Part shown: piece by piece, positions 1-64,000 of the stretch
Numbering within the stretch: position 1 is the first letter of the stretch
Layout: each line of letters begins with the position of its first letter
From: Nocardioides mangrovi
GTDB lineage: Bacteria > Actinomycetota > Actinomycetes > Propionibacteriales > Nocardioidaceae
NCBI RefSeq assembly: GCF_020073815.1
Contig: NZ_JAIQZJ010000004.1
Span: 1-64,000, forward strand
Direction: 5' to 3'
DNA length: 64,000 nt
Position numbers and translations under genes: made by a program
Notes under the pieces: model-generated
The model's input: only the letters and a program-made list of their open reading frames with translations
The model's database searches: none
Told to the model about the DNA's origin: nothing

Positions 1-2
1 CC

Positions 3-1100
3 CCCCCCCGCCTCGCCGGCCTCACGATCCCCGGACTGGTCAACGACCACAGCCACGCCTTCCACCGGGCGCTGCGGGGGCGGACCCAGCGGGAGAGGGG
101 GACGTTCTGGACGTGGCGCGAGCAGATGTACGCCGTGGCCGAGCGGCTCACGCCGGAGAGCTACGCCGACCTCGCCCGGGCGACCTTCCGCGAGATGCTG
201 GCCGCCGGCTACACCCGCGTCACGGAGTTCCACTACCTCCATGAGCCGGAACCCGCCATGGGCGAAGCCCTGCGCGCGGCAGCGGCCGAGGCCGGCATCC
301 GGCTCACGCTGCTCGACACCTGCTACGTCAGCAGCGGCTTCGGTGCCCCACCCCAGGGCGTCCAGCTCCGCTACAGCGACGGCACCGCCGAGCGCTGGGC
401 CGAGCGGGTCGGCGCCGGCCCTGCCGCGATCCACTCCGTCCGCGCGGTGCCGCGGGACCAGCTCCACGTCTTCCGCGGCCGCAGCCCGCTGCACGTCCAC
501 CTCTCCGAGCAGGTCGCGGAGAACGACGCCTGTCTCGCGGCGTACGGCGTCACCCCGACCCGCCTGCTCCACGAGGAGGGGCTGCTCGGCCCCGGCACCA
601 CGGTCGTGCACGCCACGCACCTCACCGACGACGACATCGCGCTGCTGGGCGAGACCCGCACCAACGTCTGCATCACCCCGACCACCGAGCGCGACCTCGC
701 CGACGGCATCGGTCCGGCAAGGGCGCTCGCCGACGCGGGCTGCCGGCTCACGGTCGGCAGCGACAGCCACGCGGTGGTCGACCCGTTCGAGGAGCTGCGG
801 GGGCTGGAGATGGACGAGCGCCTCGCGACCCAGCAGCGCGGTCACTGGAGCGCCGCCGAGCTGCTCGCGATCGGCACCCGCGGTGCGCGGATCGCGGTCG
901 GCGAGCCCGCCGACCTGGTCACCCTCGACACCGCGAGCCCCCGGACCGCGGGCACGGGGGCCGACGAGCACACCGCCGTCTACGCCGCGACCGCGGCCGA
1001 CGTCACCCACGTCGTGGTCGGCGGCGAGCGGGTCTACGCGAGCGGCGACGACGAGCGGATCGGGCACGAGCTCGACGAGGCCATCGGGAGGATCCTGTGA
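3..1100 (+). CDS. hutF: Formimidoylglutamate deiminase HutF (5' end outside window)
   Basis: Amidohydrolase of histidine degradation that converts N-formimidoyl-L-glutamate to N-formyl-L-glutamate and ammonia in the cytoplasm. The frame is open from base 3, so the start lies upstream; 365 residues are visible and roughly the first 80-90 of the usual ~450 are missing. Seen: the metal-binding [11 protein letters not shown] stretch at visible residues 16-26, then [11 protein letters not shown], which is typical of HutF, later HVHLSEQ and HATHL histidines, and [10 protein letters not shown] with the catalytic Asp. The gene overlaps hutI by 4 nt (GTGA), so the two are translationally coupled. HutF implies the route through formylglutamate (HutF/HutG). 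An in-frame ATG at 126 is internal, because the conserved metal site lies before it. Confidence 0.93.
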
Positions 1101-2245
1101 CGTCCACGCTGATCACCAACATCGGCGAGCTCGCCACGATGGACCCCGAGGGGCCGGACCTCATCGAGCAGGCCGCGCTCGTCGTCGACGGCGCGACGGT
1201 CGCCTGGGTCGGCCTCGCCGCCGACGCCCCGGCCGCCGACCAGCAGGTCGACGCCGGCGGCCGAGCGGTGATCCCCGGCTTCGTCGACTCCCACTCCCAC
1301 CTGGTCTTCGCGGGCGACCGCGCGCAGGAGTTCGCGGCCCGGATGACCGGGACGCCGTACGCCGCGGGCGGCATCCGCACCACCGTCGCCGCGACCCGTG
1401 CCGCGACCGACGAGCAGCTGACCAGCCACGTCGCCCGCCTGGTCGGCGAGATGCGCCGGCAGGGCACCACGACCGTGGAGATCAAGAGCGGCTACGGGCT
1501 GACCGTCCGCGACGAGGCGCGCAGCCTCGCGGTCGCCCGGCAGTTCACCGAGGAGACGACGTACCTCGGCGCCCACGTCGTCCCCGACGGCACCACCCCC
1601 GAGGAGTACGTCGAGCTCGTCACCGGCCCGATGCTCGACGCCGCCCGGGACCACGCTCGCTGGATCGACGTCTTCTGCGAGCGCGGCGCCTTCGACGTCG
1701 ACCAGGCGCGCACGATCCTGCGCGCCGGCGAGGAGCGTGGCCTGCGTGGCCGCCTGCACGCCAACCAGCTCACGTACGGCGAGGGTGTGCGGCTCGCCGC
1801 CGAGCTCGGGCTGGCCGCCGTCGACCACTGCACCTTCCTCAGCGACGCGGACGTCGACGCGCTCCGCGACAGCGGCACCATCGCCACCCTGCTCCCCGGC
1901 GTCGAGTTCTCGACCAAGCAGCCCTACCCGGACGCCCGACGCCTCCTCGACGCCGGCGTCCGGGTCGCCCTCGCCAGCGACTGCAACCCGGGCTCCTGCT
2001 TCACCAGCTCGGTCCCGCTCTGCATCGCCCTCGCCGTCCGCGAGATGGGGATGACGCCGACCGAGGCGCTCCGCGCGGCGACGTACGTCGGCGCCCGGGC
2101 CCTCGACCGCGACGACGTCGGCGCGCTGGTGCCCGGCCGGCGGGCCGACCTGGTCGTCCTCGACGCCCCCTCGCACGTGCACCTGGCCTACCGGCCCGGG
2201 GTCCCGCTGGTGACCCAGACCTGGGTCGGCGGTCACCTCACCTAA
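1097..2245 (+). CDS. hutI: Imidazolonepropionase HutI
   Basis: Zn/Fe-dependent amidohydrolase that opens 4-imidazolone-5-propanoate to N-formimidoyl-L-glutamate, the substrate of the HutF encoded just upstream. It has 382 residues, close to the family length. Seen: [12 protein letters not shown] (HxH metal ligands) near residue 65, KSGYG near 134, YLGAHVVP near 156, [10 protein letters not shown] near 220, DHCTFLS near 241 and ASDCNPGSC near 293. The GTG start overlaps the hutF stop by 4 nt. It is the last hut gene visible; the following gene is unrelated. Identification is secure from the motifs and the neighbour. Confidence 0.95.
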
Positions 2246-2341
2246 GGCACCGGGCAGCCCTACTTAGGGCACCTCCCCGATGTGCGGGCCTACCTCAGAC
2301 GGCGAATCTCTTCTCACCACCGAGGAGCTGAGGAGCCCACC

Positions 2342-2491
2342 ATGTACGAGAGCATGATCAACCGCGCAACGGTCCGGTCCGAGATGGACTACCGCCTCGA
2401 CCGGATCCGCACCGACCTGCACGACCGTCGCGCCCGCCGCGCGCTGACCCGGCGCCCCGTCACGGGCGAGTCCGTCCTCGGCGACCGCTGA
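2342..2491 (+). CDS. Small basic protein, 49 aa, unknown function
   Basis: The protein begins MYESMINRATVRSEMDYRLD and ends in an Arg-rich tail (HDRRARRALTRRPVTGES). A purine-rich GAGGAG lies about 7 nt before the ATG, a good ribosome-binding site. There is no signal peptide or membrane segment; the middle looks helical and charged. The 96-nt gap before it contains the inverted repeat CCCTACTTAGGG (2258-2269). It lies between hutI and the large regulator, in the same direction. I do not recognise a named family; small proteins of this style occur in actinobacteria. Confidence 0.6.
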   Translation: MYESMINRATVRSEMDYRLDRIRTDLHDRRARRALTRRPVTGESVLGDR

Positions 2492-2565
2492 CGCCCGCGA
2501 TGGGCACGCTGGCTCCGGATCTCCTGACGGATATTGCGGAGCACCCGACAACCGAACACGCGATC

Positions 2566-5514
2566 ATGGACCCCGTGGCAGCACACACCAACGGGACCCT
2601 GGTCGGCCGAGACGCCGAGCTGACGGAGCTGTGCTCCCTGCTCGGCGTCTCTGCGTGGCCGGACCCCGACGGGTCGGCCGATCCGCCCGGGCTGGTGCTC
2701 CTCTCCGGCGACGCGGGCGTGGGCAAGACCCGGCTCCTGGTCGAGCTCCGGGACCGGGCCGTCGTCCACGGCTGGCAGGTCTTCGCGGGCCACTGCCTCG
2801 ACTTCGGTGACAGCGCGCTGCCCTACCTGCCCTTCTCCGAGGTGCTCGGGCGCCTCGCGACGGCCCTGCCCGAGGTGGTGGACCGGGTCGCCACGCAGTT
2901 CCCCGCCCTGACCCGGCTCCAGCCGGGCCGCCGGATGATGGGCGCCCGCTCCGAGGAGACCGGCGCCCTCGACCGCGCCGACCTCTTCGAGGCCGTGCAC
3001 ACCCTCCTCGAGGCGGCCGCCGAGTCCGCTCCGCTCCTGCTCGTCATCGAGGACACCCACTGGGCCGACCAGTCGACCCGCGACATGCTCAGCTTCCTCT
3101 TCTCCCGGCCGTTCGACGCCCCGGTGGCCGTGGTCGCGTCGTACCGCTCCGACGACCTGCACCGCCGTCACCCCCTCCGCCGCCAGGTCGCCGAGTGGTC
3201 GCGCCTGCGCGGCGTCCAGCGGCTGGCGCTCTCCCGGCTGCCCGACGAGGCGGTCCGCGCGCTCATCGCCGAGCTGGTCCCCGGCGGGCTCGCCGAGTCT
3301 GAGCTGAGCGACATCGTCGAGCGTGCCGAGGGCAACGCGTTCTTCGTCGAGGAGCTGACCAGTGCGGCCGCCGAGCCCGGCCGGTGGGTGCCGGCCGACC
3401 TCGCCGACGTGCTCCTCGTGCGGCTCGACCGGCTCGACGACGCGGCGCGGCAGGTGGTCCGCACCGCCAGCGTCTCCGGGCGCCGGGTCTCCCACGAGAT
3501 GCTGGCCGCGACCTCCGGCCTCGACGGTGCCGAGCTCGACGAGGGACTGCGCAAGGCCGTCGAGATGAACGTCCTGCTCGCCCAGGAGGAGCGCTACTCC
3601 TTCCGCCACGCCCTCCTCGGTGAGGCCGTCTACGACGACCTGCTGCCCGGCGAGCGGGTCCGGCTCCACGCGCAGTACGTCGAGGCGCTCCGCAGCGGGG
3701 CCGCCCGGGGCACGGCCGCCGAGCTCGCCCGCCACGCCCGGCTCGCGACCGACCTCGACACCGCGCTGACCGCGAGCATCCAGGCCGGCCGCGAGGCGTG
3801 GGACGTCGGCGGCCCCGACGAGGCGGCCTTCCACTACCAGCAGGCGCTCGAGCTGCTCAGCGACCCGCGCCGCTGCGAGCGCTCCGAGGTCGACGTCTCC
3901 AAGCTCGCCTCGAGCGCGGCCGAGGCGCTCAGCGAGAGCGGCGACCCGCAGCGCGCGGTGGCGCTGCTGCAGGAGCAGCTCGACCGGCTGCCCGCCGACG
4001 CGCCCCCCGAGTGGCGCTCGCGGATGCTCACCGCCCGCGCCGGGATCATGATCGTCGTCGACACCGACGAGGACGTCGCCGAGCTCTCCGCCGAGGCGCT
4101 CGCGCTCGCCCCCGAGGGCGAGAACCACTGGCGCGCCCGCGCCCTCACGACCCACGCCCGGGTGCTCGTCGGGATGGGCAGGTACGACGAGGCACAGGTC
4201 GTCGGCATGGAGGCGCTGGCGCTCTCCGAGCGGCTCGACCTCCACCAGCTCGCGTCCGAGTCGATCACCACGCTCTCCTCCCTCAAGAAGGCCGGCCCCA
4301 AGGAGGGCCTGCGCGCCGCGCTCGTCGACGCGGTCGCCCGCGCCGAGCAGGCCGACGCCGTGCACGCCGAGCTGCGGGCGCGCTTCCTGCTCGGCCGCTC
4401 CTTCGAGGACTGGGCGGAGTTCGACGACTCCGAGCGGTGGTTCCGCAGCGCGATGGACCGCGCCGCGCGGACCGGCCTGACCTGGGCGCCGTACGGCCTC
4501 GAGTCGCGGGTCCAGCTCACCTGGATCCTGTGGGTGCAGGGTCGCTGGGACGAGGTCCTCGAGCTCACCGACCTCGGCTCGGAGCAGCCCCCGCCGATCC
4601 CGCGGGCGCTGCTCGACGCGCTGCGGATGAGCGTCGAGCAGGGCCGCGGCGCCGACGTCCGGATGGCCGCGCGCAAGCTGCGCCGCTTCTGGGCGCGCGA
4701 GGGCGCCGTCGCCATCCACTCGGCGGCGCTGGAGATGGTGCAGGCCGGCCGTGAGGGCGACGCCGCCGGAGCGATCGCCGTCTACGACGACGTCGTCGGC
4801 GTGCTGGGTCGCACCTGGCACGAGTGGTTCAGCGCCCGGATCCGCTTCGGCGCCGTCGCCGTCGGCGCGGTCGCCCACGCGCTCCCGACCATGTCGGCCG
4901 CCGAGCGCGCGGCGTACCTCGCCCACGTCGAGCGGATCAGCGACGACGGCAACATCGTCGTGCAGCGCTACTCCGACCCGTCCGGCCACTGGGGTCCCGA
5001 GGGCCGCGCGTGGAAGAAGCGCCTCGACGCCGAGACCCTGCGCGTGCGCTGGCTGGTCGGCGTCGACGCGCCGCCGCAGGACGTCCTGGTCGGCACCTGG
5101 GCCGAGACGGTGACCTACTTCGAGGACTTCGGCCACGTCGGCGAACTGGCCCGGGTGCGGACGACGTACGCCGGCATCCTGCGCGCGGTCGGCGACACCG
5201 CCGGCGTCCGTGAGCAGGGCGACCTCGCCCGCGCGACCGCCCACGAGCTCGGCGCGCTGCCGCTGCTCGACGAGCTCAAGGCGGTCGGGTCGACCCCGGT
5301 CCGGTCGGAGTCGGCCCCCGACTCACTCACCCCGCGCGAGACCGAGATCCTCACGCTGGTGGCCGAGGGACGGTCCAACGGCGAGATCGGCAAGCAGCTC
5401 TTCATCAGCGCCAAGACCGTGTCGGTGCACGTCTCCAACATCCTCGGCAAGCTCGACGCCGCCGGTCGCACCGAGGCCGCCGCGATCGCCCGCCGCCGGG
5501 GGCTGATCGGCTGA
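2566..5514 (+). CDS. Large ATP-binding LuxR-family transcriptional regulator (LAL/MalT-like)
   Basis: About 982 residues. An N-terminal LVGRDAELTEL start of the AAA/STAND ATPase is followed by Walker A GDAGVGKTRLL near residue 47 and Walker B LLLVIEDTHWAD near 168. A long helical TPR-like middle follows, and a C-terminal LuxR DNA-binding domain (LTPRETEILTLVAEGRSNGE onward, last ~62 residues). Such proteins bind ATP and an inducer and activate nearby operons. I chose ATG 2566 because the conserved domain begins soon after; an in-frame ATG at 2500 would add 22 residues, and neither has a clear Shine-Dalgarno. The target is unknown; the cassette starting at 5600 is a plausible one (inference). 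Confidence 0.85.
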   Translation: MDPVAAHTNGTLVGRDAELTELCSLLGVSAWPDPDGSADPPGLVLLSGDAGVGKTRLLVELRDRAVVHGWQVFAGHCLDFGDSALPYLPFSEVLGRLATALPEVVDRVATQFPALTRLQPGRRMMGARSEETGALDRADLFEAVHTLLEAAAESAPLLLVIEDTHWADQSTRDMLSFLFSRPFDAPVAVVASYRSDDLHRRHPLRRQVAEWSRLRGVQRLALSRLPDEAVRALIAELVPGGLAESELSDIVERAEGNAFFVEELTSAAAEPGRWVPADLADVLLVRLDRLDDAARQVVRTASVSGRRVSHEMLAATSGLDGAELDEGLRKAVEMNVLLAQEERYSFRHALLGEAVYDDLLPGERVRLHAQYVEALRSGAARGTAAELARHARLATDLDTALTASIQAGREAWDVGGPDEAAFHYQQALELLSDPRRCERSEVDVSKLASSAAEALSESGDPQRAVALLQEQLDRLPADAPPEWRSRMLTARAGIMIVVDTDEDVAELSAEALALAPEGENHWRARALTTHARVLVGMGRYDEAQVVGMEALALSERLDLHQLASESITTLSSLKKAGPKEGLRAALVDAVARAEQADAVHAELRARFLLGRSFEDWAEFDDSERWFRSAMDRAARTGLTWAPYGLESRVQLTWILWVQGRWDEVLELTDLGSEQPPPIPRALLDALRMSVEQGRGADVRMAARKLRRFWAREGAVAIHSAALEMVQAGREGDAAGAIAVYDDVVGVLGRTWHEWFSARIRFGAVAVGAVAHALPTMSAAERAAYLAHVERISDDGNIVVQRYSDPSGHWGPEGRAWKKRLDAETLRVRWLVGVDAPPQDVLVGTWAETVTYFEDFGHVGELARVRTTYAGILRAVGDTAGVREQGDLARATAHELGALPLLDELKAVGSTPVRSESAPDSLTPRETEILTLVAEGRSNGEIGKQLFISAKTVSVHVSNILGKLDAAGRTEAAAIARRRGLIG

Positions 5515-5559
5515 CCCGCACTGTGTACGCCGGGGCGCCATGGGTACATGATCGGCACA

Positions 5560-5571
5560 TCACGTACGTGA
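5560..5571. promoter_or_regulatory. Perfect 12-bp palindrome TCACGTACGTGA
   Basis: A fully self-complementary 12-mer that ends 28 bp before the ATG of the Asp/Gly-repeat gene, in the 85-bp gap after the LuxR regulator. Its position fits an operator or activator site for the cassette. No known regulator is assigned from the sequence. Confidence 0.4.
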
Positions 5572-5599
5572 CATCCCCACGCGACCTCAGGAGGACCCG

Positions 5600-5872
5600 A
5601 TGGTGCCCGAAGAGCCCCTCAGCGACGACGACATGACCACCACCCCGACCGGGGACGCGGGCGGCCTCGGCGGCGACGCCGACGGCACCGACGGTGACGG
5701 CACGGACGGCCACGACGGCGACGCGTCGGACGGCGACGGCACCGATGGTGACGGGACCGACGGCGACTCCTCGGACGGTGACGGCACCGACGGCGACGGC
5801 ACCGACGGGGACTCCTCGGACGGTGACGGCACCGACGGTGACGGCACCGACGGCGACGGCACCGACGCCTGA
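5600..5872 (+). CDS. Asp/Gly-repeat acidic peptide, candidate modified or Ca-binding peptide
   Basis: A 90-residue protein with a strong ribosome-binding site (AGGAGG, 5 nt before ATG). After MVPEEPLSDDDMTTTPTG, residues 26-89 are almost entirely DGDGT and DGDSS pentapeptides. From residue 44 they form a 15-residue super-repeat (DGDGT, DGDGT, DGDSS) present twice, with a third copy ending DGDGT. By my count 30 of 90 residues are Asp; there is no Lys, Arg, Cys or aromatic residue, and no signal peptide. The stop is followed immediately by the GTG start of the cupin oxygenase, so the two are translationally coupled. The shape, a short leader plus repetitive core beside an oxygenase, resembles a substrate peptide; alternatively the D-x-D-x-x-D spacing could bind calcium. 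Function is unknown. Confidence 0.75.
   Translation: MVPEEPLSDDDMTTTPTGDAGGLGGDADGTDGDGTDGHDGDASDGDGTDGDGTDGDSSDGDGTDGDGTDGDSSDGDGTDGDGTDGDGTDA
5729..5863 (+). repeat. Tandem 15-bp / 45-bp repeat inside the Asp/Gly-repeat gene
   Basis: Nine 15-bp units coding DGDGT or DGDSS, in the order GT-GT-SS three times except that the last unit is GT. Synonymous differences between units (ggt/ggc, acc/acg) show they are not very recent perfect duplications. Confidence 0.85.
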
Positions 5873-6985
5873 GTGTCTGCACTCGACCTGCTGAGCGGTG
5901 ACGCCCAGACCTTCCTGACCAAGGTCTGGGCGTCACAGGTCCACCTGCACCGCACCGAGCCGGCCGACCTCGTCGACCTGCTCTCGCTCGAGGCCGCCGA
6001 CGAGCTGCTGACCTCGACGGCGATCCGCACGCCCGCGATCCGGATCGCGAAGGACGGGTCGGTGCTGCCGCAGTCGGCGTACACCCGCTCCGCCACCATC
6101 GCCGGCCAGTCCCTCACCGGGCTGGTCGACGCCCGCAAGGCGCTCGATCTCTTCGCGGACGGCGCGACCATCGTCTTCCAGGGCCTGCGCCGCTACTGGG
6201 CGCCCCTCACCGAGCTCATCTCGGAGCTCGAGCTGGAGCTGGGCCACCCCTGCCAGGCCAACGCCTACCTCACGCCGCCCGGCGCGCAGGGCTTCGCGGT
6301 CCACTCCGACTCCCACGACGTCTTCGTCTTCCAGACCGCGGGCTCCAAGCTCTGGGAGGTCCACGGCGACGACGGTCCCGAGGAGGTCCTGCTCGAGCCC
6401 GGCCTGTCGATGTACCTCCCCACCGGCACTCCGCACGCCGCCCGCGCGCAGGAGACGGTGTCGCTGCACGTCACCATCGGCATCAACCAGCTCACCTGGC
6501 GCGGCCTCGTCGAGCGCACCGTCGCGCCGGCGCTCCGGGCCGTCACCGACGAGCACCTCCCGGCCGGCTACCTCGACGACCCCGCGCTGCTCGCCGACCA
6601 GCTGGCCGACCGGCTCGAGGCGCTCGCGGGCGCCGTCCGCCGCACCGACCCGACCGCCGCCGTCGAGCGGGAGGTACGCCGCTTCCTCACTTCCCGCCCG
6701 CCCCGCCTGGCCGGTGGGCTGCACGACGTCCTCGGCACGGTCGAGGCCGACACCCGGCTGCGCCGCCGCCCCGGCCACCCGTGCGTGCTGCTCGACCGCG
6801 GCGAGCAGGTCGAGGTGCTGCTCGGCGACCGCTCGATGACCGTTCCGGCGTGGACCCGCCCGGCGCTGGACGAGGTCCGGGTGCGCGCCGACCTCACCCC
6901 CGCCGACCTGCCCCTCGACCCGCAGAGCAACCTCGTGCTCTGTCGTCGTCTGGTGCGCGAAGGATTGCTGGCGATCGTCTCGTGA
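5873..6985 (+). CDS. JmjC-like cupin oxygenase (Cupin_4 / ribosomal-oxygenase type)
   Basis: 370 residues, about the size of bacterial YcfD/RoxA ribosomal oxygenases, which are Fe(II)/2-oxoglutarate protein hydroxylases. Iron ligands are visible: H144-S-D146 in VHSDSHDVFVFQ and H188 in GTPHAARAQ. The HDVFVFQ context and the following SKLWEVH are typical of Cupin_4. The C-terminal ~150 residues form a helical and winged-helix-like tail. The GTG start directly abuts the stop of the Asp/Gly-repeat gene, with no ribosome-binding site of its own, so its translation likely depends on that gene. A 4-nt overlap joins it to the next gene. Its substrate may be a ribosomal protein, as for YcfD, or the neighbouring peptide; context favours considering the latter (inference). 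Confidence 0.85.
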   Translation: MSALDLLSGDAQTFLTKVWASQVHLHRTEPADLVDLLSLEAADELLTSTAIRTPAIRIAKDGSVLPQSAYTRSATIAGQSLTGLVDARKALDLFADGATIVFQGLRRYWAPLTELISELELELGHPCQANAYLTPPGAQGFAVHSDSHDVFVFQTAGSKLWEVHGDDGPEEVLLEPGLSMYLPTGTPHAARAQETVSLHVTIGINQLTWRGLVERTVAPALRAVTDEHLPAGYLDDPALLADQLADRLEALAGAVRRTDPTAAVEREVRRFLTSRPPRLAGGLHDVLGTVEADTRLRRRPGHPCVLLDRGEQVEVLLGDRSMTVPAWTRPALDEVRVRADLTPADLPLDPQSNLVLCRRLVREGLLAIVS

Positions 6986-7893
6986 CCCCTCCGTCGACGG
7001 CCTTCCGTTGCGCGGCCGAGAGCCTGTTGCGCGACGAGCCCGTGGTCGGCAGCGCCACCCACGTCCGTACCTGGCTGCTCCTCGAGCACACCGGACCGTG
7101 GGGGAGCACCGCCCTCCTCGACGCCCGGCTGCCCGAGGGCCTCGGCGCCGAGCTGCGCCGGCGTGCGCGCGAGCACCGCGCCAAGATCCTGCTGGTCCGA
7201 CGCTTCGACGCCAAGCCCGACGGCCACGGCCTCCGCGTCTTCGCCGCCCACGCGCACCCGACCCGGCCGCGCCTCGAGTCCGGCACCGTCGCCGATGCGC
7301 GGGACGTGCTCGACCTCGACCTCGGCGCACTCCGCGCCGGGGGGAGCAGCGGGCTCGCGCCGTACGACGGCTCGCTCTTCTGCGTGTGCACCAACGGCCG
7401 CCACGATGCGTGCTGCGCCGAGCGCGGCCGGCCGGTCGCGAAGGCGCTCAGCCAGGCGCACCCCGACGAGACCTGGGAGATCTCGCACGTCGGCGGCGAC
7501 CGCTTCGCGGCCAACATGGTGGTGCTGCCGCACGGCCTCTACTACGGCCGGCTCGACCCGCAGTCCGCGATCTCCGTCGCCGGCTCGCACCTCGCCGGCG
7601 AGCTCGACCTCGACCACCTGCGCGGCCGGTCCTCCCACCCGATGCCGGTGCAGGCCGCCGAGCACCACCTGCGCCGCGAGCTCGGGGTGACCCGGATGGC
7701 CGATGTCGCGTTGGTCGATCGTTCGAGCAACGGCGACACCACCACCGCCACGTTCGACGTCGCCGGCGCGACGTACGCCGTCCGGGTGCACGCCATCCAC
7801 GACCCCGCCGGCCCGGCGCTGCTCACCTGCAAGGCGAGCCGGGAGAGCCCGGTTCCCCGATTCGAGCTGGTGTGGTTGCGTAGGTCCTCGTGA
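6982..7893 (+). CDS. Sucrase/ferredoxin-like protein (thioredoxin-fold Fe-S type)
   Basis: 303 residues, GTG start overlapping the cupin stop by 4 nt. The cysteine cluster C134-x-C136 and C144-C145 within CVCTNGRHDACC, followed by AERGRPVAKAL, is the signature of the sucrase/ferredoxin-like family, a thioredoxin-fold group thought to bind a [2Fe-2S] cluster. A later HVGGDRFAANMVVLPHG stretch supplies further conserved His. It probably carries electrons. Next to an iron oxygenase it could reduce or reactivate the enzyme (inference). It overlaps the next gene by 4 nt, so all four genes 5600-9290 read as one transcription unit. Confidence 0.8.
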   Translation: MTPPSTAFRCAAESLLRDEPVVGSATHVRTWLLLEHTGPWGSTALLDARLPEGLGAELRRRAREHRAKILLVRRFDAKPDGHGLRVFAAHAHPTRPRLESGTVADARDVLDLDLGALRAGGSSGLAPYDGSLFCVCTNGRHDACCAERGRPVAKALSQAHPDETWEISHVGGDRFAANMVVLPHGLYYGRLDPQSAISVAGSHLAGELDLDHLRGRSSHPMPVQAAEHHLRRELGVTRMADVALVDRSSNGDTTTATFDVAGATYAVRVHAIHDPAGPALLTCKASRESPVPRFELVWLRRSS

Positions 7894-9290
7894 CCACCGC
7901 CACACCCGGCGCTGCCCCGCCCGACCTCGGCGCCCTCGCGGCCGCCCTGCCCGAGGGCGCGCTGGTCGCGGACGCGGACCGGATGGACAAGTACCGCTGG
8001 GACCGCGCCCACGACCCGGCCGCCGGGATGCCGCTCGCGGTGGTGCGAGCGACCTGCACCGAGGACGTGCAGGCCGCGGTGCGCTGGGCGGCGGCGTCCG
8101 GCGTCGGGGTGATCCCGCGCGGCGCCGGCACCGGACTCTCGGGCGGCGCCACCGCGCAGGCCGGCTGCCTCGTCGTCTCCACCGAGCGGATGACCGCGAT
8201 CGAGATCGACACCGCCACGCGGACCGCCACCGCCGAGCCGGGCGCCCTCAACATCGCGGTCAAGCGGGCCGCCGCCGAGCAGGGGCTCTGGTACCCGCCC
8301 GACCCCTCGTCGTACGAGATCTGCTCGATCGGCGGCAACGTCGCCACCAACGCCGGCGGCCTGTGCTGCGTCAAGTACGGCGTCACCACCGACTACGTCC
8401 TCGGTCTCACCGTCGTGCTCGCCGACGGGACGGCGGTCGAGCTCGGCGGGCCGCGTCTCAAGGACGCGGCCGGGCTGTCGCTGACCAAGCTCTTCGTCGG
8501 CAGCGAGGGGACGCTCGGCATCGTCACCCGGGTGCTGTTGCGGCTCGTGCCGGCACAGCGCGCGCCCTCGACGCTGGTCGCGACGTTCGGCTCGCTCGAC
8601 GACGCCATCGACACCGTCGTCGAGGTCAGCCGGCGGCTGCGGCCCTCGATGCTCGAGCTGATGGACCGCGCCTCGATCAACGCCACGGAGGACGCCCTCC
8701 GCATGGGGCTCGACCGCGACGCCGAGGCCCTGCTGCTCATGCAGAGCGACGAGCCCGCGCCCCGCGGAGCGGCGGAGATCGCCGAGATGGCCGCGGTGTG
8801 CGAGGCCCACCGCGCCCGCGAGGTGGTGACCACCGACGACCCCGAGGAGGCGGCTGCGTTCGTCGCGGCCCGCCGCATGGTGATCACCGCGATCGAGCCG
8901 CTCGGCTCGCTGCTGCTCGAGGACGTCGGCGTCCCGCTGCCGCGCCTGGGCGAGCTGGTGCGCGGCATCGAGAAGATCGCCGCCGCCCGCGACGTGCTGA
9001 TCGCCGTCGTCGCGCACGCCGGCGACGGCAACACCCACCCGCTCGTCGTCTACGACGCCGCGGACGTCGACCAGACCGCCCGCGCGAGCGCGGCGTACGC
9101 CGACATCATGGCGCTCGGAATCTCGCTCGGCGGCACCATCACCGGCGAGCACGGCGTCGGCCGGCTCAAGCGCCCGTGGCTCGGCGACCAGCTCGGCCCC
9201 GACGCGCTGGCCCTCAACCGCCGGATCAAGGACGCCCTGGACCCCCAGGGCATCCTCAACCCCGGCGCGGTCTTCGACCCCGCGGACTAG
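7890..9290 (+). CDS. FAD-linked oxidase of the GlcD / D-lactate dehydrogenase type
   Basis: 466 residues. An N-terminal PCMH-type FAD-binding domain carries GVIPRGAGTGLSGGA near residue 72, and SIGGNVATNAGGLCCVKYG near 148. The C-terminal FAD-oxidase domain carries HAGDGNTHP near 373 and TGEHGVGRLKRPWL near 418. It oxidises a 2-hydroxy acid such as glycolate or D-lactate to the 2-oxo acid; the exact substrate cannot be read. The GTG start overlaps the previous stop by 4 nt. Its stop shares the palindrome CTAG with the convergent SDR stop. Confidence 0.9.
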   Translation: MTTATPGAAPPDLGALAAALPEGALVADADRMDKYRWDRAHDPAAGMPLAVVRATCTEDVQAAVRWAAASGVGVIPRGAGTGLSGGATAQAGCLVVSTERMTAIEIDTATRTATAEPGALNIAVKRAAAEQGLWYPPDPSSYEICSIGGNVATNAGGLCCVKYGVTTDYVLGLTVVLADGTAVELGGPRLKDAAGLSLTKLFVGSEGTLGIVTRVLLRLVPAQRAPSTLVATFGSLDDAIDTVVEVSRRLRPSMLELMDRASINATEDALRMGLDRDAEALLLMQSDEPAPRGAAEIAEMAAVCEAHRAREVVTTDDPEEAAAFVAARRMVITAIEPLGSLLLEDVGVPLPRLGELVRGIEKIAAARDVLIAVVAHAGDGNTHPLVVYDAADVDQTARASAAYADIMALGISLGGTITGEHGVGRLKRPWLGDQLGPDALALNRRIKDALDPQGILNPGAVFDPAD

Positions 9291-9994
9291 CCGAACGCCG
9301 CCATCACGTGACCCAGCAGGTCGGGGTAGCGCTTGAGGTGGGCGCCGCCGTTGATGTCGAGCACCTCGCCGGTCACCCACGCGGCGCGAGCCAGGTAGAC
9401 CGCCGCCTCCGCGATCTCCTCGGGCGTGCCGGCGCGGCCGAGCGGGGTGTTCTGCAGGTAGTCGTCCTCGATGCCCGGGACGTCCATGGCCGGCGCGGTG
9501 AGCGGCGTGACGACCAGACCGGGCGCGATCGCGTTGACCCGGATCCCCTTCGGTGCGAGCTCGAGCGCCGCGACCTCGGTGAGCATCGAGAGCCCCGCCT
9601 TCGAGGAGCAGTACGGCGCGAGGCCGGGGCCGGGCTGCCGCGCGTTGAGCGAGGTCAGCGAGATGATCGTGCCGCCCGCGCCGAGCCGCCGCCCGGCGTG
9701 CTTCATCACCAGGAACGCCCCGGTCAGGCAGACGTCGACGACCCGGCGCCACTCGGCCACGTCGAGGTCGACGATGGCGCCCAGCCCCGAGACACCTGCG
9801 CTGTTGACCACGACGTCGAGCCGACCGTGCTCGGCGAGCACCCCGTCGAACATCGCCGCCACCGACGACTCGTCGGTCACGTCGGTCTCCGGCAGGTCCG
9901 CGACGACGACCTCCCACCCCTCGTCCGCGAAGCGTGCCGCGATGGCCGCGCCGATCCCCGACGCACCTCCGACGACGACCGCCACCTCAGCCAT
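9287..9994 (-). CDS. SDR family oxidoreductase
   Basis: 235 residues, a classical short-chain dehydrogenase. NAD(P)-binding GGASGIG is at residues 8-14, VVNSAG near 84, and the catalytic Tyr and Lys in YCSSKAG near 148, preceded by a Ser in TIISLTSLN. The C-terminal GGAHLKRYPDLLGHVM tail is as in 3-oxoacyl/hydroxysteroid-type SDRs. The substrate is unknown. It is transcribed away from the FMO operon; the 91-bp gap holds two inverted repeats. The stop overlaps the convergent oxidase stop. Confidence 0.88.
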   Translation of the reverse strand: MAEVAVVVGGASGIGAAIAARFADEGWEVVVADLPETDVTDESSVAAMFDGVLAEHGRLDVVVNSAGVSGLGAIVDLDVAEWRRVVDVCLTGAFLVMKHAGRRLGAGGTIISLTSLNARQPGPGLAPYCSSKAGLSMLTEVAALELAPKGIRVNAIAPGLVVTPLTAPAMDVPGIEDDYLQNTPLGRAGTPEEIAEAAVYLARAAWVTGEVLDINGGAHLKRYPDLLGHVMAAFG

Positions 9995-10014
9995 GTGCCC
10001 TCCCTCGGGTTTTG

Positions 10015-10028
10015 TTGACGCGTGTCAA
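10015..10028. promoter_or_regulatory. Inverted repeat TTGACGCGTGTCAA between SDR and FMO
   Basis: TTGAC-GCGT-GTCAA lies 21 bp before the SDR start and 58 bp before the FMO start. It may be an operator, and its arms may also serve as -35-like hexamers for the divergent promoters. Confidence 0.45.
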
Positions 10029-10049
10029 TTCAGGGCATACGGTCCGGCG

Positions 10050-10063
10050 TAGAACACGTTCCA
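10050..10063. promoter_or_regulatory. KstR-type operator TAGAACACGTTCCA
   Basis: A complete match to TNNAACNNGTTNNA, the published consensus of the cholesterol-catabolism repressor KstR, 22 bp before the GTG of the FMO gene. A second match lies at 34981-34994. KstR is TetR-family; which TetR protein binds here is unknown, and the one encoded two genes downstream is a candidate. Confidence 0.6.
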
Positions 10064-10085
10064 GTCAAGTCCCCGGGAGGGATTC

Positions 10086-11450
10086 GTGGCGCGACCGACC
10101 ACCGCCGTCATCGGCGCCGGCATCAGCGGCCTGACGGCCAGCAAGATGCTCGGCGACTACGGCGTCCCGTACACCACCTTCGAGACCTCCGACCGGGTCG
10201 GTGGCAACTGGGCGTTCGGCAACCCCAACGGGCACAGCAGCGCCTACCAGTCGCTGCACATCGACACCTCCAAGCACCAGCTGTCCTTCCGGGACTTCCC
10301 GATGCCGGAGGACTACCCCGACTTCCCGCACCACACGCTGATCAAGGACTACCTCGACGCCTACGCCGACACGTTCGGCGTGCGCGAGCACATCGAGTTC
10401 CAGAACGGCGTGGTGCACGCCGAGCGGCTCTCCGGCGGCGGCTGGGAGATCCTCGACCAGGCCGGTACGACGCGCCGCTTCGACCTGCTGGTCGTCGGCA
10501 ACGGCCACCACTGGGACCCGCGGATGGCGGTCTTCCCCGGCGAGTTCACCGGCGAGTCGATCCACTCCCACGCCTACATCGACCCGTGGACCCCGCTGCA
10601 CCTCATGGACAAGCGGATCCTGGTCGTCGGGATCGGCAACAGCGCGGCCGACATCACCGTCGAGCTCTCGCAGCGGGCGCTGCGCAACCAGGTGACGCTC
10701 TCGACCCGCAGCAGCGCCTGGATCGTCCCCAAGCTCGTGGCCGGCAAGGCCGCCGACATGAACTACCGGACCATCCCGCAGCTCCCGCTCTCCTGGCAGC
10801 GCAAGGTCGCGCAGTGGGGGCAGCGCTTCACCTACTCCGACCCGACGCTCTACGGCCTCCCGGCGCCCAACCACAAGTTCTTCGAGGCGCACCCCACGCA
10901 GTCCGGCGAGCTGCCGCTGCGGCTGAAGTCCGGCGACGTCACGCCGAAGGGCAACGTCGCGCGGCTCGACGGCGAGACCGTGCACTTCGAGGACGGCACG
11001 TCCGCCGACTTCGACGTCATCATCTACGCCACGGGCTACAACCTGACCTTCCCGTTCTTCGACCCCGACTTCCTCAGTGCCCCGGACAACCGGATCGATC
11101 TCTACAAGCGGATCCTCAAGCCCGGCCTCGACGACCTGCTCTTCGTCGGGTTCGCCCAGTCGACGCCGACGCTCTTCCCCTTCGTGGAGTGCCAGGCCCG
11201 GCTCGTGGCGGCGTACGCCGTGGGCGAGTACGCCCCTCCCTCGGAGGCCGAGATGCGCGAGGTGATCAAGGCCGACGACCAGCTCTACATGGGCCACATG
11301 CTCGACCGGCCCCGGCACACCCACCAGCTCGACTACTTCGTCTACGAGCACCAGATGCGGACCAAGGAGCTGCCCGCCGGGCGCACGCGCGCCCGCGCCG
11401 CCGGCGTGCCGCAGCTGGCGGGCCGGGCCACGGTGGAGCGGGTCGGATGA
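10086..11450 (+). CDS. Flavin-containing monooxygenase (FMO / Baeyer-Villiger type)
   Basis: 454 residues. The FAD Rossmann motif GAGISG is near residue 9. The FMO fingerprint FxGxxxHxxxY is seen as FTGESIHSHAY near 157, the NADPH site VVGIGNSAADI near 182 and the YATGYN motif near 318. It oxygenates a nucleophilic heteroatom or a ketone using NADPH and O2. GTG start with GGGAGG 5 nt upstream. First gene of an operon with TetR and hydrolase genes, each overlapping by 4 nt, behind a KstR-type site. An FMO/BVMO plus esterase/hydrolase pair fits ketone-to-ester oxidation and cleavage (inference). Confidence 0.9.
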   Translation: MARPTTAVIGAGISGLTASKMLGDYGVPYTTFETSDRVGGNWAFGNPNGHSSAYQSLHIDTSKHQLSFRDFPMPEDYPDFPHHTLIKDYLDAYADTFGVREHIEFQNGVVHAERLSGGGWEILDQAGTTRRFDLLVVGNGHHWDPRMAVFPGEFTGESIHSHAYIDPWTPLHLMDKRILVVGIGNSAADITVELSQRALRNQVTLSTRSSAWIVPKLVAGKAADMNYRTIPQLPLSWQRKVAQWGQRFTYSDPTLYGLPAPNHKFFEAHPTQSGELPLRLKSGDVTPKGNVARLDGETVHFEDGTSADFDVIIYATGYNLTFPFFDPDFLSAPDNRIDLYKRILKPGLDDLLFVGFAQSTPTLFPFVECQARLVAAYAVGEYAPPSEAEMREVIKADDQLYMGHMLDRPRHTHQLDYFVYEHQMRTKELPAGRTRARAAGVPQLAGRATVERVG

Positions 11451-12067
11451 CGCCCCCGGTCAGCGGGGTCAGCAGCGGCGCGACCAAGGGCGACGAGCGG
11501 CGTACGGCGCTGCTCGGCGCGCTGGAGGAGCAGCTGCGCAACGGCACCACCCTCGACGAGATCAACATCGCCGACATCTCGCGCAGCGCCGGCGTCACCC
11601 GCTCGGCCTTCTACTTCTACTTCGAGAACAAGGCGGCCGCGGTCGCCTCGCTCTACGAGGAGATGATCGCCGAGGGCTTCGGCGCGGCGGATCTCCTCGG
11701 CGGCGGTGGCTCGATGCGCGAGCGCACCACGCTGGCGGTCCGAGCGATCTTCGACGGCTGGGGGGAGCGGCGCCACCTGCTGCGGGCGGTGCTCGACGCG
11801 CGCGCGGCGAGCCCGGCGGTCCGCGACCAGTGGGACGCCTTCACCAGCTCCTCGATCGACATCACGGCCGAGATCATCGAGGCCGAGCGGGCCGCGGGAC
11901 GCGCGCCCGCCGGGCCCGATGCCCACACGCTCGCGACCACGCTGCTCGACCTCAACCACCAGACGCTCGATCGGGTCGTCCGGGCCCAGCCGGAGATCGA
12001 CTGGTCCCACCACTTCGACGCGGTCGTGCACGTCTGGGTGACCGCCATCTACGGGAGCGCCTCATGA
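11447..12067 (+). CDS. TetR family transcriptional regulator
   Basis: 206 residues. The N-terminal helix-turn-helix is clear: INIADISRSAGVTRSAFYFYF with the usual ENKAAAVASLYEE after it. The C-terminal ligand domain includes DLNHQTLDRV and the terminal WVTAIYG. The arrangement resembles EthR-type regulators, which control adjacent Baeyer-Villiger monooxygenases. The ATG overlaps the FMO stop and its stop overlaps the hydrolase start, so it is made with the enzymes it may control. Confidence 0.88.
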   Translation: MTPPVSGVSSGATKGDERRTALLGALEEQLRNGTTLDEINIADISRSAGVTRSAFYFYFENKAAAVASLYEEMIAEGFGAADLLGGGGSMRERTTLAVRAIFDGWGERRHLLRAVLDARAASPAVRDQWDAFTSSSIDITAEIIEAERAAGRAPAGPDAHTLATTLLDLNHQTLDRVVRAQPEIDWSHHFDAVVHVWVTAIYGSAS

Positions 12068-12963
12068 CGACCGCGGTGAAGTACGACGAGATCGAGTTCG
12101 TCTCGGGTGGCGCGACCTGCCACGCGTGGCACTTCACCGGTCAGGGAGCGGCGTACGACGGCGAGACCGGTCGGCCGGTCGTCGTGATGGCGCACGGCCT
12201 CGCCGGCACCAAGGACTCCGGCCTCCAACCCTTCGCCGAGGGGCTCGCGGCGGCCGGGCTCGACGTGCTGGCCTTCGACTACCGCGGCTTCGGCGCCTCC
12301 GGCGGCGAGCCGCGCCAGACCGTGTCGATGGCCGGGCAGCTCGAGGACTACCGGGCCGCGATGGCCACCGCCGCGCGGCTGCCCGGGGTCGACGCGCACC
12401 GGCTGGTGCTCTGGGGCGTCTCGCTCTCCGGCGGCCACGTGATCGCCGCCGCGGTCGGCCGCGACGACGTCGCCGCGGTCGTCTCGCTGACCCCGCTCGT
12501 CGACGGCATGGCCGCCGGGCGCCACGCGCTCGCCCACCACAAGCCGTCCTCGATGCTCCGCTCGACCGTGGTCGGCGTGCGGTCCAAGGTCGGCCGCACC
12601 CGGATGATGCCGGTCGTCGCCCGGCCCGGCGAGCTCGGCGCCCTCACCCTCGAGGGCTGCCTGGAGGACTACCTCGCCCTTGCCGGTCCCACCTGGCGCA
12701 ACGAGATCGACGCGGCCGTCGGGTTGGAGCTCGGCAACCACCGCCCGGGCAGGCTTGCCGCCGACGTCGCCGCGCCGATGCTCGTGCAGATCGCCGACTT
12801 CGACCGCAGCGCCCCGCCGTACGCCGCCGCGCAGGCCGCGTTCGCCGCCCGGGCTGAGGTCCGTCACTACCCCTGCGACCACTTCGATGTCTGGCCGGGC
12901 AAGGAGTGGTTCGAACCGGCGCTCGCGCACCAGCTCACCTTCCTGCAGCACCACCTCGGCTAG
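12064..12963 (+). CDS. Alpha/beta hydrolase
   Basis: 299 residues, cytoplasmic (no signal peptide). Oxyanion-region MAHGLAGTKDSGL near residue 42 and FDYRGFGASGGEPR near 72. The nucleophile elbow reads GVSLSGGH near 118, with Ser where the final Gly of G-x-S-x-G usually sits; this variant occurs in some hydrolase subfamilies. The Asp is probably in QIADFDRSAPP and the His in YPCDHFDVWPG. Last gene of the FMO operon, ending 3 nt before the convergent sortase stop. Probable role: hydrolysing an ester or lactone formed by the FMO (inference). Confidence 0.85.
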   Translation: MTTAVKYDEIEFVSGGATCHAWHFTGQGAAYDGETGRPVVVMAHGLAGTKDSGLQPFAEGLAAAGLDVLAFDYRGFGASGGEPRQTVSMAGQLEDYRAAMATAARLPGVDAHRLVLWGVSLSGGHVIAAAVGRDDVAAVVSLTPLVDGMAAGRHALAHHKPSSMLRSTVVGVRSKVGRTRMMPVVARPGELGALTLEGCLEDYLALAGPTWRNEIDAAVGLELGNHRPGRLAADVAAPMLVQIADFDRSAPPYAAAQAAFAARAEVRHYPCDHFDVWPGKEWFEPALAHQLTFLQHHLG

Positions 12964-12966
12964 GCG

Positions 12967-13626
12967 TCACCTCGGCGCCGTCGCGACCAGGTGGCCGAAG
13001 ACCACCGTCCGCTCGTCGGTGTGGAAGAGCTCGGCGCAGGTGACGAGGGTGAGCAGGCGCGCCGCGCCGGCCGGCTGGACGCCGCCGGCGACGGGGTTGT
13101 CCGGCCGGGGGTCGACCACCCAGCCCTGGGTGTCGTCGACCTCGAGGTCGTCGGGGTCGGTGTCGACCCGGTAGGTCAGCACCGCGTGTGCGGTCTCGAC
13201 GATCACCTCGTCGCCGGGCCGCAGCTCGTCGATGTCGCGCAGCGGCTCGCCCTGGGTCACCCGGTGGCCCGCCAGCGCGAAGTTCCCGGCCGCCCCCGGG
13301 GCCGCGGAGCCGTCGAAGTGGCCGAGGCCCGAGGCGAGCGCGTCCGGGTCGACGCCCTCGACCACGGGTACGGCGTAGTCCGCGCCGAAGCGGGGCACCC
13401 GGACCACCGCGATCGCGTCGCCCGGGACGGGATCGTCCGGCCCGAGGGCCTCGACCGGGGAGGTGCTCGGCCCCCACTGCTGCTCGAGCCGCTCGACGGT
13501 CCGGGCCTGCGCCCGGTCGGCCACGACCGTCGTGCCGACGTACTGCCAGGCGACGTACCCGAGCAGGGCGACGCCGGCGGCGACGAGGCCGACCCCGGAC
13601 GTGATGAGGGTGCGCCGCCGGGTCAT
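12967..13626 (-). CDS. Class E/D-type sortase
   Basis: 219 residues. An N-terminal membrane anchor (residues ~8-29, LITSGVGLVAAGVALLGYVAW) precedes an extracellular sortase domain. Catalytic His in ALAGHRVTQGEPLRDID near 118, Cys197 in TLVTCAELFHTDERTVVFG, and Arg206. The TLVTC form and small size match actinobacterial class E sortases, which transpeptidate surface proteins onto peptidoglycan. It overlaps its upstream partner, the surface protein gene, by 4 nt, so that protein is the obvious substrate. Confidence 0.9.
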   Translation of the reverse strand: MTRRRTLITSGVGLVAAGVALLGYVAWQYVGTTVVADRAQARTVERLEQQWGPSTSPVEALGPDDPVPGDAIAVVRVPRFGADYAVPVVEGVDPDALASGLGHFDGSAAPGAAGNFALAGHRVTQGEPLRDIDELRPGDEVIVETAHAVLTYRVDTDPDDLEVDDTQGWVVDPRPDNPVAGGVQPAGAARLLTLVTCAELFHTDERTVVFGHLVATAPR

Positions 13627-14996
13627 GGTCGCGAGGCTCGCCCGCTCCGCAGGCCGAGCAGCGTGAGCGCCCCGCCCGCCACGAGGAGGAGGACGCCGAG
13701 CGCCACGACGCCGGCCGGCACGGGGGACCCGACGACCGGCAGCGCTCCGGTGCCCGTGGACTGCCCGCCCTGGGAGCCGCCGCCCCCGCCGTCTCCGCCG
13801 TCCCCGCCGCCGCCGGAGTCGGGCTGGCAGTCGACCGTGACGGTCTGGTCGACGACGACCGTGGTGTTGTAGCCGGCGACGACGTGCACGGTCTGGTCCT
13901 CGTAGGCCGACAGGTCCACGACGATCGTCGTGGTGTCGCCGCCGTAGAGCGGGGCGGACCGCTGGACGGGCTTGTCGTCGACCCGGATCGTGTAGACGAC
14001 CGCCGAGTCGGGGTCGCCGGTGTTGGCGAGCACCACGGTCGCCAGCGGCGGCGGGCAGACCGTGCCGGCCACCCGTGCCGACGGCTCCGGCACGGGGGCG
14101 ACGCAGTCGGGCGTGACCGTGTACGACGCGACCTCCGCGCCATCGAGCTCGAGGCTCACCGTGATCGTCCGGTCCTCGACGTCGGGGAGCGTGATGCTCC
14201 GGGTCTCGGTCGCGCCCGGTGCGACGACGACGTCCTGCCCGACCTGGCTGCCGTCGACGAGCAGGGTGACGGTGACCGGAGCTGCTCCGTTGTTGGTCAC
14301 CTGGAGGTCGCCGACGGCGCTCGCGCCGTCACACCCGGAGCTCGCCTCGATGTCGACGGCCGGTGGCCCGGGCTCGCAGTCGACGGTGACGACGCGCGCC
14401 GCGATGACCTCGCCGCCGGAGAGGACCTCGATGGTGGCGGTCGCGTCCTCGCCGGCAGCGGTCAGCGTCACGGAGTCGCTCTCGCCCGGGGCCAGCGGGC
14501 CGAGGGTCTGCACGTCGACCCCGTCGACCCGGATCGTGAAGGTCGCGGGCTGGGTCGCGTCGGCATCGTTGTGGACGGTCACCGTGACGGCGGGCGTCGT
14601 ACCCGTGCACCCCGCGTCGCCGATCGCGGCGCTCGGCAGCGGTCCGACGTCGGGCTCGCTCTCGCAGCCGTTCGCGAGCAGGCCCTGGCCCTCGGCCGTC
14701 CAGTTCCGGCCCCGGGGGAGCCCCGGCCTGATCGGCGGGATGATGTCGCCCCAGTGGTCGACGTCGGGTCCGAAGATCGGGCCGGTGTGCGCCGAATGGC
14801 CGGCGACGGCGGCCGAGGTCGCGATCGCGATCTGGTCGTAGGGATTGGTGCGCGAGTTCGTGCGGTGGCAGATCGTCACCTTCTGGTCGCGCTGACCGCG
14901 CGCAGCGCTGGCGGGCTCGGGCAGCACCGCCAGGCTGGCGATCAGCGTGAGGAACGCGAGGAGTGCCCCGGCGATGATCCGAGAGGTCGACGCCAT
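13623..14996 (-). CDS. Secreted sortase-anchored surface protein
   Basis: 457 residues. Signal peptide ~1-31 (hydrophobic, ending EPASA). Residues ~35-90 form a known surface-protein motif beginning VTICHRTNSRTNPYDQIAIA with a GHSAHTGP stretch, and may bind a ligand. Several immunoglobulin-like beta repeats follow (each with VTVHND..., VTNNGAAPVTVTL or similar), then a Gly/Ser linker, LPVVG, a hydrophobic helix and a short GRASRP basic tail. LPVVG is an unusual sorting signal lacking the Thr at the cleavage position. The partner sortase gene overlaps by 4 nt. Confidence 0.85.
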   Translation of the reverse strand: MASTSRIIAGALLAFLTLIASLAVLPEPASAARGQRDQKVTICHRTNSRTNPYDQIAIATSAAVAGHSAHTGPIFGPDVDHWGDIIPPIRPGLPRGRNWTAEGQGLLANGCESEPDVGPLPSAAIGDAGCTGTTPAVTVTVHNDADATQPATFTIRVDGVDVQTLGPLAPGESDSVTLTAAGEDATATIEVLSGGEVIAARVVTVDCEPGPPAVDIEASSGCDGASAVGDLQVTNNGAAPVTVTLLVDGSQVGQDVVVAPGATETRSITLPDVEDRTITVSLELDGAEVASYTVTPDCVAPVPEPSARVAGTVCPPPLATVVLANTGDPDSAVVYTIRVDDKPVQRSAPLYGGDTTTIVVDLSAYEDQTVHVVAGYNTTVVVDQTVTVDCQPDSGGGGDGGDGGGGGSQGGQSTGTGALPVVGSPVPAGVVALGVLLLVAGGALTLLGLRSGRASRP

Positions 14997-15339
14997 GACT
15001 TCGATCCGAGCACGGTCCCTCGACGGTGGCTTCCCCCGGACCGGGCGAGATTGGCTGGCAGGTCCTCACCTAGGAGCTCGTCGGATCCAGGTCTCCTCGC
15101 TTCCCTCGAGCACGAGGGTCGGCCGGGTGAGACGCGAGAAGGACGAGGGTCCTCGCGGCGGTGTTCGCCGCAGCGGTGGCTTCGACGACGGTGGGTGTTG
15201 ACGTGATGCGGGTCAGTTGACGCGCGTCCTGCGGCCGCGGGTCACTGTGCGCGTCTGCTCCTGACGGTTGGGGATCGCCGGGCGCCCCGCCCCGGCGAGG
15301 GCCGGGGGCGGGGGCACGGGGTGGCGAGGTGCTGACCGG
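14997..15339. other. 343-bp intergenic region without a recognisable gene
   Basis: Lies upstream of the surface-protein gene and downstream of the secreted hydrolase gene, both on the minus strand, so it should contain the promoter of the surface-protein/sortase pair. Open frames in it lack ribosome-binding sites and family features. A GC-rich stretch (15290-15320) could terminate transcription of the hydrolase gene, but I see no clean hairpin. Confidence 0.5.
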
Positions 15340-16203
15340 CTACGAGGTGCGGGCGGCTCTCTCGATGAGGTCCACGATCGGCTTCGGGGTCTCGAGCATC
15401 GCGAGGTGATCGGCGTCGCGCTTCACGATGACGCCGTGGGCGCGCTTCGCCATGGCGACCTGCTCGGCCGGCGGAAGGATCTTGTCCTTGGTGCCGACGA
15501 AGAAGAAGCTCTTGATGCTCGCCCATGCGGGCGCCTCAGAGCCAGCCGTGAGGGCGCTCAGGGTGACTGGTTCCTGGCTGGCACCCAGCACCTTGGCCTG
15601 CGCAGCGCTCAGCTTGGCGGCGAAGGCGCGCTTGAAGAGCGCGGGCTTGATGTAGGTGTCCACGTCGCCCTCCTCGGCACCCGGGTACTGCACGAAGTTG
15701 AAGACGGTGCTCGGGTCGGGCACGGCCAGCGCTGATCCAGGCTTCGCTCCGGTGAGCTGGACGACGCTTTCGTCCTCGTCCGGCGCGTAGGCATCGACGT
15801 AGACCAACGCCTGGACGCGCGGGATGTCGTTCGCGGCGTTGGTGATCACGCTGCCGCCGTAGGAGTGCCCGACCAGGACGACCGGACCAGTGGTGGCCTG
15901 GTTGACGAAGGCCGCGACAGAGTCGGCATCCTGGCTGAGCCCACGCAGCGGGTTCGGCGCGCTCATCACGGTGTAGCCGTCGTGCTGAAGCTGCTTGGTG
16001 ACCGGGCCGAAGCTGGAGCTGTCGGCCCAGGCTCCGTGCACGAGGACCACTGTGGGCTTGGGGGAGGTCGCTCGAGTGGAGGTGGTCGAGTGGTGGTCAG
16101 CCGTTGAGGCATTCGTCGGTGCGGCGATTCCCAGGGTGGCGACGGCCGTCAGCGCGACGCCGGTGGCCAGCATCGTGCCCAGGCTCAGGGGGCGGATCGT
16201 CAT
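15340..16203 (-). CDS. Secreted alpha/beta hydrolase
   Basis: 287 residues. An N-terminal signal peptide (~1-33, hydrophobic core MLATGVALTAVATLGIAA) is followed by a Ser/Thr-rich linker and an alpha/beta hydrolase domain: VVLVHGAWADSSSF near 52, nucleophile GHSYGGS near 112, acid in FVGTKDKILPP and His in KRDADHLAMLE. Similar to the salicylate-esterase/EstC-like group. The substrate is unknown. It lies downstream of another hydrolase gene (75-bp gap). Codon choice looks less GC-biased than that of neighbours outside 15.3-20 kb (by eye). Confidence 0.85.
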   Translation of the reverse strand: MTIRPLSLGTMLATGVALTAVATLGIAAPTNASTADHHSTTSTRATSPKPTVVLVHGAWADSSSFGPVTKQLQHDGYTVMSAPNPLRGLSQDADSVAAFVNQATTGPVVLVGHSYGGSVITNAANDIPRVQALVYVDAYAPDEDESVVQLTGAKPGSALAVPDPSTVFNFVQYPGAEEGDVDTYIKPALFKRAFAAKLSAAQAKVLGASQEPVTLSALTAGSEAPAWASIKSFFFVGTKDKILPPAEQVAMAKRAHGVIVKRDADHLAMLETPKPIVDLIERAARTS

Positions 16204-16278
16204 GGTTGTTCTCCTTCGTGGCGCTGTCGCGCCGATGGGGTTCGGGACACGTGGTGGGACAGGTGAGAAGTCCGCTGA

Positions 16279-17112
16279 TCAGTGGGCGAGGAAGTCGAGC
16301 AGCGCCCTGTTGAACTCGTCAGCGTGCGAGACGTTGATGCCGTGGGGGCCGCCCTCGATGAGGACGAGCCGGCTATCGGCGATGGCCGCGACGGAGCGTC
16401 GGCCGCTGACCTGGAAGGGGACCACGGCGTCGGAGTCCCCATGGATGACCAGCGTCGGAACGTCGAACCGTGCGAGGTCGTCGCGGAAGTCGGTGCGGCC
16501 GAACTGCGAGGGCCCCACCAGAGTCGCGCGGAGTGAGGCCAGGTTGGCGAGATCTCGACCGTGGAGGCGCTGCGGCTCGCTGACGCTGGGCTGTCCACCG
16601 GCGGAATAGAGCAGCGTCAGGAAGTGGTCCACAAAGGCGGCGCGGTCGGCACGAATGCCTGCCTCGAAGTGCGCGATCGTGCCGTCGTCAAGGCCGCCTT
16701 CCGGGTTGCCATCAGTGACGTGGAGGAATGGCGTCACCGCACTGGCCAGCACCGCTCGGGCCACGCGAGTGCTCCCGTAGGTCCCGATGTAGCGGGCAAC
16801 GGCCCCGCCGCCCGCCGAGAAGCCGACCAGGGTCAGCTCGGTCAGGTCCAGCAGAGTGATGAGGGCGTCCAGGTCTGAGGCGATGGTGTCGTAGTCGTGG
16901 CCGTCCCACGCAGGCGTGGAGGCACCGAAGCCGCGCCGGTCGTAGGTGATGGCCTGGTAGCCGGCCCCGACGAGGACCTCGACCTGCTTCTCCCAGGACC
17001 GACCGCTCAGCGGCCATCCGTGAATCAGGACGACAGGCGCTCCAGCGCCCTGGACGTCGTAGTGGAGCTCGACCGGTGAGCCGTTCTCGCTGGCCACGGT
17101 GATCTTCGGCAT
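16279..17112 (-). CDS. Alpha/beta hydrolase, non-haem chloroperoxidase type
   Basis: 277 residues, the usual length for cofactor-free haloperoxidase/esterases. HGWPLSGRSWEKQ near 31, YDRRGFGAS near 57, nucleophile VGFSAGGGAVARY near 97, acid in IHGDSDAVVPF near 222 and His in EGGPHGINVSH near 252. Family members are hydrolases with incidental perhydrolase activity. No signal peptide. Probably cotranscribed with the secreted hydrolase gene; the LuxR regulator gene upstream (144-bp gap, same strand) may control both. Confidence 0.88.
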   Translation of the reverse strand: MPKITVASENGSPVELHYDVQGAGAPVVLIHGWPLSGRSWEKQVEVLVGAGYQAITYDRRGFGASTPAWDGHDYDTIASDLDALITLLDLTELTLVGFSAGGGAVARYIGTYGSTRVARAVLASAVTPFLHVTDGNPEGGLDDGTIAHFEAGIRADRAAFVDHFLTLLYSAGGQPSVSEPQRLHGRDLANLASLRATLVGPSQFGRTDFRDDLARFDVPTLVIHGDSDAVVPFQVSGRRSVAAIADSRLVLIEGGPHGINVSHADEFNRALLDFLAH

Positions 17113-17256
17113 CGTGCGTCTCGAATCCGTCCCTCATGACGATGGGTGGCTGTGCGAGGGACGTCGGCACGGCCACGGCTGGCCACCAACGATGGCGGTC
17201 GCTGACCGCTCTGCCGTCCGTCACATGACGTCACGGTCGACGTACGTGTCGACGAC

Positions 17257-19971
17257 TCAGGAGGGCCGCGGTCCGCCGGTGACTTCACGGGCAAGGGCAT
17301 CGCGCAACGAGGCACGAGAGGTGACGCCGAGCTTCGGGAAGATCCGATAGAGGTGCGTGCTCACGGTGCGCGGGGAGAGGTAGAGCTGGGCGCCGATCTG
17401 CTTGTTGGTCAGTCCTGAGGCGGCGAGCTCGGCAATGTGCAACTCCTGCTGCGTGAGGAGGGCACGACGGTCAGCGGTCTCGTCGCCGGATGCTCCCGTC
17501 AGTGAGAGCTCGCGCGACGCCCGCTCCGCCCACGGCGCGCTGCCGAGCCCCTCGAAGGCCTCCACGGCAGGGGACAGGACCACGCGGGCGCGCCGAAGGT
17601 CGCCCTGGCGTCGCAGCCACCTGCCGTGCGCCAGGCGGATGCGGGCCAGGTCGAACGGGAAGGACGGCGCGGCCCGGTGACCTGTGGCGACCGTGAACAG
17701 TCGATCAGCATCAGCAGTGAGGTCGGTCATCGCCAGTGCGGCGGTGCACAGGAGCTCCATCCGCGGTGACACCGCCGGCAGTCCGTGGTCGAGCGCCCCC
17801 TGGGCGTGGCGACGCGCCTCGTCGACGTGACCGGTCGCCAACGCGGCTTCGACGACGTCGACGACGCATCGGTACGACTCGTGGGCATAGCGACCGAACG
17901 AGCCGGGTGAGATGACGCCAAGAGCATGGGTCCAGGCATCGTCGTAGGCGCCGATCGCGAGCGCGCCGGCTAGTGCGGCGCATTCCACGTGGTGGAGCAG
18001 CACACCGACCCCGCGCGGTCGCGCCCACAGGTCGACCGCCGCTCCCAGCCTGCTGGCACCCGCGACGTCACCGCGTTGGGCGAGCACACGTGCGTAGAAG
18101 GCGCGGAAGAGATTCGTGTCCAGCTCCCGTCCGAGACCGGTGTTGAGGTCCATGCCCCGCGCGAACGTGTGCGCGGCCTCGTCCCACCGGCCCCGGACGG
18201 TGTCGTCGAGGAGTGTCAGCTGCAGCAGCGTCATCACGTCGGTCCTGGACCCGGCCTCGACCTCCCGCTCGATCATTCGCTCCACGAACGACCGATGCTC
18301 TCCGAGCGAGTCGACGAAGTAGGCACACAACGCCAACAGCGTCACGTCCATGGGGGAGTGTTCAGGCCAGGTGAAGGCCTCGGCGACGCGGTCGCGGGCG
18401 TCCTCGGCGTGTCGCAGCAGGTCTCCACCGACGTCACGCACCAGGAGAGTGAGGGGTCGAAGTCGGTCGACCTGCTCGTCCAGTGCCTCTTCGGTCTGCT
18501 CCCAGAGCAGCGGGTCGGCTGAGTACATGCTGACCGCCAGGAGCAGATCGGCGAGTCGGGACAGGGTCTCGTCGTCGATGTCTCGACCGTGGCGTCGGAT
18601 CGCACCGAGCACGGAGCGATGCGTCGGTACGACGGCGCCGTCGCGGATCAGTTGAAGGTAGCCGTCGGCGATCACCGTCGGCGGCGATCCGAGGTCGCCG
18701 GTCAGCCGGTCGAGCCGGCCAAGCAACGTGTCGGCCTCGTCAAGCAGGCCGGCGAAGGTGGCGAGGTAGGCGGCCTCAGCGAGGCGACGCTCGCGATTGT
18801 CAGGGTCTTCGCTCAGTGCTGCGGCGCGGGTGAGGAGCCGCACCGCGACGGCGGCTCCGCCGCGACGGATCGCGTGCTCGGCGCCCTTCTGGATGTCGCC
18901 GGCGGCGGCCTCGTCGGGTGATGTCGTTGCGGACGCGAGATGGTGAGCCCGCCGGAGCGGGTCGCCTGTGCGTACGTCGGCCAGTCGCAGATGTGCGGCC
19001 CGTCGCTGCTCCGCGGGCGCGGAGCTGACGACAGCGGACCTGACCAGCGGGTGCCGGAACGCCGCTCGACCGACGGCTCCGACGTCGACCAGCCCCGCGA
19101 CTCGGGCACCATCCAGCCGGTGGACCAGGTCGAACTCGATCTCGTCCGATGCCACGCCGTCGAGGGCGAGGAGGAGCAGCGCGAATCTCTCGTCCTCGGA
19201 CAGCGTCGCGAGTCGCTGGACGTAGACCTGTTCGAGTCGTCGCGGGAGAGGCAGCTCTCCTCGAGAAGCGGCGCCCGGGCTGGAGGCGAAGGACGCAGGA
19301 AGCTCGGTGAGGGCCAGCGGGTTGCCGACGGCCCACCGCAGCACTTCCGCTCTGAGCTCCCTGGCGAGGTCGGGGTGCCGGAAGTCGAGGAGCTCGGCGG
19401 AGCTGGCCGGGTCCAGTGCCGGCAGCTCGAGGTGCTCGACGCCACCGAAGTCGAGGTCAGTCGTCTCGCCGGATCGCACACCCTGGAGGAGCGCCACCGG
19501 GGCGTCACTGAGCCGTCGGGCGACGAACATCAACACCTCGCCGCTGGCCGAGTCCATCCACTGAGCATCGTCGACCACGACCATGCGCGGCATCTCAGCG
19601 CTGGCCTGTACGAGGACGTTGAGGGTCGCGGTGCCGAGTGCGATGACGGAGGGGGCGTCACCGATCCTGTGGCCGAGAATGATCTCGACGGCGTCGCGCT
19701 GGTGAGAGGGGAGTCCGTGGGCGTGCACGCCGAGCGGCCGCAGGATGCGCTCGAGGACGGCGTGGGGGAAATCCTGCTCGGCTTCTGCGCACTGGTAGCG
19801 GACGACCGACCACCCGTCGGATCGGGCGCGTCGACTGATGTCGTCGAGGAGCGCGGTCTTGCCGACGCCCGCATCACCTTCAACCACCAAGGCCCGTACG
19901 TCGCCCCGCAAGACACCCATGAGCTGGTCCAGCTCTGCTGAACGGCCGATCAGACGGCTGGCGGGGCCCAC
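17257..19971 (-). CDS. Large ATP-binding LuxR-family regulator (LAL type)
   Basis: 904 residues. N-terminal LIGRSAELDQL, Walker A EGDAGVGKTALL near 36, Walker B MVVVDDAQWMD near 133, a long helical repeat region, and a C-terminal LuxR helix-turn-helix (QELHIAELAASGLTNKQIGA onward, last ~65 residues). It resembles the regulator at 2566-5514 in plan but not in detailed sequence. It probably activates the two downstream hydrolase genes (inference). It diverges from the P450 gene across 101 bp. Confidence 0.85.
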   Translation of the reverse strand: MGPASRLIGRSAELDQLMGVLRGDVRALVVEGDAGVGKTALLDDISRRARSDGWSVVRYQCAEAEQDFPHAVLERILRPLGVHAHGLPSHQRDAVEIILGHRIGDAPSVIALGTATLNVLVQASAEMPRMVVVDDAQWMDSASGEVLMFVARRLSDAPVALLQGVRSGETTDLDFGGVEHLELPALDPASSAELLDFRHPDLARELRAEVLRWAVGNPLALTELPASFASSPGAASRGELPLPRRLEQVYVQRLATLSEDERFALLLLALDGVASDEIEFDLVHRLDGARVAGLVDVGAVGRAAFRHPLVRSAVVSSAPAEQRRAAHLRLADVRTGDPLRRAHHLASATTSPDEAAAGDIQKGAEHAIRRGGAAVAVRLLTRAAALSEDPDNRERRLAEAAYLATFAGLLDEADTLLGRLDRLTGDLGSPPTVIADGYLQLIRDGAVVPTHRSVLGAIRRHGRDIDDETLSRLADLLLAVSMYSADPLLWEQTEEALDEQVDRLRPLTLLVRDVGGDLLRHAEDARDRVAEAFTWPEHSPMDVTLLALCAYFVDSLGEHRSFVERMIEREVEAGSRTDVMTLLQLTLLDDTVRGRWDEAAHTFARGMDLNTGLGRELDTNLFRAFYARVLAQRGDVAGASRLGAAVDLWARPRGVGVLLHHVECAALAGALAIGAYDDAWTHALGVISPGSFGRYAHESYRCVVDVVEAALATGHVDEARRHAQGALDHGLPAVSPRMELLCTAALAMTDLTADADRLFTVATGHRAAPSFPFDLARIRLAHGRWLRRQGDLRRARVVLSPAVEAFEGLGSAPWAERASRELSLTGASGDETADRRALLTQQELHIAELAASGLTNKQIGAQLYLSPRTVSTHLYRIFPKLGVTSRASLRDALAREVTGGPRPS

Positions 19972-20033
19972 AGCACGAGCATAGGCACCGTCCGGCTGAC
20001 CGACCGGTGCCGGGCATCTGCCAGACGACTCTT

Positions 20034-20052
20034 TATTGACGGATTTTCAATA
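20034..20052. promoter_or_regulatory. Inverted repeat upstream of the P450 gene
   Basis: TATTGA, a 7-nt spacer (CGGATTT), TCAATA, ending 20 bp before the P450 ATG. It is AT-rich in a GC-rich gap, fitting an operator over the core promoter. The regulator is unknown. Confidence 0.5.
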
Positions 20053-20072
20053 GCGGGCGTACCGTCGCCACC

Positions 20073-21476
20073 ATGACCGCCGTCCGCCCCGATCTCTCCG
20101 ACGTCAGCGAGCTCACCGCGCGGCGGTTCCGGCGGATGAGCCCGGGCAACCAGACGAAGCTGCCCCCGGTCGACACGACCGGCCTGCCGCCCGGCCCGAA
20201 GTGGCCGGTGCTCGTGCAGACGGCGGGGCTGCTGCGCTTCCGGCACAAGTTCCACCCCTACCTGCGCAAGCGGTACGGCGACGTCTTCACCGTGCGGCTC
20301 GCGCCCGGGGGCCGGCCGCTGGTGTTCTTCACCCGGCCCGAGCACGCGAAGGAGATCTTCGCGGGCGACCCCGAGGTCTTCCACGCGGGCAAGGCCAACG
20401 GCATCCTCGGCCCGATCATGGGGGAGCACTCGCTGCTGCTGCAGGACTCGTCCGAGCACAAGCGCGCCCGCAAGCTGCTGATGCCGGCGTTCAACGGCCA
20501 CGCGCTCCGCGAGTACCAGAGCCTGGTCACCGAGGTCGCCCAGGCCGAGGTCTCGCACTGGCGGCCGGATCAGGAGTTCCGCTCGCTCGACCGGATGAAC
20601 GCCCTCACCCTCGAGGTGATCCTCCGCGTCGTCTTCGGCGTCACCGACGAGGAGCGCCTCGCGCAGCTGCGCCCGCGGGTCAACAAGACGGTCAACATCA
20701 GCCCCGCGATCCTGCTCGGCTGGGGCTACCCGTGGCTGCAGAAGTTCGGTCCGTGGAAGGCCACTATCACCAACCAGCGCGAGCTCGACGAGCTGATGTA
20801 CGCCGAGATCCGCGAGCGCCGTACGGCGCCGGACCTGGCCGACCGCACCGACGTCCTCTCCAAGCTCATCGTCCAGGGGGAGGACGGCGATGCCGCCCCC
20901 GAGAACCGGCTGAGCGACAGCGAGCTGCGCGACCAGCTCGTCACCCTGCTGCTCGCCGGCCACGAGACCACCGCGACCGCGCTGGCGTGGGCGCTCTACG
21001 AGGCCGGCCGCGACCCCGAGCTGCTCGCCCGCTGCCAGCAGGCCGCGACCGACGGCGACGACGACTACCTCGAGGCCGTGATGAAGGAGTCGATGCGGCT
21101 CCACCCGGTCATCCCGATGGTGGTCCGCACCCTCATGCAGCCGGCCACGATCGCCGGCTACGACCTGCCGAAGGGCACCACGGTCGGGCCGTCGATCATC
21201 ATCGCCCACCAGCGCGAGGACAACCACGAGGACCCGTGGACCTTCATGCCGGAGCGGTTCCTCGGCCACAACCCGCCCACCAATACGTGGATCCCCTTCG
21301 GCGGCGGGGTGCGCCGCTGCATCGGCGCGGGCTTCGCGCAGATGGAGGGCGTCGCCGTGCTGCGCGAGGTGTTCGCGGCGTACGACGTGACCGCGATCGG
21401 CGAGGACGAGCCGAAGGTCCGCAACATCACCTCGGTCCCGCGCCACGGCGCGCGGATCACGGTCTCGCCGCGCTAG
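20073..21476 (+). CDS. Cytochrome P450
   Basis: 467 residues. The I-helix motif LLAGHETTATALAWAL is near residue 294, ExxR in EAVMKESMRLHP near 334, and the haem loop FGGGVRRCIGAGFAQMEG near 410 with the axial Cys. The N-terminal LPPGPKWPVL proline-rich hinge without a membrane anchor indicates a soluble bacterial enzyme of the CYP110/CYP135-like style. The substrate is unknown. No ferredoxin or reductase gene is adjacent. The stop region overlaps the convergent VOC gene by 20 nt. Confidence 0.92.
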   Translation: MTAVRPDLSDVSELTARRFRRMSPGNQTKLPPVDTTGLPPGPKWPVLVQTAGLLRFRHKFHPYLRKRYGDVFTVRLAPGGRPLVFFTRPEHAKEIFAGDPEVFHAGKANGILGPIMGEHSLLLQDSSEHKRARKLLMPAFNGHALREYQSLVTEVAQAEVSHWRPDQEFRSLDRMNALTLEVILRVVFGVTDEERLAQLRPRVNKTVNISPAILLGWGYPWLQKFGPWKATITNQRELDELMYAEIRERRTAPDLADRTDVLSKLIVQGEDGDAAPENRLSDSELRDQLVTLLLAGHETTATALAWALYEAGRDPELLARCQQAATDGDDDYLEAVMKESMRLHPVIPMVVRTLMQPATIAGYDLPKGTTVGPSIIIAHQREDNHEDPWTFMPERFLGHNPPTNTWIPFGGGVRRCIGAGFAQMEGVAVLREVFAAYDVTAIGEDEPKVRNITSVPRHGARITVSPR

Positions 21477-21825
21477 CGGGCTGCCACAGCTCGACCCGGT
21501 TGCCCGCCGGGTCGGTGACCCAGCCGAACCGGCCGACGCCGTCCATCTCCTCGACCTCCGCGGCGACCTCGGCGCCGCGGTCCCGGAGCTGGGCGAGCAT
21601 GGCGTCGAGGTCGCGGACGCGGAAGTTGAGCATCGTGCGCTGGTCGGGTGCGCCGAGGTAGTCGCTGTCGCCGGGGAAGGTCGCGACGACGGTCGGACCC
21701 GGCTCGGGTCGCCACAGGCCGTGCTCGTCGAGGTCGAGCCCGAGGCACTCGCGGTACCAGGCGCCCAGCGCCTCGGGATCGGCCGCGCGCAGGAAGACTC
21801 CGCCGATGCCGAGGACGCGTTCCAT
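21457..21825 (-). CDS. VOC (glyoxalase/dioxygenase superfamily) protein
   Basis: 122 residues from the ATG at 21825 (MERVLGIGGVFLRAADPEAL). It shows the paired beta-alpha-beta-beta-beta halves of a VOC domain: AWYRECLGLDLDEHG in the first and MLNFRVRDLDAMLAQL with GWVTDPAGNRVELWQP in the second. The Glu in NRVELW is the usual metal ligand. The reaction is unknown. A longer in-frame start at 21903 would add residues without family character. Confidence 0.82.
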   Translation of the reverse strand: MERVLGIGGVFLRAADPEALGAWYRECLGLDLDEHGLWRPEPGPTVVATFPGDSDYLGAPDQRTMLNFRVRDLDAMLAQLRDRGAEVAAEVEEMDGVGRFGWVTDPAGNRVELWQPASAARP

Positions 21826-21911
21826 GCGCCCAGCGTGCCAGAGCGGCGCGGCGGGTGGAGCGCCGATAACGAGTCGCGGCGGGTCGCCCGGGTGGGCGAC
21901 CATGTCCGCTT

Positions 21912-23195
21912 GTGATCGATCGTCTCAAAGCACTGCGCATGGACACCACGCCCCTGCGCGAGTCCCGTGACTTCCGGCTGCTCTTCCTCGCCGGCACGGT
22001 CTTCTACTTCGGCGGGATGATCACCTACGTCGCGGTGCCGTTCCAGATCTACCAGCTCACCGGCTCCAACTTCGCCGTCGGCGCGATCGGCCTCGTCGAG
22101 CTGGCCCCGATCCTCGTCTTCGGCCTGTACGGCGGCGCGCTCGCCGACCACGTCGACCGACGCAAGCTGCTGATCGCGACGGGTCTCGGGCAGGCGGTCT
22201 TCACGGTCGTCCTGGCCTGGAACGCCTTCCGCGGCGAGCCCGACGTCTGGATCATCTTCGTGGTCGCCGTCGCGCTCACCTCGTGCAGCGCGCTGCAGCG
22301 CCCGTCGCGCGAGGCGCTGCTGCCGCGCACCGTGACCCATGCGCAGCTGCCGGCCGCCAACGCGCTCTCCAGCTTCGGCATCCAGCTCGGCCTGCTCGCC
22401 GGCCCGGCGCTCGGCGGCATCCTGATCGCCTCGATCGGCATCGGCTGGTGCTTCGTCGTCGACATATGCGGGCTCGTCATCGCGTCGTTCCTCTACGTGC
22501 TGATGCGCAGCTACCCGCACCGCGAGGAGACCACCCCGCCGAGCCTGGCCGGCATCAAGGAGGGCATGGTCTACGCCTTCCGCCGCCGGGACCTGCTCGG
22601 CACCTACTTCGTGGACATCGTGGCGATGATGTTCGCGGCACCCGTCGTCCTCTTCCCGGCGCTGGTCGAGGAGGTCTTCGACCAGCCGCACCTGCTCGGC
22701 ATGCTCTACACCTCCGAGGTGATCGGCGCGATGGTCGCGACGACGCTCAGCGGCTGGACCGCCCGCGTCCACCACCACGGCCGCGCGATCGTGCTCGCCG
22801 CCGCGGCGTTCGGCGCGATGGTCGCGCTCGCCGGCGTGATGCCGAACATCTGGCTGGTCGCGCTCTTCCTCGCCCTCGCCGGCGCCGCCGACATGATCTC
22901 CGGCATCTTCCGCGGCACCGTCTGGAGCCAGACCATCCCCGAGTCGATGCGTGGCCGTCTGGCCGGCATCGAGATGCTCTCCTACTCGGTCGGCCCGCTC
23001 GCCGGCCAGGTCCGGGCCGGCGTCACCGCCGACCTCTGGTCGGTCCGCGGCGCGATCACCTCCGGCGGCATCGCCTGCGTCGCCGGCGTCGGCGCCACCG
23101 CCCTGTGGCTCCGCGACTTCTGGACCTACGACGCCCGCACCGACGAGCACGCCGTCGCCGAGCGCGCCGTCCGCGAGTCCGCCGGCGAGGACTGA
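21912..23195 (+). CDS. MFS transporter of the EntS/DHA3 type
   Basis: 427 residues with about 12 membrane segments. The N-terminal RESRDFRLLFLAGTVFYFGG and the loop GGALADHVDRRKLLIATG (MFS motif A) match enterobactin-exporter-like (EntS) permeases; PSREALLPRTV is also typical. Its substrate, a siderophore or drug, cannot be read, and no siderophore genes are nearby. GTG start at 21912, 86 bp after the divergent VOC start. Confidence 0.85.
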   Translation: MIDRLKALRMDTTPLRESRDFRLLFLAGTVFYFGGMITYVAVPFQIYQLTGSNFAVGAIGLVELAPILVFGLYGGALADHVDRRKLLIATGLGQAVFTVVLAWNAFRGEPDVWIIFVVAVALTSCSALQRPSREALLPRTVTHAQLPAANALSSFGIQLGLLAGPALGGILIASIGIGWCFVVDICGLVIASFLYVLMRSYPHREETTPPSLAGIKEGMVYAFRRRDLLGTYFVDIVAMMFAAPVVLFPALVEEVFDQPHLLGMLYTSEVIGAMVATTLSGWTARVHHHGRAIVLAAAAFGAMVALAGVMPNIWLVALFLALAGAADMISGIFRGTVWSQTIPESMRGRLAGIEMLSYSVGPLAGQVRAGVTADLWSVRGAITSGGIACVAGVGATALWLRDFWTYDARTDEHAVAERAVRESAGED

Positions 23196-23256
23196 GCCAG
23201 GAGCCTGAGTACCCGTGCGGATGTGACGACCCGGACGGTCCGCCGAGACTCGGGCG

Positions 23257-23652
23257 GTGACCTCCTCCCGACTGCGCGCCGCCCGGGTCTTCCTCATGTC
23301 GACGGCGCTGATCGCCGGCTACTGGGCCGGTACCGGCTGGTACCTCTCCTCCCCGCGCTGCGAGTCCACGCAGACCAACCCGTGGGCGTGCCTGGGGGAG
23401 GCATGGTTGTCGGTGGTCGTGGGACTCCCGATGCTGGCGCTGGTCGTGGCGGTCGTGCTGCTGGGTCGCGGCCTCCTCCACGCCCTGGCCGGCGGGGTCG
23501 CCAGCGTTGCTCTCGGCACCGTCGCCGTCTACCAGCTCCTCAGCGCCACGGCGTACGGCGGCTCGGACACGATCGGCTGGGTGCTCACCGCGCCTGCGGT
23601 CGGACTGGCCGCCGCGGTCTGGTCGGTCCGCGTGCCAGACTCGCGGGCGTGA
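23257..23652 (+). CDS. Small membrane protein, unknown
   Basis: 131 residues with about four hydrophobic segments (VFLMSTALIAGYWAGTGWYL, VGLPMLALVVAVVLL, ALAGGVASVALGTVAVYQLL, IGWVLTAPAVGLAAAVW). Two Cys lie in the first external loop (SPRCESTQTNPWACLG). GTG start; the stop overlaps the TauE/SafE start by 4 nt, so they are co-translated. No family recognised. Confidence 0.65.
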   Translation: MTSSRLRAARVFLMSTALIAGYWAGTGWYLSSPRCESTQTNPWACLGEAWLSVVVGLPMLALVVAVVLLGRGLLHALAGGVASVALGTVAVYQLLSATAYGGSDTIGWVLTAPAVGLAAAVWSVRVPDSRA

Positions 23653-24404
23653 TCCACGGCGTCGAGGTCTCGGTCTTCCTCGCCGCCGCCGGGGTCGTCG
23701 CCGGGATCATCGGCACCGCCGGGGGCATCACGAGTCTCGTGGCCTACCCGGCGCTGCTGGCCGTCGGCGTACCGCCCCTGACCGCCAACGTCACCTGCAG
23801 CGTCGCGCTGATCGGCAGCGGCGCCAGCTCGGCCGCGAGCGCCGGTCCCGACGTCGAGGGGCGCGGTACGACGATCCGCACCTGGCTGCCGATCGCGGTG
23901 CTGCTCTCCCTCGCGGGCGCGGTCGTCCTGGTGTCCACGCCCGACCGGGTCTTCGACCGGATCGTCCCGTTCCTGGTCGCCGCGGGCGCGCTGGTGCTGC
24001 TGCTCCAGCCGCGGATCCGGCGGTGGCAGGAGGCGCGCGACCACGCGTGGAGCCGGCCGACCGTCGTCGCCGGACTGGGCGGGATCGCCTTCTACAACGG
24101 CTACTTCGGCGCCGGCAGCGGCATCCTGATGGTCGCGCTGCTGATGCTCACCCGGGAGCCGGTGCTCCACCGCGCGAACGGCATGAAGAACGTCATCCTC
24201 CTCGTCAGCGACCTCCTCCCCGGGGCCCTCTTCGCCGTCCTCGGCGCGGTGGCGTGGCGGTCGGCGGTCCCGTTGGGGATCGGCGCCGTCGTCGGCGGGC
24301 TCATCGGCCCGGTCGTCGCGCGCCGCGCTCCCACCGACCTCCTGCGCGTGCTGATCGCCTGCTGCGGCTTCGCCCTGGCCGGCTGGTTGCTCGTCAGTGC
24401 GTGA
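23649..24404 (+). CDS. TauE/SafE-family membrane transporter
   Basis: 251 residues with about 8 membrane segments. The two family half-repeats are visible: GIIGTAGGITSLVAYPALLA near 21 and GGIAFYNGYFGAGSGILMVA near 142. Members export sulfite or organosulfur anions or import sulfoacetate-like compounds. GTG start overlapping the preceding small membrane protein gene by 4 nt. Confidence 0.85.
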   Translation: MIHGVEVSVFLAAAGVVAGIIGTAGGITSLVAYPALLAVGVPPLTANVTCSVALIGSGASSAASAGPDVEGRGTTIRTWLPIAVLLSLAGAVVLVSTPDRVFDRIVPFLVAAGALVLLLQPRIRRWQEARDHAWSRPTVVAGLGGIAFYNGYFGAGSGILMVALLMLTREPVLHRANGMKNVILLVSDLLPGALFAVLGAVAWRSAVPLGIGAVVGGLIGPVVARRAPTDLLRVLIACCGFALAGWLLVSA

Positions 24405-24480
24405 CTGCTGAACCACGCCGGCGACCGCCGCGTATGCACGGATGACCCAACGTCGGGTCGCCGAGAGGACGGAGGTCGCC

Positions 24481-24915
24481 ATGAGGATGCGAGTGTTGGC
24501 CGCGGTGGGAGTGCTGGTCTCGGGGGCGGTCCATCTCAAGCTCTACGTCGACTGGGCGCACGAGAACGACAAGGTCGGGCCGGCGTTCCTGCTGAACGCC
24601 ATCGCCGGGCTGGTGATCGCGATCCTGCTCCTGACCTGGCAGCACTGGGTCCCGCCGCTGCTGTCCGTGGGCTTCGGCCTGGCCACGCTGGTCGCCTTCC
24701 TGACCGCCGCGACGGTCGGCCTGTTCGGGGTCTCGGAGGGCTGGTCGGGCTGGGCCGTGTGGACGGCGCTGATCTCCGAGGTGGTCGCGGTCGTGGCGGG
24801 CGGGGTGGTGCTGGCTCAGCGGGCGGGTCGCTCGGGCTCCAGCTCCCCGACGGGCACTGCGACCTCGACCGTGTTCCCGGCCGGCGGCAGTGGGCAGGCC
24901 CATGCGGGGTCGTAG
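24481..24915 (+). CDS. Four-helix membrane protein, unknown
   Basis: 144 residues from the ATG at 24481, preceded by GGAGG with 5-nt spacing; an ATG at 24442 in frame lacks a ribosome-binding site. Four hydrophobic helices: LAAVGVLVSGAVHLKLYV, FLLNAIAGLVIAILLLTW, LLSVGFGLATLVAFLTAA, VWTALISEVVAVVAGGVVLA. The last ~30 residues (Gly/Ser/Thr-rich) are read from the strand opposite the conserved end of the DUF1684 gene, so this tail is probably unconstrained. Confidence 0.65.
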   Translation: MRMRVLAAVGVLVSGAVHLKLYVDWAHENDKVGPAFLLNAIAGLVIAILLLTWQHWVPPLLSVGFGLATLVAFLTAATVGLFGVSEGWSGWAVWTALISEVVAVVAGGVVLAQRAGRSGSSSPTGTATSTVFPAGGSGQAHAGS

Positions 24916-25442
24916 GCGCACGACGGCGCGTAGGCGAAGTTGAGGTCGACGACGAGACGGTCGCCGGTGCCGCCGAGGTCGGCGCCCTTGATCGTGTCGA
25001 GCAGGTAGCGGCCACCGCCGTAGCCGCCGCCGGGCCGGCCGCTCGAGCCGTCGCGGAGCGGGAGGAAGAGGCCTCCGCCGTACGTCGTGAGGCGCCAGAG
25101 GTCGAGGTCGCCGACGCCCGGCAGCGTGACGGTGCCGAGGCGCTCGAAGGGCACCATGCCGTCGGTGCCGGTCTGCACCTCCCAGGTCAGGGGCTCGGCG
25201 GGCGCGATGGGCACCTCGAAGCGAAAGGCCGGGTCGTACGGCGCGACGGCCAGCCCGTCGAACGACGACCGGTCCTCGGGCAGCAGGGGACTGGCCGGAT
25301 GGTGGGCGAAGAGCTCGTCACGCCCCCCGCGCCAGAGGTCGTGGCCGGCCTCGGGCGACGATGCGGCGCGCACCTCGGCGTACAGCCCGGAGACGCGCCG
25401 CCGCCAGTCGGCGACGTCGATCGCGGACGAGGCGGCGCTCAC
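24816..25442 (-). CDS. DUF1684 family protein
   Basis: 208 residues. The characteristic C-terminal DUF1684 motif is present: DLNFAYAPSCAYDPAWACPL near 164-183, plus the GGGRYLLDTIKGAD stretch before it. The family is widespread in actinobacteria and of unknown function. It overlaps the ABC ATPase gene start by 4 nt on its downstream side and the opposite-strand membrane protein by 100 nt. Confidence 0.85.
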   Translation of the reverse strand: MSAASSAIDVADWRRRVSGLYAEVRAASSPEAGHDLWRGGRDELFAHHPASPLLPEDRSSFDGLAVAPYDPAFRFEVPIAPAEPLTWEVQTGTDGMVPFERLGTVTLPGVGDLDLWRLTTYGGGLFLPLRDGSSGRPGGGYGGGRYLLDTIKGADLGGTGDRLVVDLNFAYAPSCAYDPAWACPLPPAGNTVEVAVPVGELEPERPAR

Positions 25443-26197
25443 CCGGCGTCCAGCATCCGCGCCAGGAAGCGCTGGGTGCGGTCCTCCTGCGGGTCGGTCA
25501 GCACCTCGGTGCCGCCGCGCTCGGCGACGACGCCGTTGTCGAGGAAGAGGACCTGGTCGGCGACGTCGCGGGCGAAGCGGACCTCGTGGGTGACGATGAC
25601 CAGCGTCCAGCTCTCGGCCGCGAGGTCCCGGATCACCGCGAGCACCTCGCCGACCAGCTCGGGGTCGAGTGCCGAGGTGGGCTCGTCGAGCAGCAGCACC
25701 TCGGGCTTCAGCGCGAGCGCGCGGGCGATGCCGACGCGCTGCTGCTGGCCACCGGAGAGCTGCGAGGGATAGGAGTCCTCGCGGCCGGCGAGCCCGACCT
25801 GCTCCAGCAGCACGCGGGCCTCGGCGGTCGCCTCGTCGACGGGACGCTTCTGCACCTGCACCGGCCCCTCGACGAGGTTGCCGAGGACGGTCTTGTGCGG
25901 GAAGAGGTGGTGGGACTGGAAGACCATCCCGCTCTTCGAGCGGAGCGCCTTGACCGCCCGCCGATCGGGTGGCGTGGCGAAGTCGATGGTCGCGTCCGAG
26001 ATCCGGACGACGCCGGCGTCCGGCGTCTCCAGCACGTTGAGCGAGCGCAGGATCGTGGTCTTCCCGGACCCCGACGGGCCGAGGAGGGCCGTCACGCTCC
26101 CGCCGTCGGCGGTGAAGTCGACGCCGGTCAGCACCTCGTGGTCGCCGAAGGACTTGTGCAGGCCCTCGACCTGGATCAGCGGGGTCGCGTCGGTCAT
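25439..26197 (-). CDS. Polar amino acid ABC transporter, ATP-binding protein
   Basis: 252 residues. Walker A GPSGSGKTT near 39, Q-loop MVFQSHHLFPH near 89, signature LSGGQQQR near 149, Walker B VLLLDEPTSALD near 170 and switch His in VIVTHEVRF near 204. Matches the GlnQ/TcyC class of amino-acid importers. The ATG at 26197 overlaps the stop of the fused receptor-permease gene by 4 nt; together they make a complete importer. Confidence 0.92.
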   Translation of the reverse strand: MTDATPLIQVEGLHKSFGDHEVLTGVDFTADGGSVTALLGPSGSGKTTILRSLNVLETPDAGVVRISDATIDFATPPDRRAVKALRSKSGMVFQSHHLFPHKTVLGNLVEGPVQVQKRPVDEATAEARVLLEQVGLAGREDSYPSQLSGGQQQRVGIARALALKPEVLLLDEPTSALDPELVGEVLAVIRDLAAESWTLVIVTHEVRFARDVADQVLFLDNGVVAERGGTEVLTDPQEDRTQRFLARMLDAG

Positions 26198-27672
26198 GTG
26201 GCGTACCTGCTCAGTCGTCGTTCGAGCGGACCCTGCGCCAGGCTGACGAGGTAGCAGACGACCCAGAAGTAGAGGGCCGCCATCGTGTAGAGCGGGAGGT
26301 ACTCCGTGGTCGCGGCCGCGGTCACCTGGGCCTCGCGGAAGAGCTCCGGCACCAGCACCAGTGAGGCGAGCGCGGAGTCCTTGATCAGCGACAGGAGCGT
26401 GTTGCCGAGCGGGGGTACGGCGATCCGCGCCGCCTGCGGCAGGATGATCCGCCGCATCGACTGCCCGTAGTCCATGCCGATCACCGTCGCCGCCTCGTAC
26501 TGCCCGCGCGGCACCGAGAGGATCGAGGCGCGCACGACCTCGGCGGCGTACCCGCCCACGTTGAGGCTGAGCGCCGCGATGGCGGCCGGGTAGGGATCGA
26601 GGTCGAGGCCGATGGACGGCAGCCCGTAGAAGACGATGAACAGCTGCACCAGCATGGGGGTGCCGCGGATGATCGAGATGTAGATGCGGGCGATCCAGTC
26701 GAGGACCCGGATCGAGGAGAGCCGCGCGAGGGCGGCCGCGACGGCGAGCACCATGCCGATCACGAAGCTGAAGATCGTGAGCGGGATGTTGCCCTTCACC
26801 AGCCCCTTGAACATCGGCCACGCGGTGTCCTTCACGACCTGCCAGGTCGTGCGCGAGTCGGTCGCCTTCACGTCGACGTCCTTCGAGCCGCCCTGGACCG
26901 TCACGTCGGCGCCGAAGTACTGGTCCGAGATCTTCGCGAGCGTCCCGTCGTCGGTGAGCGCCTTGATCGCGGCGTCCGCCTCCTGCTGGAGCTCCGGGTC
27001 GCTCTTGCGGAAGGCGAGCGCCTGCTCGAGCACCTCGTCACCGGCGTCGCCGGCGATCTTGACCTGGTCGTTGCCGGACGTCGCGAGGTAGTCCAGGACC
27101 GCGATGTTGTCGTTGACGATCGCGTCGACCCGACCCTGCTCGACGAGCTGCACGCCGGGCCCGAAGTCCTGGACGTACTGCACCTTCGCGCCGGCGTCCT
27201 TGGCGACCTGCGCCCAGTTGCTGCTGGCGGTCTGGGCGGTCGTCCTCCCCTTCAGGTCCGCGAGCGAGGTGATGTCGTCGGTGTCCTTGGCGGTCACGAT
27301 GACGCCGTGGGAGTAGGTGTACGGCGTGCTGAAGAGGTAGCGCGCCTTGCGCTCGCCAGTGATCGTCACCTGGTTGGCGATGACGTCGATCCGCTTGGAG
27401 TCGAGCGCGGGGAAGAGCGAGTCGAAGGGCGCCTCGACGAACCGGAGGTCCCAGCCGGCCTCCTCGCCGATCGCCTTGATCACCTCGATGTCGAAGCCGG
27501 TCAGCTCGTTGGTGTCGGGGTCGCGGTAGCTGAAGGGCGGGTAGACGCCCTCGGTCCCCACCCGCACCACGCGCGCGTCGTCCGCCTGCGCCGCGGCCGG
27601 TGCGCCGAGCACGGCGGCGTACACCAGCACGAGCAGTGCGGGCAGCACCAGGAGGCGGCGGGTCAGGGGCAC
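26194..27672 (-). CDS. Fused substrate-binding protein / permease of a polar amino acid ABC importer
   Basis: 492 residues. A signal peptide (~1-31, PALLVLVYAAVLGAPAAAQA) precedes a family 3 solute-binding domain (~35-265, with VGTEGVYPPFSYRD, GFDIEVIKAIG, and YTYSHGVIVT). A linker leads to a HisM-type permease domain (~285-490) with the EAA loop EAATVIGMDYGQSMRRIIL. Normally these are separate proteins; fusion tethers the receptor to the channel. I prefer GTG 27672, which gives a compact signal peptide; GTG 27702 adds ten residues. Likely substrates are cystine, glutamine or a related polar amino acid. Confidence 0.9.
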   Translation of the reverse strand: MPLTRRLLVLPALLVLVYAAVLGAPAAAQADDARVVRVGTEGVYPPFSYRDPDTNELTGFDIEVIKAIGEEAGWDLRFVEAPFDSLFPALDSKRIDVIANQVTITGERKARYLFSTPYTYSHGVIVTAKDTDDITSLADLKGRTTAQTASSNWAQVAKDAGAKVQYVQDFGPGVQLVEQGRVDAIVNDNIAVLDYLATSGNDQVKIAGDAGDEVLEQALAFRKSDPELQQEADAAIKALTDDGTLAKISDQYFGADVTVQGGSKDVDVKATDSRTTWQVVKDTAWPMFKGLVKGNIPLTIFSFVIGMVLAVAAALARLSSIRVLDWIARIYISIIRGTPMLVQLFIVFYGLPSIGLDLDPYPAAIAALSLNVGGYAAEVVRASILSVPRGQYEAATVIGMDYGQSMRRIILPQAARIAVPPLGNTLLSLIKDSALASLVLVPELFREAQVTAAATTEYLPLYTMAALYFWVVCYLVSLAQGPLERRLSRYAT

Positions 27673-27731
27673 CCGTCCCGCGTACCCAGCGCCGTCACCC
27701 ACGAACCATCACGATGCGTGAGCGCTCGGCA

Positions 27732-28019
27732 TCAGGCCATCGCGAAGGTGAGGCAGTCGGCCGGGTCGTCGCCCGCCCCGATGTCGACGCTGTCGGCGGA
27801 GCACTCGAGCTTGTCGTTGTGCCGGCAGTCGCTGCGGTGGCAGGCACCCACCTGGCCGTGCGCGGCGGCGCCGGCCTCGTGGTCGCCCGTGGAGACGAAC
27901 GTGCCGCAGCTGGTGCCGTCGGTGACGGTGATGGCGCCGGCGTGGCAGTCGTGGTCGTGGTTGTAGCTGCACCCCGCGACGCTGCAGGTGCTGATGATGG
28001 GGAGCTGCATCGTGGTCAT
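27732..28019 (-). CDS. DUF1540 cysteine/histidine-rich protein
   Basis: 95 residues with two DUF1540 repeats: CSVAGCSYNHDHDCHAGAIT near 11-30 and CHRSDCRHNDKLECSADSVD near 59-78, separated by a CGTF stretch. The Cys/His spacing suggests metal binding. Function is unknown. The start is probably MTTMQLP at 28019; GGGAGG lies only 1 nt before it, so ATG 28010 (10 nt away) is also possible. Confidence 0.82.
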   Translation of the reverse strand: MTTMQLPIISTCSVAGCSYNHDHDCHAGAITVTDGTSCGTFVSTGDHEAGAAAHGQVGACHRSDCRHNDKLECSADSVDIGAGDDPADCLTFAMA

Positions 28020-28072
28020 GCCTCCCACCGTGGACCCGTACGCCGGGACCGTCCAGCCTGCTGAGGCTTACC

Positions 28073-28528
28073 TCAGCTGCGGAGCGCGGCCCAGGCGAGG
28101 CAGCCGAGGGCCGCGGTCGAGGTGAGGGTCCGGGCGATGTTCAGGGCCACCCACGCGGACTCGAAGGCACCACGCGATCCGCCGTCGGCCAAGGCATTGT
28201 TGAGCGGCACGTTCCCGGCCGCGGTGATCGCGACCGTGCCGATCGCCAGGGCGAGGCCCGCGATCGCCCAGCCCCGAGCGCCCGACGGCGAGGCCACCAC
28301 GGCCGCGGCCGCGAGGGCCGGGGCGCCGAGGAAGCTCAGCATGAAGACGGGGTTCACGATCGCCACGTTGACGTGGGTCATCGTCGAGACGAAGGTGCGG
28401 TCGTCGACCTTCGCGAGGCCGGGCATCACCCCGCACGCCCAGGTGTAGTAGGTGCCGGCCTGGAGCCCGGCGGCCAAGGTTGCGGCGAGGAGGATCGGGG
28501 AGCGCAGCTGCGCGAGGAGCTCGGTCAT
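28073..28528 (-). CDS. DUF1772 (anthrone oxygenase-like) membrane protein
   Basis: 151 residues from MTELLAQLRSPILLAATLAA. Four membrane helices. The second contains GTYYTWACGVMPGLA, then VNVAIVNPVFMLSFLGAP, and the third is followed by GNVPLNNALADG, all typical of DUF1772. Some family members are anthrone oxygenases; the role here is unknown. It diverges from the AraC regulator gene (86-bp gap), which may control it. Confidence 0.82.
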   Translation of the reverse strand: MTELLAQLRSPILLAATLAAGLQAGTYYTWACGVMPGLAKVDDRTFVSTMTHVNVAIVNPVFMLSFLGAPALAAAAVVASPSGARGWAIAGLALAIGTVAITAAGNVPLNNALADGGSRGAFESAWVALNIARTLTSTAALGCLAWAALRS

Positions 28529-28614
28529 GGGTCCAGCGAACCGGCATCGAGCGAGACGATCCATCGCCGTACGACGCTCTTCCATACGCGAACGTCCAGA
28601 ACTACGCTCGAACC

Positions 28615-29547
28615 GTGGATGGACTCGCGGCCCTGCTCGACGGTCCTCGGGCGCGTGGTGCCTTCCTGCTCCGCTGTCTCATGGAGCCGCCGTGGGCGGT
28701 CCGCCTCGAGGACGAGTCACCGCTCACCGTCACGGCCGTCGTCTCCGGGGAGCTCTGGGCGCTGCCCGACGACGGGCCGCCCTTCCGGCTCGGCCCCGGC
28801 GACGTCGTCGTCACCACCGGCGCCGACCACTGGACGATCGCGGACGACCCGGGCACGGCGGTCCAGGCGGTCATCCATCCCGGCCAGCACTGCACGACCC
28901 CCGACGGCCGGACGCTCGAGGAGGAGATGCACCAGGGTGTGCGCAGCTGGGGCAACAGCGCGACCGGGTCGACCGTGATGCTCACCGGCGCCTACGCGCT
29001 CGAGGGCGAGGTCAGCCGCCGCCTGCTGCGGGCGCTGCCCCGCTTCATCGTGCTCACCCAGGACGAGCTCGGGTCGCCGCTGGTGCCGCTGCTGGCCGAC
29101 GAGATCGTCAAGGACGCGCCCGGCCAGGACGCCGTGCTCGACCGGCTCCTCGACCTGCTGCTGATCGCGGTGCTGCGGGCGTGGTTCGGCCGTCCGGAGG
29201 CCTCGCCGCCGTCCTGGTACGTCGGCCAGGCCGACCCCGTCGTCGGTCCCGCCCTCCGCCTGCTCCAGCACCACCCCGAGCACCCGTGGACGGTCTCGTC
29301 CCTCGCCGCCGCGGGCGGTGTCTCGCGCGCCGCCTTCGCCCGCCGTTTCAGCGACGTCGTCGGCGAGCCGCCGATGACCTTCCTCACCGGCTGGCGACTC
29401 GCTCTCGCCGCCGACCTGCTCCGCGACCCGACCGCCACCCTGGCGACCGTCGCCCGCCAGGTCGGCTACTCCACGCCGTTCGCGCTGAGCACCGCCTTCA
29501 AGCGGGAGTACGGCGTGAGCCCGCGGGACCACCGGGCGTCGGCCTGA
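28615..29547 (+). CDS. AraC family regulator with cupin_6 N-domain
   Basis: 310 residues, GTG start. The N-terminal cupin-type domain (RLGPGDVVVTTGADHWTIAD near 58) matches the cupin_6 group of AraC regulators. The C-terminal double helix-turn-helix includes PWTVSSLAAAGGVSRAAFAR near 223 and the signature VARQVGYSTPFALSTAFKRE near 280. It probably controls the divergent DUF1772 gene (inference). A palindromic repeat element follows 4 nt after its stop. Confidence 0.88.
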   Translation: MDGLAALLDGPRARGAFLLRCLMEPPWAVRLEDESPLTVTAVVSGELWALPDDGPPFRLGPGDVVVTTGADHWTIADDPGTAVQAVIHPGQHCTTPDGRTLEEEMHQGVRSWGNSATGSTVMLTGAYALEGEVSRRLLRALPRFIVLTQDELGSPLVPLLADEIVKDAPGQDAVLDRLLDLLLIAVLRAWFGRPEASPPSWYVGQADPVVGPALRLLQHHPEHPWTVSSLAAAGGVSRAAFARRFSDVVGEPPMTFLTGWRLALAADLLRDPTATLATVARQVGYSTPFALSTAFKREYGVSPRDHRASA

Positions 29548-29551
29548 CGGT

Positions 29552-29689
29552 GGTTGAGGTGCTCCGGAGCGAGGTACGAGCGGAGGAGCCTCGAAACCCC
29601 CGCAGCCCGAGGAGCAGCCTCTGGTCCGACGCTGCTGAGAGGCTCGCCGGGTTTCGAGGCTCGGGCCTGGCGGCCCTCACACCTCAACC
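29552..29689. repeat. Palindromic intergenic repeat element, copy 1
   Basis: 138 bp. Ends GGTTGAGGTG and CACCTCAACC are exact inverted repeats. Inside, GCCTCGAAACCC is matched by GGGTTTCGAGGC as a second pair of arms, so the whole unit can fold. Copy 2 at 33961-34096 has the same parts in opposite orientation. It carries no gene and resembles a REP/MITE-type non-autonomous element. It occupies the gap between the convergent AraC and DapB-like genes. Confidence 0.85.
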
Positions 29690-29700
29690 AGCGACGACCC

Positions 29701-30774
29701 TCAGCGGATGGTGCCGGCCCCGGGGATCAGCGGCAGGTCGAGGGCGGTGACCCAGCCGGGCGGGAGGTCGTTGACGGCCGGGACGGCGTTGAGGGCGCGC
29801 AGGCCGGTGGCGAGGCAGCCCGCGACGGCGGGGGCGCGGCCGGAGCCGTCGGTGAAGCGGAACGCCGTCTCCTGGCTGATCGACGGGGATCCGGCGATGT
29901 CGACGCGGTAGACGTCGTCGCCGGTGCCGGCCGGCCAGTCGGGGGCGGCGTCGAGGCCGATCCGGTTGACGTGCTCGAGCGTGATCACCTCGCGACCGTC
30001 GTACACGCCGTTGATGGTGAAGCGGATCGCCGCGACGTTGCCGGCCTCGATGACGCCCTTCGCGGTCTTGCGATCGGTCGGCGTCACCCACTTCTCCCAG
30101 GTGGTGGTGATGTCGTCGAGCTCGATGCCGGCGGCGTGCGCGATCATCGGCACGGTCGCGCCCCACGCCATGATCAGCAGGTCGGGGATCTCCAGCAGGG
30201 GCGTGTACGACGGGGGCCGGCCGATGCCCATCTCGTCCTCGTAGTCGCCCTCGTAGTCGGTGTAGTCGAGCAGCTCCGACGCGCGCACCGAGTCGACCCG
30301 CCCGCACAGACCCATCAGGGTCATCGGGAAGAGGTCGTTGGCGAAGCCCGGGTCGATGCCGGTCGTGAAGCAGGACGCGCCGCCCTCGGCGCAGGCCTCC
30401 TCGATCGGGGTGATCCAGTTGCCCGGGTTCTGCTTCATCGCCGGCCACACCCAGGGCGTCATCGCGGTCGAGCACACGTCGATCCCGGCCCGCAGGAAGG
30501 CGGTGATGACGCGGATGTTGTCGTCGGCGTACTGCGCCGTCGGGCCGTAGTGCACCAGCGCGTCCGGCTCCAGCGCGATCAGCTCGTCGACGGACGTGGT
30601 GGTGAGGATGCCCGTCTCCTCGAGGCCCACCAGGGGTCCGACGTCCTGGCCCACGCGCTCCGACCGCGTCACGCCGACGCCGACCAGCTCGAACACCGGG
30701 TGGTCGAGGACCTCCGCGATCACCATCGCCCCGACGACGCCGGTGCCCCAGACGACGACTCGCTTCTTGTCCAT
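29701..30774 (-). CDS. DapB-like NAD(P)-dependent dehydrogenase
   Basis: 357 residues. N-terminal Rossmann motif VVVWGTGVVGAMV near 6. The DapB-like layout continues with GIDPGFANDLFPMTLMG near 139 and a C-terminal alpha/beta domain. It is similar to 2,4-diaminopentanoate dehydrogenase-like proteins often found in actinobacterial lipid/steroid gene clusters. The substrate is unknown. Last gene of the minus-strand operon, 7 nt after the sulfotransferase gene. Confidence 0.85.
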   Translation of the reverse strand: MDKKRVVVWGTGVVGAMVIAEVLDHPVFELVGVGVTRSERVGQDVGPLVGLEETGILTTTSVDELIALEPDALVHYGPTAQYADDNIRVITAFLRAGIDVCSTAMTPWVWPAMKQNPGNWITPIEEACAEGGASCFTTGIDPGFANDLFPMTLMGLCGRVDSVRASELLDYTDYEGDYEDEMGIGRPPSYTPLLEIPDLLIMAWGATVPMIAHAAGIELDDITTTWEKWVTPTDRKTAKGVIEAGNVAAIRFTINGVYDGREVITLEHVNRIGLDAAPDWPAGTGDDVYRVDIAGSPSISQETAFRFTDGSGRAPAVAGCLATGLRALNAVPAVNDLPPGWVTALDLPLIPGAGTIR

Positions 30775-30781
30775 GTCAGTC

Positions 30782-31939
30782 CTATCGGTCGAAGGCCGCT
30801 CGGACCCGGTCCTCGGAGAGGCCGTAGTCCTTGAGCGTGTAGGTGTGCGACGGCTTCGCCTTGCCCTGCTTGGACTCCTGGTCGATCGCCTCGACCACCG
30901 CCTGCACGTCGGGCGTCCAGTCCAGTCCGAACTGGTCGTAGATCCGTCGCGTCACCGCGAGCGGGTCGGAGACCAGGTCCTTGAAGGCGACGTCGATGAA
31001 CTGGTCCTGGTCGTACGCCGGCCGCGCGTCGTGGAAGGCGTGGAACGCGCGCGACCACAGGTCGAGCTGGGTGTGGCCGATGACGCCACCGACGTACGTG
31101 TCGCTGTGCCCCACCGTGGTCTCGGCGGACAGCGAGCACGACGACGCGATGCAGGTGACCGGGTCGCGGTGCGTGTAGACGATCAGCGCGTCCGGGTAGA
31201 CGGTCATCAGGGCGTCGAGCGCCGTCATGTGCGACGGGTTCTTGAGCACCCAGCGCTTCTCGGGGTCGTTCATCCCGACCAGCTGGAGGTTCTGCTTGTG
31301 CCGCGCGTAGGCGTCGGTCCAGTCCTGGCGCTTGAGCCACTCGGTGTAGCGCGGCAGGTTCGCCAGCGCCTCGTAGGAGTTGGACTTGCCGGTCTGGCGC
31401 AGCAACCGCCAGCACTCCTCGACCGTGGTCGCGTCCATGTAGTGGATCCCCATGAACTCGGGGTTCTCGACGTGATGCGCGGCGAATCCCGACTGCATCG
31501 CCTGGAAGATCGGGTCCGACTCCCAGGTCTCCCGGGGCGGGCGCGGCTGCGGGTACTGCGTCAGCCACATCTCCAGGCCCTGCGCCATCGGGTCCGCGTG
31601 CAGGTAGCGGTGCAACGCGGTCGTGCCGGTGCGCGGGAGGCCCATCAGGAAGATCGGCCGTTCGATCGGCACGTCGCGGTGCTCCGGGTGCGCGGTGAAC
31701 TGCGCCTGCGTCAGCAGCACGCCGACCAGCGCCGACTTCACCTCCGAGCGCTGGAAGTAGTTGCCGCGCGGGGTCAGCCCGGCCTCGGGGGAGCCCAGGT
31801 CGTCGACCAGGACGCGCAGACCCTGCTCGTGGACGCCGTCGCCGAAGTCGGACATGCCGGTGGTCCGCACGGCCGCGGCGACGATGTCCTCGTACGACCC
31901 GACGTCCGCCCGCTCCCGGGTCATGATGTTGTCGGACAT
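30782..31939 (-). CDS. Sulfotransferase family protein
   Basis: 385 residues. The 5'-phosphosulfate loop is in FLMGLPRTGTTALHRYLHAD near 97, and the 3'-phosphate-binding part in WVLKNPSHM near 232 followed by LIVYTHRDP. This is the group annotated as sulfotransferase in mycobacteria and Nocardioides. It would transfer sulfate from PAPS to an alcohol, though many members have unproven activity. It sits 16 nt after the SDR gene and 7 nt before the DapB-like gene. Confidence 0.85.
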   Translation of the reverse strand: MSDNIMTRERADVGSYEDIVAAAVRTTGMSDFGDGVHEQGLRVLVDDLGSPEAGLTPRGNYFQRSEVKSALVGVLLTQAQFTAHPEHRDVPIERPIFLMGLPRTGTTALHRYLHADPMAQGLEMWLTQYPQPRPPRETWESDPIFQAMQSGFAAHHVENPEFMGIHYMDATTVEECWRLLRQTGKSNSYEALANLPRYTEWLKRQDWTDAYARHKQNLQLVGMNDPEKRWVLKNPSHMTALDALMTVYPDALIVYTHRDPVTCIASSCSLSAETTVGHSDTYVGGVIGHTQLDLWSRAFHAFHDARPAYDQDQFIDVAFKDLVSDPLAVTRRIYDQFGLDWTPDVQAVVEAIDQESKQGKAKPSHTYTLKDYGLSEDRVRAAFDR

Positions 31940-31955
31940 GTGCTGCCTTTCGGCG

Positions 31956-32795
31956 TCAGCTGTGGAACTCGCCGCAGTCGACGGTCAGCATCTGGCCGGT
32001 GACGGCGGAGGCGAGGTCGCTGGCGAGGAAGAGGGTGGCGCGGGCGACCTCCTCGGACGACGCGAGCCGCTGGAGGTCGGTGGGCGCGGCCTTCTCGGCG
32101 TAGACCTGCTCGTGGGTCTTCTCCTCGACGGCCGCGAGGAAGTCGAAGTAGCCGCGGTTGACGTCCTCGTAGATGTACGACGGCGCCACGCTGTTGACCC
32201 GGATCCCGCGCGGGCCGAGCTCGGTGGCCAGCGACGAGGCGAGGTGCTCGAGCGCGCCCTTGGAGAGCTTGTAGCCGGCGTACTCCGGCTGGCTGGAGAA
32301 GGAGACGCAGGAGTTGAGCATGATGATCGACCCCTTCGACTCCGACAGGGCGTCGGCGAAGAGCGCGGAGAGGCGCAGCGGCGCGAAGACGTTGGTCTCG
32401 TTGACCTTCGCGAGCTTGCGCGGCTCGATCTGGGTGATCGGGTCCATCGGCGGGATCGTGAAGGCGTTGTTGATGATGCAGTCGACGCGGCCGAAGGCCT
32501 CGAGGGTGTTGTCGCGCAGGTTGACCCGCGAGTCCTCGTCGGTCACGTCGGTGACGATGCTGACCACCTTCACGCCGTAGCCCTCGAGCTCGGCCTGGAG
32601 CTCGAGCAGCCGCGACTCGGTGCGGCTCGCGATGACCAGGTCAGCCCCCATCTTGGCCGCCTCGACGGCCAGCGCCTTGCCGAGGCCGGGGCCGATGCCG
32701 GAGACGACGACGACCTTCCCCCTCAGCAGGGGCACTGCGGTGTAGCGGTCCTCGATCGAGGTGTCGTGGGCCTGTGCGTAGCCGAGCTCGCTCAA
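31956..32795 (-). CDS. SDR family oxidoreductase
   Basis: 279 residues from a TTG start (MSELGYAQ) that overlaps the stop of the DUF1214-like gene by 4 nt (TTGA). The cofactor motif reads VVSGIGPGLGKALA near 31, a TGxxxGxG variant. NNAF is near 112. The catalytic Tyr/Lys is in YAGYKLSKG near 174, and VTGQMLTVDCGEFHS forms the end. The substrate is unknown. The overlap with the preceding gene decides the start. Confidence 0.85.
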   Translation of the reverse strand: MSELGYAQAHDTSIEDRYTAVPLLRGKVVVVSGIGPGLGKALAVEAAKMGADLVIASRTESRLLELQAELEGYGVKVVSIVTDVTDEDSRVNLRDNTLEAFGRVDCIINNAFTIPPMDPITQIEPRKLAKVNETNVFAPLRLSALFADALSESKGSIIMLNSCVSFSSQPEYAGYKLSKGALEHLASSLATELGPRGIRVNSVAPSYIYEDVNRGYFDFLAAVEEKTHEQVYAEKAAPTDLQRLASSEEVARATLFLASDLASAVTGQMLTVDCGEFHS

Positions 32796-33946
32796 CTGAT
32801 CATCCTTCGGGCAACGGAGCGCTGCCGGGCGGCGATCCGCGCGGCGTACTCCTCGGTGGTGAGGGGGGTGAAGTGCGGGACCCGAGACGGTACGTCGGCG
32901 AGCGGCACCACCTCGGCGACCGGGCCGTCCTCCGGCCCGAGGTCGCGCTCGAGGCGCTGCCAGCGCAGCATCAGCGCGCCGGTGCGGTGGCCGGTGGTCT
33001 CCAGCCAGTTGGCGATCGGCGTGCCGCCCGGCGGCGTCTCCGAGATCACGAAGCGCATCTTGCCGTCGGGGTCGACCTGCGCCTGCGCCTTGGTCAGCGA
33101 GGTCTGGTGCGTCTCGTAGTCGGTCGAGGCGTACCAGTCCGAGCCGATCTGGATCGCCTGGTAGGAGCAGTCGGTGCACTCCGGGACGGTGATCACCAGG
33201 GCCTGGTCCTCGGCGAGGTCGTAGTGGCCGATCGAGGAGCGCTGCGACTCCAGGCCGCCGGGCGTCGACTGCGGCGCGGTCGGGACGTTGGCCGGCTCCT
33301 TGTACTGGAAGAAGTGGGGGAAGGCGAACCAGGTGTGGATCGACCCGACCAGCGAGCGCGCCGCGACCTCGTACTTCTTCGCGAGCGTCCGCTCGCTCAG
33401 CGGCGCGGCCGGCTGACCGACCGTGTCGGGGCGCTCGATCCAGAGGGTGCCGCGCTCCTCGGTGTCCCAGTCGTTGAAGACCTCGCGCACGATCAGCGTC
33501 TTGGCCCCGGGCTCCGCGACGTAGCGGAACTCGAAGTTCCCGTCGGCGTCCTTCTCCAGCTCGCGGTCGTCGAAGGCCATCATCGAGGCGGCCGCCGAGT
33601 CGGCGGAGTAGGTCCCGCCCATCACCTGGAAGGACAGGTCGGCGGCGGTGCCGCGGCGCCCCCGGACGACGTACTCGACGCCCTCCTTGAGGTAGGCGTT
33701 GAAGTAGATGGCGTCCGGGTTGTCCAGGCCCTGTCGGGAGAACTGGTGGGTCGGGTTGATGAAGACCGGCCGGTCGAGGTCGTAGTCGAAGGCCATCTGC
33801 ATGGCCATCCGGATCCGGCCCGAGAGGTAGTCGTAGCCCTCGAGGAGGTCCTGCTCGGTCGTGATGAACGGCGCGGCCTCGATCAGCTTCTCGGCCTCGG
33901 CGATGGCGTCCTGGAGGACCTTGGTCATCTCGAGCGATCCGGTCAT
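32792..33946 (-). CDS. DUF1214-like protein
   Basis: 384 residues, no signal peptide. An N-terminal helical part (AEAEKLIEAAPFITTEQDLL) is followed by a beta-rich body with VFINPTHQFSRQGLDNPDAI and YFNAYLKEGVEYVVRGRRG. The C-terminal NWLETTGHRTGALMLRWQRL is typical of DUF1214-type proteins found with sulfotransferase and SDR genes in mycobacteria. Function is unproven. I rate membership of the family as likely, not certain. It lies 15 nt after repeat copy 2. Confidence 0.7.
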   Translation of the reverse strand: MTGSLEMTKVLQDAIAEAEKLIEAAPFITTEQDLLEGYDYLSGRIRMAMQMAFDYDLDRPVFINPTHQFSRQGLDNPDAIYFNAYLKEGVEYVVRGRRGTAADLSFQVMGGTYSADSAAASMMAFDDRELEKDADGNFEFRYVAEPGAKTLIVREVFNDWDTEERGTLWIERPDTVGQPAAPLSERTLAKKYEVAARSLVGSIHTWFAFPHFFQYKEPANVPTAPQSTPGGLESQRSSIGHYDLAEDQALVITVPECTDCSYQAIQIGSDWYASTDYETHQTSLTKAQAQVDPDGKMRFVISETPPGGTPIANWLETTGHRTGALMLRWQRLERDLGPEDGPVAEVVPLADVPSRVPHFTPLTTEEYAARIAARQRSVARRMIS

Positions 33947-33960
33947 CGGCCTGACCCGCT

Positions 33961-34096
33961 GGTTGAGGTGCGAGGGCCGCTAGGCCCGAGCCTCGAAACC
34001 CGGTGGGCCGAGAGACTGCCGTGGGCGAGCCTGCTTCGAAGGCTGCGGGGGTTTCGAGGCTCCTGCGCTCCTGCGTCGCTCCGGAGCACCTCAACC
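33961..34096. repeat. Palindromic intergenic repeat element, copy 2
   Basis: 136 bp, the same element as at 29552-29689 but inverted. The minus strand begins GGTTGAGGTGCTCCGGAGCG as copy 1 does on the plus strand. Terminal GGTTGAGGTG/CACCTCAACC and internal CCTCGAAACCC/GGGTTTCGAGG arms are kept; the middle differs. The TGA inside its terminal GGTTGAGG is the stop codon of the LLM gene. Confidence 0.85.
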
Positions 34097-34969
34097 ACCG
34101 ACCTTCGCGATGATCTGCTCGGCGTACCGCTCGAGGTGCTCGATCTTCTTGTCGAGGGGCTCGGTGTCGGGACCCTTGATGTAGGGCATCCGGAAGCCGA
34201 CGATGCAGTCGGTGACGCCCTTGTCCTCCAGGCGCTTGATGCCGTCGAGGGTGTAGGCGTCGTACGAGATCACGTGCACCTCGAAGTCGTCGCGGGTGTC
34301 GCCCTCCTCCTCGCGGATCTCGGCGAGGCGGGTGAGGAGCCGGTCGAGCTCCTCGCCGTCGCCGCCGGCGTGCATCCAGCCGTCGCCCTTGAGGACGGCG
34401 CGGCGCAGCGCGGCGTCGGCGTGGCCGCCGACCAGCAGCGGGATCGTCTCGGTCGCGCCCGGGCACTGCTTGAGCGCGTCGACGTCGTAGAACTCGCCGT
34501 GGTACTCGAAGAACTCGCCCGTGGTCAGGCCGCGCAGGACGTCCATGCACTCGTCCATCCGCTTGCCGCGCTTGGCCCAGTCGACGCCCATCGCGGCGAA
34601 GTCCTCGGGCCACGGCGAGATGCCGACGCCGAGGCCGAGGCGGTTGTTCGAGAGGAAGGCCAGCGACGAGGCCTGCTTGGCGACCAGCACCGGCGGGCGG
34701 ATCGGGAGCTTGAGCACGAACGGCGTGAGCCGCAGCGTGGTCGTCACCGCGAAGAGGTGCGCGCAGAGCACCATCGTCTCGATGAACTCCTTGCCGTCGA
34801 GGAACTCCCGGTCACCGGTGTCGGTGTAGGGGTACTTCGAGTCGGAGTCCTTCGGGTAGATGACGCTGTCGGCCACCGTCATGCTGGTGTAGCCGGCGGC
34901 TTCCGCGGCCTGCGCCAGGGGCGCGTAGTAGGTCGCCTGCGTCATCGCCTCGGCGTAGCTGAATCGCAT
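34091..34969 (-). CDS. LLM-class (probably F420-dependent) oxidoreductase
   Basis: 292 residues. A TIM-barrel luciferase-like protein: MRFSYAEAMTQATYYAPLAQ at the start, YPYTDTGDREFLDGKEFIET near 41, then LGVGISPWPEDFAAMGVDWA near 125 and the GGHADAALRRAVLKGDGWMH region near 194. This subclass uses F420 in mycobacteria and relatives. The substrate is unknown. First gene of the minus-strand operon. Its stop codon lies within repeat copy 2, so the element's insertion set the present C-terminus. An in-frame start at 35065 would cross the KstR-type site and is rejected. Confidence 0.88.
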   Translation of the reverse strand: MRFSYAEAMTQATYYAPLAQAAEAAGYTSMTVADSVIYPKDSDSKYPYTDTGDREFLDGKEFIETMVLCAHLFAVTTTLRLTPFVLKLPIRPPVLVAKQASSLAFLSNNRLGLGVGISPWPEDFAAMGVDWAKRGKRMDECMDVLRGLTTGEFFEYHGEFYDVDALKQCPGATETIPLLVGGHADAALRRAVLKGDGWMHAGGDGEELDRLLTRLAEIREEEGDTRDDFEVHVISYDAYTLDGIKRLEDKGVTDCIVGFRMPYIKGPDTEPLDKKIEHLERYAEQIIAKVGG

Positions 34970-34980
34970 GGGCCACACAG

Positions 34981-34994
34981 TAGAACGTGTTCCA
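34981..34994. promoter_or_regulatory. KstR-type operator TAGAACGTGTTCCA
   Basis: Full match to TNNAACNNGTTNNA in the 46-bp gap between the divergent LLM and SnoaL-like genes, 12 bp from the LLM start and 22 bp from the SnoaL start, so one repressor could control both operons. It differs from the site at 10050-10063 only in the two central bases. Confidence 0.65.
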
Positions 34995-35015
34995 GTTTTG
35001 TGCCAGAGTTCCCCT

Positions 35016-35441
35016 GTGGAGCTCCAGGAGATCAGTGACAGGCTCGAGATCGAGGGCGTCGTCATCCGCTACACGCGCGGCATCGACACCGGCGAGTGGG
35101 ACCGGCTCGACACCGTCTTCACCCCCGACGCCGCGATCGACTACACCGAGTCCGGCGGCATCGCCGACGCCTACCCCGCCGTGAAGTCCTGGCTGGCCGA
35201 GGTGCTGCCGGCGTTCTTCCCCAAGCGGATGCACTCGCTGCACCAGCTCGACATCGCGGTCGACGGCGACGAGGCGACCTGCTCGGCGTACTTCCACAAC
35301 CCGATGCCGCTCGACGACGGCAAGGGCGGGGAGAAGGTCGTGGAGTTCGGCGGCATCTACCACCACACGCTGACCCGGACGCCCGACGGCTGGCGCAGCC
35401 GGAAGCTGCACGAGGAGATCGTCTGGAAGCGTGGGATGTGA
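35016..35441 (+). CDS. SnoaL-like / NTF2-fold protein
   Basis: 141 residues, GTG start. The family opening is ISDRLEIEGVVIRYTRGIDT with DRLDTVFTPDAAIDYTESGG after it, then HQLDIAVDGDEATCSAYFHN and a terminal WRSRKLHEEIVW. This cone-fold family includes steroid isomerases, polyketide cyclases and dehydratases; the activity here is unknown. It is divergent from the LLM gene at a KstR-type site, and followed after 9 nt by the Ddn-like gene. Confidence 0.85.
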   Translation: MELQEISDRLEIEGVVIRYTRGIDTGEWDRLDTVFTPDAAIDYTESGGIADAYPAVKSWLAEVLPAFFPKRMHSLHQLDIAVDGDEATCSAYFHNPMPLDDGKGGEKVVEFGGIYHHTLTRTPDGWRSRKLHEEIVWKRGM

Positions 35442-35450
35442 GGAGCTGAC

Positions 35451-35933
35451 ATGGCGGTGAAGGAGAAGCCCGAGGGCCTCGACTCCCCGGTGACCGCGAA
35501 GGTCATCAAGTACGGCGCCAAGGCGCAGGTCGTGGTCTTCAAGCTCACCAACGGCCGGATCGGCTCGAAGTGGCGGATCGGCGCGGGCTGGAAGAAGCCG
35601 GTGCCGACGCTGCTGCTCGACCACGTCGGCCGCAAGTCGGGCACGACCTTCACGACGCCGCTGCTCTACCTCGACGACGGCCCGGACCTGGTGATCGTGG
35701 CCTCGCAGGGCGGCCTGCCGAAGAACCCGCAGTGGTACCCCAACCTGGTCGCGCAGCCGGACACCGTCGTACGCCTGCGCAAGGAGGGGGTACGCCGCGT
35801 CCGCGCCCGCACCGCCGATCCGGAGGAGAAGGCCGCGCTCTGGCCGCGGCTGGTCGACCTCTATGCCGACTTCGAGAGCTACGCCGCCTGGACCGACCGG
35901 GAGATCCCCGTGGTGGTGCTCGAGCCGCGCTGA
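35451..35933 (+). CDS. Deazaflavin (F420)-dependent nitroreductase family protein, Ddn-like
   Basis: 160 residues. Family motifs are clear: TLLLDHVGRKSGTTFTTPLL near 59, then DLVIVASQGGLPKNPQWYPN near 86 and the VRARTADPEEKAALWPRLVD stretch. Ddn-type proteins use reduced F420 to reduce quinones or enones. It sits with the SnoaL-like gene in a two-gene unit, AGGAGCTGAC before the ATG acting as ribosome-binding site. The LLM enzyme across the promoter would use the same cofactor. Confidence 0.9.
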   Translation: MAVKEKPEGLDSPVTAKVIKYGAKAQVVVFKLTNGRIGSKWRIGAGWKKPVPTLLLDHVGRKSGTTFTTPLLYLDDGPDLVIVASQGGLPKNPQWYPNLVAQPDTVVRLRKEGVRRVRARTADPEEKAALWPRLVDLYADFESYAAWTDREIPVVVLEPR

Positions 35934-35978
35934 GGCCCGAGTTGGATCCGGCTTGCCCCCTGCGGTGAGAATGGGGCC

Positions 35979-36578
35979 ATGTCCGAGCAGCCGCCCGAGC
36001 CGCCCGCCGACCGACCGGAGCGTCCCGACGAGGGGCACCCGATCGCGGCCGGCCTGATCGCGCTCGTCGGCGTCGGCGTGGTCGTCGGCCTGATCCTCGG
36101 TCTGGTCGTCTTCGCCGGCACCAAGGTCGTCGGCCTCGGCGGTGACGACAGTGCGAGCGACGCGGGGGACGGCTACACGCTGGTCGTCCCGAAGCCGCAG
36201 AAGACCACCGGGTCCTCCGGCCCCGAGATCACGCTCGCGCCGAGCGAGAGCGACGCGACCTCGTCGAGCACCCGCAAGTCGCGGCCGAGCAAGAGCGCCT
36301 CGCCCGACCTCGAGATCAGCCTGTCGGCCTCCACGACCAGCGCCGGCCCGATGGAGCCCTTCAACCTCAGCGGCGTCTACCCCGGCGGCGAGGGCGCGAT
36401 CCTCCAGGTCCAGCGCTTCGAGGGCGGCCGGTGGGCCAACTTCAACGCGACCGGGTCGGTCAGCGGGGAGCAGTTCCAGATCCCGATCCAGACGAGCCAG
36501 CCCGGGGTCAACCGCTTCCGCGTGGTCGACACCGACAGCGGCCTGGAGTCCGGCGAGGCCAAGATCACGATCGGCTGA
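35979..36578 (+). CDS. Single-pass membrane protein with extracytoplasmic beta domain
   Basis: 199 residues. A Pro/Glu-rich cytoplasmic N-terminus, one membrane helix (~24-47, AAGLIALVGVGVVVGLILGL), a Ser/Thr-rich stalk with SSSTRKSRPSKSASPD, and a C-terminal beta domain (~105-199) resembling a bacterial Ig-like repeat (SGVYPGGEGAILQVQRFEGG, WANFNATGSVSGEQF). Function is unknown. Confidence 0.65.
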   Translation: MSEQPPEPPADRPERPDEGHPIAAGLIALVGVGVVVGLILGLVVFAGTKVVGLGGDDSASDAGDGYTLVVPKPQKTTGSSGPEITLAPSESDATSSSTRKSRPSKSASPDLEISLSASTTSAGPMEPFNLSGVYPGGEGAILQVQRFEGGRWANFNATGSVSGEQFQIPIQTSQPGVNRFRVVDTDSGLESGEAKITIG

Positions 36579-36588
36579 GCGGCGCCGC

Positions 36589-36942
36589 TCAGCCGCAGTC
36601 GGCGGTCGTGTCGGCGGGGTCGTCGGGCACGTGCACGTCGCAGCGCACGACGGTGCCGGCGCGGATGAAGCGCACGTTCTCCGTCGTCGAGCCGGGGGAG
36701 AGGCTGAACTGCGAGACCGACTCCGGGCCGTCCTGGGGCTTCATCGCCTTGCCGTCGGTCGAGACCGGGTCGAGCCCCTCGTCGGCGAGCGCCGCGTAGG
36801 CGGCGTTGGCCGGGGTCCGGGCGTCCAGGCCCATGGCCCTGCCGAGGACCAGCGGCCCGCCGAGGACCGCGGCCGCGAGCACGACGATGAGCAGGCCGAA
36901 GACCCAGCGGTTCAGGGAGGTCGTCTCCATGCGGCCCATCAT
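36589..36942 (-). CDS. Small membrane-anchored protein, unknown
   Basis: 117 residues. One N-terminal membrane helix (WVFGLLIVVLAAAVLGGPLV) is followed by an external domain with two Cys (RCDVHVP and the terminal ADCG) that may form a disulfide. ATG 36942 overlaps the EamA stop (ATGA-type overlap); ATG 36930 (METTSLN) is an alternative. No family recognised. Confidence 0.6.
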   Translation of the reverse strand: MMGRMETTSLNRWVFGLLIVVLAAAVLGGPLVLGRAMGLDARTPANAAYAALADEGLDPVSTDGKAMKPQDGPESVSQFSLSPGSTTENVRFIRAGTVVRCDVHVPDDPADTTADCG

Positions 36943-37859
36943 GCCGCGAGGGTGACCTCGGCCGCGCGCGGGCTCCGGCGCCGGCGTCGTACGGCGGCGA
37001 TCACGGCCGGCTGGCCGGCCAGCACGCCGCCGAGCACGAGGACCATCCCGAGCGCCTGGCCGAGCCCGAACGCCTCCCCGGCCAGCGCCACGCCGATCAC
37101 GGTGCCGGCCACCGGGTTGAGCAGGCCGACGAGGGAGACCGCCGCGGCGGGGAGCTCGCGCAGGCCGCGGAACCACACGACGTACGCGAGCACCGTGCCC
37201 GCGAGCCCGAGGTAGAGGAAGCCGCCGACCGCCGGCAGGTCGAGCGCCGGTGGGGCACCCTCGACCAGGAGCGCGAGCGGCAGCAGCACCAGGCCGCCGG
37301 CGACCAGCTGCCACGCGGTGAAGGTGAGGAGGTCGACCGGGGGCTGCCACCGCTTGACCAGCACGAAGCCGACCGAGGAGAGGGTGACCGCCCCGAACGA
37401 CGCCGCGACGCCCACCGGGTCGACGGTGACGCCGCCACGCAGGACGAGCAGCGCGACGCCGGTGACGCCGACCGTGGCGCCGACCAGCGACGCGGCGCGC
37501 GGTCGCTCCCCGACCAGGGCCCAGGCGACGAGCATGACCAGGATCGGCGCGGTCGCGGTCAGGGTCGCCGCGGTGCCGCCGGGCAGCCGGTAGGCGGCGA
37601 CGAAGACGAGGGCGAAGAAGGCGCCGATGTTGAGCGTGCCGAGCACGAGCGCGCGCCACCACCAGATGCCGGAGGGGAGTCCCGGCCGGAGGGCGAGGAG
37701 CAGCAGGCCGAAGGGCAGCGCCCGCACCATCGCCCCGAAGAGGGGACGGTCGGGCGGCAGGAAGGTCTCGGTGACGTAGTAGCCCGAGCCCCAGGCGATC
37801 GGGGCCAGGGCGGCCAGCGCGAGGATGCCGGCACCGCGGAGCGCGCTATTGATTTCCAT
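36939..37859 (-). CDS. EamA/DMT-family transporter
   Basis: 306 residues with about ten membrane segments in two EamA halves (~10-140 and ~155-285). PIAWGSGYYVTETFLPPDRP is in the first helix-loop, and GTVLAYVVWFRGLRELPAAA is the hallmark end of the second half. Exports metabolites or drugs; the substrate is unknown. I chose ATG 37859 because a TATTAT box (37867-37872, minus strand) ends 7 nt before it, fitting a leaderless mRNA; ATG 37880 is an alternative. Confidence 0.82.
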   Translation of the reverse strand: MEINSALRGAGILALAALAPIAWGSGYYVTETFLPPDRPLFGAMVRALPFGLLLLALRPGLPSGIWWWRALVLGTLNIGAFFALVFVAAYRLPGGTAATLTATAPILVMLVAWALVGERPRAASLVGATVGVTGVALLVLRGGVTVDPVGVAASFGAVTLSSVGFVLVKRWQPPVDLLTFTAWQLVAGGLVLLPLALLVEGAPPALDLPAVGGFLYLGLAGTVLAYVVWFRGLRELPAAAVSLVGLLNPVAGTVIGVALAGEAFGLGQALGMVLVLGGVLAGQPAVIAAVRRRRRSPRAAEVTLAA

Positions 37860-37882
37860 GGAAGACATAATAGTTTCCATGG
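37853..37882 (-). promoter_or_regulatory. Promoter with two TTTCCATGG operator half-sites before the EamA gene
   Basis: TTTCCATGG occurs at 37853-37861 and 37874-37882, 21 bp apart (two helical turns), with a TATTAT -10-like box on the minus strand between them. TTTCCATGGAA is nearly palindromic. Such placement fits a repressor, perhaps of the MarR or HxlR type. The MarR gene at 38502 is a candidate but is not adjacent. Confidence 0.5.
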
Positions 37883-37998
37883 CAGATGTATTCCGCACCG
37901 CCGGTCGTCGAGCGTCGGCGACGCCGCGAGGTGCGTGCCCGGACGATGGGGACCTCCGACCCGTCAACCGCGGTGACCGCTAGCCCTAGGGTGGTGCC

Positions 37999-38496
37999 AT
38001 GGCAGCTGCGCGCACCGTGCTCGTGGGCCACGACGGCTCGCCCACCGCCGACCTGGCCCTCGCCTGGGCCCTCGACTACGCCGGCCGGTTCGACGCCGAC
38101 GTCCGGGTGATCCGCGGCTGGGTGATGTCGACGGCCCCGCGTCCGGCATCGATGACCGGCGGCTACGTGCCGCCGATCGAGGAGTTCGAGGCCGCCGTGG
38201 TCGCCGAGCTCGAGGCCGACGGCGCGCGCGTGGTGGCCGAGCGGGGTGCCGCCGACGTCGACGTGTCCTACGAGGGCTTCCGCGGCGCCGCCGCGAACGG
38301 ACTCGTCGAGGCCTCGCCCGACGCCGACCTCCTGGTGGTCGGCGCCCGCGGCCTGGGCGGCTTCAGGGGCCTGGCCCTGGGGTCGGTCAGCGACCAGTGC
38401 GTCCGGCACGCCGCCTGCCCCGTCGTGGTGATCCGCGACGAGCACTCGGCGGACATCGAGCGCTCCCGCCGGCTGGACCGAGGGCTCGAGGGCTGA
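37999..38496 (+). CDS. Universal stress protein (UspA family)
   Basis: 165 residues, one Usp domain. The N-terminal VLVGHDGSPTADLALAWALD and C-terminal VVGARGLGGFRGLALGSVSD followed by CPVVVI carry the ATP-binding signature G-2x-G-9x-G-S. ATP-binding Usps help in dormancy and stress. Followed after 5 nt by the MarR gene. Confidence 0.9.
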   Translation: MAAARTVLVGHDGSPTADLALAWALDYAGRFDADVRVIRGWVMSTAPRPASMTGGYVPPIEEFEAAVVAELEADGARVVAERGAADVDVSYEGFRGAAANGLVEASPDADLLVVGARGLGGFRGLALGSVSDQCVRHAACPVVVIRDEHSADIERSRRLDRGLEG

Positions 38497-38501
38497 CCCG
38501 G

Positions 38502-39008
38502 ATGGCGACACCCGACCTCGACCACGTCGGTCGGATCATGGCGCAGTGGCGCGAGGAGCGCCCCGACCTCGACCCGTCGCCGCAGGGCGTGATCGGCCGG
38601 CTGCACCGGCTCGCCGCCCGGCTCACCGAGGAGCTCGTGGCGGTCTACGGCGAGTTCGGCCTCGGCGAGGGCGAGTTCGACGTGCTGGCGACGCTGCGGC
38701 GCACGGGCGCGCCGTACGAGCTGACGCCCGGCGACCTCGCCGCACAGACGATGGTGTCGTCGGGAGCGGTCACCAAGCGGGTCGACCGCTGCCTCGAGCA
38801 GGGCTGGGTCACGAGGCGGGTCGGCGACGGCGACGCCCGCGGCCGGGTGATCGCGCTGACCGAGTCCGGCCGCGAGGTCATCGACGCGGCGTTCACCGCC
38901 CACATGGCCAACGAGCACCGGCTCGTGGACCTGCTCGATGAGCTGGAGCGGGCGCGCCTCGCGCACCTCCTGGAGAAGTGGGGACGAGCGCTCGATCAGG
39001 CCGACTGA
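38502..39008 (+). CDS. MarR family transcriptional regulator
   Basis: 168 residues. Winged helix with TPGDLAAQTMVSSGAVTKRV near 76 (recognition helix) and the wing RRVGDGDARGRVIALTESGR near 104. The N-terminal DFDVLATLRR-type helix and C-terminal dimer helices are as in MarR. ATG chosen 5 nt after the Usp stop. It might control the Usp gene or the EamA exporter upstream. Its end overlaps the convergent membrane-protein gene by 13 nt. Confidence 0.88.
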   Translation: MATPDLDHVGRIMAQWREERPDLDPSPQGVIGRLHRLAARLTEELVAVYGEFGLGEGEFDVLATLRRTGAPYELTPGDLAAQTMVSSGAVTKRVDRCLEQGWVTRRVGDGDARGRVIALTESGREVIDAAFTAHMANEHRLVDLLDELERARLAHLLEKWGRALDQAD

Positions 39009-39769
39009 CCGGCCGGGTGCAGCTCACGCTCGGCCTCGGCCGTCCCCAGGTCGGTCCGCGTCGACGGGTCGCGCGTCCAGCGCTGCATCGCCTCGTAGAG
39101 CAGCGCGGTGTGCGGCTCGACGGCCGCCGCGTCGACGAGCAGCAGCCCGGGCTCCAGGTGCGAGCGCGCGGGCCAGGCGCGGGGCAGCTGGCGCCCCTGC
39201 CAGCTCGTCGAGCCGACCGCGGCCCGGATCAGCAGGTGCGGGCGACGATCCGACCGGACGACCTCGACCCCGGCGACGTCCGCCCAGTCCAGCGAGGACT
39301 CGGTCCGCCAGCCGCGGACGACGATCCGCTGCCGGGTGAGGCTCAGCCAGGCCCCGCGTCGCAGGGCCAGCAGCAGATCGGTCAGGGGGAGGGCGAAGAA
39401 GCCCGCGAGCAGGAGCCCCAGCACGCCCCCGGCGATCGCCCCGGCGGCCAGCCCGAGCAGGCCGGCCAGCGCGGTCACGGCCGTCAGCCAGCCGCACACG
39501 AAGGCGCCGCCCCGCGCGGGCGACGGGTCGTAGCCGACGACGGTCGCCCCGCCGGCCGTCTGCACGCGCTCGCCGGTCGGCCGGACGCCCCACCACGAGC
39601 GCGCGACGATCGGCAGGGTCGCCAGCCAGCAGAGGCCGTAGAGCACGAGCACGAGCCGGACCTGCCAGGCCGCGCCGGTCGCGAGCAGTCCGCCGGCGAC
39701 CAGGGCGATGCCGAGGAGGACGTTGGTGCCGAGCAGGAGGGCGCGCACGGCGGGGTAGCCGCGACTCAT
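38996..39769 (-). CDS. Four-helix membrane protein, candidate immunity protein
   Basis: 257 residues. Two hairpins of membrane helices (~10-55 and ~88-135; ALLLGTNVLLGIALVAGGLL, and LAGLLGLAAGAIAGGVLGLL) are followed by a cytoplasmic beta-rich part with RQRIVVRGWRTESSLDWADV, resembling a PH-like domain. Its ATG overlaps by 4 nt the stop of the glycine-zipper protein gene. In the type VII toxin reading it would be the immunity protein protecting the producer's membrane (inference). No named family recognised. Confidence 0.65.
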   Translation of the reverse strand: MSRGYPAVRALLLGTNVLLGIALVAGGLLATGAAWQVRLVLVLYGLCWLATLPIVARSWWGVRPTGERVQTAGGATVVGYDPSPARGGAFVCGWLTAVTALAGLLGLAAGAIAGGVLGLLLAGFFALPLTDLLLALRRGAWLSLTRQRIVVRGWRTESSLDWADVAGVEVVRSDRRPHLLIRAAVGSTSWQGRQLPRAWPARSHLEPGLLLVDAAAVEPHTALLYEAMQRWTRDPSTRTDLGTAEAERELHPAGQSA

Positions 39770-41019
39770 CCGAACACCGAGTGCCACGCGCCGCTGACGC
39801 CGTCGCCGATCGCGTCGCCCGCGTCGCCCGCCAGGTCACCCACGGCGCCGACGGTATCGGTCAGCTCGCCCCATCCGTCGGCGACGGCGTCGCCGACGTC
39901 GCCGATGCTGTCCACGCCGTTCTCCCACATGGAGTCGATCGCGCCGGAGGTGATGATCCCGACGCCGGTGCCGACGATCGCGCCGGCGACCGCGCCGACC
40001 GCGGTGCCCGGCCCCGGCACGATGGAGCCGACGGCCGCCCCGACGGCGGCACCGGCACCCACGCCGGCCAGGAAGCCGCCCACGTTGGAGGTCGTGGCCT
40101 GGGCGGCGGACTCGCCGTCCTGCATGTCCTGGTAGATGCCCCAGCCCGTCGCGGCGACGCCGAGGACGAAGAAGCCCTTGCCGACCTTGCTGGCGAGCCG
40201 CGACCCCTCGAAGTCGGCCCCCTTGGCCGCGTCGCTCGCCTTGATGTCGAGGTCGTCGGCCTTGCGCAGGGCTTCGTAGTAGTCGTCGGGATCGGTGCCG
40301 GTGAAGCGACCGTCGGCGTCGATGTAGGAGCGGGCGATCTGGCGCCAGACCTGGGCATCGTGCTTGAAGGCCTGCTCGGCGTCCTTGAACCACCGCGAGA
40401 TGCGCACCTGGATGCCGATCTCGGCGGCGCTGGTGAAGAGGTCCTGCAGCATGCTGGTGATGTCGTCGCCCTTGGCCTGCCAGGTCGAGGTGAACGCGTC
40501 GATCGCCTGCTGCCAGGACTGGTCGGCGGCGTCGGCGGTGGCCACCGCGGAGTTCCAGGCCGTCACCTTCGCGTTGTAGGCGTCGACGGTGGCGACCGCC
40601 CGGTCGTGGGCGTCGGCCTCGGTCGGGGTCGCGTCGGCCGGCAGGGCGCCGACGGAGGGCGGCGCGGTCCCCGGGCCGTGGATCACGGTGCCCGTGACCG
40701 TCAGCCCGCCGCTGCTCGCCGTCGCCCGCGCCTCGGCCATCTGTCCCTGGGCCGAGGTCAGCGCCGTCGCGAGCGCATCGGTCTCGGTCGCCATCGTGGT
40801 GGCGGCCGAGGTGACACCGTCGGTCGAGGACCCGAGCGTCTTGAGCTCGCGCTGGAAGCCGGCGCTGGCCTCCGACGTCCATGCCGAGCTGGCCTGGGAC
40901 CGGGCCGAGAAGACCGCGTCGCCGTACGTCGTCCCGCCCGTGGCGAGGGTGTCGCGCAGCCAGCCGGCCACGGCGGAGATGCTGGCGGGGTCCCCGGCGA
41001 TCTCGGTGTCGCGGATCAC
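39766..41019 (-). CDS. WXG100/LXG-like protein with glycine-zipper C-terminus, candidate type VII effector
   Basis: 417 residues, no signal peptide. The N-terminal ~230 residues are long helices rich in Ala/Ser/Thr (VAGWLRDTLATGGTTYGDAV, SSAWTSEASAGFQRELKTLG), like ESX/LXG targeting domains. A middle region follows, then a hydrophobic Gly/Ala tract at ~325-375 (FLAGVGAGAAVGAAVGSIVP and VGAVAGAIVGTGVGIITSGA) with GxxxG repeats, then an Asp/Gly-rich helical tail. The architecture recalls LXG pore-forming toxins with glycine zippers, such as streptococcal TelE. The GTG start overlaps the small-partner stop by 4 nt. No enzymatic toxin domain is visible. Confidence 0.7.
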   Translation of the reverse strand: MIRDTEIAGDPASISAVAGWLRDTLATGGTTYGDAVFSARSQASSAWTSEASAGFQRELKTLGSSTDGVTSAATTMATETDALATALTSAQGQMAEARATASSGGLTVTGTVIHGPGTAPPSVGALPADATPTEADAHDRAVATVDAYNAKVTAWNSAVATADAADQSWQQAIDAFTSTWQAKGDDITSMLQDLFTSAAEIGIQVRISRWFKDAEQAFKHDAQVWRQIARSYIDADGRFTGTDPDDYYEALRKADDLDIKASDAAKGADFEGSRLASKVGKGFFVLGVAATGWGIYQDMQDGESAAQATTSNVGGFLAGVGAGAAVGAAVGSIVPGPGTAVGAVAGAIVGTGVGIITSGAIDSMWENGVDSIGDVGDAVADGWGELTDTVGAVGDLAGDAGDAIGDGVSGAWHSVFG

Positions 41020-41291
41020 GGCGCCGACTCCAGGAGCTCGTCCGCCGCCTCGCTGTCGGTCGTGGCGAGGTCGACGTTGCACGCGTCGGCGACCGAGGCG
41101 AGCGAGGCGCCGTCGTCGACGAGCCGGGCGCCGGCCTCGCCGAAGCTGTGCAGCATCGCCCCGAGGATCACGGTGGCCAGGCCCGCGTCCGGGGTCGGGA
41201 CGCCCTGCCCGCTGCCGTCGAAGGTCGTCGCGGCGGCGGTCAGGTCGGAGGTGACGGCGGCGAGCGCCGCGTGGTCCAGGTGGATGCTCAT
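41016..41291 (-). CDS. Small helical ESX/WXG100-like partner protein
   Basis: 91 residues, all helical, beginning MSIHLDHAALAAVTSDLTAA and containing LGAMLHSFGEAGARLVDDGA. The size and two-helix character match WXG100 or Lap-type secretion partners, but the central WxG is absent (GSGQG at the turn). It lies between SAV_915-like and effector genes with 4-nt overlaps on both sides. It probably pairs with the effector for export (inference). Confidence 0.65.
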   Translation of the reverse strand: MSIHLDHAALAAVTSDLTAAATTFDGSGQGVPTPDAGLATVILGAMLHSFGEAGARLVDDGASLASVADACNVDLATTDSEAADELLESAP

Positions 41292-41599
41292 GCGCGCAGC
41301 CCCGCCCGGGACTCCTCGGGGACGTAGAGGTCCATCAGCACGAGGTCGAACGGGGCGTTCTGGTGCAGTCGCGGGAGCTCGGCGGTCGGGAAGGTGAACC
41401 AGGGCTGGTCTACGCCGCAGCAGGTCTGCAGGCGGTCGAGCGCCGAGTAGACCAGGAGCGCCTGCCGGCCGTCCTCGGTGCGCTGGTAGCGCACCTCCAG
41501 CTCCTCGGGGTGCGGTGTCTGCCGGGTGCACGGCAGGTAGAGGATCGGTGGGTAGTGCGCGGGGTCGCGGCGGTCGGGCACAGTCGCTGCGGCAGCCAT
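41288..41599 (-). CDS. SAV_915-like protein
   Basis: 103 residues. PPILYLPCTRQTPHPEELEV, ALLVYSALDRLQTCCGVDQP and DLVLMDLYVPEE follow the layout of SAV_915/SseB-like small proteins, frequent in actinobacterial WXG100 gene clusters. The ATG is preceded by AGGAG. First gene of the four-gene cassette 41599-38996. Function is unknown; family assignment is moderate. Confidence 0.65.
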   Translation of the reverse strand: MAAAATVPDRRDPAHYPPILYLPCTRQTPHPEELEVRYQRTEDGRQALLVYSALDRLQTCCGVDQPWFTFPTAELPRLHQNAPFDLVLMDLYVPEESRAGLRA

Positions 41600-41616
41600 G
41601 GACTCCTTGTCCCCGA

Positions 41617-41651
41617 CCCCGACCCGGCAGAAACGTGTCGCCGGGTCGGGG
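41617..41651 (-). terminator. Hairpin terminator after the aldo/keto reductase gene
   Basis: CCCCGACCCGGC and GCCGGGTCGGGG pair perfectly over 12 bp with an 11-nt loop, 16 nt beyond the reductase stop and before the SAV_915-like gene. There is no U-tract, as is common in actinobacteria. It separates the two minus-strand transcription units. Confidence 0.75.
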
Positions 41652-41667
41652 CTCGGCTTCCGACGGG

Positions 41668-42513
41668 TCAGCTCGGGATCCAGTCGAAGGTGTCCGGGTT
41701 GGGGCCGGTGCGGCCGGCCTCGCCCTGGTCGAGCGCGGTGATCGTGGCGACCTCCTCGTCGGTGAGGGAGAAGTCGAAGATCGCGAAGTTCTCGCGCATC
41801 CGCTCCTCGCGCATCGACTTGGGGAAGACGATGTCGCCGCGCTGCACGTGCCAGCGCAGGGTCACCTGCGACGGCGTGCGGTCGTGCGCCTTCGCGATGT
41901 CGACGATCGCGGGGTCGTCGAGGACCTTGCCCTGGGCGATCGGCGACCACGCCTCGACGGCGACGCCGAGCCGCTGGGAGGCGGTCCGGGCGGCGTCGTT
42001 GGTGAAGTAGGGGTGCGCCTCGATCTGGTTCACCGCCGGCACGACGCCGGTCTCCTCGACGATCCGGGTGAGGTGGTCGGGCTGGAAGTTCGAGACGCCC
42101 ACGGACGTCGCGCGCCCGTCGGCCACGAACTCGGTCAGCGTCCGCCAGGTCGACACGAAGTCGCCGCCGTACCGGGTGGGCAGCGGCCAGTGGATCAGGA
42201 AGAGGTCGATCCGGTCGAGGTCGAGCCGGGTCAGGGTGGCGTCGAAGGCGCGGCGTGCCTCGTCGGGCTCGTGGAAGGTGTTGTTGAGCTTGCTGGTGAT
42301 GTAGAGCTCGTCGCGGGCGATGGCCGAGGCCTTGATCGCGGCGCCGACGCCCGCCTCGTTGCCGTACATCTGCGCGGTGTCGATGTGGCGGTAGCCGACC
42401 TCGAACGCGGTCTCGGTGGTCGCCTGGGTCTGGTCCGGCGGGACCTGGAAGACCCCGAAGCCGAGCTGGGGGATGGTGGTCTGGTTGTTCAGGGTGACGG
42501 TCGGAACGGTCAT
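41668..42513 (-). CDS. Aldo/keto reductase
   Basis: 281 residues, TIM barrel, NADPH-dependent. Catalytic tetrad: Asp and Tyr in HIDTAQMYGNE near 46-56, Lys in YITSKLNN near 75 and His in LFLIHWPLP near 107. Residues after GVSNFQP and the KSMREERMRENFAIFDF cofactor loop fit the AKR5 (2,5-diketo-D-gluconate reductase-like) group. Starts MTVPTVTLNNQ with GGAG before the ATG. Divergent from the NUDIX gene. Confidence 0.93.
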   Translation of the reverse strand: MTVPTVTLNNQTTIPQLGFGVFQVPPDQTQATTETAFEVGYRHIDTAQMYGNEAGVGAAIKASAIARDELYITSKLNNTFHEPDEARRAFDATLTRLDLDRIDLFLIHWPLPTRYGGDFVSTWRTLTEFVADGRATSVGVSNFQPDHLTRIVEETGVVPAVNQIEAHPYFTNDAARTASQRLGVAVEAWSPIAQGKVLDDPAIVDIAKAHDRTPSQVTLRWHVQRGDIVFPKSMREERMRENFAIFDFSLTDEEVATITALDQGEAGRTGPNPDTFDWIPS

Positions 42514-42551
42514 GCCTACTCCATCTCCGGCACCCGGGTAGAACATTCCCC

Positions 42552-42989
42552 ATGGAGCCCGACGTCCTCGATTTCACCGACTACGACACCCGCCTCGGCG
42601 CCTACGCCGTGATCGTCCGCGACGGCCACGTGCTGCTCGCGCTGTGGAACGAGCCGACGGTGCCGACCTGGACGCTGCCCGGCGGCGGTGTCGAGCTGGA
42701 CGAGTCGCCCGAGCAGGCGGCCGTCCGGGAGGTGCGCGAGGAGACCGGGTACGACGTCGAGCTCGGCGCCCTGCTGGGCGTGGACACGTTCGTGATGACC
42801 CCCGAGCAGCGGTTCGAGCCGGTGGGGAGGCGGCCGCAGAAGAACGTGCGGGTGTTCTACGCGGCGACCGTGGTCGGCGGCGAGCTGCGCGACGAGGTCG
42901 ACGGGTCGACCGACGAGGCGCGATGGATCCCGCTGGCCGACGTACCGGGGCTGGTGCGGGAGCCGATGGTGTCCCGCTACGTCGGCTGA
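42552..42989 (+). CDS. NUDIX hydrolase
   Basis: 145 residues. The NUDIX box runs from GGGVELDESPEQAA (near 40) through VREVREETGY, matching G-x5-E-x7-R-E-U-x-E-E-x-G-U. It cleaves a nucleoside diphosphate linked to another group; the substrate is unknown. ATG 42552, with a 38-bp gap to the divergent aldo/keto reductase gene. Confidence 0.9.
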   Translation: MEPDVLDFTDYDTRLGAYAVIVRDGHVLLALWNEPTVPTWTLPGGGVELDESPEQAAVREVREETGYDVELGALLGVDTFVMTPEQRFEPVGRRPQKNVRVFYAATVVGGELRDEVDGSTDEARWIPLADVPGLVREPMVSRYVG

Positions 42990-43050
42990 GAAATTCTCGG
43001 TCGAGGCGGGAATCAACCCCGCCGTACCTTCGTTCGAGTGAGTGAGCAAA

Positions 43051-43071
43051 GTTGAGTTGATCAGACTCAAC
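43051..43071. promoter_or_regulatory. HAIR (HspR-binding) element upstream of dnaK
   Basis: GTTGAGT, 7-nt spacer, ACTCAAC: a perfect inverted repeat matching the HAIR consensus CTTGAGT-N7-ACTCAAG apart from the outermost base pair. It lies 73 bp before the dnaK ATG. HspR, encoded at the end of the same operon, should repress here with DnaK as co-repressor (known in Streptomyces and Mycobacterium). Confidence 0.9.
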
Positions 43072-43144
43072 TAATTTGTCAGACTCAGGTCCGCGGCGCA
43101 CGATGGCCGCGAACGAACCAGACTTTTTCGGAGGTAGCAGGACC

Positions 43145-44994
<1,850 letters not shown>

Positions 44995-44998
<4 letters not shown>

Positions 44999-45540
44999 CC
45001 GAGCCGTCCCAGGACGAGCAGCTCATCCCCGAGCCCGCACCGACGCCGGAGGAGCAGGACACCCCTGCTCCTCCGGCGGAGGGCTCCGTCGCGGACGGGG
45101 CGGCCGAGGTCGACGAGACCGACGCACGGGTCGCCGAGCTGACCAACGACCTCCAGCGTCTGCAGGCCGAGTTCGTCAACTACAAGCGCCGCGTCGAGCG
45201 GGACCGCGAGCTGATCAAGCAGAACGCGACGTACACCGCGCTCGCGCCGATCGTCGAGGTCCTCGACACCGTCGACCGGGCCCGCGAGCACGGCGACCTG
45301 GACCCTGGCTTCCAGGCGGTCGCCGACCAGCTCGAGCGGGTCGTCGCCGGCGTCGGGCTGACCAAGTTCGGCACCGCGGGCGACGCGTTCGACCCGACCA
45401 TCCACGAGGCACTCTCGCACATCGGCGAGGACCCCGAGGTCGCGGTGACCACCTGCAAGGTGATCGCCAAGGCGGGCTACCGGATCGGCGACCGCGTCGT
45501 GCGCGCGGCGCAGGTCCTCGTCGTCGACCCGGCGAGCTGA
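44995..45540 (+). CDS. grpE: Nucleotide exchange factor GrpE
   Basis: 181 residues. An acidic, Pro/Glu-rich N-terminus is followed by a coiled coil ([20 protein letters not shown] near 50) and the C-terminal beta domain ([20 protein letters not shown] and [16 protein letters not shown]). It releases ADP from DnaK. The GTG start overlaps the dnaK stop by 4 nt. Confidence 0.96.
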
Positions 45541-45604
45541 CCACGACCGCCACCACCACGACCACCACGAACCTCAGGAACGAGCACGGGAAGGGAGGTG
45601 CGCG

Positions 45605-46795
45605 ATGAGCACCACCGACGGAGTTCGCGCCGACTGGGCGCAGAAGGACTTCTACGCCGAGCTGGGCGTGTCCAAGGACGCGACGGCCGACGAGATCAAG
45701 AAGGCCTACCGCAGGCTCGCGCGCGCCAACCACCCGGACTCCAACCCGGGTGACACCGCCAAGCACGACAAGTTCAAGGCGGTCGCCGAGGCCTACGACG
45801 TCGTCGGCGACGCCGACAAGCGGAAGAAGTACGACGAGGTCCGCTCGCTCTATGCCTCCGGGGGCTTCCCGGGCGGCTTCGGCGGCGGCTTCGGCGGCCA
45901 GGGCGGCCAGGGCGGCCAGGGCATCAACCTGGAGGACCTGCTCCGCGACCGCGGCGGCGCGGGCGGCGGTGGCTTCGGCGACATGTTCGGCGACCTCTTC
46001 GGAGGTGGCCGGGCGGGCCGCGGTCGACGTACCCGGGCCCAGAAGGGCGCGGACGTCGAGACGACGGCCACGATCAGCTTCACCGACGCCATCGACGGCG
46101 TGACCGTGGCGTTGCGGCTCTCCTCGGAGTCCGCCTGCCCCGACTGCAAGGGCACCGGCGGCAAGCCCGGCACCAAGCCGCACGTGTGTCCCGAGTGCGA
46201 GGGCGCCGGCTTCGTCGTGGCGTCGGCCGGCGGCGCGTTCGCGATCAACGAGACCTGCCCGATGTGCGGCGGTCGCCAGCTCGTCTACGACGAGGCCTGC
46301 CCGACCTGCCACGGCAGCGGCCGCGGCACCTCGTCGCGGACCATCCAGGCGCGCATCCCCGCCGGCGTGAAGGACGGCCAGCGGATCCGGCTGCGCGGCA
46401 AGGGCGGCCCGGGCGACAACGGCGGCCCCGCCGGCGACCTCTACGTCACCGTGAAGGTCTCCGGGCACCGGCTCTTCGGCCGCAAGGACGACAACCTCAC
46501 CCTGGACGTCCCCGTCTCCTTCGACGAGCTCGTGCTCGGCGCGGAGATCAAGATCCCGACGCTCGGTGGCGCGCCGGTGACCCTCAAGGTCCCGGCCGGC
46601 ACCCCCAACGGGCGCACCTTCCGGGTGCGGGGACGCGGGGCGACCAAGGCCGACGGCACCAAGGGCGACCTGCTCGCGACCGTCGAGGTCCAGGTGCCGG
46701 CGTCGGTCGAGGGTCCGGCCCGCGAGGCGATCGAGGCCTACCGCGCCGCGATGGCCGGCAAGCCGCTCCGCTCGAAGCTCTTCGAGGACGCTTGA
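45605..46795 (+). CDS. dnaJ: Chaperone DnaJ
   Basis: 396 residues. J domain with KDFYAELGVSKDATADEIKK near 14 and HPDSNP in place of the usual HPD-loop surroundings (HPD kept). The Gly-rich region is near 85-120. Four CxxCxGxG-type zinc motifs follow (CPDCKGTGG, CPECEGAGF, CPMCGGRQL, CPTCHGSGR), then the two C-terminal beta domains. It delivers clients to DnaK. A 64-nt spacer with GGGAGG precedes the ATG. Confidence 0.97.
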   Translation: MSTTDGVRADWAQKDFYAELGVSKDATADEIKKAYRRLARANHPDSNPGDTAKHDKFKAVAEAYDVVGDADKRKKYDEVRSLYASGGFPGGFGGGFGGQGGQGGQGINLEDLLRDRGGAGGGGFGDMFGDLFGGGRAGRGRRTRAQKGADVETTATISFTDAIDGVTVALRLSSESACPDCKGTGGKPGTKPHVCPECEGAGFVVASAGGAFAINETCPMCGGRQLVYDEACPTCHGSGRGTSSRTIQARIPAGVKDGQRIRLRGKGGPGDNGGPAGDLYVTVKVSGHRLFGRKDDNLTLDVPVSFDELVLGAEIKIPTLGGAPVTLKVPAGTPNGRTFRVRGRGATKADGTKGDLLATVEVQVPASVEGPAREAIEAYRAAMAGKPLRSKLFEDA

Positions 46796-46861
46796 TGACT
46801 GCGCCGTCCCGCCCCATGGCCGGCTGCGCGACGCGCCGCGGGCGGGAAGGCGAGGTCTGAC

Positions 46862-47305
46862 ATGCCCGGCCGTCCGCCCTTCGAGCCGCCGTCGCCGGAG
46901 GCTGCGGTCTACGTGATCAGCGTGGCCGCCGAGCTGAGCGGCCTGCACCCCCAGACGCTGCGCACCTACGAGCGGATGGGGCTGATCACGCCCGGCCGCA
47001 CCGGCGGCGGGGGCCGGCGCTACTCCCACCAGGACATCGAGCTGCTCCGGGAGATCTCCGACCTCACCTCGTCCGGCATCGGCATCGAGGGGGTCCGGAG
47101 GATCCTCGAGCTCGAGCACCGCGTGCTCGCGCTCGCGCAGCGCAACGAGGAGCTCCAGGCGGAGCTCGCCGCCACCCGCGAGGCGCTGCGCCAGGCGGCC
47201 CAGGCCGCCCAGGCGCGGCGTACCGACGGCGCCGGCAACAAGCTGCCGGTGCTGCGCGGCCCCGACCCGGGGCAGTCCGTGGTCGTCTGGCGCCGCGGGC
47301 GCTGA
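46862..47305 (+). CDS. hspR: Heat-shock repressor HspR (MerR family)
   Basis: 147 residues. The MerR-type winged helix VISVAAELSGLHPQTLRTYE near 18 is followed by GLITPGRTGGGGRRYSHQDI, and the tail is rich in Ala/Gln coiled coil, ending QSVVVWRRGR. It represses HAIR-containing promoters: here dnaK (43051) and clpB (48111). Last gene of the dnaK operon, a classic feedback loop. Confidence 0.95.
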   Translation: MPGRPPFEPPSPEAAVYVISVAAELSGLHPQTLRTYERMGLITPGRTGGGGRRYSHQDIELLREISDLTSSGIGIEGVRRILELEHRVLALAQRNEELQAELAATREALRQAAQAAQARRTDGAGNKLPVLRGPDPGQSVVVWRRGR

Positions 47306-47311
47306 CCGCGC

Positions 47312-47336
47312 CACCTGCCCGCGCGAGCGGCGGGTG
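47312..47336 (+). terminator. Possible terminator after hspR
   Basis: CACCTGCCCGC and GCGGCGGGTG form an imperfect stem around a short GCGA loop, 6 nt after the hspR stop. The pairing has mismatches, so it is a weak call. Confidence 0.35.
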
Positions 47337-47368
47337 TCGGATCGGACGCACCGGGTAGGTGTCCGGCC

Positions 47369-47532
47369 ATGGTGGTCTCGGACTCCTCCTCCCTCTCGTC
47401 CGCGCTCGCCGAGGCCTTCGTCCGCGCCGACGTCGTGGTCCGACGGGTCGGGGACAGCGACCCGCCCGCCTCCTGGTCGCGGACGCGGTCGCGCAGGTGC
47501 GGGCCGAGGTGGTGACGCTCGGTGGCCGCTGA
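47369..47532 (+). pseudogene. Small ORF with apparent frameshift
   Basis: From ATG 47369 the frame reads MVVSDSSSLSSALAEAFVRA and on to VVVRRVGDSDP, after which it becomes Arg/Ser-rich and stops at about codon 49. In the frame one base earlier, the following bases read ARLLVADAVAQVRAEVVTLG and GR before a stop at 47530-47532. Joined, the halves make a sensible ~54-residue helical protein. One missing base near 47460 (or a sequencing error, or programmed shift) would explain this. The joined stop would overlap the start of the next gene, as genes here often do. Confidence 0.45.
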
Positions 47533-48082
47533 CCGGGTCCGCGTGCCGGCGCTGCTCAGCCGCGAGCGGACCATGTGGGTCTCGGTCGCGGCCGCAGTCG
47601 TCGGAGCCGTCGCCGTCCTCGCGTACGTCGGCGCCACCCAGCCCGCCAACCTTCCCTTCGTCGTGGCGGTCGCGGTCCTGCTCGTGGTCGCCCTCGTCTT
47701 CGTCGCCGGCCGGCGCACCTGGGTCGACCGGGCCCGGGGGGCGGTCGTCCGGGAGATCGTCTTCGTGCCGCGCGGGCCGGTGACCTGGGCCGACGCCGAG
47801 CGGGTGGCGTTCACGAGGAACCACGCCGGTGCCCTGCTGCTCGAGGTGCGCGGCGCGGGCCGGCGTACCTCCCTCTACCTACCGCTCCTGGCCGTCGACA
47901 TCGGCGGCGACCGCTGCCAGGACCCGGCCTTCCTGCGCGTGCTCGCCGACGAGGTCGCGCGGTGGGCACCGTCCCGGGCGAGCGTGGCCGACCAGCTGCG
48001 GACGCAGGCCGACCACCTCGACGCGGGCGGCGACGTCCGCTCCTCGCCGCTCGCCCGGCGGCTCTCCACGCGTGGCTCGTGA
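47522..48082 (+). CDS. Membrane protein, unknown
   Basis: 186 residues, GTG start. Two membrane helices near the N-terminus (MWVSVAAAVVGAVAVLAYVG and LPFVVAVAVLLVVALVFVAG), then a cytoplasmic domain beginning TWVDRARGAVVREIVFVPRG and containing a PH-like set of beta strands. No family recognised. It lies between hspR and clpB. Confidence 0.65.
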   Translation: MAADRVRVPALLSRERTMWVSVAAAVVGAVAVLAYVGATQPANLPFVVAVAVLLVVALVFVAGRRTWVDRARGAVVREIVFVPRGPVTWADAERVAFTRNHAGALLLEVRGAGRRTSLYLPLLAVDIGGDRCQDPAFLRVLADEVARWAPSRASVADQLRTQADHLDAGGDVRSSPLARRLSTRGS

Positions 48083-48110
48083 CGCCCAAGGGCTTGCGAA
48101 AATTCTCCAA

Positions 48111-48131
48111 GTTGAGTGGAATGCACTCAAC
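48111..48131. promoter_or_regulatory. HAIR (HspR-binding) element upstream of clpB
   Basis: GTTGAGT, 7-nt spacer (GGAATGC), ACTCAAC: the same perfect arms as the dnaK site, 74 bp before the clpB ATG, nearly the same distance as at dnaK. Confidence 0.9.
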
Positions 48132-48205
48132 TTTAATGAGGTTGTACGAGTGAGGCCACCAGTCCCCGGTGGCCGACCCGTACGTTCACCAGGAGAATCA
48201 CGCCC

Positions 48206-50800
<2,595 letters not shown>

Positions 50801-50812
50801 GTTAATGGCGGC

Positions 50813-51934
50813 GTGACCGAGACCCGCCCCCGTCCGCGCCAGGTGACCCTGGCCGCGTGGCTGATCATGGGCGGGTCGATCGCGGTCGTGCTGCTCGTCT
50901 TCGACCGGCTCACGGGGCTCCAGACGCTGGAGACCCGGGAGTCGGTCGAGTCGTTCCTGTCCGAGCCTCCCGGCTCGGACCTCGGGGTCGGCGTCGACGG
51001 CGTGCTGTCGGTGATCCGGACCCTCGGGATGGTCGCGGCCGGCTGCGCGACGGCCGCCGCGATCCTCGGCTACCAGGTCCTCCGCCGCAGCCGGAGCGCC
51101 CGGCTCGCGGTCACCGTTCTCGCCGTGCCGCTCTTCGTCGCGGGCATGGTCACCGGCGGCTTCGTCCCGGCGCTGGTGGCCGCCTCGGCGCTGATGCTGT
51201 GGCTGCAGCCGGCGCGCGACTGGTTCAGCGACAACCCGCCCGTGCGCGAGGCCCCGGCTCCTCCGGTCGCCCCGCCGATGCCGTCCGTGCCGCCGGCCTT
51301 CCGGGCGCCGCCGCCCGGCGCGCAGCCGCCGGCACCGCCGTCGCACCCCGGCCTCCCGCCGCGCGTCTGGCCGGCGCCGTACGCCGGCACCCCCGGCGAC
51401 GCGTCGGCGCCGCGCCCGTCCGCCGTGGTGTGGTCGTGCGTCCTCACCTGGATCTGCACCGGGGTGACCGCCGCCGGTGCGGGGATCAGTGCGCTCGCCT
51501 TCGCGCTCGAGCCGGACCTCATCCTCGACGAGGCCCGGCGGCAGAGCCCCGAGCTCGCCGACCGGGGGATCACCGACACGATGCTGATGACCACCACCTA
51601 CGTGATGCTCGGCTTCGTCGTCGCGTGGTGCCTCGCCGCGGCCACGCTGGCGGTCCTCACCTTCCGCCGGATCGGCTGGGCCCGCATCGTCCTGGTCGTC
51701 TCGGCGTCGGTCACCATCGCGGTCAGCCTGCTCGGGACCGCCATGGGCGGCTTCCTGCTCGTGCTCCCGCTGCTCGCGTCGGTGGTCACGGTGGCGTTCC
51801 TGCTGCGCCCCGACGTCCGGGACTACCCCGCCGACAGGTCGGCCGCCGCCAGGCGGCGCAGGCCCTCCTCGATCACCCCGGTGTCCTTGCAGAAGGCCCA
51901 GCGCACCAGGTGCCGGCCCGCGTCGGAGTCGTAG
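50813..51934 (+). CDS. Multi-pass membrane protein, unknown
   Basis: 373 residues, GTG start. Three N-terminal helices, a Pro-rich cytoplasmic linker (~145-195, with PPSHPGLPPRVWPAPYAG), then three or four more helices (CVLTWICTGVTAAGAGISAL, VMLGFVVAWCLAAATLAVLT, IVLVVSASVTIAVSLLGTAM). The last ~37 residues after LRPDVRDYPAD are encoded opposite the end of the aminotransferase gene and look random and Arg-rich. Starts 12 nt after clpB. No family recognised. Confidence 0.65.
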   Translation: MTETRPRPRQVTLAAWLIMGGSIAVVLLVFDRLTGLQTLETRESVESFLSEPPGSDLGVGVDGVLSVIRTLGMVAAGCATAAAILGYQVLRRSRSARLAVTVLAVPLFVAGMVTGGFVPALVAASALMLWLQPARDWFSDNPPVREAPAPPVAPPMPSVPPAFRAPPPGAQPPAPPSHPGLPPRVWPAPYAGTPGDASAPRPSAVVWSCVLTWICTGVTAAGAGISALAFALEPDLILDEARRQSPELADRGITDTMLMTTTYVMLGFVVAWCLAAATLAVLTFRRIGWARIVLVVSASVTIAVSLLGTAMGGFLLVLPLLASVVTVAFLLRPDVRDYPADRSAAARRRRPSSITPVSLQKAQRTRCRPASES

Positions 51935-52980
51935 AAGCCCTGGGTCGGGATCGCGACGACGCCGGCCCGCTCGGGGAGGGCGAGGCAGAAGGCGGTGCCG
52001 TCGGCCCAGCCGAGCGGTGCGATGTCGGTGGTCGCGAAGTAGGTGCCCTCGGGCACCCGCACGTCGAGGCCGATCCCGGCCAGACCGTCGCAGAGCAGGT
52101 CGCGGCGGGCGCGCAGGTCGGCGGCGAGCGCCCGCGGGAAGTCCGGCTCCTCGTCGAGGGCGAAGGCCACCGCCGGCTGCAGGGGCGAGCCCGAGGTGAA
52201 GGTCAGCCACTGCTTGGCGGCGAGCACGGCGCCGACCAGCGCCGCCGGCCCGGTCGCCCAGCCGACCTTCCAGCCCGTGAACGAGTAGGACTTCCCGGCG
52301 CTGGACAGGGTGAGCGTGCGCTCGAACATGCCCGGGAGCGTCGCGAGCGGGACGTGCTCGGCGCCGTCGTAGGTCAGGTGCTCGTAGACCTCGTCGGTGA
52401 TCACGACGAGGTCGTGCTCGATCGCGACGTCCGCGACGGCCTGGAGCTCGGCCCGCGTGAGCACCGTCCCGGTCGGGTTGTGCGGTGAGTTGAGCAGCAC
52501 GAAGCGGGTGCGTGGCGTGACGGCTGCCCGCAGCTCGTCGGCGTCCAGCCGGAAGTGTGGAGACCGCAGCGTGACGGGGCGTCGTACGCCGCCCGCCATC
52601 TGGATCATCGCGGTGTACGAGTCGTAGTAGGGCTCGAGCACGACCACCTCGTCGCCCGGGTCGACCAGCCCGAGGAGTGCGGCCGCGATCGCCTCGGTGC
52701 AGCCGGTGGTCACCACGACCTGGCTGTCGGGGTCGAGCTCGATCCCGTAGTGGCGCAGCTGGTGCCGCGCGACCGCCTGGCGGAGTGCGGGGAGACCGGG
52801 GCCGGGGGCGTACTGGTTGGCGCCGCTCTCGAGCGCGTGGACCGCGCGGGCGATGACCTCGGGAGGTCCGTCGACGTCCGGGAAGCCCTGGCCGAGGTTG
52901 ACCGACTGGGTGCGGACCGCGAGGGCCGACATCTCGGAGAAGACCGTCGGCGGGATGCCCTCGAGGCGGTGCGCGAGCAT
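51823..52980 (-). CDS. Class I/II pyridoxal phosphate aminotransferase
   Basis: 385 residues. Fold-type I motifs: NQYAPGPGLPALRQAVARHQ near 55, NSPHNPTG near 164, DEVYEHLTYDG near 197 and the PLP-binding Lys in SSAGKSYSFTGWKVGWATG near 231. Closest in style to YbdL/methionine aminotransferase or N-succinyldiaminopimelate aminotransferase (DapC-like). The substrate cannot be settled from sequence alone. Convergent with the membrane-protein gene, overlapping it by 112 nt; divergent from pyrE. Confidence 0.9.
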   Translation of the reverse strand: MLAHRLEGIPPTVFSEMSALAVRTQSVNLGQGFPDVDGPPEVIARAVHALESGANQYAPGPGLPALRQAVARHQLRHYGIELDPDSQVVVTTGCTEAIAAALLGLVDPGDEVVVLEPYYDSYTAMIQMAGGVRRPVTLRSPHFRLDADELRAAVTPRTRFVLLNSPHNPTGTVLTRAELQAVADVAIEHDLVVITDEVYEHLTYDGAEHVPLATLPGMFERTLTLSSAGKSYSFTGWKVGWATGPAALVGAVLAAKQWLTFTSGSPLQPAVAFALDEEPDFPRALAADLRARRDLLCDGLAGIGLDVRVPEGTYFATTDIAPLGWADGTAFCLALPERAGVVAIPTQGFYDSDAGRHLVRWAFCKDTGVIEEGLRRLAAADLSAG

Positions 52981-53012
52981 GGGCCGACAGTAGCGCCGAT
53001 AGTCTCTGGGTC

Positions 53013-53537
53013 GTGGACGAGACGCTCGCAGCCGACATCGACGCCCTCTGCCGACTGACCGGGGAGTTCACGCTCCGCTCGGGTCAGCAGGCGACCGAGT
53101 ACTTCGACAAGTACCTCTTCGAGTCCGACCCGGGCCTGCTGCTCCGGGTCGCCCGCGAGATGGTCGGGCTGCTCCCGTCCGACACCGACCTCCTCGGCGG
53201 GCTCGAGCTCGGCGGCGTCCCGATCGCCACGATGGTCAGCAGCCTCACCGGCCGGCCGGCGCTCTTCGTGCGCAAGAAGGCCAAGGAGTACGGCACCTGC
53301 AAGCTGGCGGAGGGCCCGGACGTCGCGGGCCGCCGGGTCACGCTCATCGAGGACGTGATCACCACCGGCGGCGCCGTACGCGACGCGACGAACGCGCTGC
53401 GTGCCGCCGGGGCGACCGTCGAGGTCGTGGTCTGCGCGATCGACCGCAGCCCGGCAGACCAGAACCCGCTCGCCGACGTCGGCCTCGAGGTCCGCCCGGT
53501 CCTCACCAAGGCCGAGCTGGACGCCGTACGCGGCTGA
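53013..53537 (+). CDS. pyrE: Orotate phosphoribosyltransferase PyrE
   Basis: 174 residues, GTG start (MDETLAADIDALCRLTGEFT). LRSGQQATEYFDKYLFESDP near 22 and the PRPP-binding loop VTLIEDVITTGGAV near 108 identify it, with the KKAKEYGT catalytic-loop region near 88. Converts orotate and PRPP to OMP in pyrimidine synthesis. Its place between ClpB and SpoU methyltransferase genes resembles mycobacteria. Confidence 0.94.
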   Translation: MDETLAADIDALCRLTGEFTLRSGQQATEYFDKYLFESDPGLLLRVAREMVGLLPSDTDLLGGLELGGVPIATMVSSLTGRPALFVRKKAKEYGTCKLAEGPDVAGRRVTLIEDVITTGGAVRDATNALRAAGATVEVVVCAIDRSPADQNPLADVGLEVRPVLTKAELDAVRG

Positions 53538-53540
53538 CCG

Positions 53541-54281
53541 TCAGGGCTTCTCGCTGGCCTCGACCCGCGTCGGCAGCTCGAGGTCGGTGGTGATCTTCAT
53601 TCGGCGGTGCTGGCGACGCTTCTTGATCGCCTCGTAGCCGATCGGGACCACGGTGAAGGCCAGGATCACGATCGTCACGTAGTCGATGTTCTCGCCCAGC
53701 CACGGGAACGCGGCGCCGAGGAAGTAGCCGAGCAGGGTGATGCTGACGACCCACAGCCCGGCGCCGATCGCGCTCCAGGTGAAGAAGCGCCGGCGCTCCA
53801 TGAGGGTGACGCCCGCGACCACGGTGATGTAGGTCCGCACGAACGGCACGAACCGGCCGATCACGAGCGCCTTGCTGCCGTGGCGGTCGAAGAAGGCGCT
53901 GGTGCTGTCGAGGTACTTGCGCTTGATGATCGCGCCGTCGCGCTCGTAGAGCGGCGGCCCGATCTTGCGGCCTATCTCGTAGCCGACGACGTTCCCGAGG
54001 AACGCCGCCGCGGTGAGCATCAGGATCGCGAGGACCAGCTCCACGGGTTCGTTCTCGATCCCGAGGACGGAGTAGCCGGTGGCGTTGCTGCCCGCGATGA
54101 AGAGGCCCAGCGCGAAGAGCAGGGTGTCGCCGGGGAGGAAGGGGAAGAAGAGCCCGCACTCGACGAAGACGATCGCGAGAGCGAGCCAGATGAAGGCGGA
54201 ACCGTACTCGTGCTGCAGCCACTCGGGATCGAGCCACTTGATGCCGAAGATCAGTGGCTCCACCGGCAGCACTGAGGTCAC
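53541..54281 (-). CDS. DedA family membrane protein
   Basis: 246 residues, five to six membrane helices. The DedA signature is seen in FPFLPGDTLLFALGLF near 47 and FFDRHGSKALVIGRFVPFVR near 128, then TYITVVAGVTLMERRRFFTW. Members flip undecaprenyl phosphate or other lipids across the inner membrane. GTG start with AAGGGG before it. It ends 3 nt after the convergent pyrE. Confidence 0.92.
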   Translation of the reverse strand: MTSVLPVEPLIFGIKWLDPEWLQHEYGSAFIWLALAIVFVECGLFFPFLPGDTLLFALGLFIAGSNATGYSVLGIENEPVELVLAILMLTAAAFLGNVVGYEIGRKIGPPLYERDGAIIKRKYLDSTSAFFDRHGSKALVIGRFVPFVRTYITVVAGVTLMERRRFFTWSAIGAGLWVVSITLLGYFLGAAFPWLGENIDYVTIVILAFTVVPIGYEAIKKRRQHRRMKITTDLELPTRVEASEKP

Positions 54282-54361
54282 CCCTTCACGATACCTGCCG
54301 GGTCCGCATCGCGAGCCGTGATCCCAGGCCTCGCCCCGGCCGTTCGCCTACCGTTTGGCCC

Positions 54362-55027
54362 GTGGACCCTCGCGCGCCGTACGACCCGATGCCCCACGGG
54401 CCCGCCGAGGTCGGGGTCGGCCCCTGGGTGGGACCGTGGCCGGAGGGGCCGCAGTACGACGCGCAGCTGCTCGCCGAGGGCGACCGGCGCAACGTGGTGG
54501 ACCGCTACCGCTACTGGACGATGGAGGCGATCGTCGCCGACCTCGACACCCGCCGCCACGACTTCCACGTCGCCATCGAGAACTGGCAGCACGACTTCAA
54601 CATCGGCACCGTCGTGCGGTCCGCGAACGCGTTCCTGGCCGCCGAGGTGCACATCGTCGGCAACCGGCGGTGGAACCGGCGCGGGGCGATGGTCACCGAC
54701 CGCTACCAGCACGTCCGGCACCACCCGGACGTCGCGGAGCTCGCGGCGTACCTCCACGACCGCGGCGTCGTCCTCTACGGCGTCGACAACCTGCCGGGGT
54801 CGCTGCACCTGGAGACGACCGACCTGCCTCGCCGGGTGTGCTTCCTCTTCGGCCAGGAGGGGCCGGGGCTGTCCGAGGCGGCCCGCGAGGCCTGCGACGC
54901 GACGTTCTCGATCGCGCAGTTCGGCTCGACCCGGTCGATCAACGCCTCCGCCGCCGGCGCGATCGCGATGCACTCGTGGATCCGCCAGCACGCCGACCTG
55001 TCCGACGACGCCGCGTGGCGGGGCTAG
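54362..55027 (+). CDS. SpoU/TrmH-family RNA methyltransferase
   Basis: 221 residues from GTG 54362. A SPOUT-fold enzyme: ENWQHDFNIGTVVRSANAFL near 77 (motif 1, with N and R), FGQEGPGLSEAAREACD near 162 (motif 2), then IAQFGSTRSINASAAGAIAM near 183 (motif 3). It methylates a ribose 2'-OH in tRNA or rRNA using SAM; the target base is unknown. The N-terminal WVGPWPEGPQYDAQLLAEGD extension is typical of the actinobacterial form. Confidence 0.9.
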   Translation: MDPRAPYDPMPHGPAEVGVGPWVGPWPEGPQYDAQLLAEGDRRNVVDRYRYWTMEAIVADLDTRRHDFHVAIENWQHDFNIGTVVRSANAFLAAEVHIVGNRRWNRRGAMVTDRYQHVRHHPDVAELAAYLHDRGVVLYGVDNLPGSLHLETTDLPRRVCFLFGQEGPGLSEAAREACDATFSIAQFGSTRSINASAAGAIAMHSWIRQHADLSDDAAWRG

Positions 55028-55036
55028 ATGCCGGGG

Positions 55037-55450
55037 TCAGACCTTGCCGCGCAGGGCCGGCAGGACGTGCTCGATGAGGGGAGCCAGGTCGGACGGCAGG
55101 TCCGGGGCGGTGAGGTCGAGCCAGCGCAGCTCCTCGATCTCGGCGGCCGGCCGGACCTCGACCGGCACGGCCTCGTCGTGCTCGAAGACGGCCGCGTCGA
55201 CCAGCCACCCGTCCTCGTTGGCGGCCGCGGCGCGGAAGGTGCCGAGCGCGCGCAGCGTCGCAGGCTCGGCGACCACACCGACCTCCTCGCGGAGCTCCCG
55301 GGCGCCGGTCTCGGCCGGGGTCTCGCCGGCGTCGGGCTTCCCGCCCGGGAACATGAAGCGCGTCGTGCCCCGCTTGCGGACGGTCAGCACCCGGCCCGCC
55401 GGGTCGCGGACCACGACCGCGCTGACGCGGATCACCCGCGCGTCGGTCAC
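55037..55450 (-). CDS. NUDIX hydrolase
   Basis: 137 residues, GTG start overlapping the stop of the septum-formation gene by 4 nt. The NUDIX box runs from GGKPDAGETPAETG to ARELREEVGV near 35-58. FMFPGGK before it and WLVDAAVFEHD after it are usual for MutT-like proteins. The substrate is unknown. Confidence 0.9.
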   Translation of the reverse strand: MTDARVIRVSAVVVRDPAGRVLTVRKRGTTRFMFPGGKPDAGETPAETGARELREEVGVVAEPATLRALGTFRAAAANEDGWLVDAAVFEHDEAVPVEVRPAAEIEELRWLDLTAPDLPSDLAPLIEHVLPALRGKV

Positions 55451-56166
55451 TGCCTGGTCTTGTCGTAGCAGACGACGACGAAGCGCTTGCCCGCGACGTC
55501 GTACGCCGACGTCAGCCACCCGGGCCCGGAGACGTGCGCCGGGCACCGGCGGTTGGCCGCCGCGTTCAGGTGCTTCCGGGTCGCCTTGCCGTGGGCGTAG
55601 AAGGAGAAGGTCGCGCGCCACCGGTGGGCCTCGGCGCACGTCGTGTAGCCGTTCGTGCGGGTGACGCACCGGGCGACCGAGTCGGGCATGTGCCGGCTCA
55701 GGTGGGGGAGCGTGTCCGGCAGCGCGTTGAGGTCGCGGGCGCCCTTGATGCTCACCATGCAGTCGAACCAGCGGGCGCCGTCGGCCTGCTGGGACTTCGT
55801 CGGCCAGAACTGCCAGTAGGCGTACTGCGAGCGCTGCCACAGGAGCGTGTCGTTGCCCGTGAGGTCGTGGAAGGCGGAGGCGCAGACCTTGCCCGTGGCC
55901 CGGTAGATCTTCGCCTTCGGGGAGTCCCAGTCGAGGCGCCCCGGGAGCTTGCCGACGGCGGCCACGACGGCGGTGTGGTCGCCGGCGCAGTCGACCGGGT
56001 CCTCGCCGTGCAGGCTGGTCTTCATCCCCTGCGCGTAGGTGATGTCGAAGCAGTCGCCGACGGCCGGCGCGCCGGCCATCGGGTCGGCGGTCTCCCCGGC
56101 GTACGCCGTGGTGGGGAGGGTGAGCGCCGCGAGGGCGGCGCCGATCAGCACGAGGCGACCTAGCAC
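55447..56166 (-). CDS. Secreted septum-formation family protein
   Basis: 239 residues. Signal peptide ~1-23 (LVLIGAALAALTLPTTAYAG). The mature part has the septum-formation repeat pattern: VGDCFDITYAQGMKTSLHGE with VDCAGDHTAVVAAVGKLPG and later CVTRTNGYTTCAEAHRWRAT. Paired Cys (C39/C59 type) suggest disulfides. The function in division is inferred only from family naming. GTG start. Confidence 0.8.
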   Translation of the reverse strand: MLGRLVLIGAALAALTLPTTAYAGETADPMAGAPAVGDCFDITYAQGMKTSLHGEDPVDCAGDHTAVVAAVGKLPGRLDWDSPKAKIYRATGKVCASAFHDLTGNDTLLWQRSQYAYWQFWPTKSQQADGARWFDCMVSIKGARDLNALPDTLPHLSRHMPDSVARCVTRTNGYTTCAEAHRWRATFSFYAHGKATRKHLNAAANRRCPAHVSGPGWLTSAYDVAGKRFVVVCYDKTRQ

Positions 56167-56205
56167 GGTGGTCCCAGCTTTCCGAGAGAGGGCTTGCCGC
56201 GGATC

Positions 56206-56724
56206 CTAGGCTCCGCCCGGCCGGGGCCGGGAATCTGCACCGGCCTCGAGGGTCGAGCGGAGCGCGTCGAGGCCGCGGTGGCTGTGCGACTTCACCGTGC
56301 CCTGGCTGATCCGCAGCTCGTGGGCGGTCTCGGCCACCGAGAGGCCCAGCCAGTGCCGGAGCACGACGACCTTGCGCTGCATCACCGGGAGTGCCTGCAG
56401 CGCGTCGAAGAGCGCGGACCGCTCCTCGACCGGGAAGGGCTCCCGCGCCGCCCGCTCCACCTCGGGGAGCCCGACCGACTCGCGGCGCCACGGGCGGCGG
56501 TGCTCGTCGAGGTTCGCGCGGACGATGATCGTGCGCGTGTAGGCCTCCTCCCTCCCGTCGCGACTGACCCGCGGCCACGCGACGTACAGCTTGGTCAGCG
56601 CGGTCTGGGTGAGGTCCTCGGCGCGGTGCCAGTCGCCGCAGACGGCGTAGGCGATGCGGCGCAGGTGGGTGCGTCGGGCCCGGACGAACTCGGGGAACCC
56701 CTCGTCCCGCGACATCCGGCTCAT
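56206..56724 (-). CDS. SigE-family ECF RNA polymerase sigma factor
   Basis: 172 residues. Region 2: FVRARRTHLRRIAYAVCGDW then HRAEDLTQTALTKLYVAWPR. Region 4: LPVMQRKVVVLRHWLGLSVA with ELRISQGTVKSHSHRGLDAL. The ATG overlaps the stop of the membrane-protein gene upstream by 4 nt. Closely similar to the sigma factor at 58065-58559. Confidence 0.92.
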   Translation of the reverse strand: MSRMSRDEGFPEFVRARRTHLRRIAYAVCGDWHRAEDLTQTALTKLYVAWPRVSRDGREEAYTRTIIVRANLDEHRRPWRRESVGLPEVERAAREPFPVEERSALFDALQALPVMQRKVVVLRHWLGLSVAETAHELRISQGTVKSHSHRGLDALRSTLEAGADSRPRPGGA

Positions 56725-57548
56725 CGCAGGCCCTCGCCGGAGGCGTACTGCGCGCGGGCGTAGGTGAGCAGCTCGTCGAAGGTGGCGCCGACGACGTCGC
56801 GGGGTGGGGTGGTGATCACGTCGAGCTTGCCGTCGATGACCCGCCAGACGACGAAGTACGACCGGGTCTCGCCCTGGACGGTCACGACCGCGGCACCCGT
56901 CGGCGTCCGTGCGGACGCGAACGAGTCACCCAGCCGGGGGTCGTCGGTGCGCTGGACGATCTCGGCGCCGGGCGCCGCGACCACCCGGCCGTCGGCGGCC
57001 AGCTCGACGGTCGCCGGCCAGCCGTCGTCACCCGGCACGGCTCCGTCGACCTGGTCGGCGAGCCAGGCGTCGAAGTCGGCCCAGCCGTTGCTGGGGACGC
57101 TGGAGCTGTAGCCGAAGCCGCCGCCCTTGAGCTCGGCCAGGATCCACTGACGTTGACCCTCGTAGGTGAGGTCGAGACCGTCGGAGGTCCGGGGCGGCGC
57201 GTAGCCGTACGGGTTCTCGACGTGCTCGTGCACGACCACGCCGGCGCGGATCTGGAGCTCGCCGTCGACGTAGCGGATCGGGGTGTCGTCCTCCCAGACC
57301 GGCTCGGCGGAGGTCGGCGGGGTGGTCGGGTCGGTCGCGACCACGCCGCGGGTGTCCGGCGAGGTCCCGGAGGTCGCGAGCGCGTACGACGCGCCGAGGA
57401 CGGCGACCGCTGCGCACGCGGCGACCGCCGCCACGCCCCGGCGGCGCCTCACCGCGCCCCGGCCGGCCGCGAGCTGCTGCTCGAGCGGCGGGTGCGCCGG
57501 GCCGTCGCCGAAGGAGCGGTCGATCTCGTCGCGGATGTCGGTGTCCAT
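56721..57548 (-). CDS. Membrane protein paired with sigma factor, candidate anti-sigma
   Basis: 275 residues. A cytoplasmic ~38-residue N-terminus (MDTDIRDEIDRSFGDGPAHP with basic RRRRGV before the membrane) and one helix (VAAVAACAAVAVLGASYALA) precede a large external domain. It is encoded directly upstream of, and overlaps, the sigma factor gene, as in the second pair at 58556-59176. No zinc-type anti-sigma motif is present. Role as anti-sigma or signal sensor is inferred from arrangement. Confidence 0.7.
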   Translation of the reverse strand: MDTDIRDEIDRSFGDGPAHPPLEQQLAAGRGAVRRRRGVAAVAACAAVAVLGASYALATSGTSPDTRGVVATDPTTPPTSAEPVWEDDTPIRYVDGELQIRAGVVVHEHVENPYGYAPPRTSDGLDLTYEGQRQWILAELKGGGFGYSSSVPSNGWADFDAWLADQVDGAVPGDDGWPATVELAADGRVVAAPGAEIVQRTDDPRLGDSFASARTPTGAAVVTVQGETRSYFVVWRVIDGKLDVITTPPRDVVGATFDELLTYARAQYASGEGLR

Positions 57549-57581
57549 GTCAGGGATACGCGTTCCGCGGGCGATTGGTTG

Positions 57582-58055
57582 TCAGGGACGGTCGATCAGC
57601 TGTGCCACCGCGGCGACGGCGGCCGCCGCATCGGCGACCACGACACCCACGTCGTCGGGCAGCGGCCACGGGTCGACCAGCACCAGCGGGACGCCGGTGC
57701 GGCGCGCGAGCGCGATCTCGCTGAGGGTGCCCCAGCTGCAGCCGACCGCGACCACCGCGTCGGCGGCGCGGACCAGCAGCCCGTTGCGCAGCTCGCCGAG
57801 CCCGGTCGGGAGGAGATAGGTGTGCTCGGGCGTCCCGGTCGCCCGGTCGGTGCCGGGCATCAGCCCGATCGAGACGCCGCCGGCGTCCCGGCTGCCGCGG
57901 GCGGCCGCCTGCATCACGCCGTCGTGGCCGCCGGTGAGCAGCACCGCCCCGGCCTCGGCGAGCAGGCGGCCGACGTCGGCGGCGTGCGCCAGGTCGGACG
58001 GTCGCGCGAGATCGGCGGGGCCGACCACCGCGACGTACCTCCCGGTGAGCGGCAT
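57582..58055 (-). CDS. LOG/TIGR00725-like Rossmann protein
   Basis: 157 residues. VAVVGPADLARPSDLAHAAD at the start, LLTGGHDGVMQAAARGSRDA near 39, and WGTLSEIALARRTGVPLVLV near 109 match the lysine-decarboxylase-like/LOG nucleotide-binding fold. The typical PGGxGTxxE appears as the GCSWGTLSE variant. The substrate may be a nucleotide-linked compound; it may not be a cytokinin enzyme. It lies 9 nt after sigma factor 2. Confidence 0.78.
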   Translation of the reverse strand: MPLTGRYVAVVGPADLARPSDLAHAADVGRLLAEAGAVLLTGGHDGVMQAAARGSRDAGGVSIGLMPGTDRATGTPEHTYLLPTGLGELRNGLLVRAADAVVAVGCSWGTLSEIALARRTGVPLVLVDPWPLPDDVGVVVADAAAAVAAVAQLIDRP

Positions 58056-58064
58056 GGGCTCACG

Positions 58065-58559
58065 CTACGACGACCGCTCCTCCGCCAGGACCGTGCGCAG
58101 CGACTCGAGGCCCCGCGAGGTGTGGCTCTTCACGGTGCCGGGGCTGATCCGCAGCTCGGCCGCGGTCTCCTCGACCGACAGGCCGAGCCAGTGCCGGAGC
58201 AGGACGGTCCGCCGCTGCATGGGCGGGAGCCGGTGCAGCGCGTCGACCAGCACCGACCGCTCCTCGTACGGCGTGCCCGTCGGCGCCGCCGAGTCCGGTG
58301 GCGACGTGGTCGGCCGCTCCCGCCGCCACGGCCGGCGGTGCTCGTCGATGTCGGCGCGCACCAGGATGGTGCGGACGTAGGCCTCCTCGCGCCCCTCGTG
58401 GCGCAGCCGCGGCCAGGCCAGGTAGAGCTTGGTGAGCGCGGTCTGCAGGAGGTCCTCGGCCCGGTGCCAGTCGCCGCAGATCGCGTAGGCGATCCGGCGC
58501 AGATGCTGCTGCCGGGCCGCGACGAAGGCGACGTACTCCTCCTCGAGGTCGCGCCTCAC
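58065..58559 (-). CDS. SigE-family ECF sigma factor, paralogue
   Basis: 164 residues, GTG start overlapping the stop of the upstream membrane-protein gene by 4 nt. Region 2 RQQHLRRIAYAICGDWHRAE, and region 4 LPPMQRRTVLLRHWLGLSVE with ELRISPGTVKSHTSRGLESL, are close to sigma factor 56206-56724, suggesting a tandem duplication. Confidence 0.9.
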   Translation of the reverse strand: MRRDLEEEYVAFVAARQQHLRRIAYAICGDWHRAEDLLQTALTKLYLAWPRLRHEGREEAYVRTILVRADIDEHRRPWRRERPTTSPPDSAAPTGTPYEERSVLVDALHRLPPMQRRTVLLRHWLGLSVEETAAELRISPGTVKSHTSRGLESLRTVLAEERSS

Positions 58560-59176
58560 CGCATCGCCTTGCTGGCGCAGGTGTAGTCCCGCCAGAGACC
58601 GCCCAGCCTGGCGCTGTCGACGACCCACTGGTCGAAGGTGCGGGCCGGGTCGGCGCAGGCGAAGTCGAGAGTGACGCCCCCATCGCCCCACGACCAGGTG
58701 GCGAGGACCCACGAGACCCGCTCGCCGCGCCGGACCTCCAGGGCGGACGAGGCGCGGTAGGAGTCCGAGAACACGTCGTCGTAGCGACCGGTGACGTCGA
58801 CGTCGGCATAGCCGCGGGCCAAGCCGCCGTCGGCGCCGACGTGCAGCCAGCTGGTGATCCCGCAGCGTCCCGATCGCATCGGCGCGCACGGGCGCTCCCG
58901 CTCCACCGGCAGGGTGGTGCTCGCCCGGACCGGCGTGCCGACGCCGTCCGCCGGCGAGACGCCGCGGTCCGCGTCGGCCGCGAGGCGGGCGCCGCCGAAC
59001 CCGACGGCGGCGGTCACGACGAGCGCCGCCACCCCGCTCGCACCGGCCGCCACCCGTCGCCGGCGCCGGGCCCGGCGGCCGCGGGCGACGTACTCCCGCG
59101 GGTCGCGCAGCGGCGGCTCGCCGGCGAAGGTCCGCTCGACCTCCGCCGCGACCAGCTCCTCGAACCCGGTGCTCAT
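58556..59176 (-). CDS. Membrane protein paired with sigma factor 2, candidate anti-sigma
   Basis: 206 residues from MSTGFEELVAAEVERTFAGE. A cytoplasmic basic stretch ([13 protein letters not shown]) and one membrane helix (VAALVVTAAVGFGGARL) precede an external domain with four Cys (PCAPMRSGRCG, FACADP, YTCASK). Arrangement is identical to the pair at 56206-57548, though the external domains differ. Confidence 0.68.
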   Translation of the reverse strand: MSTGFEELVAAEVERTFAGEPPLRDPREYVARGRRARRRRRVAAGASGVAALVVTAAVGFGGARLAADADRGVSPADGVGTPVRASTTLPVERERPCAPMRSGRCGITSWLHVGADGGLARGYADVDVTGRYDDVFSDSYRASSALEVRRGERVSWVLATWSWGDGGVTLDFACADPARTFDQWVVDSARLGGLWRDYTCASKAMR

Positions 59177-59322
59177 GGCGCTCTCCCGTCTGTGGCCCGA
59201 CACTCCCAGAACGGAGGGTCGACCGGATCGGTTGTCACGGGCCGAACGGCCTGTCGGAGGACTGACCGGTAGCCACTAGGGTCGGTGGCAGAGAAACGCC
59301 GTCGTCTGAGGAGCGCAGCCCG

Positions 59323-60354
59323 ATGCCCATCGTGACCCCTGAGAAGTACGCCGAGATGCTGGACACCGCCAAGGACAACGCGTTCGCGTTCCCGGCGATC
59401 AACGTGTCCTCCTCGCAGACCCTGAACGCCGCCCTCCAGGGCTTCGCGGACGCCGGCTCCGACGGCATCATCCAGGTCTCGACCGGCGGCGCGGAGTACC
59501 TCTCCGGCCCGTCGGTCAAGGACATGGTCACCGGCTCCGTCGCGTTCGCGGCGTACGCCGCCGAGGTCGCGAAGAGCTACCCCGTCAACATCGCGCTGCA
59601 CACCGACCACTGCCCCAAGGACAAGCTCGACGGCTTCGTCCGGCCGCTGCTCGCGATCAGCGAGGAGCGCGTCTCGCGCGGCGAGGCGCCGCTCTTCCAG
59701 TCGCACATGTGGGACGGCTCCGCCGTACCGCTCGACGAGAACCTCGTCATCGCCGAGGAGCTCCTCGACCGCTGCCTCAAGGCGAAGGTGATCCTCGAGA
59801 TCGAGGTCGGCGTCGTCGGCGGCGAGGAGGACGGCGTCGAGAACGCCATCAACGACAAGCTCTACTCCACCCCGGCGGACGCCATCGCGACCGCGAAGGC
59901 GCTCGGCTACGGCGACCGCGGCTACTACATGACCGCGCTGACCTTCGGCAACGTGCACGGCGTCTACAAGCCGGGCAACGTGAAGCTGCGTCCCGAGGTG
60001 CTCAAGGAGGCCCAGGAGGCGGTCGTCGCGGAGTTCGGCCTCGAGGCCGGCTCGAAGCCCTTCCACCTCGTCTTCCACGGCGGCTCGGGCTCGCTGCCCG
60101 AGGAGATCGCCGCCGCCGTCGACTACGGCGTGGTGAAGATGAACGTCGACACCGACACCCAGTACGCCTTCACCCGCCCGGTCGCCGCGCACATGTTCGA
60201 CAACTACGACGGCGTGCTCAAGGTCGACGGCGAGGTCGGCAACAAGAAGGCCTACGACCCGCGTGCCTGGGGCAAGGCCGGCGAGGCCGGCATGGCCGCC
60301 CGCGTCGTCGAGGCCTGCCAGAACCTGCGCTCCGCGGGCCAGTCGATCGGCTGA
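59323..60354 (+). CDS. fba: Class II fructose-bisphosphate aldolase
   Basis: 343 residues. Metal ligands in ALHTDHCPKDKLDGF near 88 and ILEIEVGVVGGEEDGVE near 153, GNVHGVYKPGNV near 211 and FHGGSGSLPEE near 252, then VKMNVDTDTQYAFTRPV. Cleaves fructose-1,6-bisphosphate with Zn2+ in glycolysis. ATG start MPIVTPEKYAEML; GAGGAGCGCAG upstream serves as ribosome-binding site. Next along, the MFS gene lies between fba and DUF3151, which are adjacent in many actinobacteria. Confidence 0.95.
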   Translation: MPIVTPEKYAEMLDTAKDNAFAFPAINVSSSQTLNAALQGFADAGSDGIIQVSTGGAEYLSGPSVKDMVTGSVAFAAYAAEVAKSYPVNIALHTDHCPKDKLDGFVRPLLAISEERVSRGEAPLFQSHMWDGSAVPLDENLVIAEELLDRCLKAKVILEIEVGVVGGEEDGVENAINDKLYSTPADAIATAKALGYGDRGYYMTALTFGNVHGVYKPGNVKLRPEVLKEAQEAVVAEFGLEAGSKPFHLVFHGGSGSLPEEIAAAVDYGVVKMNVDTDTQYAFTRPVAAHMFDNYDGVLKVDGEVGNKKAYDPRAWGKAGEAGMAARVVEACQNLRSAGQSIG

Positions 60355-60360
60355 GCCCGC

Positions 60361-60421
60361 GTCGTACCTGAGGAAATGGTCGGTCCCGCACCGGATCCCG
60401 AGCCATTTCGTCAGGTACGAC
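60361..60421. terminator. 61-bp palindrome between fba and the DHA2 exporter, likely bidirectional terminator
   Basis: Left arm GTCGTACCTGAGGAAATGG and right arm CCATTTCGTCAGGTACGAC pair over 19 bp with one mismatch, around a 23-nt centre that has its own CGGT/ACCG stem. It fills the gap between convergent stop codons (60354 and 60424). It may terminate both transcripts, or be a small mobile repeat. Confidence 0.7.
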
Positions 60422-60423
60422 GA

Positions 60424-61950
60424 TCAGTCGGCGGCCGCGGCGGGTGCGGGCTGGGACCGCGGGGCGGCGGCGAAGCCGGCGTGCTGGGGCCGCTCGTAGA
60501 ACATCACCGCGACCAGGCCGACCGCGTAGACCAGGGCCGGGAGCAGCAACGAGTGCTGCATGGCCTGGGAGAAGAGGTCGGCGGCCTGCGGGTCGGCGAT
60601 CTGGGCGGCGCCCGCGTCGCCGCTGGCCGACGCGCCGGGCAGGTAGTGCGCCAGCATGCTGTCCATGAGCACCGCGATCGCGGCGGAGCCGATCACGGCG
60701 CCGACCTGACGGGTGGCGTTGTAGACGCCCGAGCCGGCACCGGCGAGCTGCATCGGCAGGTTGCGGGTCGCCGTGGCACCGGTCGGGGCCCAGATGAAGG
60801 CGTTGCCGATGCCGACCAGCACCTGGAAGACACAGATCTCCCAGATCGCGGCGTCGGGCGTGAGCCGCCAGGTGATGAGCAGCATGCCGACCATGCTGAT
60901 CGCGAAGCCGAAGCCGAGGATCAGCCGCGGGTGCAGCCGGTCGGTGAGGTCGCCGACCGGCTTGGCCAGCAGGATCGACATCATCGCCATGGGCAGCATC
61001 AGCAGCGCCGCGTGGGTCGGGTCGAAGCCGCGCACGGCCTGGGCCCAGAGCATCAGCGGGTAGCCGAACGAGGCGGCGATGAAGCCCATCACGCTGATCG
61101 CGACGGTGGAGACCGAGAAGTTGCGGTCGGAGAAGAGGCTCAGCGGCACCAGCGGCTCGCGCTTGTTGGCGCGCTGCCAGAGCACGAACGCGACCATCAG
61201 CGCGACGCCGGCGACGATCATCGCGATGATCCAGCCGGCCCAGTCCTGCTGGTGACCCTCCTGGATGCCGAAGGCGAGGAGGAAGAGCGCGACACCCGAG
61301 AGCGCGACGCCGAGCCAGTCGAAGACGTGCTCGTGGGTCGGCAGGCTCGGCACCAGCCGCAGCGCCAGGACGAAGCCGACGATGCCGACCGGCACGTTGA
61401 CGAAGAAGATCCACTCCCAGCCGAGCCCGTCGGTGAGGACACCGCCGAGGATCGGGCCGACGACCATCGCCACGCCGGCGGTCGCACCCCACACCGCCAT
61501 CGCCTTGCCGCGCGCGTGCGGGGGGAAGATGCGGGTGATGATCGCCATCGTCTGCGGGGTCATGATCGAGGCGCCCAGGCCCTGCACGATGCGGGCCAGG
61601 ATCAGCGCACCGACCGTGCTGGTGAGCCCGCACCACAGCGACGCGAGCGTGAAGACCGTGAGGCCCGCGAGGTAGAGCCGCTTCGAGCCGAAGCGGTCAC
61701 CGAGCCGACCGGTGATGAGGACCGGGACGGCGTAGGCGAGCGTGTAGGCGCTGCTGACCCACACGACGTCGTTGACCGACGCGTCGAGGTCCTGGATGAG
61801 GGTCGGCGTCGCGACCGTCACGATGGTCAGGTCGACCAGGATCATGAAGAAGCCGAGGACGAGGGCGAAGAGGGCCGGCCACGGCTTCTTCCCACCGACG
61901 AGCTCGGGCGTGGAGGTCCCGCTGGTTGTGGTCACGAACTCACCCAACAC
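60424..61950 (-). CDS. DHA2-family (EmrB/QacA) MFS drug transporter
   Basis: 508 residues with about 14 membrane segments. MFS motif A (GRLGDRFGSKRLYLAGL near 80) and the motif C region (GGVLTDGLGWEWIFFVNVPV near 165) identify DHA2. LTIVTVATPTLIQDLD in the first loop carries the Asp used in proton coupling. Exports drugs or metabolites by proton antiport; the substrate is unknown. It diverges from the DUF3151 gene by 23 bp. Confidence 0.92.
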   Translation of the reverse strand: MLGEFVTTTSGTSTPELVGGKKPWPALFALVLGFFMILVDLTIVTVATPTLIQDLDASVNDVVWVSSAYTLAYAVPVLITGRLGDRFGSKRLYLAGLTVFTLASLWCGLTSTVGALILARIVQGLGASIMTPQTMAIITRIFPPHARGKAMAVWGATAGVAMVVGPILGGVLTDGLGWEWIFFVNVPVGIVGFVLALRLVPSLPTHEHVFDWLGVALSGVALFLLAFGIQEGHQQDWAGWIIAMIVAGVALMVAFVLWQRANKREPLVPLSLFSDRNFSVSTVAISVMGFIAASFGYPLMLWAQAVRGFDPTHAALLMLPMAMMSILLAKPVGDLTDRLHPRLILGFGFAISMVGMLLITWRLTPDAAIWEICVFQVLVGIGNAFIWAPTGATATRNLPMQLAGAGSGVYNATRQVGAVIGSAAIAVLMDSMLAHYLPGASASGDAGAAQIADPQAADLFSQAMQHSLLLPALVYAVGLVAVMFYERPQHAGFAAAPRSQPAPAAAAD

Positions 61951-61973
61951 CCGACCATGGACAATTGCTTCCC

Positions 61974-62402
61974 ATGAGCACCTTCTCTGGCAACGACCTG
62001 ATGGCCGGGCCGCCGCCGACCCTGCTCCCCGAGGACCCGGCCGCTGCTGACCTCGTGCCCGGCGCTGACGCGATGGACGTCGTACGTCGGCATCCCGCGT
62101 CGCCGCTGGCCTGGGCCACGCTGGCCACGCTGGCCGCCGACGCCGAGGACGACCCGGTGACGATCTACGCCTACGCCCGCGTCGGCTACCACCGCAGCCT
62201 CGACCTCCTGCGCCGCAACGGCTGGAAGGGCCACGGCCCGGTGCCGTGGGAGCACGAGCCCAACCGTGGCTTCCTCACCTGCCTGGCGCTGCTGGCGCTC
62301 GCCGCGCAGGCGATCGGGGAGGACGAGGAGTGGGAGCGGTGCTCGACGTTCCTCCGCGACTCGAGCCAGACCGCCTACGACGAGCTGCTCGTCGGCGACT
62401 GA
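61974..62402 (+). CDS. DUF3151 family protein
   Basis: 142 residues. RHPASPLAWATLATLAADAE near 41, YAYARVGYHRSLDLLRRNGW near 66 and PVPWEHEPNRGFLTCLALLA near 90 match DUF3151, a helical actinobacterial family with unknown function usually found beside fba and purA. ATG 61974. Its 3' end overlaps the convergent LysR gene by 28 nt. Confidence 0.9.
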   Translation: MSTFSGNDLMAGPPPTLLPEDPAAADLVPGADAMDVVRRHPASPLAWATLATLAADAEDDPVTIYAYARVGYHRSLDLLRRNGWKGHGPVPWEHEPNRGFLTCLALLALAAQAIGEDEEWERCSTFLRDSSQTAYDELLVGD

Positions 62403-63289
62403 GCCGCGACCCGCACCAGGTCGGCCGCCGGCCCGGCCGGCCGGCGGTCGGGCAGCCACACCGCGCGCAGGGCGCGGCCGAGCTCCAGCTCCGCGACCGG
62501 GACGACCACCAGCTGGCCGGTCGCGACCTCGGCGGTCACCGCGAGCTCGCTGAGCACCGCGGCCGCCTCGCCGACGCTCGCGGCCGCCTTCACCGCCGCG
62601 GTGCTGGCCAGCTCGAGACGGGAGGTCCCGAGCTCGAGCCCGGCGCGGGCCAGCGCCCGGACCAGGGTCTCGCGGGTCCCGGAGCCCTCCTCGCGCAGCA
62701 CCAGGTCGCCGGCGACGAGGTCGGCCGGCGCGAGCGGCGTACGCCGGCGAGCCCACGGGTGGTCGGGGCCGACGACCACCACGAGCGCGTCCCGGGCGAT
62801 CGTCGTCGAGGCCACCGATCGGGGGACCGTCGGCGACTCGACGAACCCCAGGGCGACCTCGCCGCGCACGACCCGGTCGACGACCTCCAGCGAGTTGCCG
62901 ACCTCGAGGCTGACGTGCAGGTCGGGGTGGGTACGCCGGAAGCGGGCCAGCCACTGCGGGGCGAGGTACTCCGCCACGGTCAGGCTCGCCGCCACGGCAA
63001 GGTGCGCCGCCTGCTGCTCGGCCAGGGAGCGAGCGCCGAGGACCACCCGGTCGATGGCGGTGATCGCGTCCCGGGCCCAGGCGACCACGACCTCACCCTC
63101 GGTGGTGAGCCGGGACCCGGCCGGCGTGCGGAGCAGCAGCTGCAGCCCGAGCTGTCGCTCCAGGCGGCTCAGCGCGCGGCTGGCGTTGGGCTGGGCGATG
63201 CCGACCTCGCGAGCGGCCGCGCCCAGCGACCCGGACGCGGCGACCCGGACCAGGAGGTCGAGCGCGGTCACATCCGGTCGCGAGGTCAT
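62375..63289 (-). CDS. LysR family transcriptional regulator
   Basis: 304 residues. Winged HTH at the N-terminus (LLVRVAASGSLGAAAREVGI then AQPNASRALSRLERQLGLQL), followed by the two-lobed substrate-binding domain (HLAVAASLTVAEYLAPQWLA near 90). It is divergent from the YeiH-type exporter (70-bp gap), as in the YeiE/YeiH pair of E. coli, and very probably regulates it. Confidence 0.92.
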   Translation of the reverse strand: MTSRPDVTALDLLVRVAASGSLGAAAREVGIAQPNASRALSRLERQLGLQLLLRTPAGSRLTTEGEVVVAWARDAITAIDRVVLGARSLAEQQAAHLAVAASLTVAEYLAPQWLARFRRTHPDLHVSLEVGNSLEVVDRVVRGEVALGFVESPTVPRSVASTTIARDALVVVVGPDHPWARRRTPLAPADLVAGDLVLREEGSGTRETLVRALARAGLELGTSRLELASTAAVKAAASVGEAAAVLSELAVTAEVATGQLVVVPVAELELGRALRAVWLPDRRPAGPAADLVRVAAQSPTSSSS

Positions 63290-63359
63290 GCGTTGATGAT
63301 ATGAGTCCGGGCCGGATCGACGGCTACCGCCGCGCCCGCCGCGCCGCGACGCTGGAGGC

Positions 63360-64000
63360 ATGGTCCGGACCGGTCTCCTCCTCGCCGCCGTCGGCGGTGC
63401 CGTCGCCCTGCTCGTGCACGCCGCGGTCGCGCCGCTGAGCGCAACGCTCGTCGCGATCGCCCTGGGGCTGGTCCTCTCGGCGTCGGGGCGGGTGCCGGAC
63501 GCGGCCCGGCCGGGGCTGCGGGTGGCCACCCGCCAGGTGCTGAGGGCCGGCGTCGCCCTGCTCGGCCTCCAGCTCGTGCTCGGCGACATCCTCGCGCTGG
63601 GCTGGCCGATGCTGGTCGTCATCGCGGGCGTGGTCGTGCTCGGCATCTCCGGCACCCTCGCGCTGGGCGCGCGCCTCGGCGTACCGCCCGAGCGGTCGCT
63701 GCTGGTCGCCTGCGGCTTCTCCATCTGCGGCGCCGCCGCGGTCGCCGCGGTCGAGGGAGTCCGGCGCTCCAAGGACGAGGACGTCGCCACGGTCGTCTCG
63801 CTGGTCGTGGTCTTCGGCAGCGTGGCGATGCTCGTGCTGCCCCTCGGGGCCTTCGCGCTCGGCTTCGACCCGGTGGCCGCGGGCGCCTGGTCGGGGGCCT
63901 CGATCCACGAGGTCGGCCAGGTGGTCGTCGCCGGCGGCCTCGTCGGCGGGGCGGCACTCCAGGTCGCGGTCGCGGTCAAGCTCGGCCGGGTGCTGATGCT
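63360..64000 (+). CDS. YeiH-family putative sulfate exporter (3' end outside window)
   Basis: 213 residues visible. Hydrophobic throughout; TLVAIALGLVLSASGRVPDA near 29, VLRAGVALLGLQLVLGDILA near 60, CGFSICGAAAVAAVEGVRRS near 119 and GASIHEVGQVVVAGGLVGGA near 180 are YeiH (UPF0324) signatures. ATG 63360 follows GGAGG closely. The full family length is about 340, so ~130 residues lie beyond the window. Substrate uncertain; sulfate/sulfonate export has been proposed for relatives. Confidence 0.88.
   Translation, partial: MVRTGLLLAAVGGAVALLVHAAVAPLSATLVAIALGLVLSASGRVPDAARPGLRVATRQVLRAGVALLGLQLVLGDILALGWPMLVVIAGVVVLGISGTLALGARLGVPPERSLLVACGFSICGAAAVAAVEGVRRSKDEDVATVVSLVVVFGSVAMLVLPLGAFALGFDPVAAGAWSGASIHEVGQVVVAGGLVGGAALQVAVAVKLGRVLM

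Follow-up and report, generated by a model that had tools for sequence, protein, structure and literature searches.

The window analysed here, a 64,000-nt stretch of Nocardioides mangrovi DNA (contig NZ_JAIQZJ010000004.1), carries three closely packed genes on its forward (+) strand. The first (5600 to 5872, ATG start, TGA at 5870 to 5872) encodes an Asp/Gly repeat peptide of 90 aa, the proposed precursor, which contains 30 D, 26 G, 13 T and 6 S. Its TGA directly abuts, with zero spacing, the GTG start at 5873 of a JmjC_2 (PF08007) oxygenase gene (5873 to 6985, 370 aa), the stop of which overlaps by 4 nt the GTG start of a Suc_Fer-like (PF06999) gene (6982 to 7893, 303 aa). These coordinates bear out the three-gene layout given in a preliminary description of the locus. 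That description had also read the repeat as DGDGT/DGDSS units and the enzyme as Cupin_4; the Asp/Gly repetition is there but its unit is looser, and the PF08007 match stands above the cut-off, under Pfam's present name JmjC_2.

A ribosome-binding site, AGGAGG (5589 to 5594, +), lies 5 nt 5′ of the peptide ATG, and a GGAG-containing site precedes the peptide start in 12/12 aligned upstream sequences. Farther upstream (+), TGTACG (5524 to 5529) and CATGAT (5547 to 5552), separated by 17 nt, form a promoter-like pair with a putative promoter function. Counting the window, the pair was recognisable in 8 of the 12 sequences, with a variable spacer and with variants such as TATACG at L036 and CAGGAT at L105; the other 4 differ.

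A scan of named GTDB genomes confirmed at least 568 relatives of the enzyme, and the best 80 of these were read; counts over these 80 loci are not independent, because almost all of them come from one family, the Nocardioidaceae. An Asp-rich peptide was encoded upstream of the JmjC gene at 80/80 of the best named loci and Suc_Fer downstream of it at 79/80, and a smaller set gave a peptide counterpart at 30/30 loci (the sets of 30, 80 and 54 overlap). In phylum-wide genomes (profile score ≥230), the peptide was present at 53/54 evaluable loci and Suc_Fer at 48/55, so that Suc_Fer is a frequent but not a constant companion. The phylum sample held 57 matching genomes besides the window's own, of which 52 entered these counts; G449, G418 and G070 stayed outside although the peptide is present there; the two remaining genomes, G239 and G303, gave weak matches and were likewise left out. 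The one locus with the enzyme and no upstream peptide was L198 (score 249). Within this subfamily, therefore, an encoded putative precursor adjoins its putative modifying enzyme, as in RiPPs (ribosomally made, modified peptides), and the enzyme almost never occurs without the peptide. The preliminary description had proposed the peptide as the substrate of the enzyme and had named an enzyme mostly lacking the peptide as evidence against this; these loci show the opposite, and the proposal is supported in part.

An upstream ORF with ≥15% Asp was found at 46/54 JmjC starts versus 61/4000 random positions in the 20-kb loci, and one with ≥20% Asp at 34/54 versus 25/4000, the random positions possibly including real peptide sites. 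The 8/54 starts under 15% Asp comprised seven with long or Gly/Ala-rich peptides, accepted on reading, and L198. Because the peptide and Suc_Fer recur in both named and phylum-wide loci, the arrangement is not a local accident. Many actinobacteria carry a tiny operon consisting of an Asp-rich repeat peptide, an oxygenase that probably hydroxylates it and, mostly, an iron-sulfur protein; the peptides appear to represent a type of modified ribosomal product that is widespread.

None of nine precursors searched (eight from the system and one Streptomyces ORF) matched a Pfam or NCBIfam family, the threshold for the peptide in the window being E 0.001, and no family name for this kind of Asp-repeat peptide was found in the databases searched. 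Most of the peptides have an N-terminal LxDDDMTT-like motif followed by a variable Asp-rich core; in the window, the motif is LSDDDMTT (residues 7 to 14; 5618 to 5641, +) and the core, with units DADGTD, DGDGTD and DGDSSD, spans residues 25 to 90 (5672 to 5869, +). The leader pattern L-x-D-[DESQ]-[DEM]-[MILV] occurred in 79/80 of the best named peptides, the 80th (L089) having VSDEDITT instead. Among the 79, T or S stands two residues past the pattern in 79/79, although the pattern does not impose it, and P stands just before the pattern in 72/79. In the translated upstream flanks (319,872 residues), the pattern with T/S occurred 0 times.

The 120 peptides compared fall into 17 B-like and 103 A-like members, A-like being every peptide that is not B-like. 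A loose leader pattern matched 100/103 A-like and 8/17 B-like peptides, and on reading the motif was seen in 11/17 B-like ones. The leader is not needed everywhere, because the other 6 B-like peptides (L144 to L147, L150 and L158) are without it; the leader-plus-core organisation claimed earlier is real in most members. Sequence comparison across loci showed varying cores behind a leader that is conserved in most peptides. Asp is the commonest core residue (D 30%, G 24%, A 15%, T 14%, S 8%, from 108 of the 120 cores, the 12 without the strict motif being left out), and the C-terminal 45 residues contain no Cys in any of the 120 peptides. The distribution of core types agrees with the enzyme tree, on which B-type cores (20 rows) required 2 changes, compared with a mean of 18.4 after shuffling, and 0/500 shuffles were as low; the places of the distant JmjC_2 enzymes and of some other rows in this tree are unsure because of long branches.

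The enzyme matched PF08007 with E=2e-17 (63.3 bits versus a curated cut-off of 22), as did 30/30 enzyme members at E up to 1. An HxD...H iron triad, H144 (6302 to 6304, +), D146 (6308 to 6310) and H188 (6434 to 6436), is invariant in 30/30 enzymes together with K159 (6347 to 6349). The nearest solved relatives of the enzyme are protein hydroxylases, with a profile match to NO66 at E=3e-35. An AlphaFold2 model was obtained as a read-through fusion of peptide and enzyme, in which the enzyme residue is the fused number minus 91. Compared with NO66, it gave Z 26.9 (rmsd 5.5 over 360 residues, model residues 88 to 461), an alignment that takes in both the JmjC barrel and a C-terminal winged helix; the values for MINA53, YcfD and FIH were Z 24.6, about 18 and 14.0, respectively.

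In the same model, the C-terminal part of the enzyme (residues 296 to 370; 6758 to 6982, +) is predicted to form a winged-helix domain that resembles a RiPP recognition element (RRE). In fused numbering, it has a short strand (387 to 389), strands at 396 to 400, 403 to 407 and 412 to 416, and helices at 417 to 428, near 434 (short) and at 441 to 453. This is the β3-α3 order of RREs, as given in the part of PMC12710340 available to us (here and below, papers cited by PMC number are cited from partial text), here preceded by an additional short strand. Peptide residues 1 to 20, which hold the leader, had a mean pLDDT of 63 to 68 with a strand at 13 to 15, versus 33 to 42 for the rest of the peptide. 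An RRE binds its leader as an added strand. These values may hint weakly at docking of the leader on the enzyme, a hint read from the fused read-through construct without coordinates.

The Suc_Fer-like protein matched PF06999 with E=1.2e-16 (61.8 bits versus a curated cut-off of 34.9), and its model (pLDDT 93.8) has a thioredoxin-like [2Fe-2S] ferredoxin fold. The best fold matches were Aquifex ferredoxin and Azotobacter FeSI, with target TM 0.59 to 0.72 and E 1.8e-3 to 5e-3 (none ≤0.001). C136, H141, C144, C145, H169 and D173, invariant in 47 aligned rows, are candidate [2Fe-2S] ligands. Most members here have HxGGD, whereas yeast Apd1, which we take to be the best-known PF06999 member, presumably has HxGGH; the Pfam family and the fold are common to both, and the operon with a peptide and a JmjC enzyme belongs to the system here. 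Suc_Fer was absent beside 7/55 phylum-wide loci, and in 4 of those 7 genomes no match was found anywhere; this genome-wide check also covered same-genus genomes without a JmjC match (15/16, G015 being left out).

Within 4.5 kb of 40 loci (ORFs ≥130 aa, antisense frames aside), JmjC and Suc_Fer were the only gene families that occurred in more than 5, and a conserved protease or exporter for leader removal or export was not found; some RiPP clusters likewise have no protease gene (PMC12636437). An FAD oxidase gene (7890 to 9290), which overlaps the Suc_Fer-like gene in the window, was dropped as part of the system, since a homolog occurs in only 2/80 best named loci, where it sits 600 to 650 nt beyond Suc_Fer. 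Plasmid records gave only matches below 60% identity, whether compared with the enzyme of the window or with a single B-type enzyme. Eight more distant JmjC_2 loci included 2 beside TfuA-like genes (one of these also with YcaO), 1 with a radical SAM gene nearby and 1 preceded by a small Asp-rich ORF.

Several known systems share parts of this arrangement. NO66, MINA53 and YcfD have the Pfam family, the whole-length fold with a C-terminal winged helix and the HxD...H triad in common with the enzyme here, but they hydroxylate ribosomal proteins (according to entry titles), whereas the enzyme here is coupled to a small repeat peptide whose gene lies immediately upstream. Bregman et al. (2025) described fish and algal PF08007 proteins with the same β3-α3 C-terminal order, the closest bacterial JmjC homologs of which (~30% identity) lie in RiPP-like contexts; the accessible part of that paper makes no mention of an Asp-repeat precursor or a Suc_Fer partner, which are features of the system here (PMC12710340). 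BipG of biphenomycin, to judge from the available text, is likewise a JmjC-domain, 2OG- and Fe(II)-dependent RiPP oxygenase, but it is an ornithine hydroxylase inside a multi-enzyme cluster, unlike the small operon here (PMC12707348). Asp β-hydroxylation in RiPPs is described for SmaO, αKG-HEXXH enzymes and an MNIO (PMC13097080, PMC12636437) and, from a reference title, for canonical αKG enzymes such as that of cinnamycin; compared by description, these share the proposed chemistry with the present system, and the portions of the two papers at hand do not describe Asp repeats as a substrate of a JmjC_2 enzyme. The αKG dioxygenase of Xia et al. (2025) also acts on a RiPP precursor, which, in the partial text, it macrocyclises via a Cys-Tyr crosslink (PMC12636437), while the cores here have no Cys. 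No description of the three-part system was found in the open-licence literature searched, including the available parts of PMC13118837, PMC2922099 and PMC13060819.

We consider it rather likely, on balance, that these two or three genes form a RiPP-type system whose enzyme docks the leader and adds hydroxyl groups to aspartates of the core. The peptide would be the precursor, with LxDDDMTT as its N-terminal recognition motif and the repetitive Asp-rich stretch as its core. The RRE-like domain of the JmjC_2 enzyme, a bacterial relative of NO66 and MINA53, would hold the leader, while the enzyme, using Fe(II), O2 and 2-oxoglutarate, would hydroxylate many aspartates of the core, with the β carbon as the most likely site. 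The analysis itself shows the layout of the genes and its conservation, the invariant catalytic residues, the predicted folds and the pattern of leader and core; beyond these, the data argue strongly for the peptide as substrate, moderately for Asp β-hydroxylation and weakly for the modelled leader docking. More speculatively, the product, rich in β-hydroxyaspartate, could act as a ligand for Fe(III) or other hard metal ions, and the Suc_Fer-like protein, as a common redox partner, would perhaps keep the iron of the enzyme or of the peptide reduced.

The peptide could also be the substrate of another chemistry, namely two-step aminomalonate conversion, dehydrogenation or oxidative backbone cleavage, with Suc_Fer possibly feeding electrons. 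In the accessible texts, SmaO/SmaX convert Asp via β-hydroxyaspartate to aminomalonate (PMC13097080) and HEXXH enzymes in RiPP pathways cleave the backbone (PMC12636437), and the frequency of the redox partner suggests that further redox steps take place; nevertheless, peptide and enzyme persist in 4 genomes where no Suc_Fer match was found, and the nearest folds belong to protein hydroxylases, which leaves this unlikely, albeit a realistic option.

It is improbable that the peptide is an unmodified acidic metal-binding or buffering peptide and that the enzyme acts on another protein, e.g., a ribosomal protein. The closest solved structures are indeed ribosomal oxygenases, and D.DG.D occurs in 93/103 A-like peptides, yet it occurs in 0/17 B-like ones, and the pairing of the peptide with the enzyme and its co-segregation with the enzyme tree would go unexplained. 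Canonical EF-hand-like spacing was seen in just 1/103 A-like and 0/17 B-like peptides (1/120), which weakens calcium loops as a general explanation, a reading that the preliminary description had entertained.

An attenuator role, in which the acidic stretch stalls or destabilises ribosomes ahead of the JmjC gene, would suit a peptide gene directly before that gene and often touching or overlapping its start (of the best 80 named loci, 28 have a negative gap, 12 have none, 28 have one of 1 to 20 nt, 9 of 21 to 50 nt and 3 of >50 nt). This is highly improbable, however, given a conserved amino-acid motif that is N-terminal rather than near the stop, listed ORF lengths that reach 236 aa (at L030) and spacing that ranges across named loci from overlap to >100 nt. 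That the peptide is a spurious Asp/Gly frame in GC-rich repeat DNA has a negligible chance, as its leader, its ribosome-binding site and its position are all conserved, features that are rare or absent at random positions or in flank frames, even though overlapping frames are open too.

If leader-guided hydroxylation of core aspartates is true, the ribosomal peptides would gain a large family, with at least 568 enzyme relatives, and a JmjC_2 enzyme would have a short, repetitive substrate dedicated to it, which could help in producing peptides that carry several hydroxylations. A broader proposal, doubtful as a whole, is that NO66/MINA53 relatives make a phylum-wide class of multi-β-hydroxyaspartyl chains that would serve as an intracellular ligand for iron or other hard metals, with Suc_Fer as the reductase, and that the winged helix of ribosomal oxygenases shares ancestry with a leader-binding domain. 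The operon would offer a bacterial setting for asking where that winged helix came from.

We first considered the pairing of the Asp/Gly repeat peptide with the JmjC_2 (PF08007) oxygenase gene, which the preliminary description had proposed. Of 58 related genomes, 31 matched the JmjC protein, and all 30 loci retrieved from them carried an Asp-rich repeat ORF directly upstream of the gene. Among 37 same-genus genomes (the window's own counted), 16 carried type A, the type of the window, 5 the more distant type B, 16 neither, and none both. In the named-genome scan, where the best 80 of at least 568 enzyme relatives were kept (by title almost all Nocardioidaceae), an upstream Asp-rich peptide was found at 80/80 of these best-scoring loci, 79 by automatic filter and one (L108) by frame reading. 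Of 396 genomes sampled across the phylum, 58 gave a match to the enzyme profile, one of them being that of the window; the 60 loci read comprised 52 from this sample and 8 type B relatives already counted among the related and same-genus loci, and peptides were called from the best Asp-rich ORF plus reading of that ORF. The peptide was present at 53 of 54 evaluable loci with a profile score of at least 230 (the exception being L198) and at 1 of 4 with a score below 200; L193 and L197 had no upstream sequence, and L196 had no downstream sequence. As a chance background, 61 of 4000 random positions within the same loci gave an ORF of 15% Asp or more. When neighboring ORFs of at least 130 aa within 4.5 kb were clustered for 40 loci, the sense clusters were JmjC (40/40) and Suc_Fer (32/40), and no other exceeded 5/40.

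The PF06999-type Suc_Fer gene lay downstream at 79 of the 80 best-scoring named loci (L087 is a contig end) and at 48 of 55 phylum-wide loci scoring at least 230. Of seven genomes with a Suc_Fer-less JmjC locus, three encode Suc_Fer elsewhere, and no match was found in any part of the other four, one of which is just 81% complete. Suc_Fer matches also occurred in 3 of 15 same-genus genomes without the JmjC gene (15 of 16 such genomes covered). The basic unit is therefore the peptide with the JmjC gene, to which Suc_Fer is often added as a third component. In fold comparison, Suc_Fer matches thioredoxin-like [2Fe-2S] ferredoxins (best E, 1.8e-3), and the HxGGD position was Asp in 112 of 114 Suc_Fer frames fitting the search pattern (140 loci); a reductase role is speculative. 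At 16 loci (L044, L058, L066, L069-L073, L075, L077, L079-L081, L090, L105, and L109), there is a further gene for a Suc_Fer-like protein, 37 to 42% identical to that of the window, on the upstream side; the end of the match lies some 0.35 to 1.8 kb 5′ of the JmjC start.

In the window, all genes of the operon lie on the plus strand: the peptide ORF (90 aa; 5600-5872, ATG start), the JmjC_2 gene (5873-6985, GTG), whose GTG abuts the peptide stop, and the Suc_Fer-like gene (6982-7893, GTG), whose GTG is overlapped by the JmjC stop. An AGGAGG site sits 5 nt 5′ of the peptide ATG, and a TGTACG-17-CATGAT pair, a putative promoter, extends from 76 to 48 nt upstream of that ATG; the pair was discernible in 8 of 12 aligned upstream sequences, 2 of these with one base altered. 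Between this pair and the ribosome-binding site lies a perfect palindrome, TCACGTACGTGA (5560-5571), not seen in 11 relatives aligned upstream of the peptide. Next upstream of the peptide ORF, across a gap of 85 nt, is a large AAA_16/LuxR-family regulator gene (2500-5514, plus strand), a candidate regulator of the operon; at 38 of 80 named loci a homolog lies no more than 6 kb from the JmjC gene, mostly upstream and at a few downstream. A FAD-linked oxidase gene (7890-9290) shares 4 nt with the end of the Suc_Fer gene; it was rejected as a part of the system, as just 2 of the 80 named loci have a homolog nearby.

The leader pattern L-x-D-[DESQ]-[DEM]-[MILV] was found at 79 of the 80 best-scoring named loci, followed two residues on, at a position left free by the pattern, by T/S in 79/79 and preceded by P in 72/79; the translated upstream flanks (319,872 residues) contained no instance of the pattern plus T/S. 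Among 17 B-like peptides, only 8 matched a loose leader pattern; on reading, 11 had an acidic leader and 6 began almost at the repeat (L144-L147, L150, and L158), which counts against the leader idea. Cores were highly diverse between types and loci, as in type A (DADGTDGDATD), type B (EGPADGG-x-PGxxDGGADGGA), L161 (SADGTDQGVPGGTNGPRDA), and L180 (two copies of the unit PTEDDENLDAPGEHSQDTGDE). In 108 of 120 cores, Asp made up 30% and Gly 24%, and core Asp was followed by Gly (49%), Ala (29%), Ser (12%), or Thr (5%); Cys was absent from the final 45 residues of all 120 peptides. On a tree of 92 enzymes, in which near-copies inflate the clustering of core types, B-type cores were confined to one part (2 changes) and A-type cores fell in another (8 changes, mostly against 20 "other" rows, among them the distant homologs from plasmids and loci that have no upstream DNA); at least one peptide that is clearly A-type (L076) escaped the sorting rule.

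A 30-sequence enzyme profile matched the ribosomal oxygenases NO66 (E = 3e-35), MINA53 (2e-27), and, at 8e-13 or weaker, YcfD types. H144, D146, K159, and H188 were invariant across the 30 sequences, K159 being presumably the 2OG-binding lysine. The model, its enzyme part mostly at pLDDT >90, aligns with NO66 across almost its full length (Z 26.9, rmsd 5.5). In a fused peptide-enzyme model, leader residues 1-20 had a mean pLDDT of 63 to 68, with a strand at 13-15, and the peptide beyond had 33 to 42; this is weakly compatible with a docked leader, a contact possibly favored by the fusion itself. The modeled C-terminal part follows the β3-α3 order demanded of RiPP recognition elements (RREs) in PMC12710340, which reports such RRE-like folds in fish and algal PF08007 proteins and bacterial homologs in RiPP-like contexts.

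We also inspected the neighbors of eight distant JmjC_2 plasmid homologs. A TfuA-like gene adjoins JmjC_2 in two, on Streptomyces plasmids (L204 and L209), with YcaO too at L204, and a radical SAM gene is near in one. At both L204 and L209, methyltransferase and carbamoyltransferase genes also lie beside JmjC_2, and a small ORF, MRTENTIEASEDLFDEAVPTTIAHE[SA]ASYTDE, lies upstream. On a Streptomyces clavuligerus plasmid (L202:4769-4915), a 48-aa ORF (MDDKKTSLEPDEIEVI...) with SLEPDEIEVI and a DP-rich tail precedes a JmjC_2 gene whose product is 33% identical. Genes for an S9 peptidase (opposite strand) and an ABC transporter are in the vicinity, and the locus is possibly a related system. The remaining four lacked clear RiPP-like features on inspection.

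We consider it very probable that the peptide is the substrate of the JmjC enzyme. The leader would guide the enzyme to repeated β-hydroxylation of core Asp residues, a complete reading that we favor by a modest degree; an iron-ligand role of the product is speculation. Asp β-hydroxylation in RiPPs is established with other enzymes (PMC12636437 and PMC13097080). No entry for the precursor family or the three-part operon was found in Pfam, NCBIfam, or the open-licence literature. JmjC enzymes within RiPP pathways and Asp hydroxylation are already known; the precursor family and the peptide-JmjC-Suc_Fer operon would be a variant of these known pathway and chemistry types.
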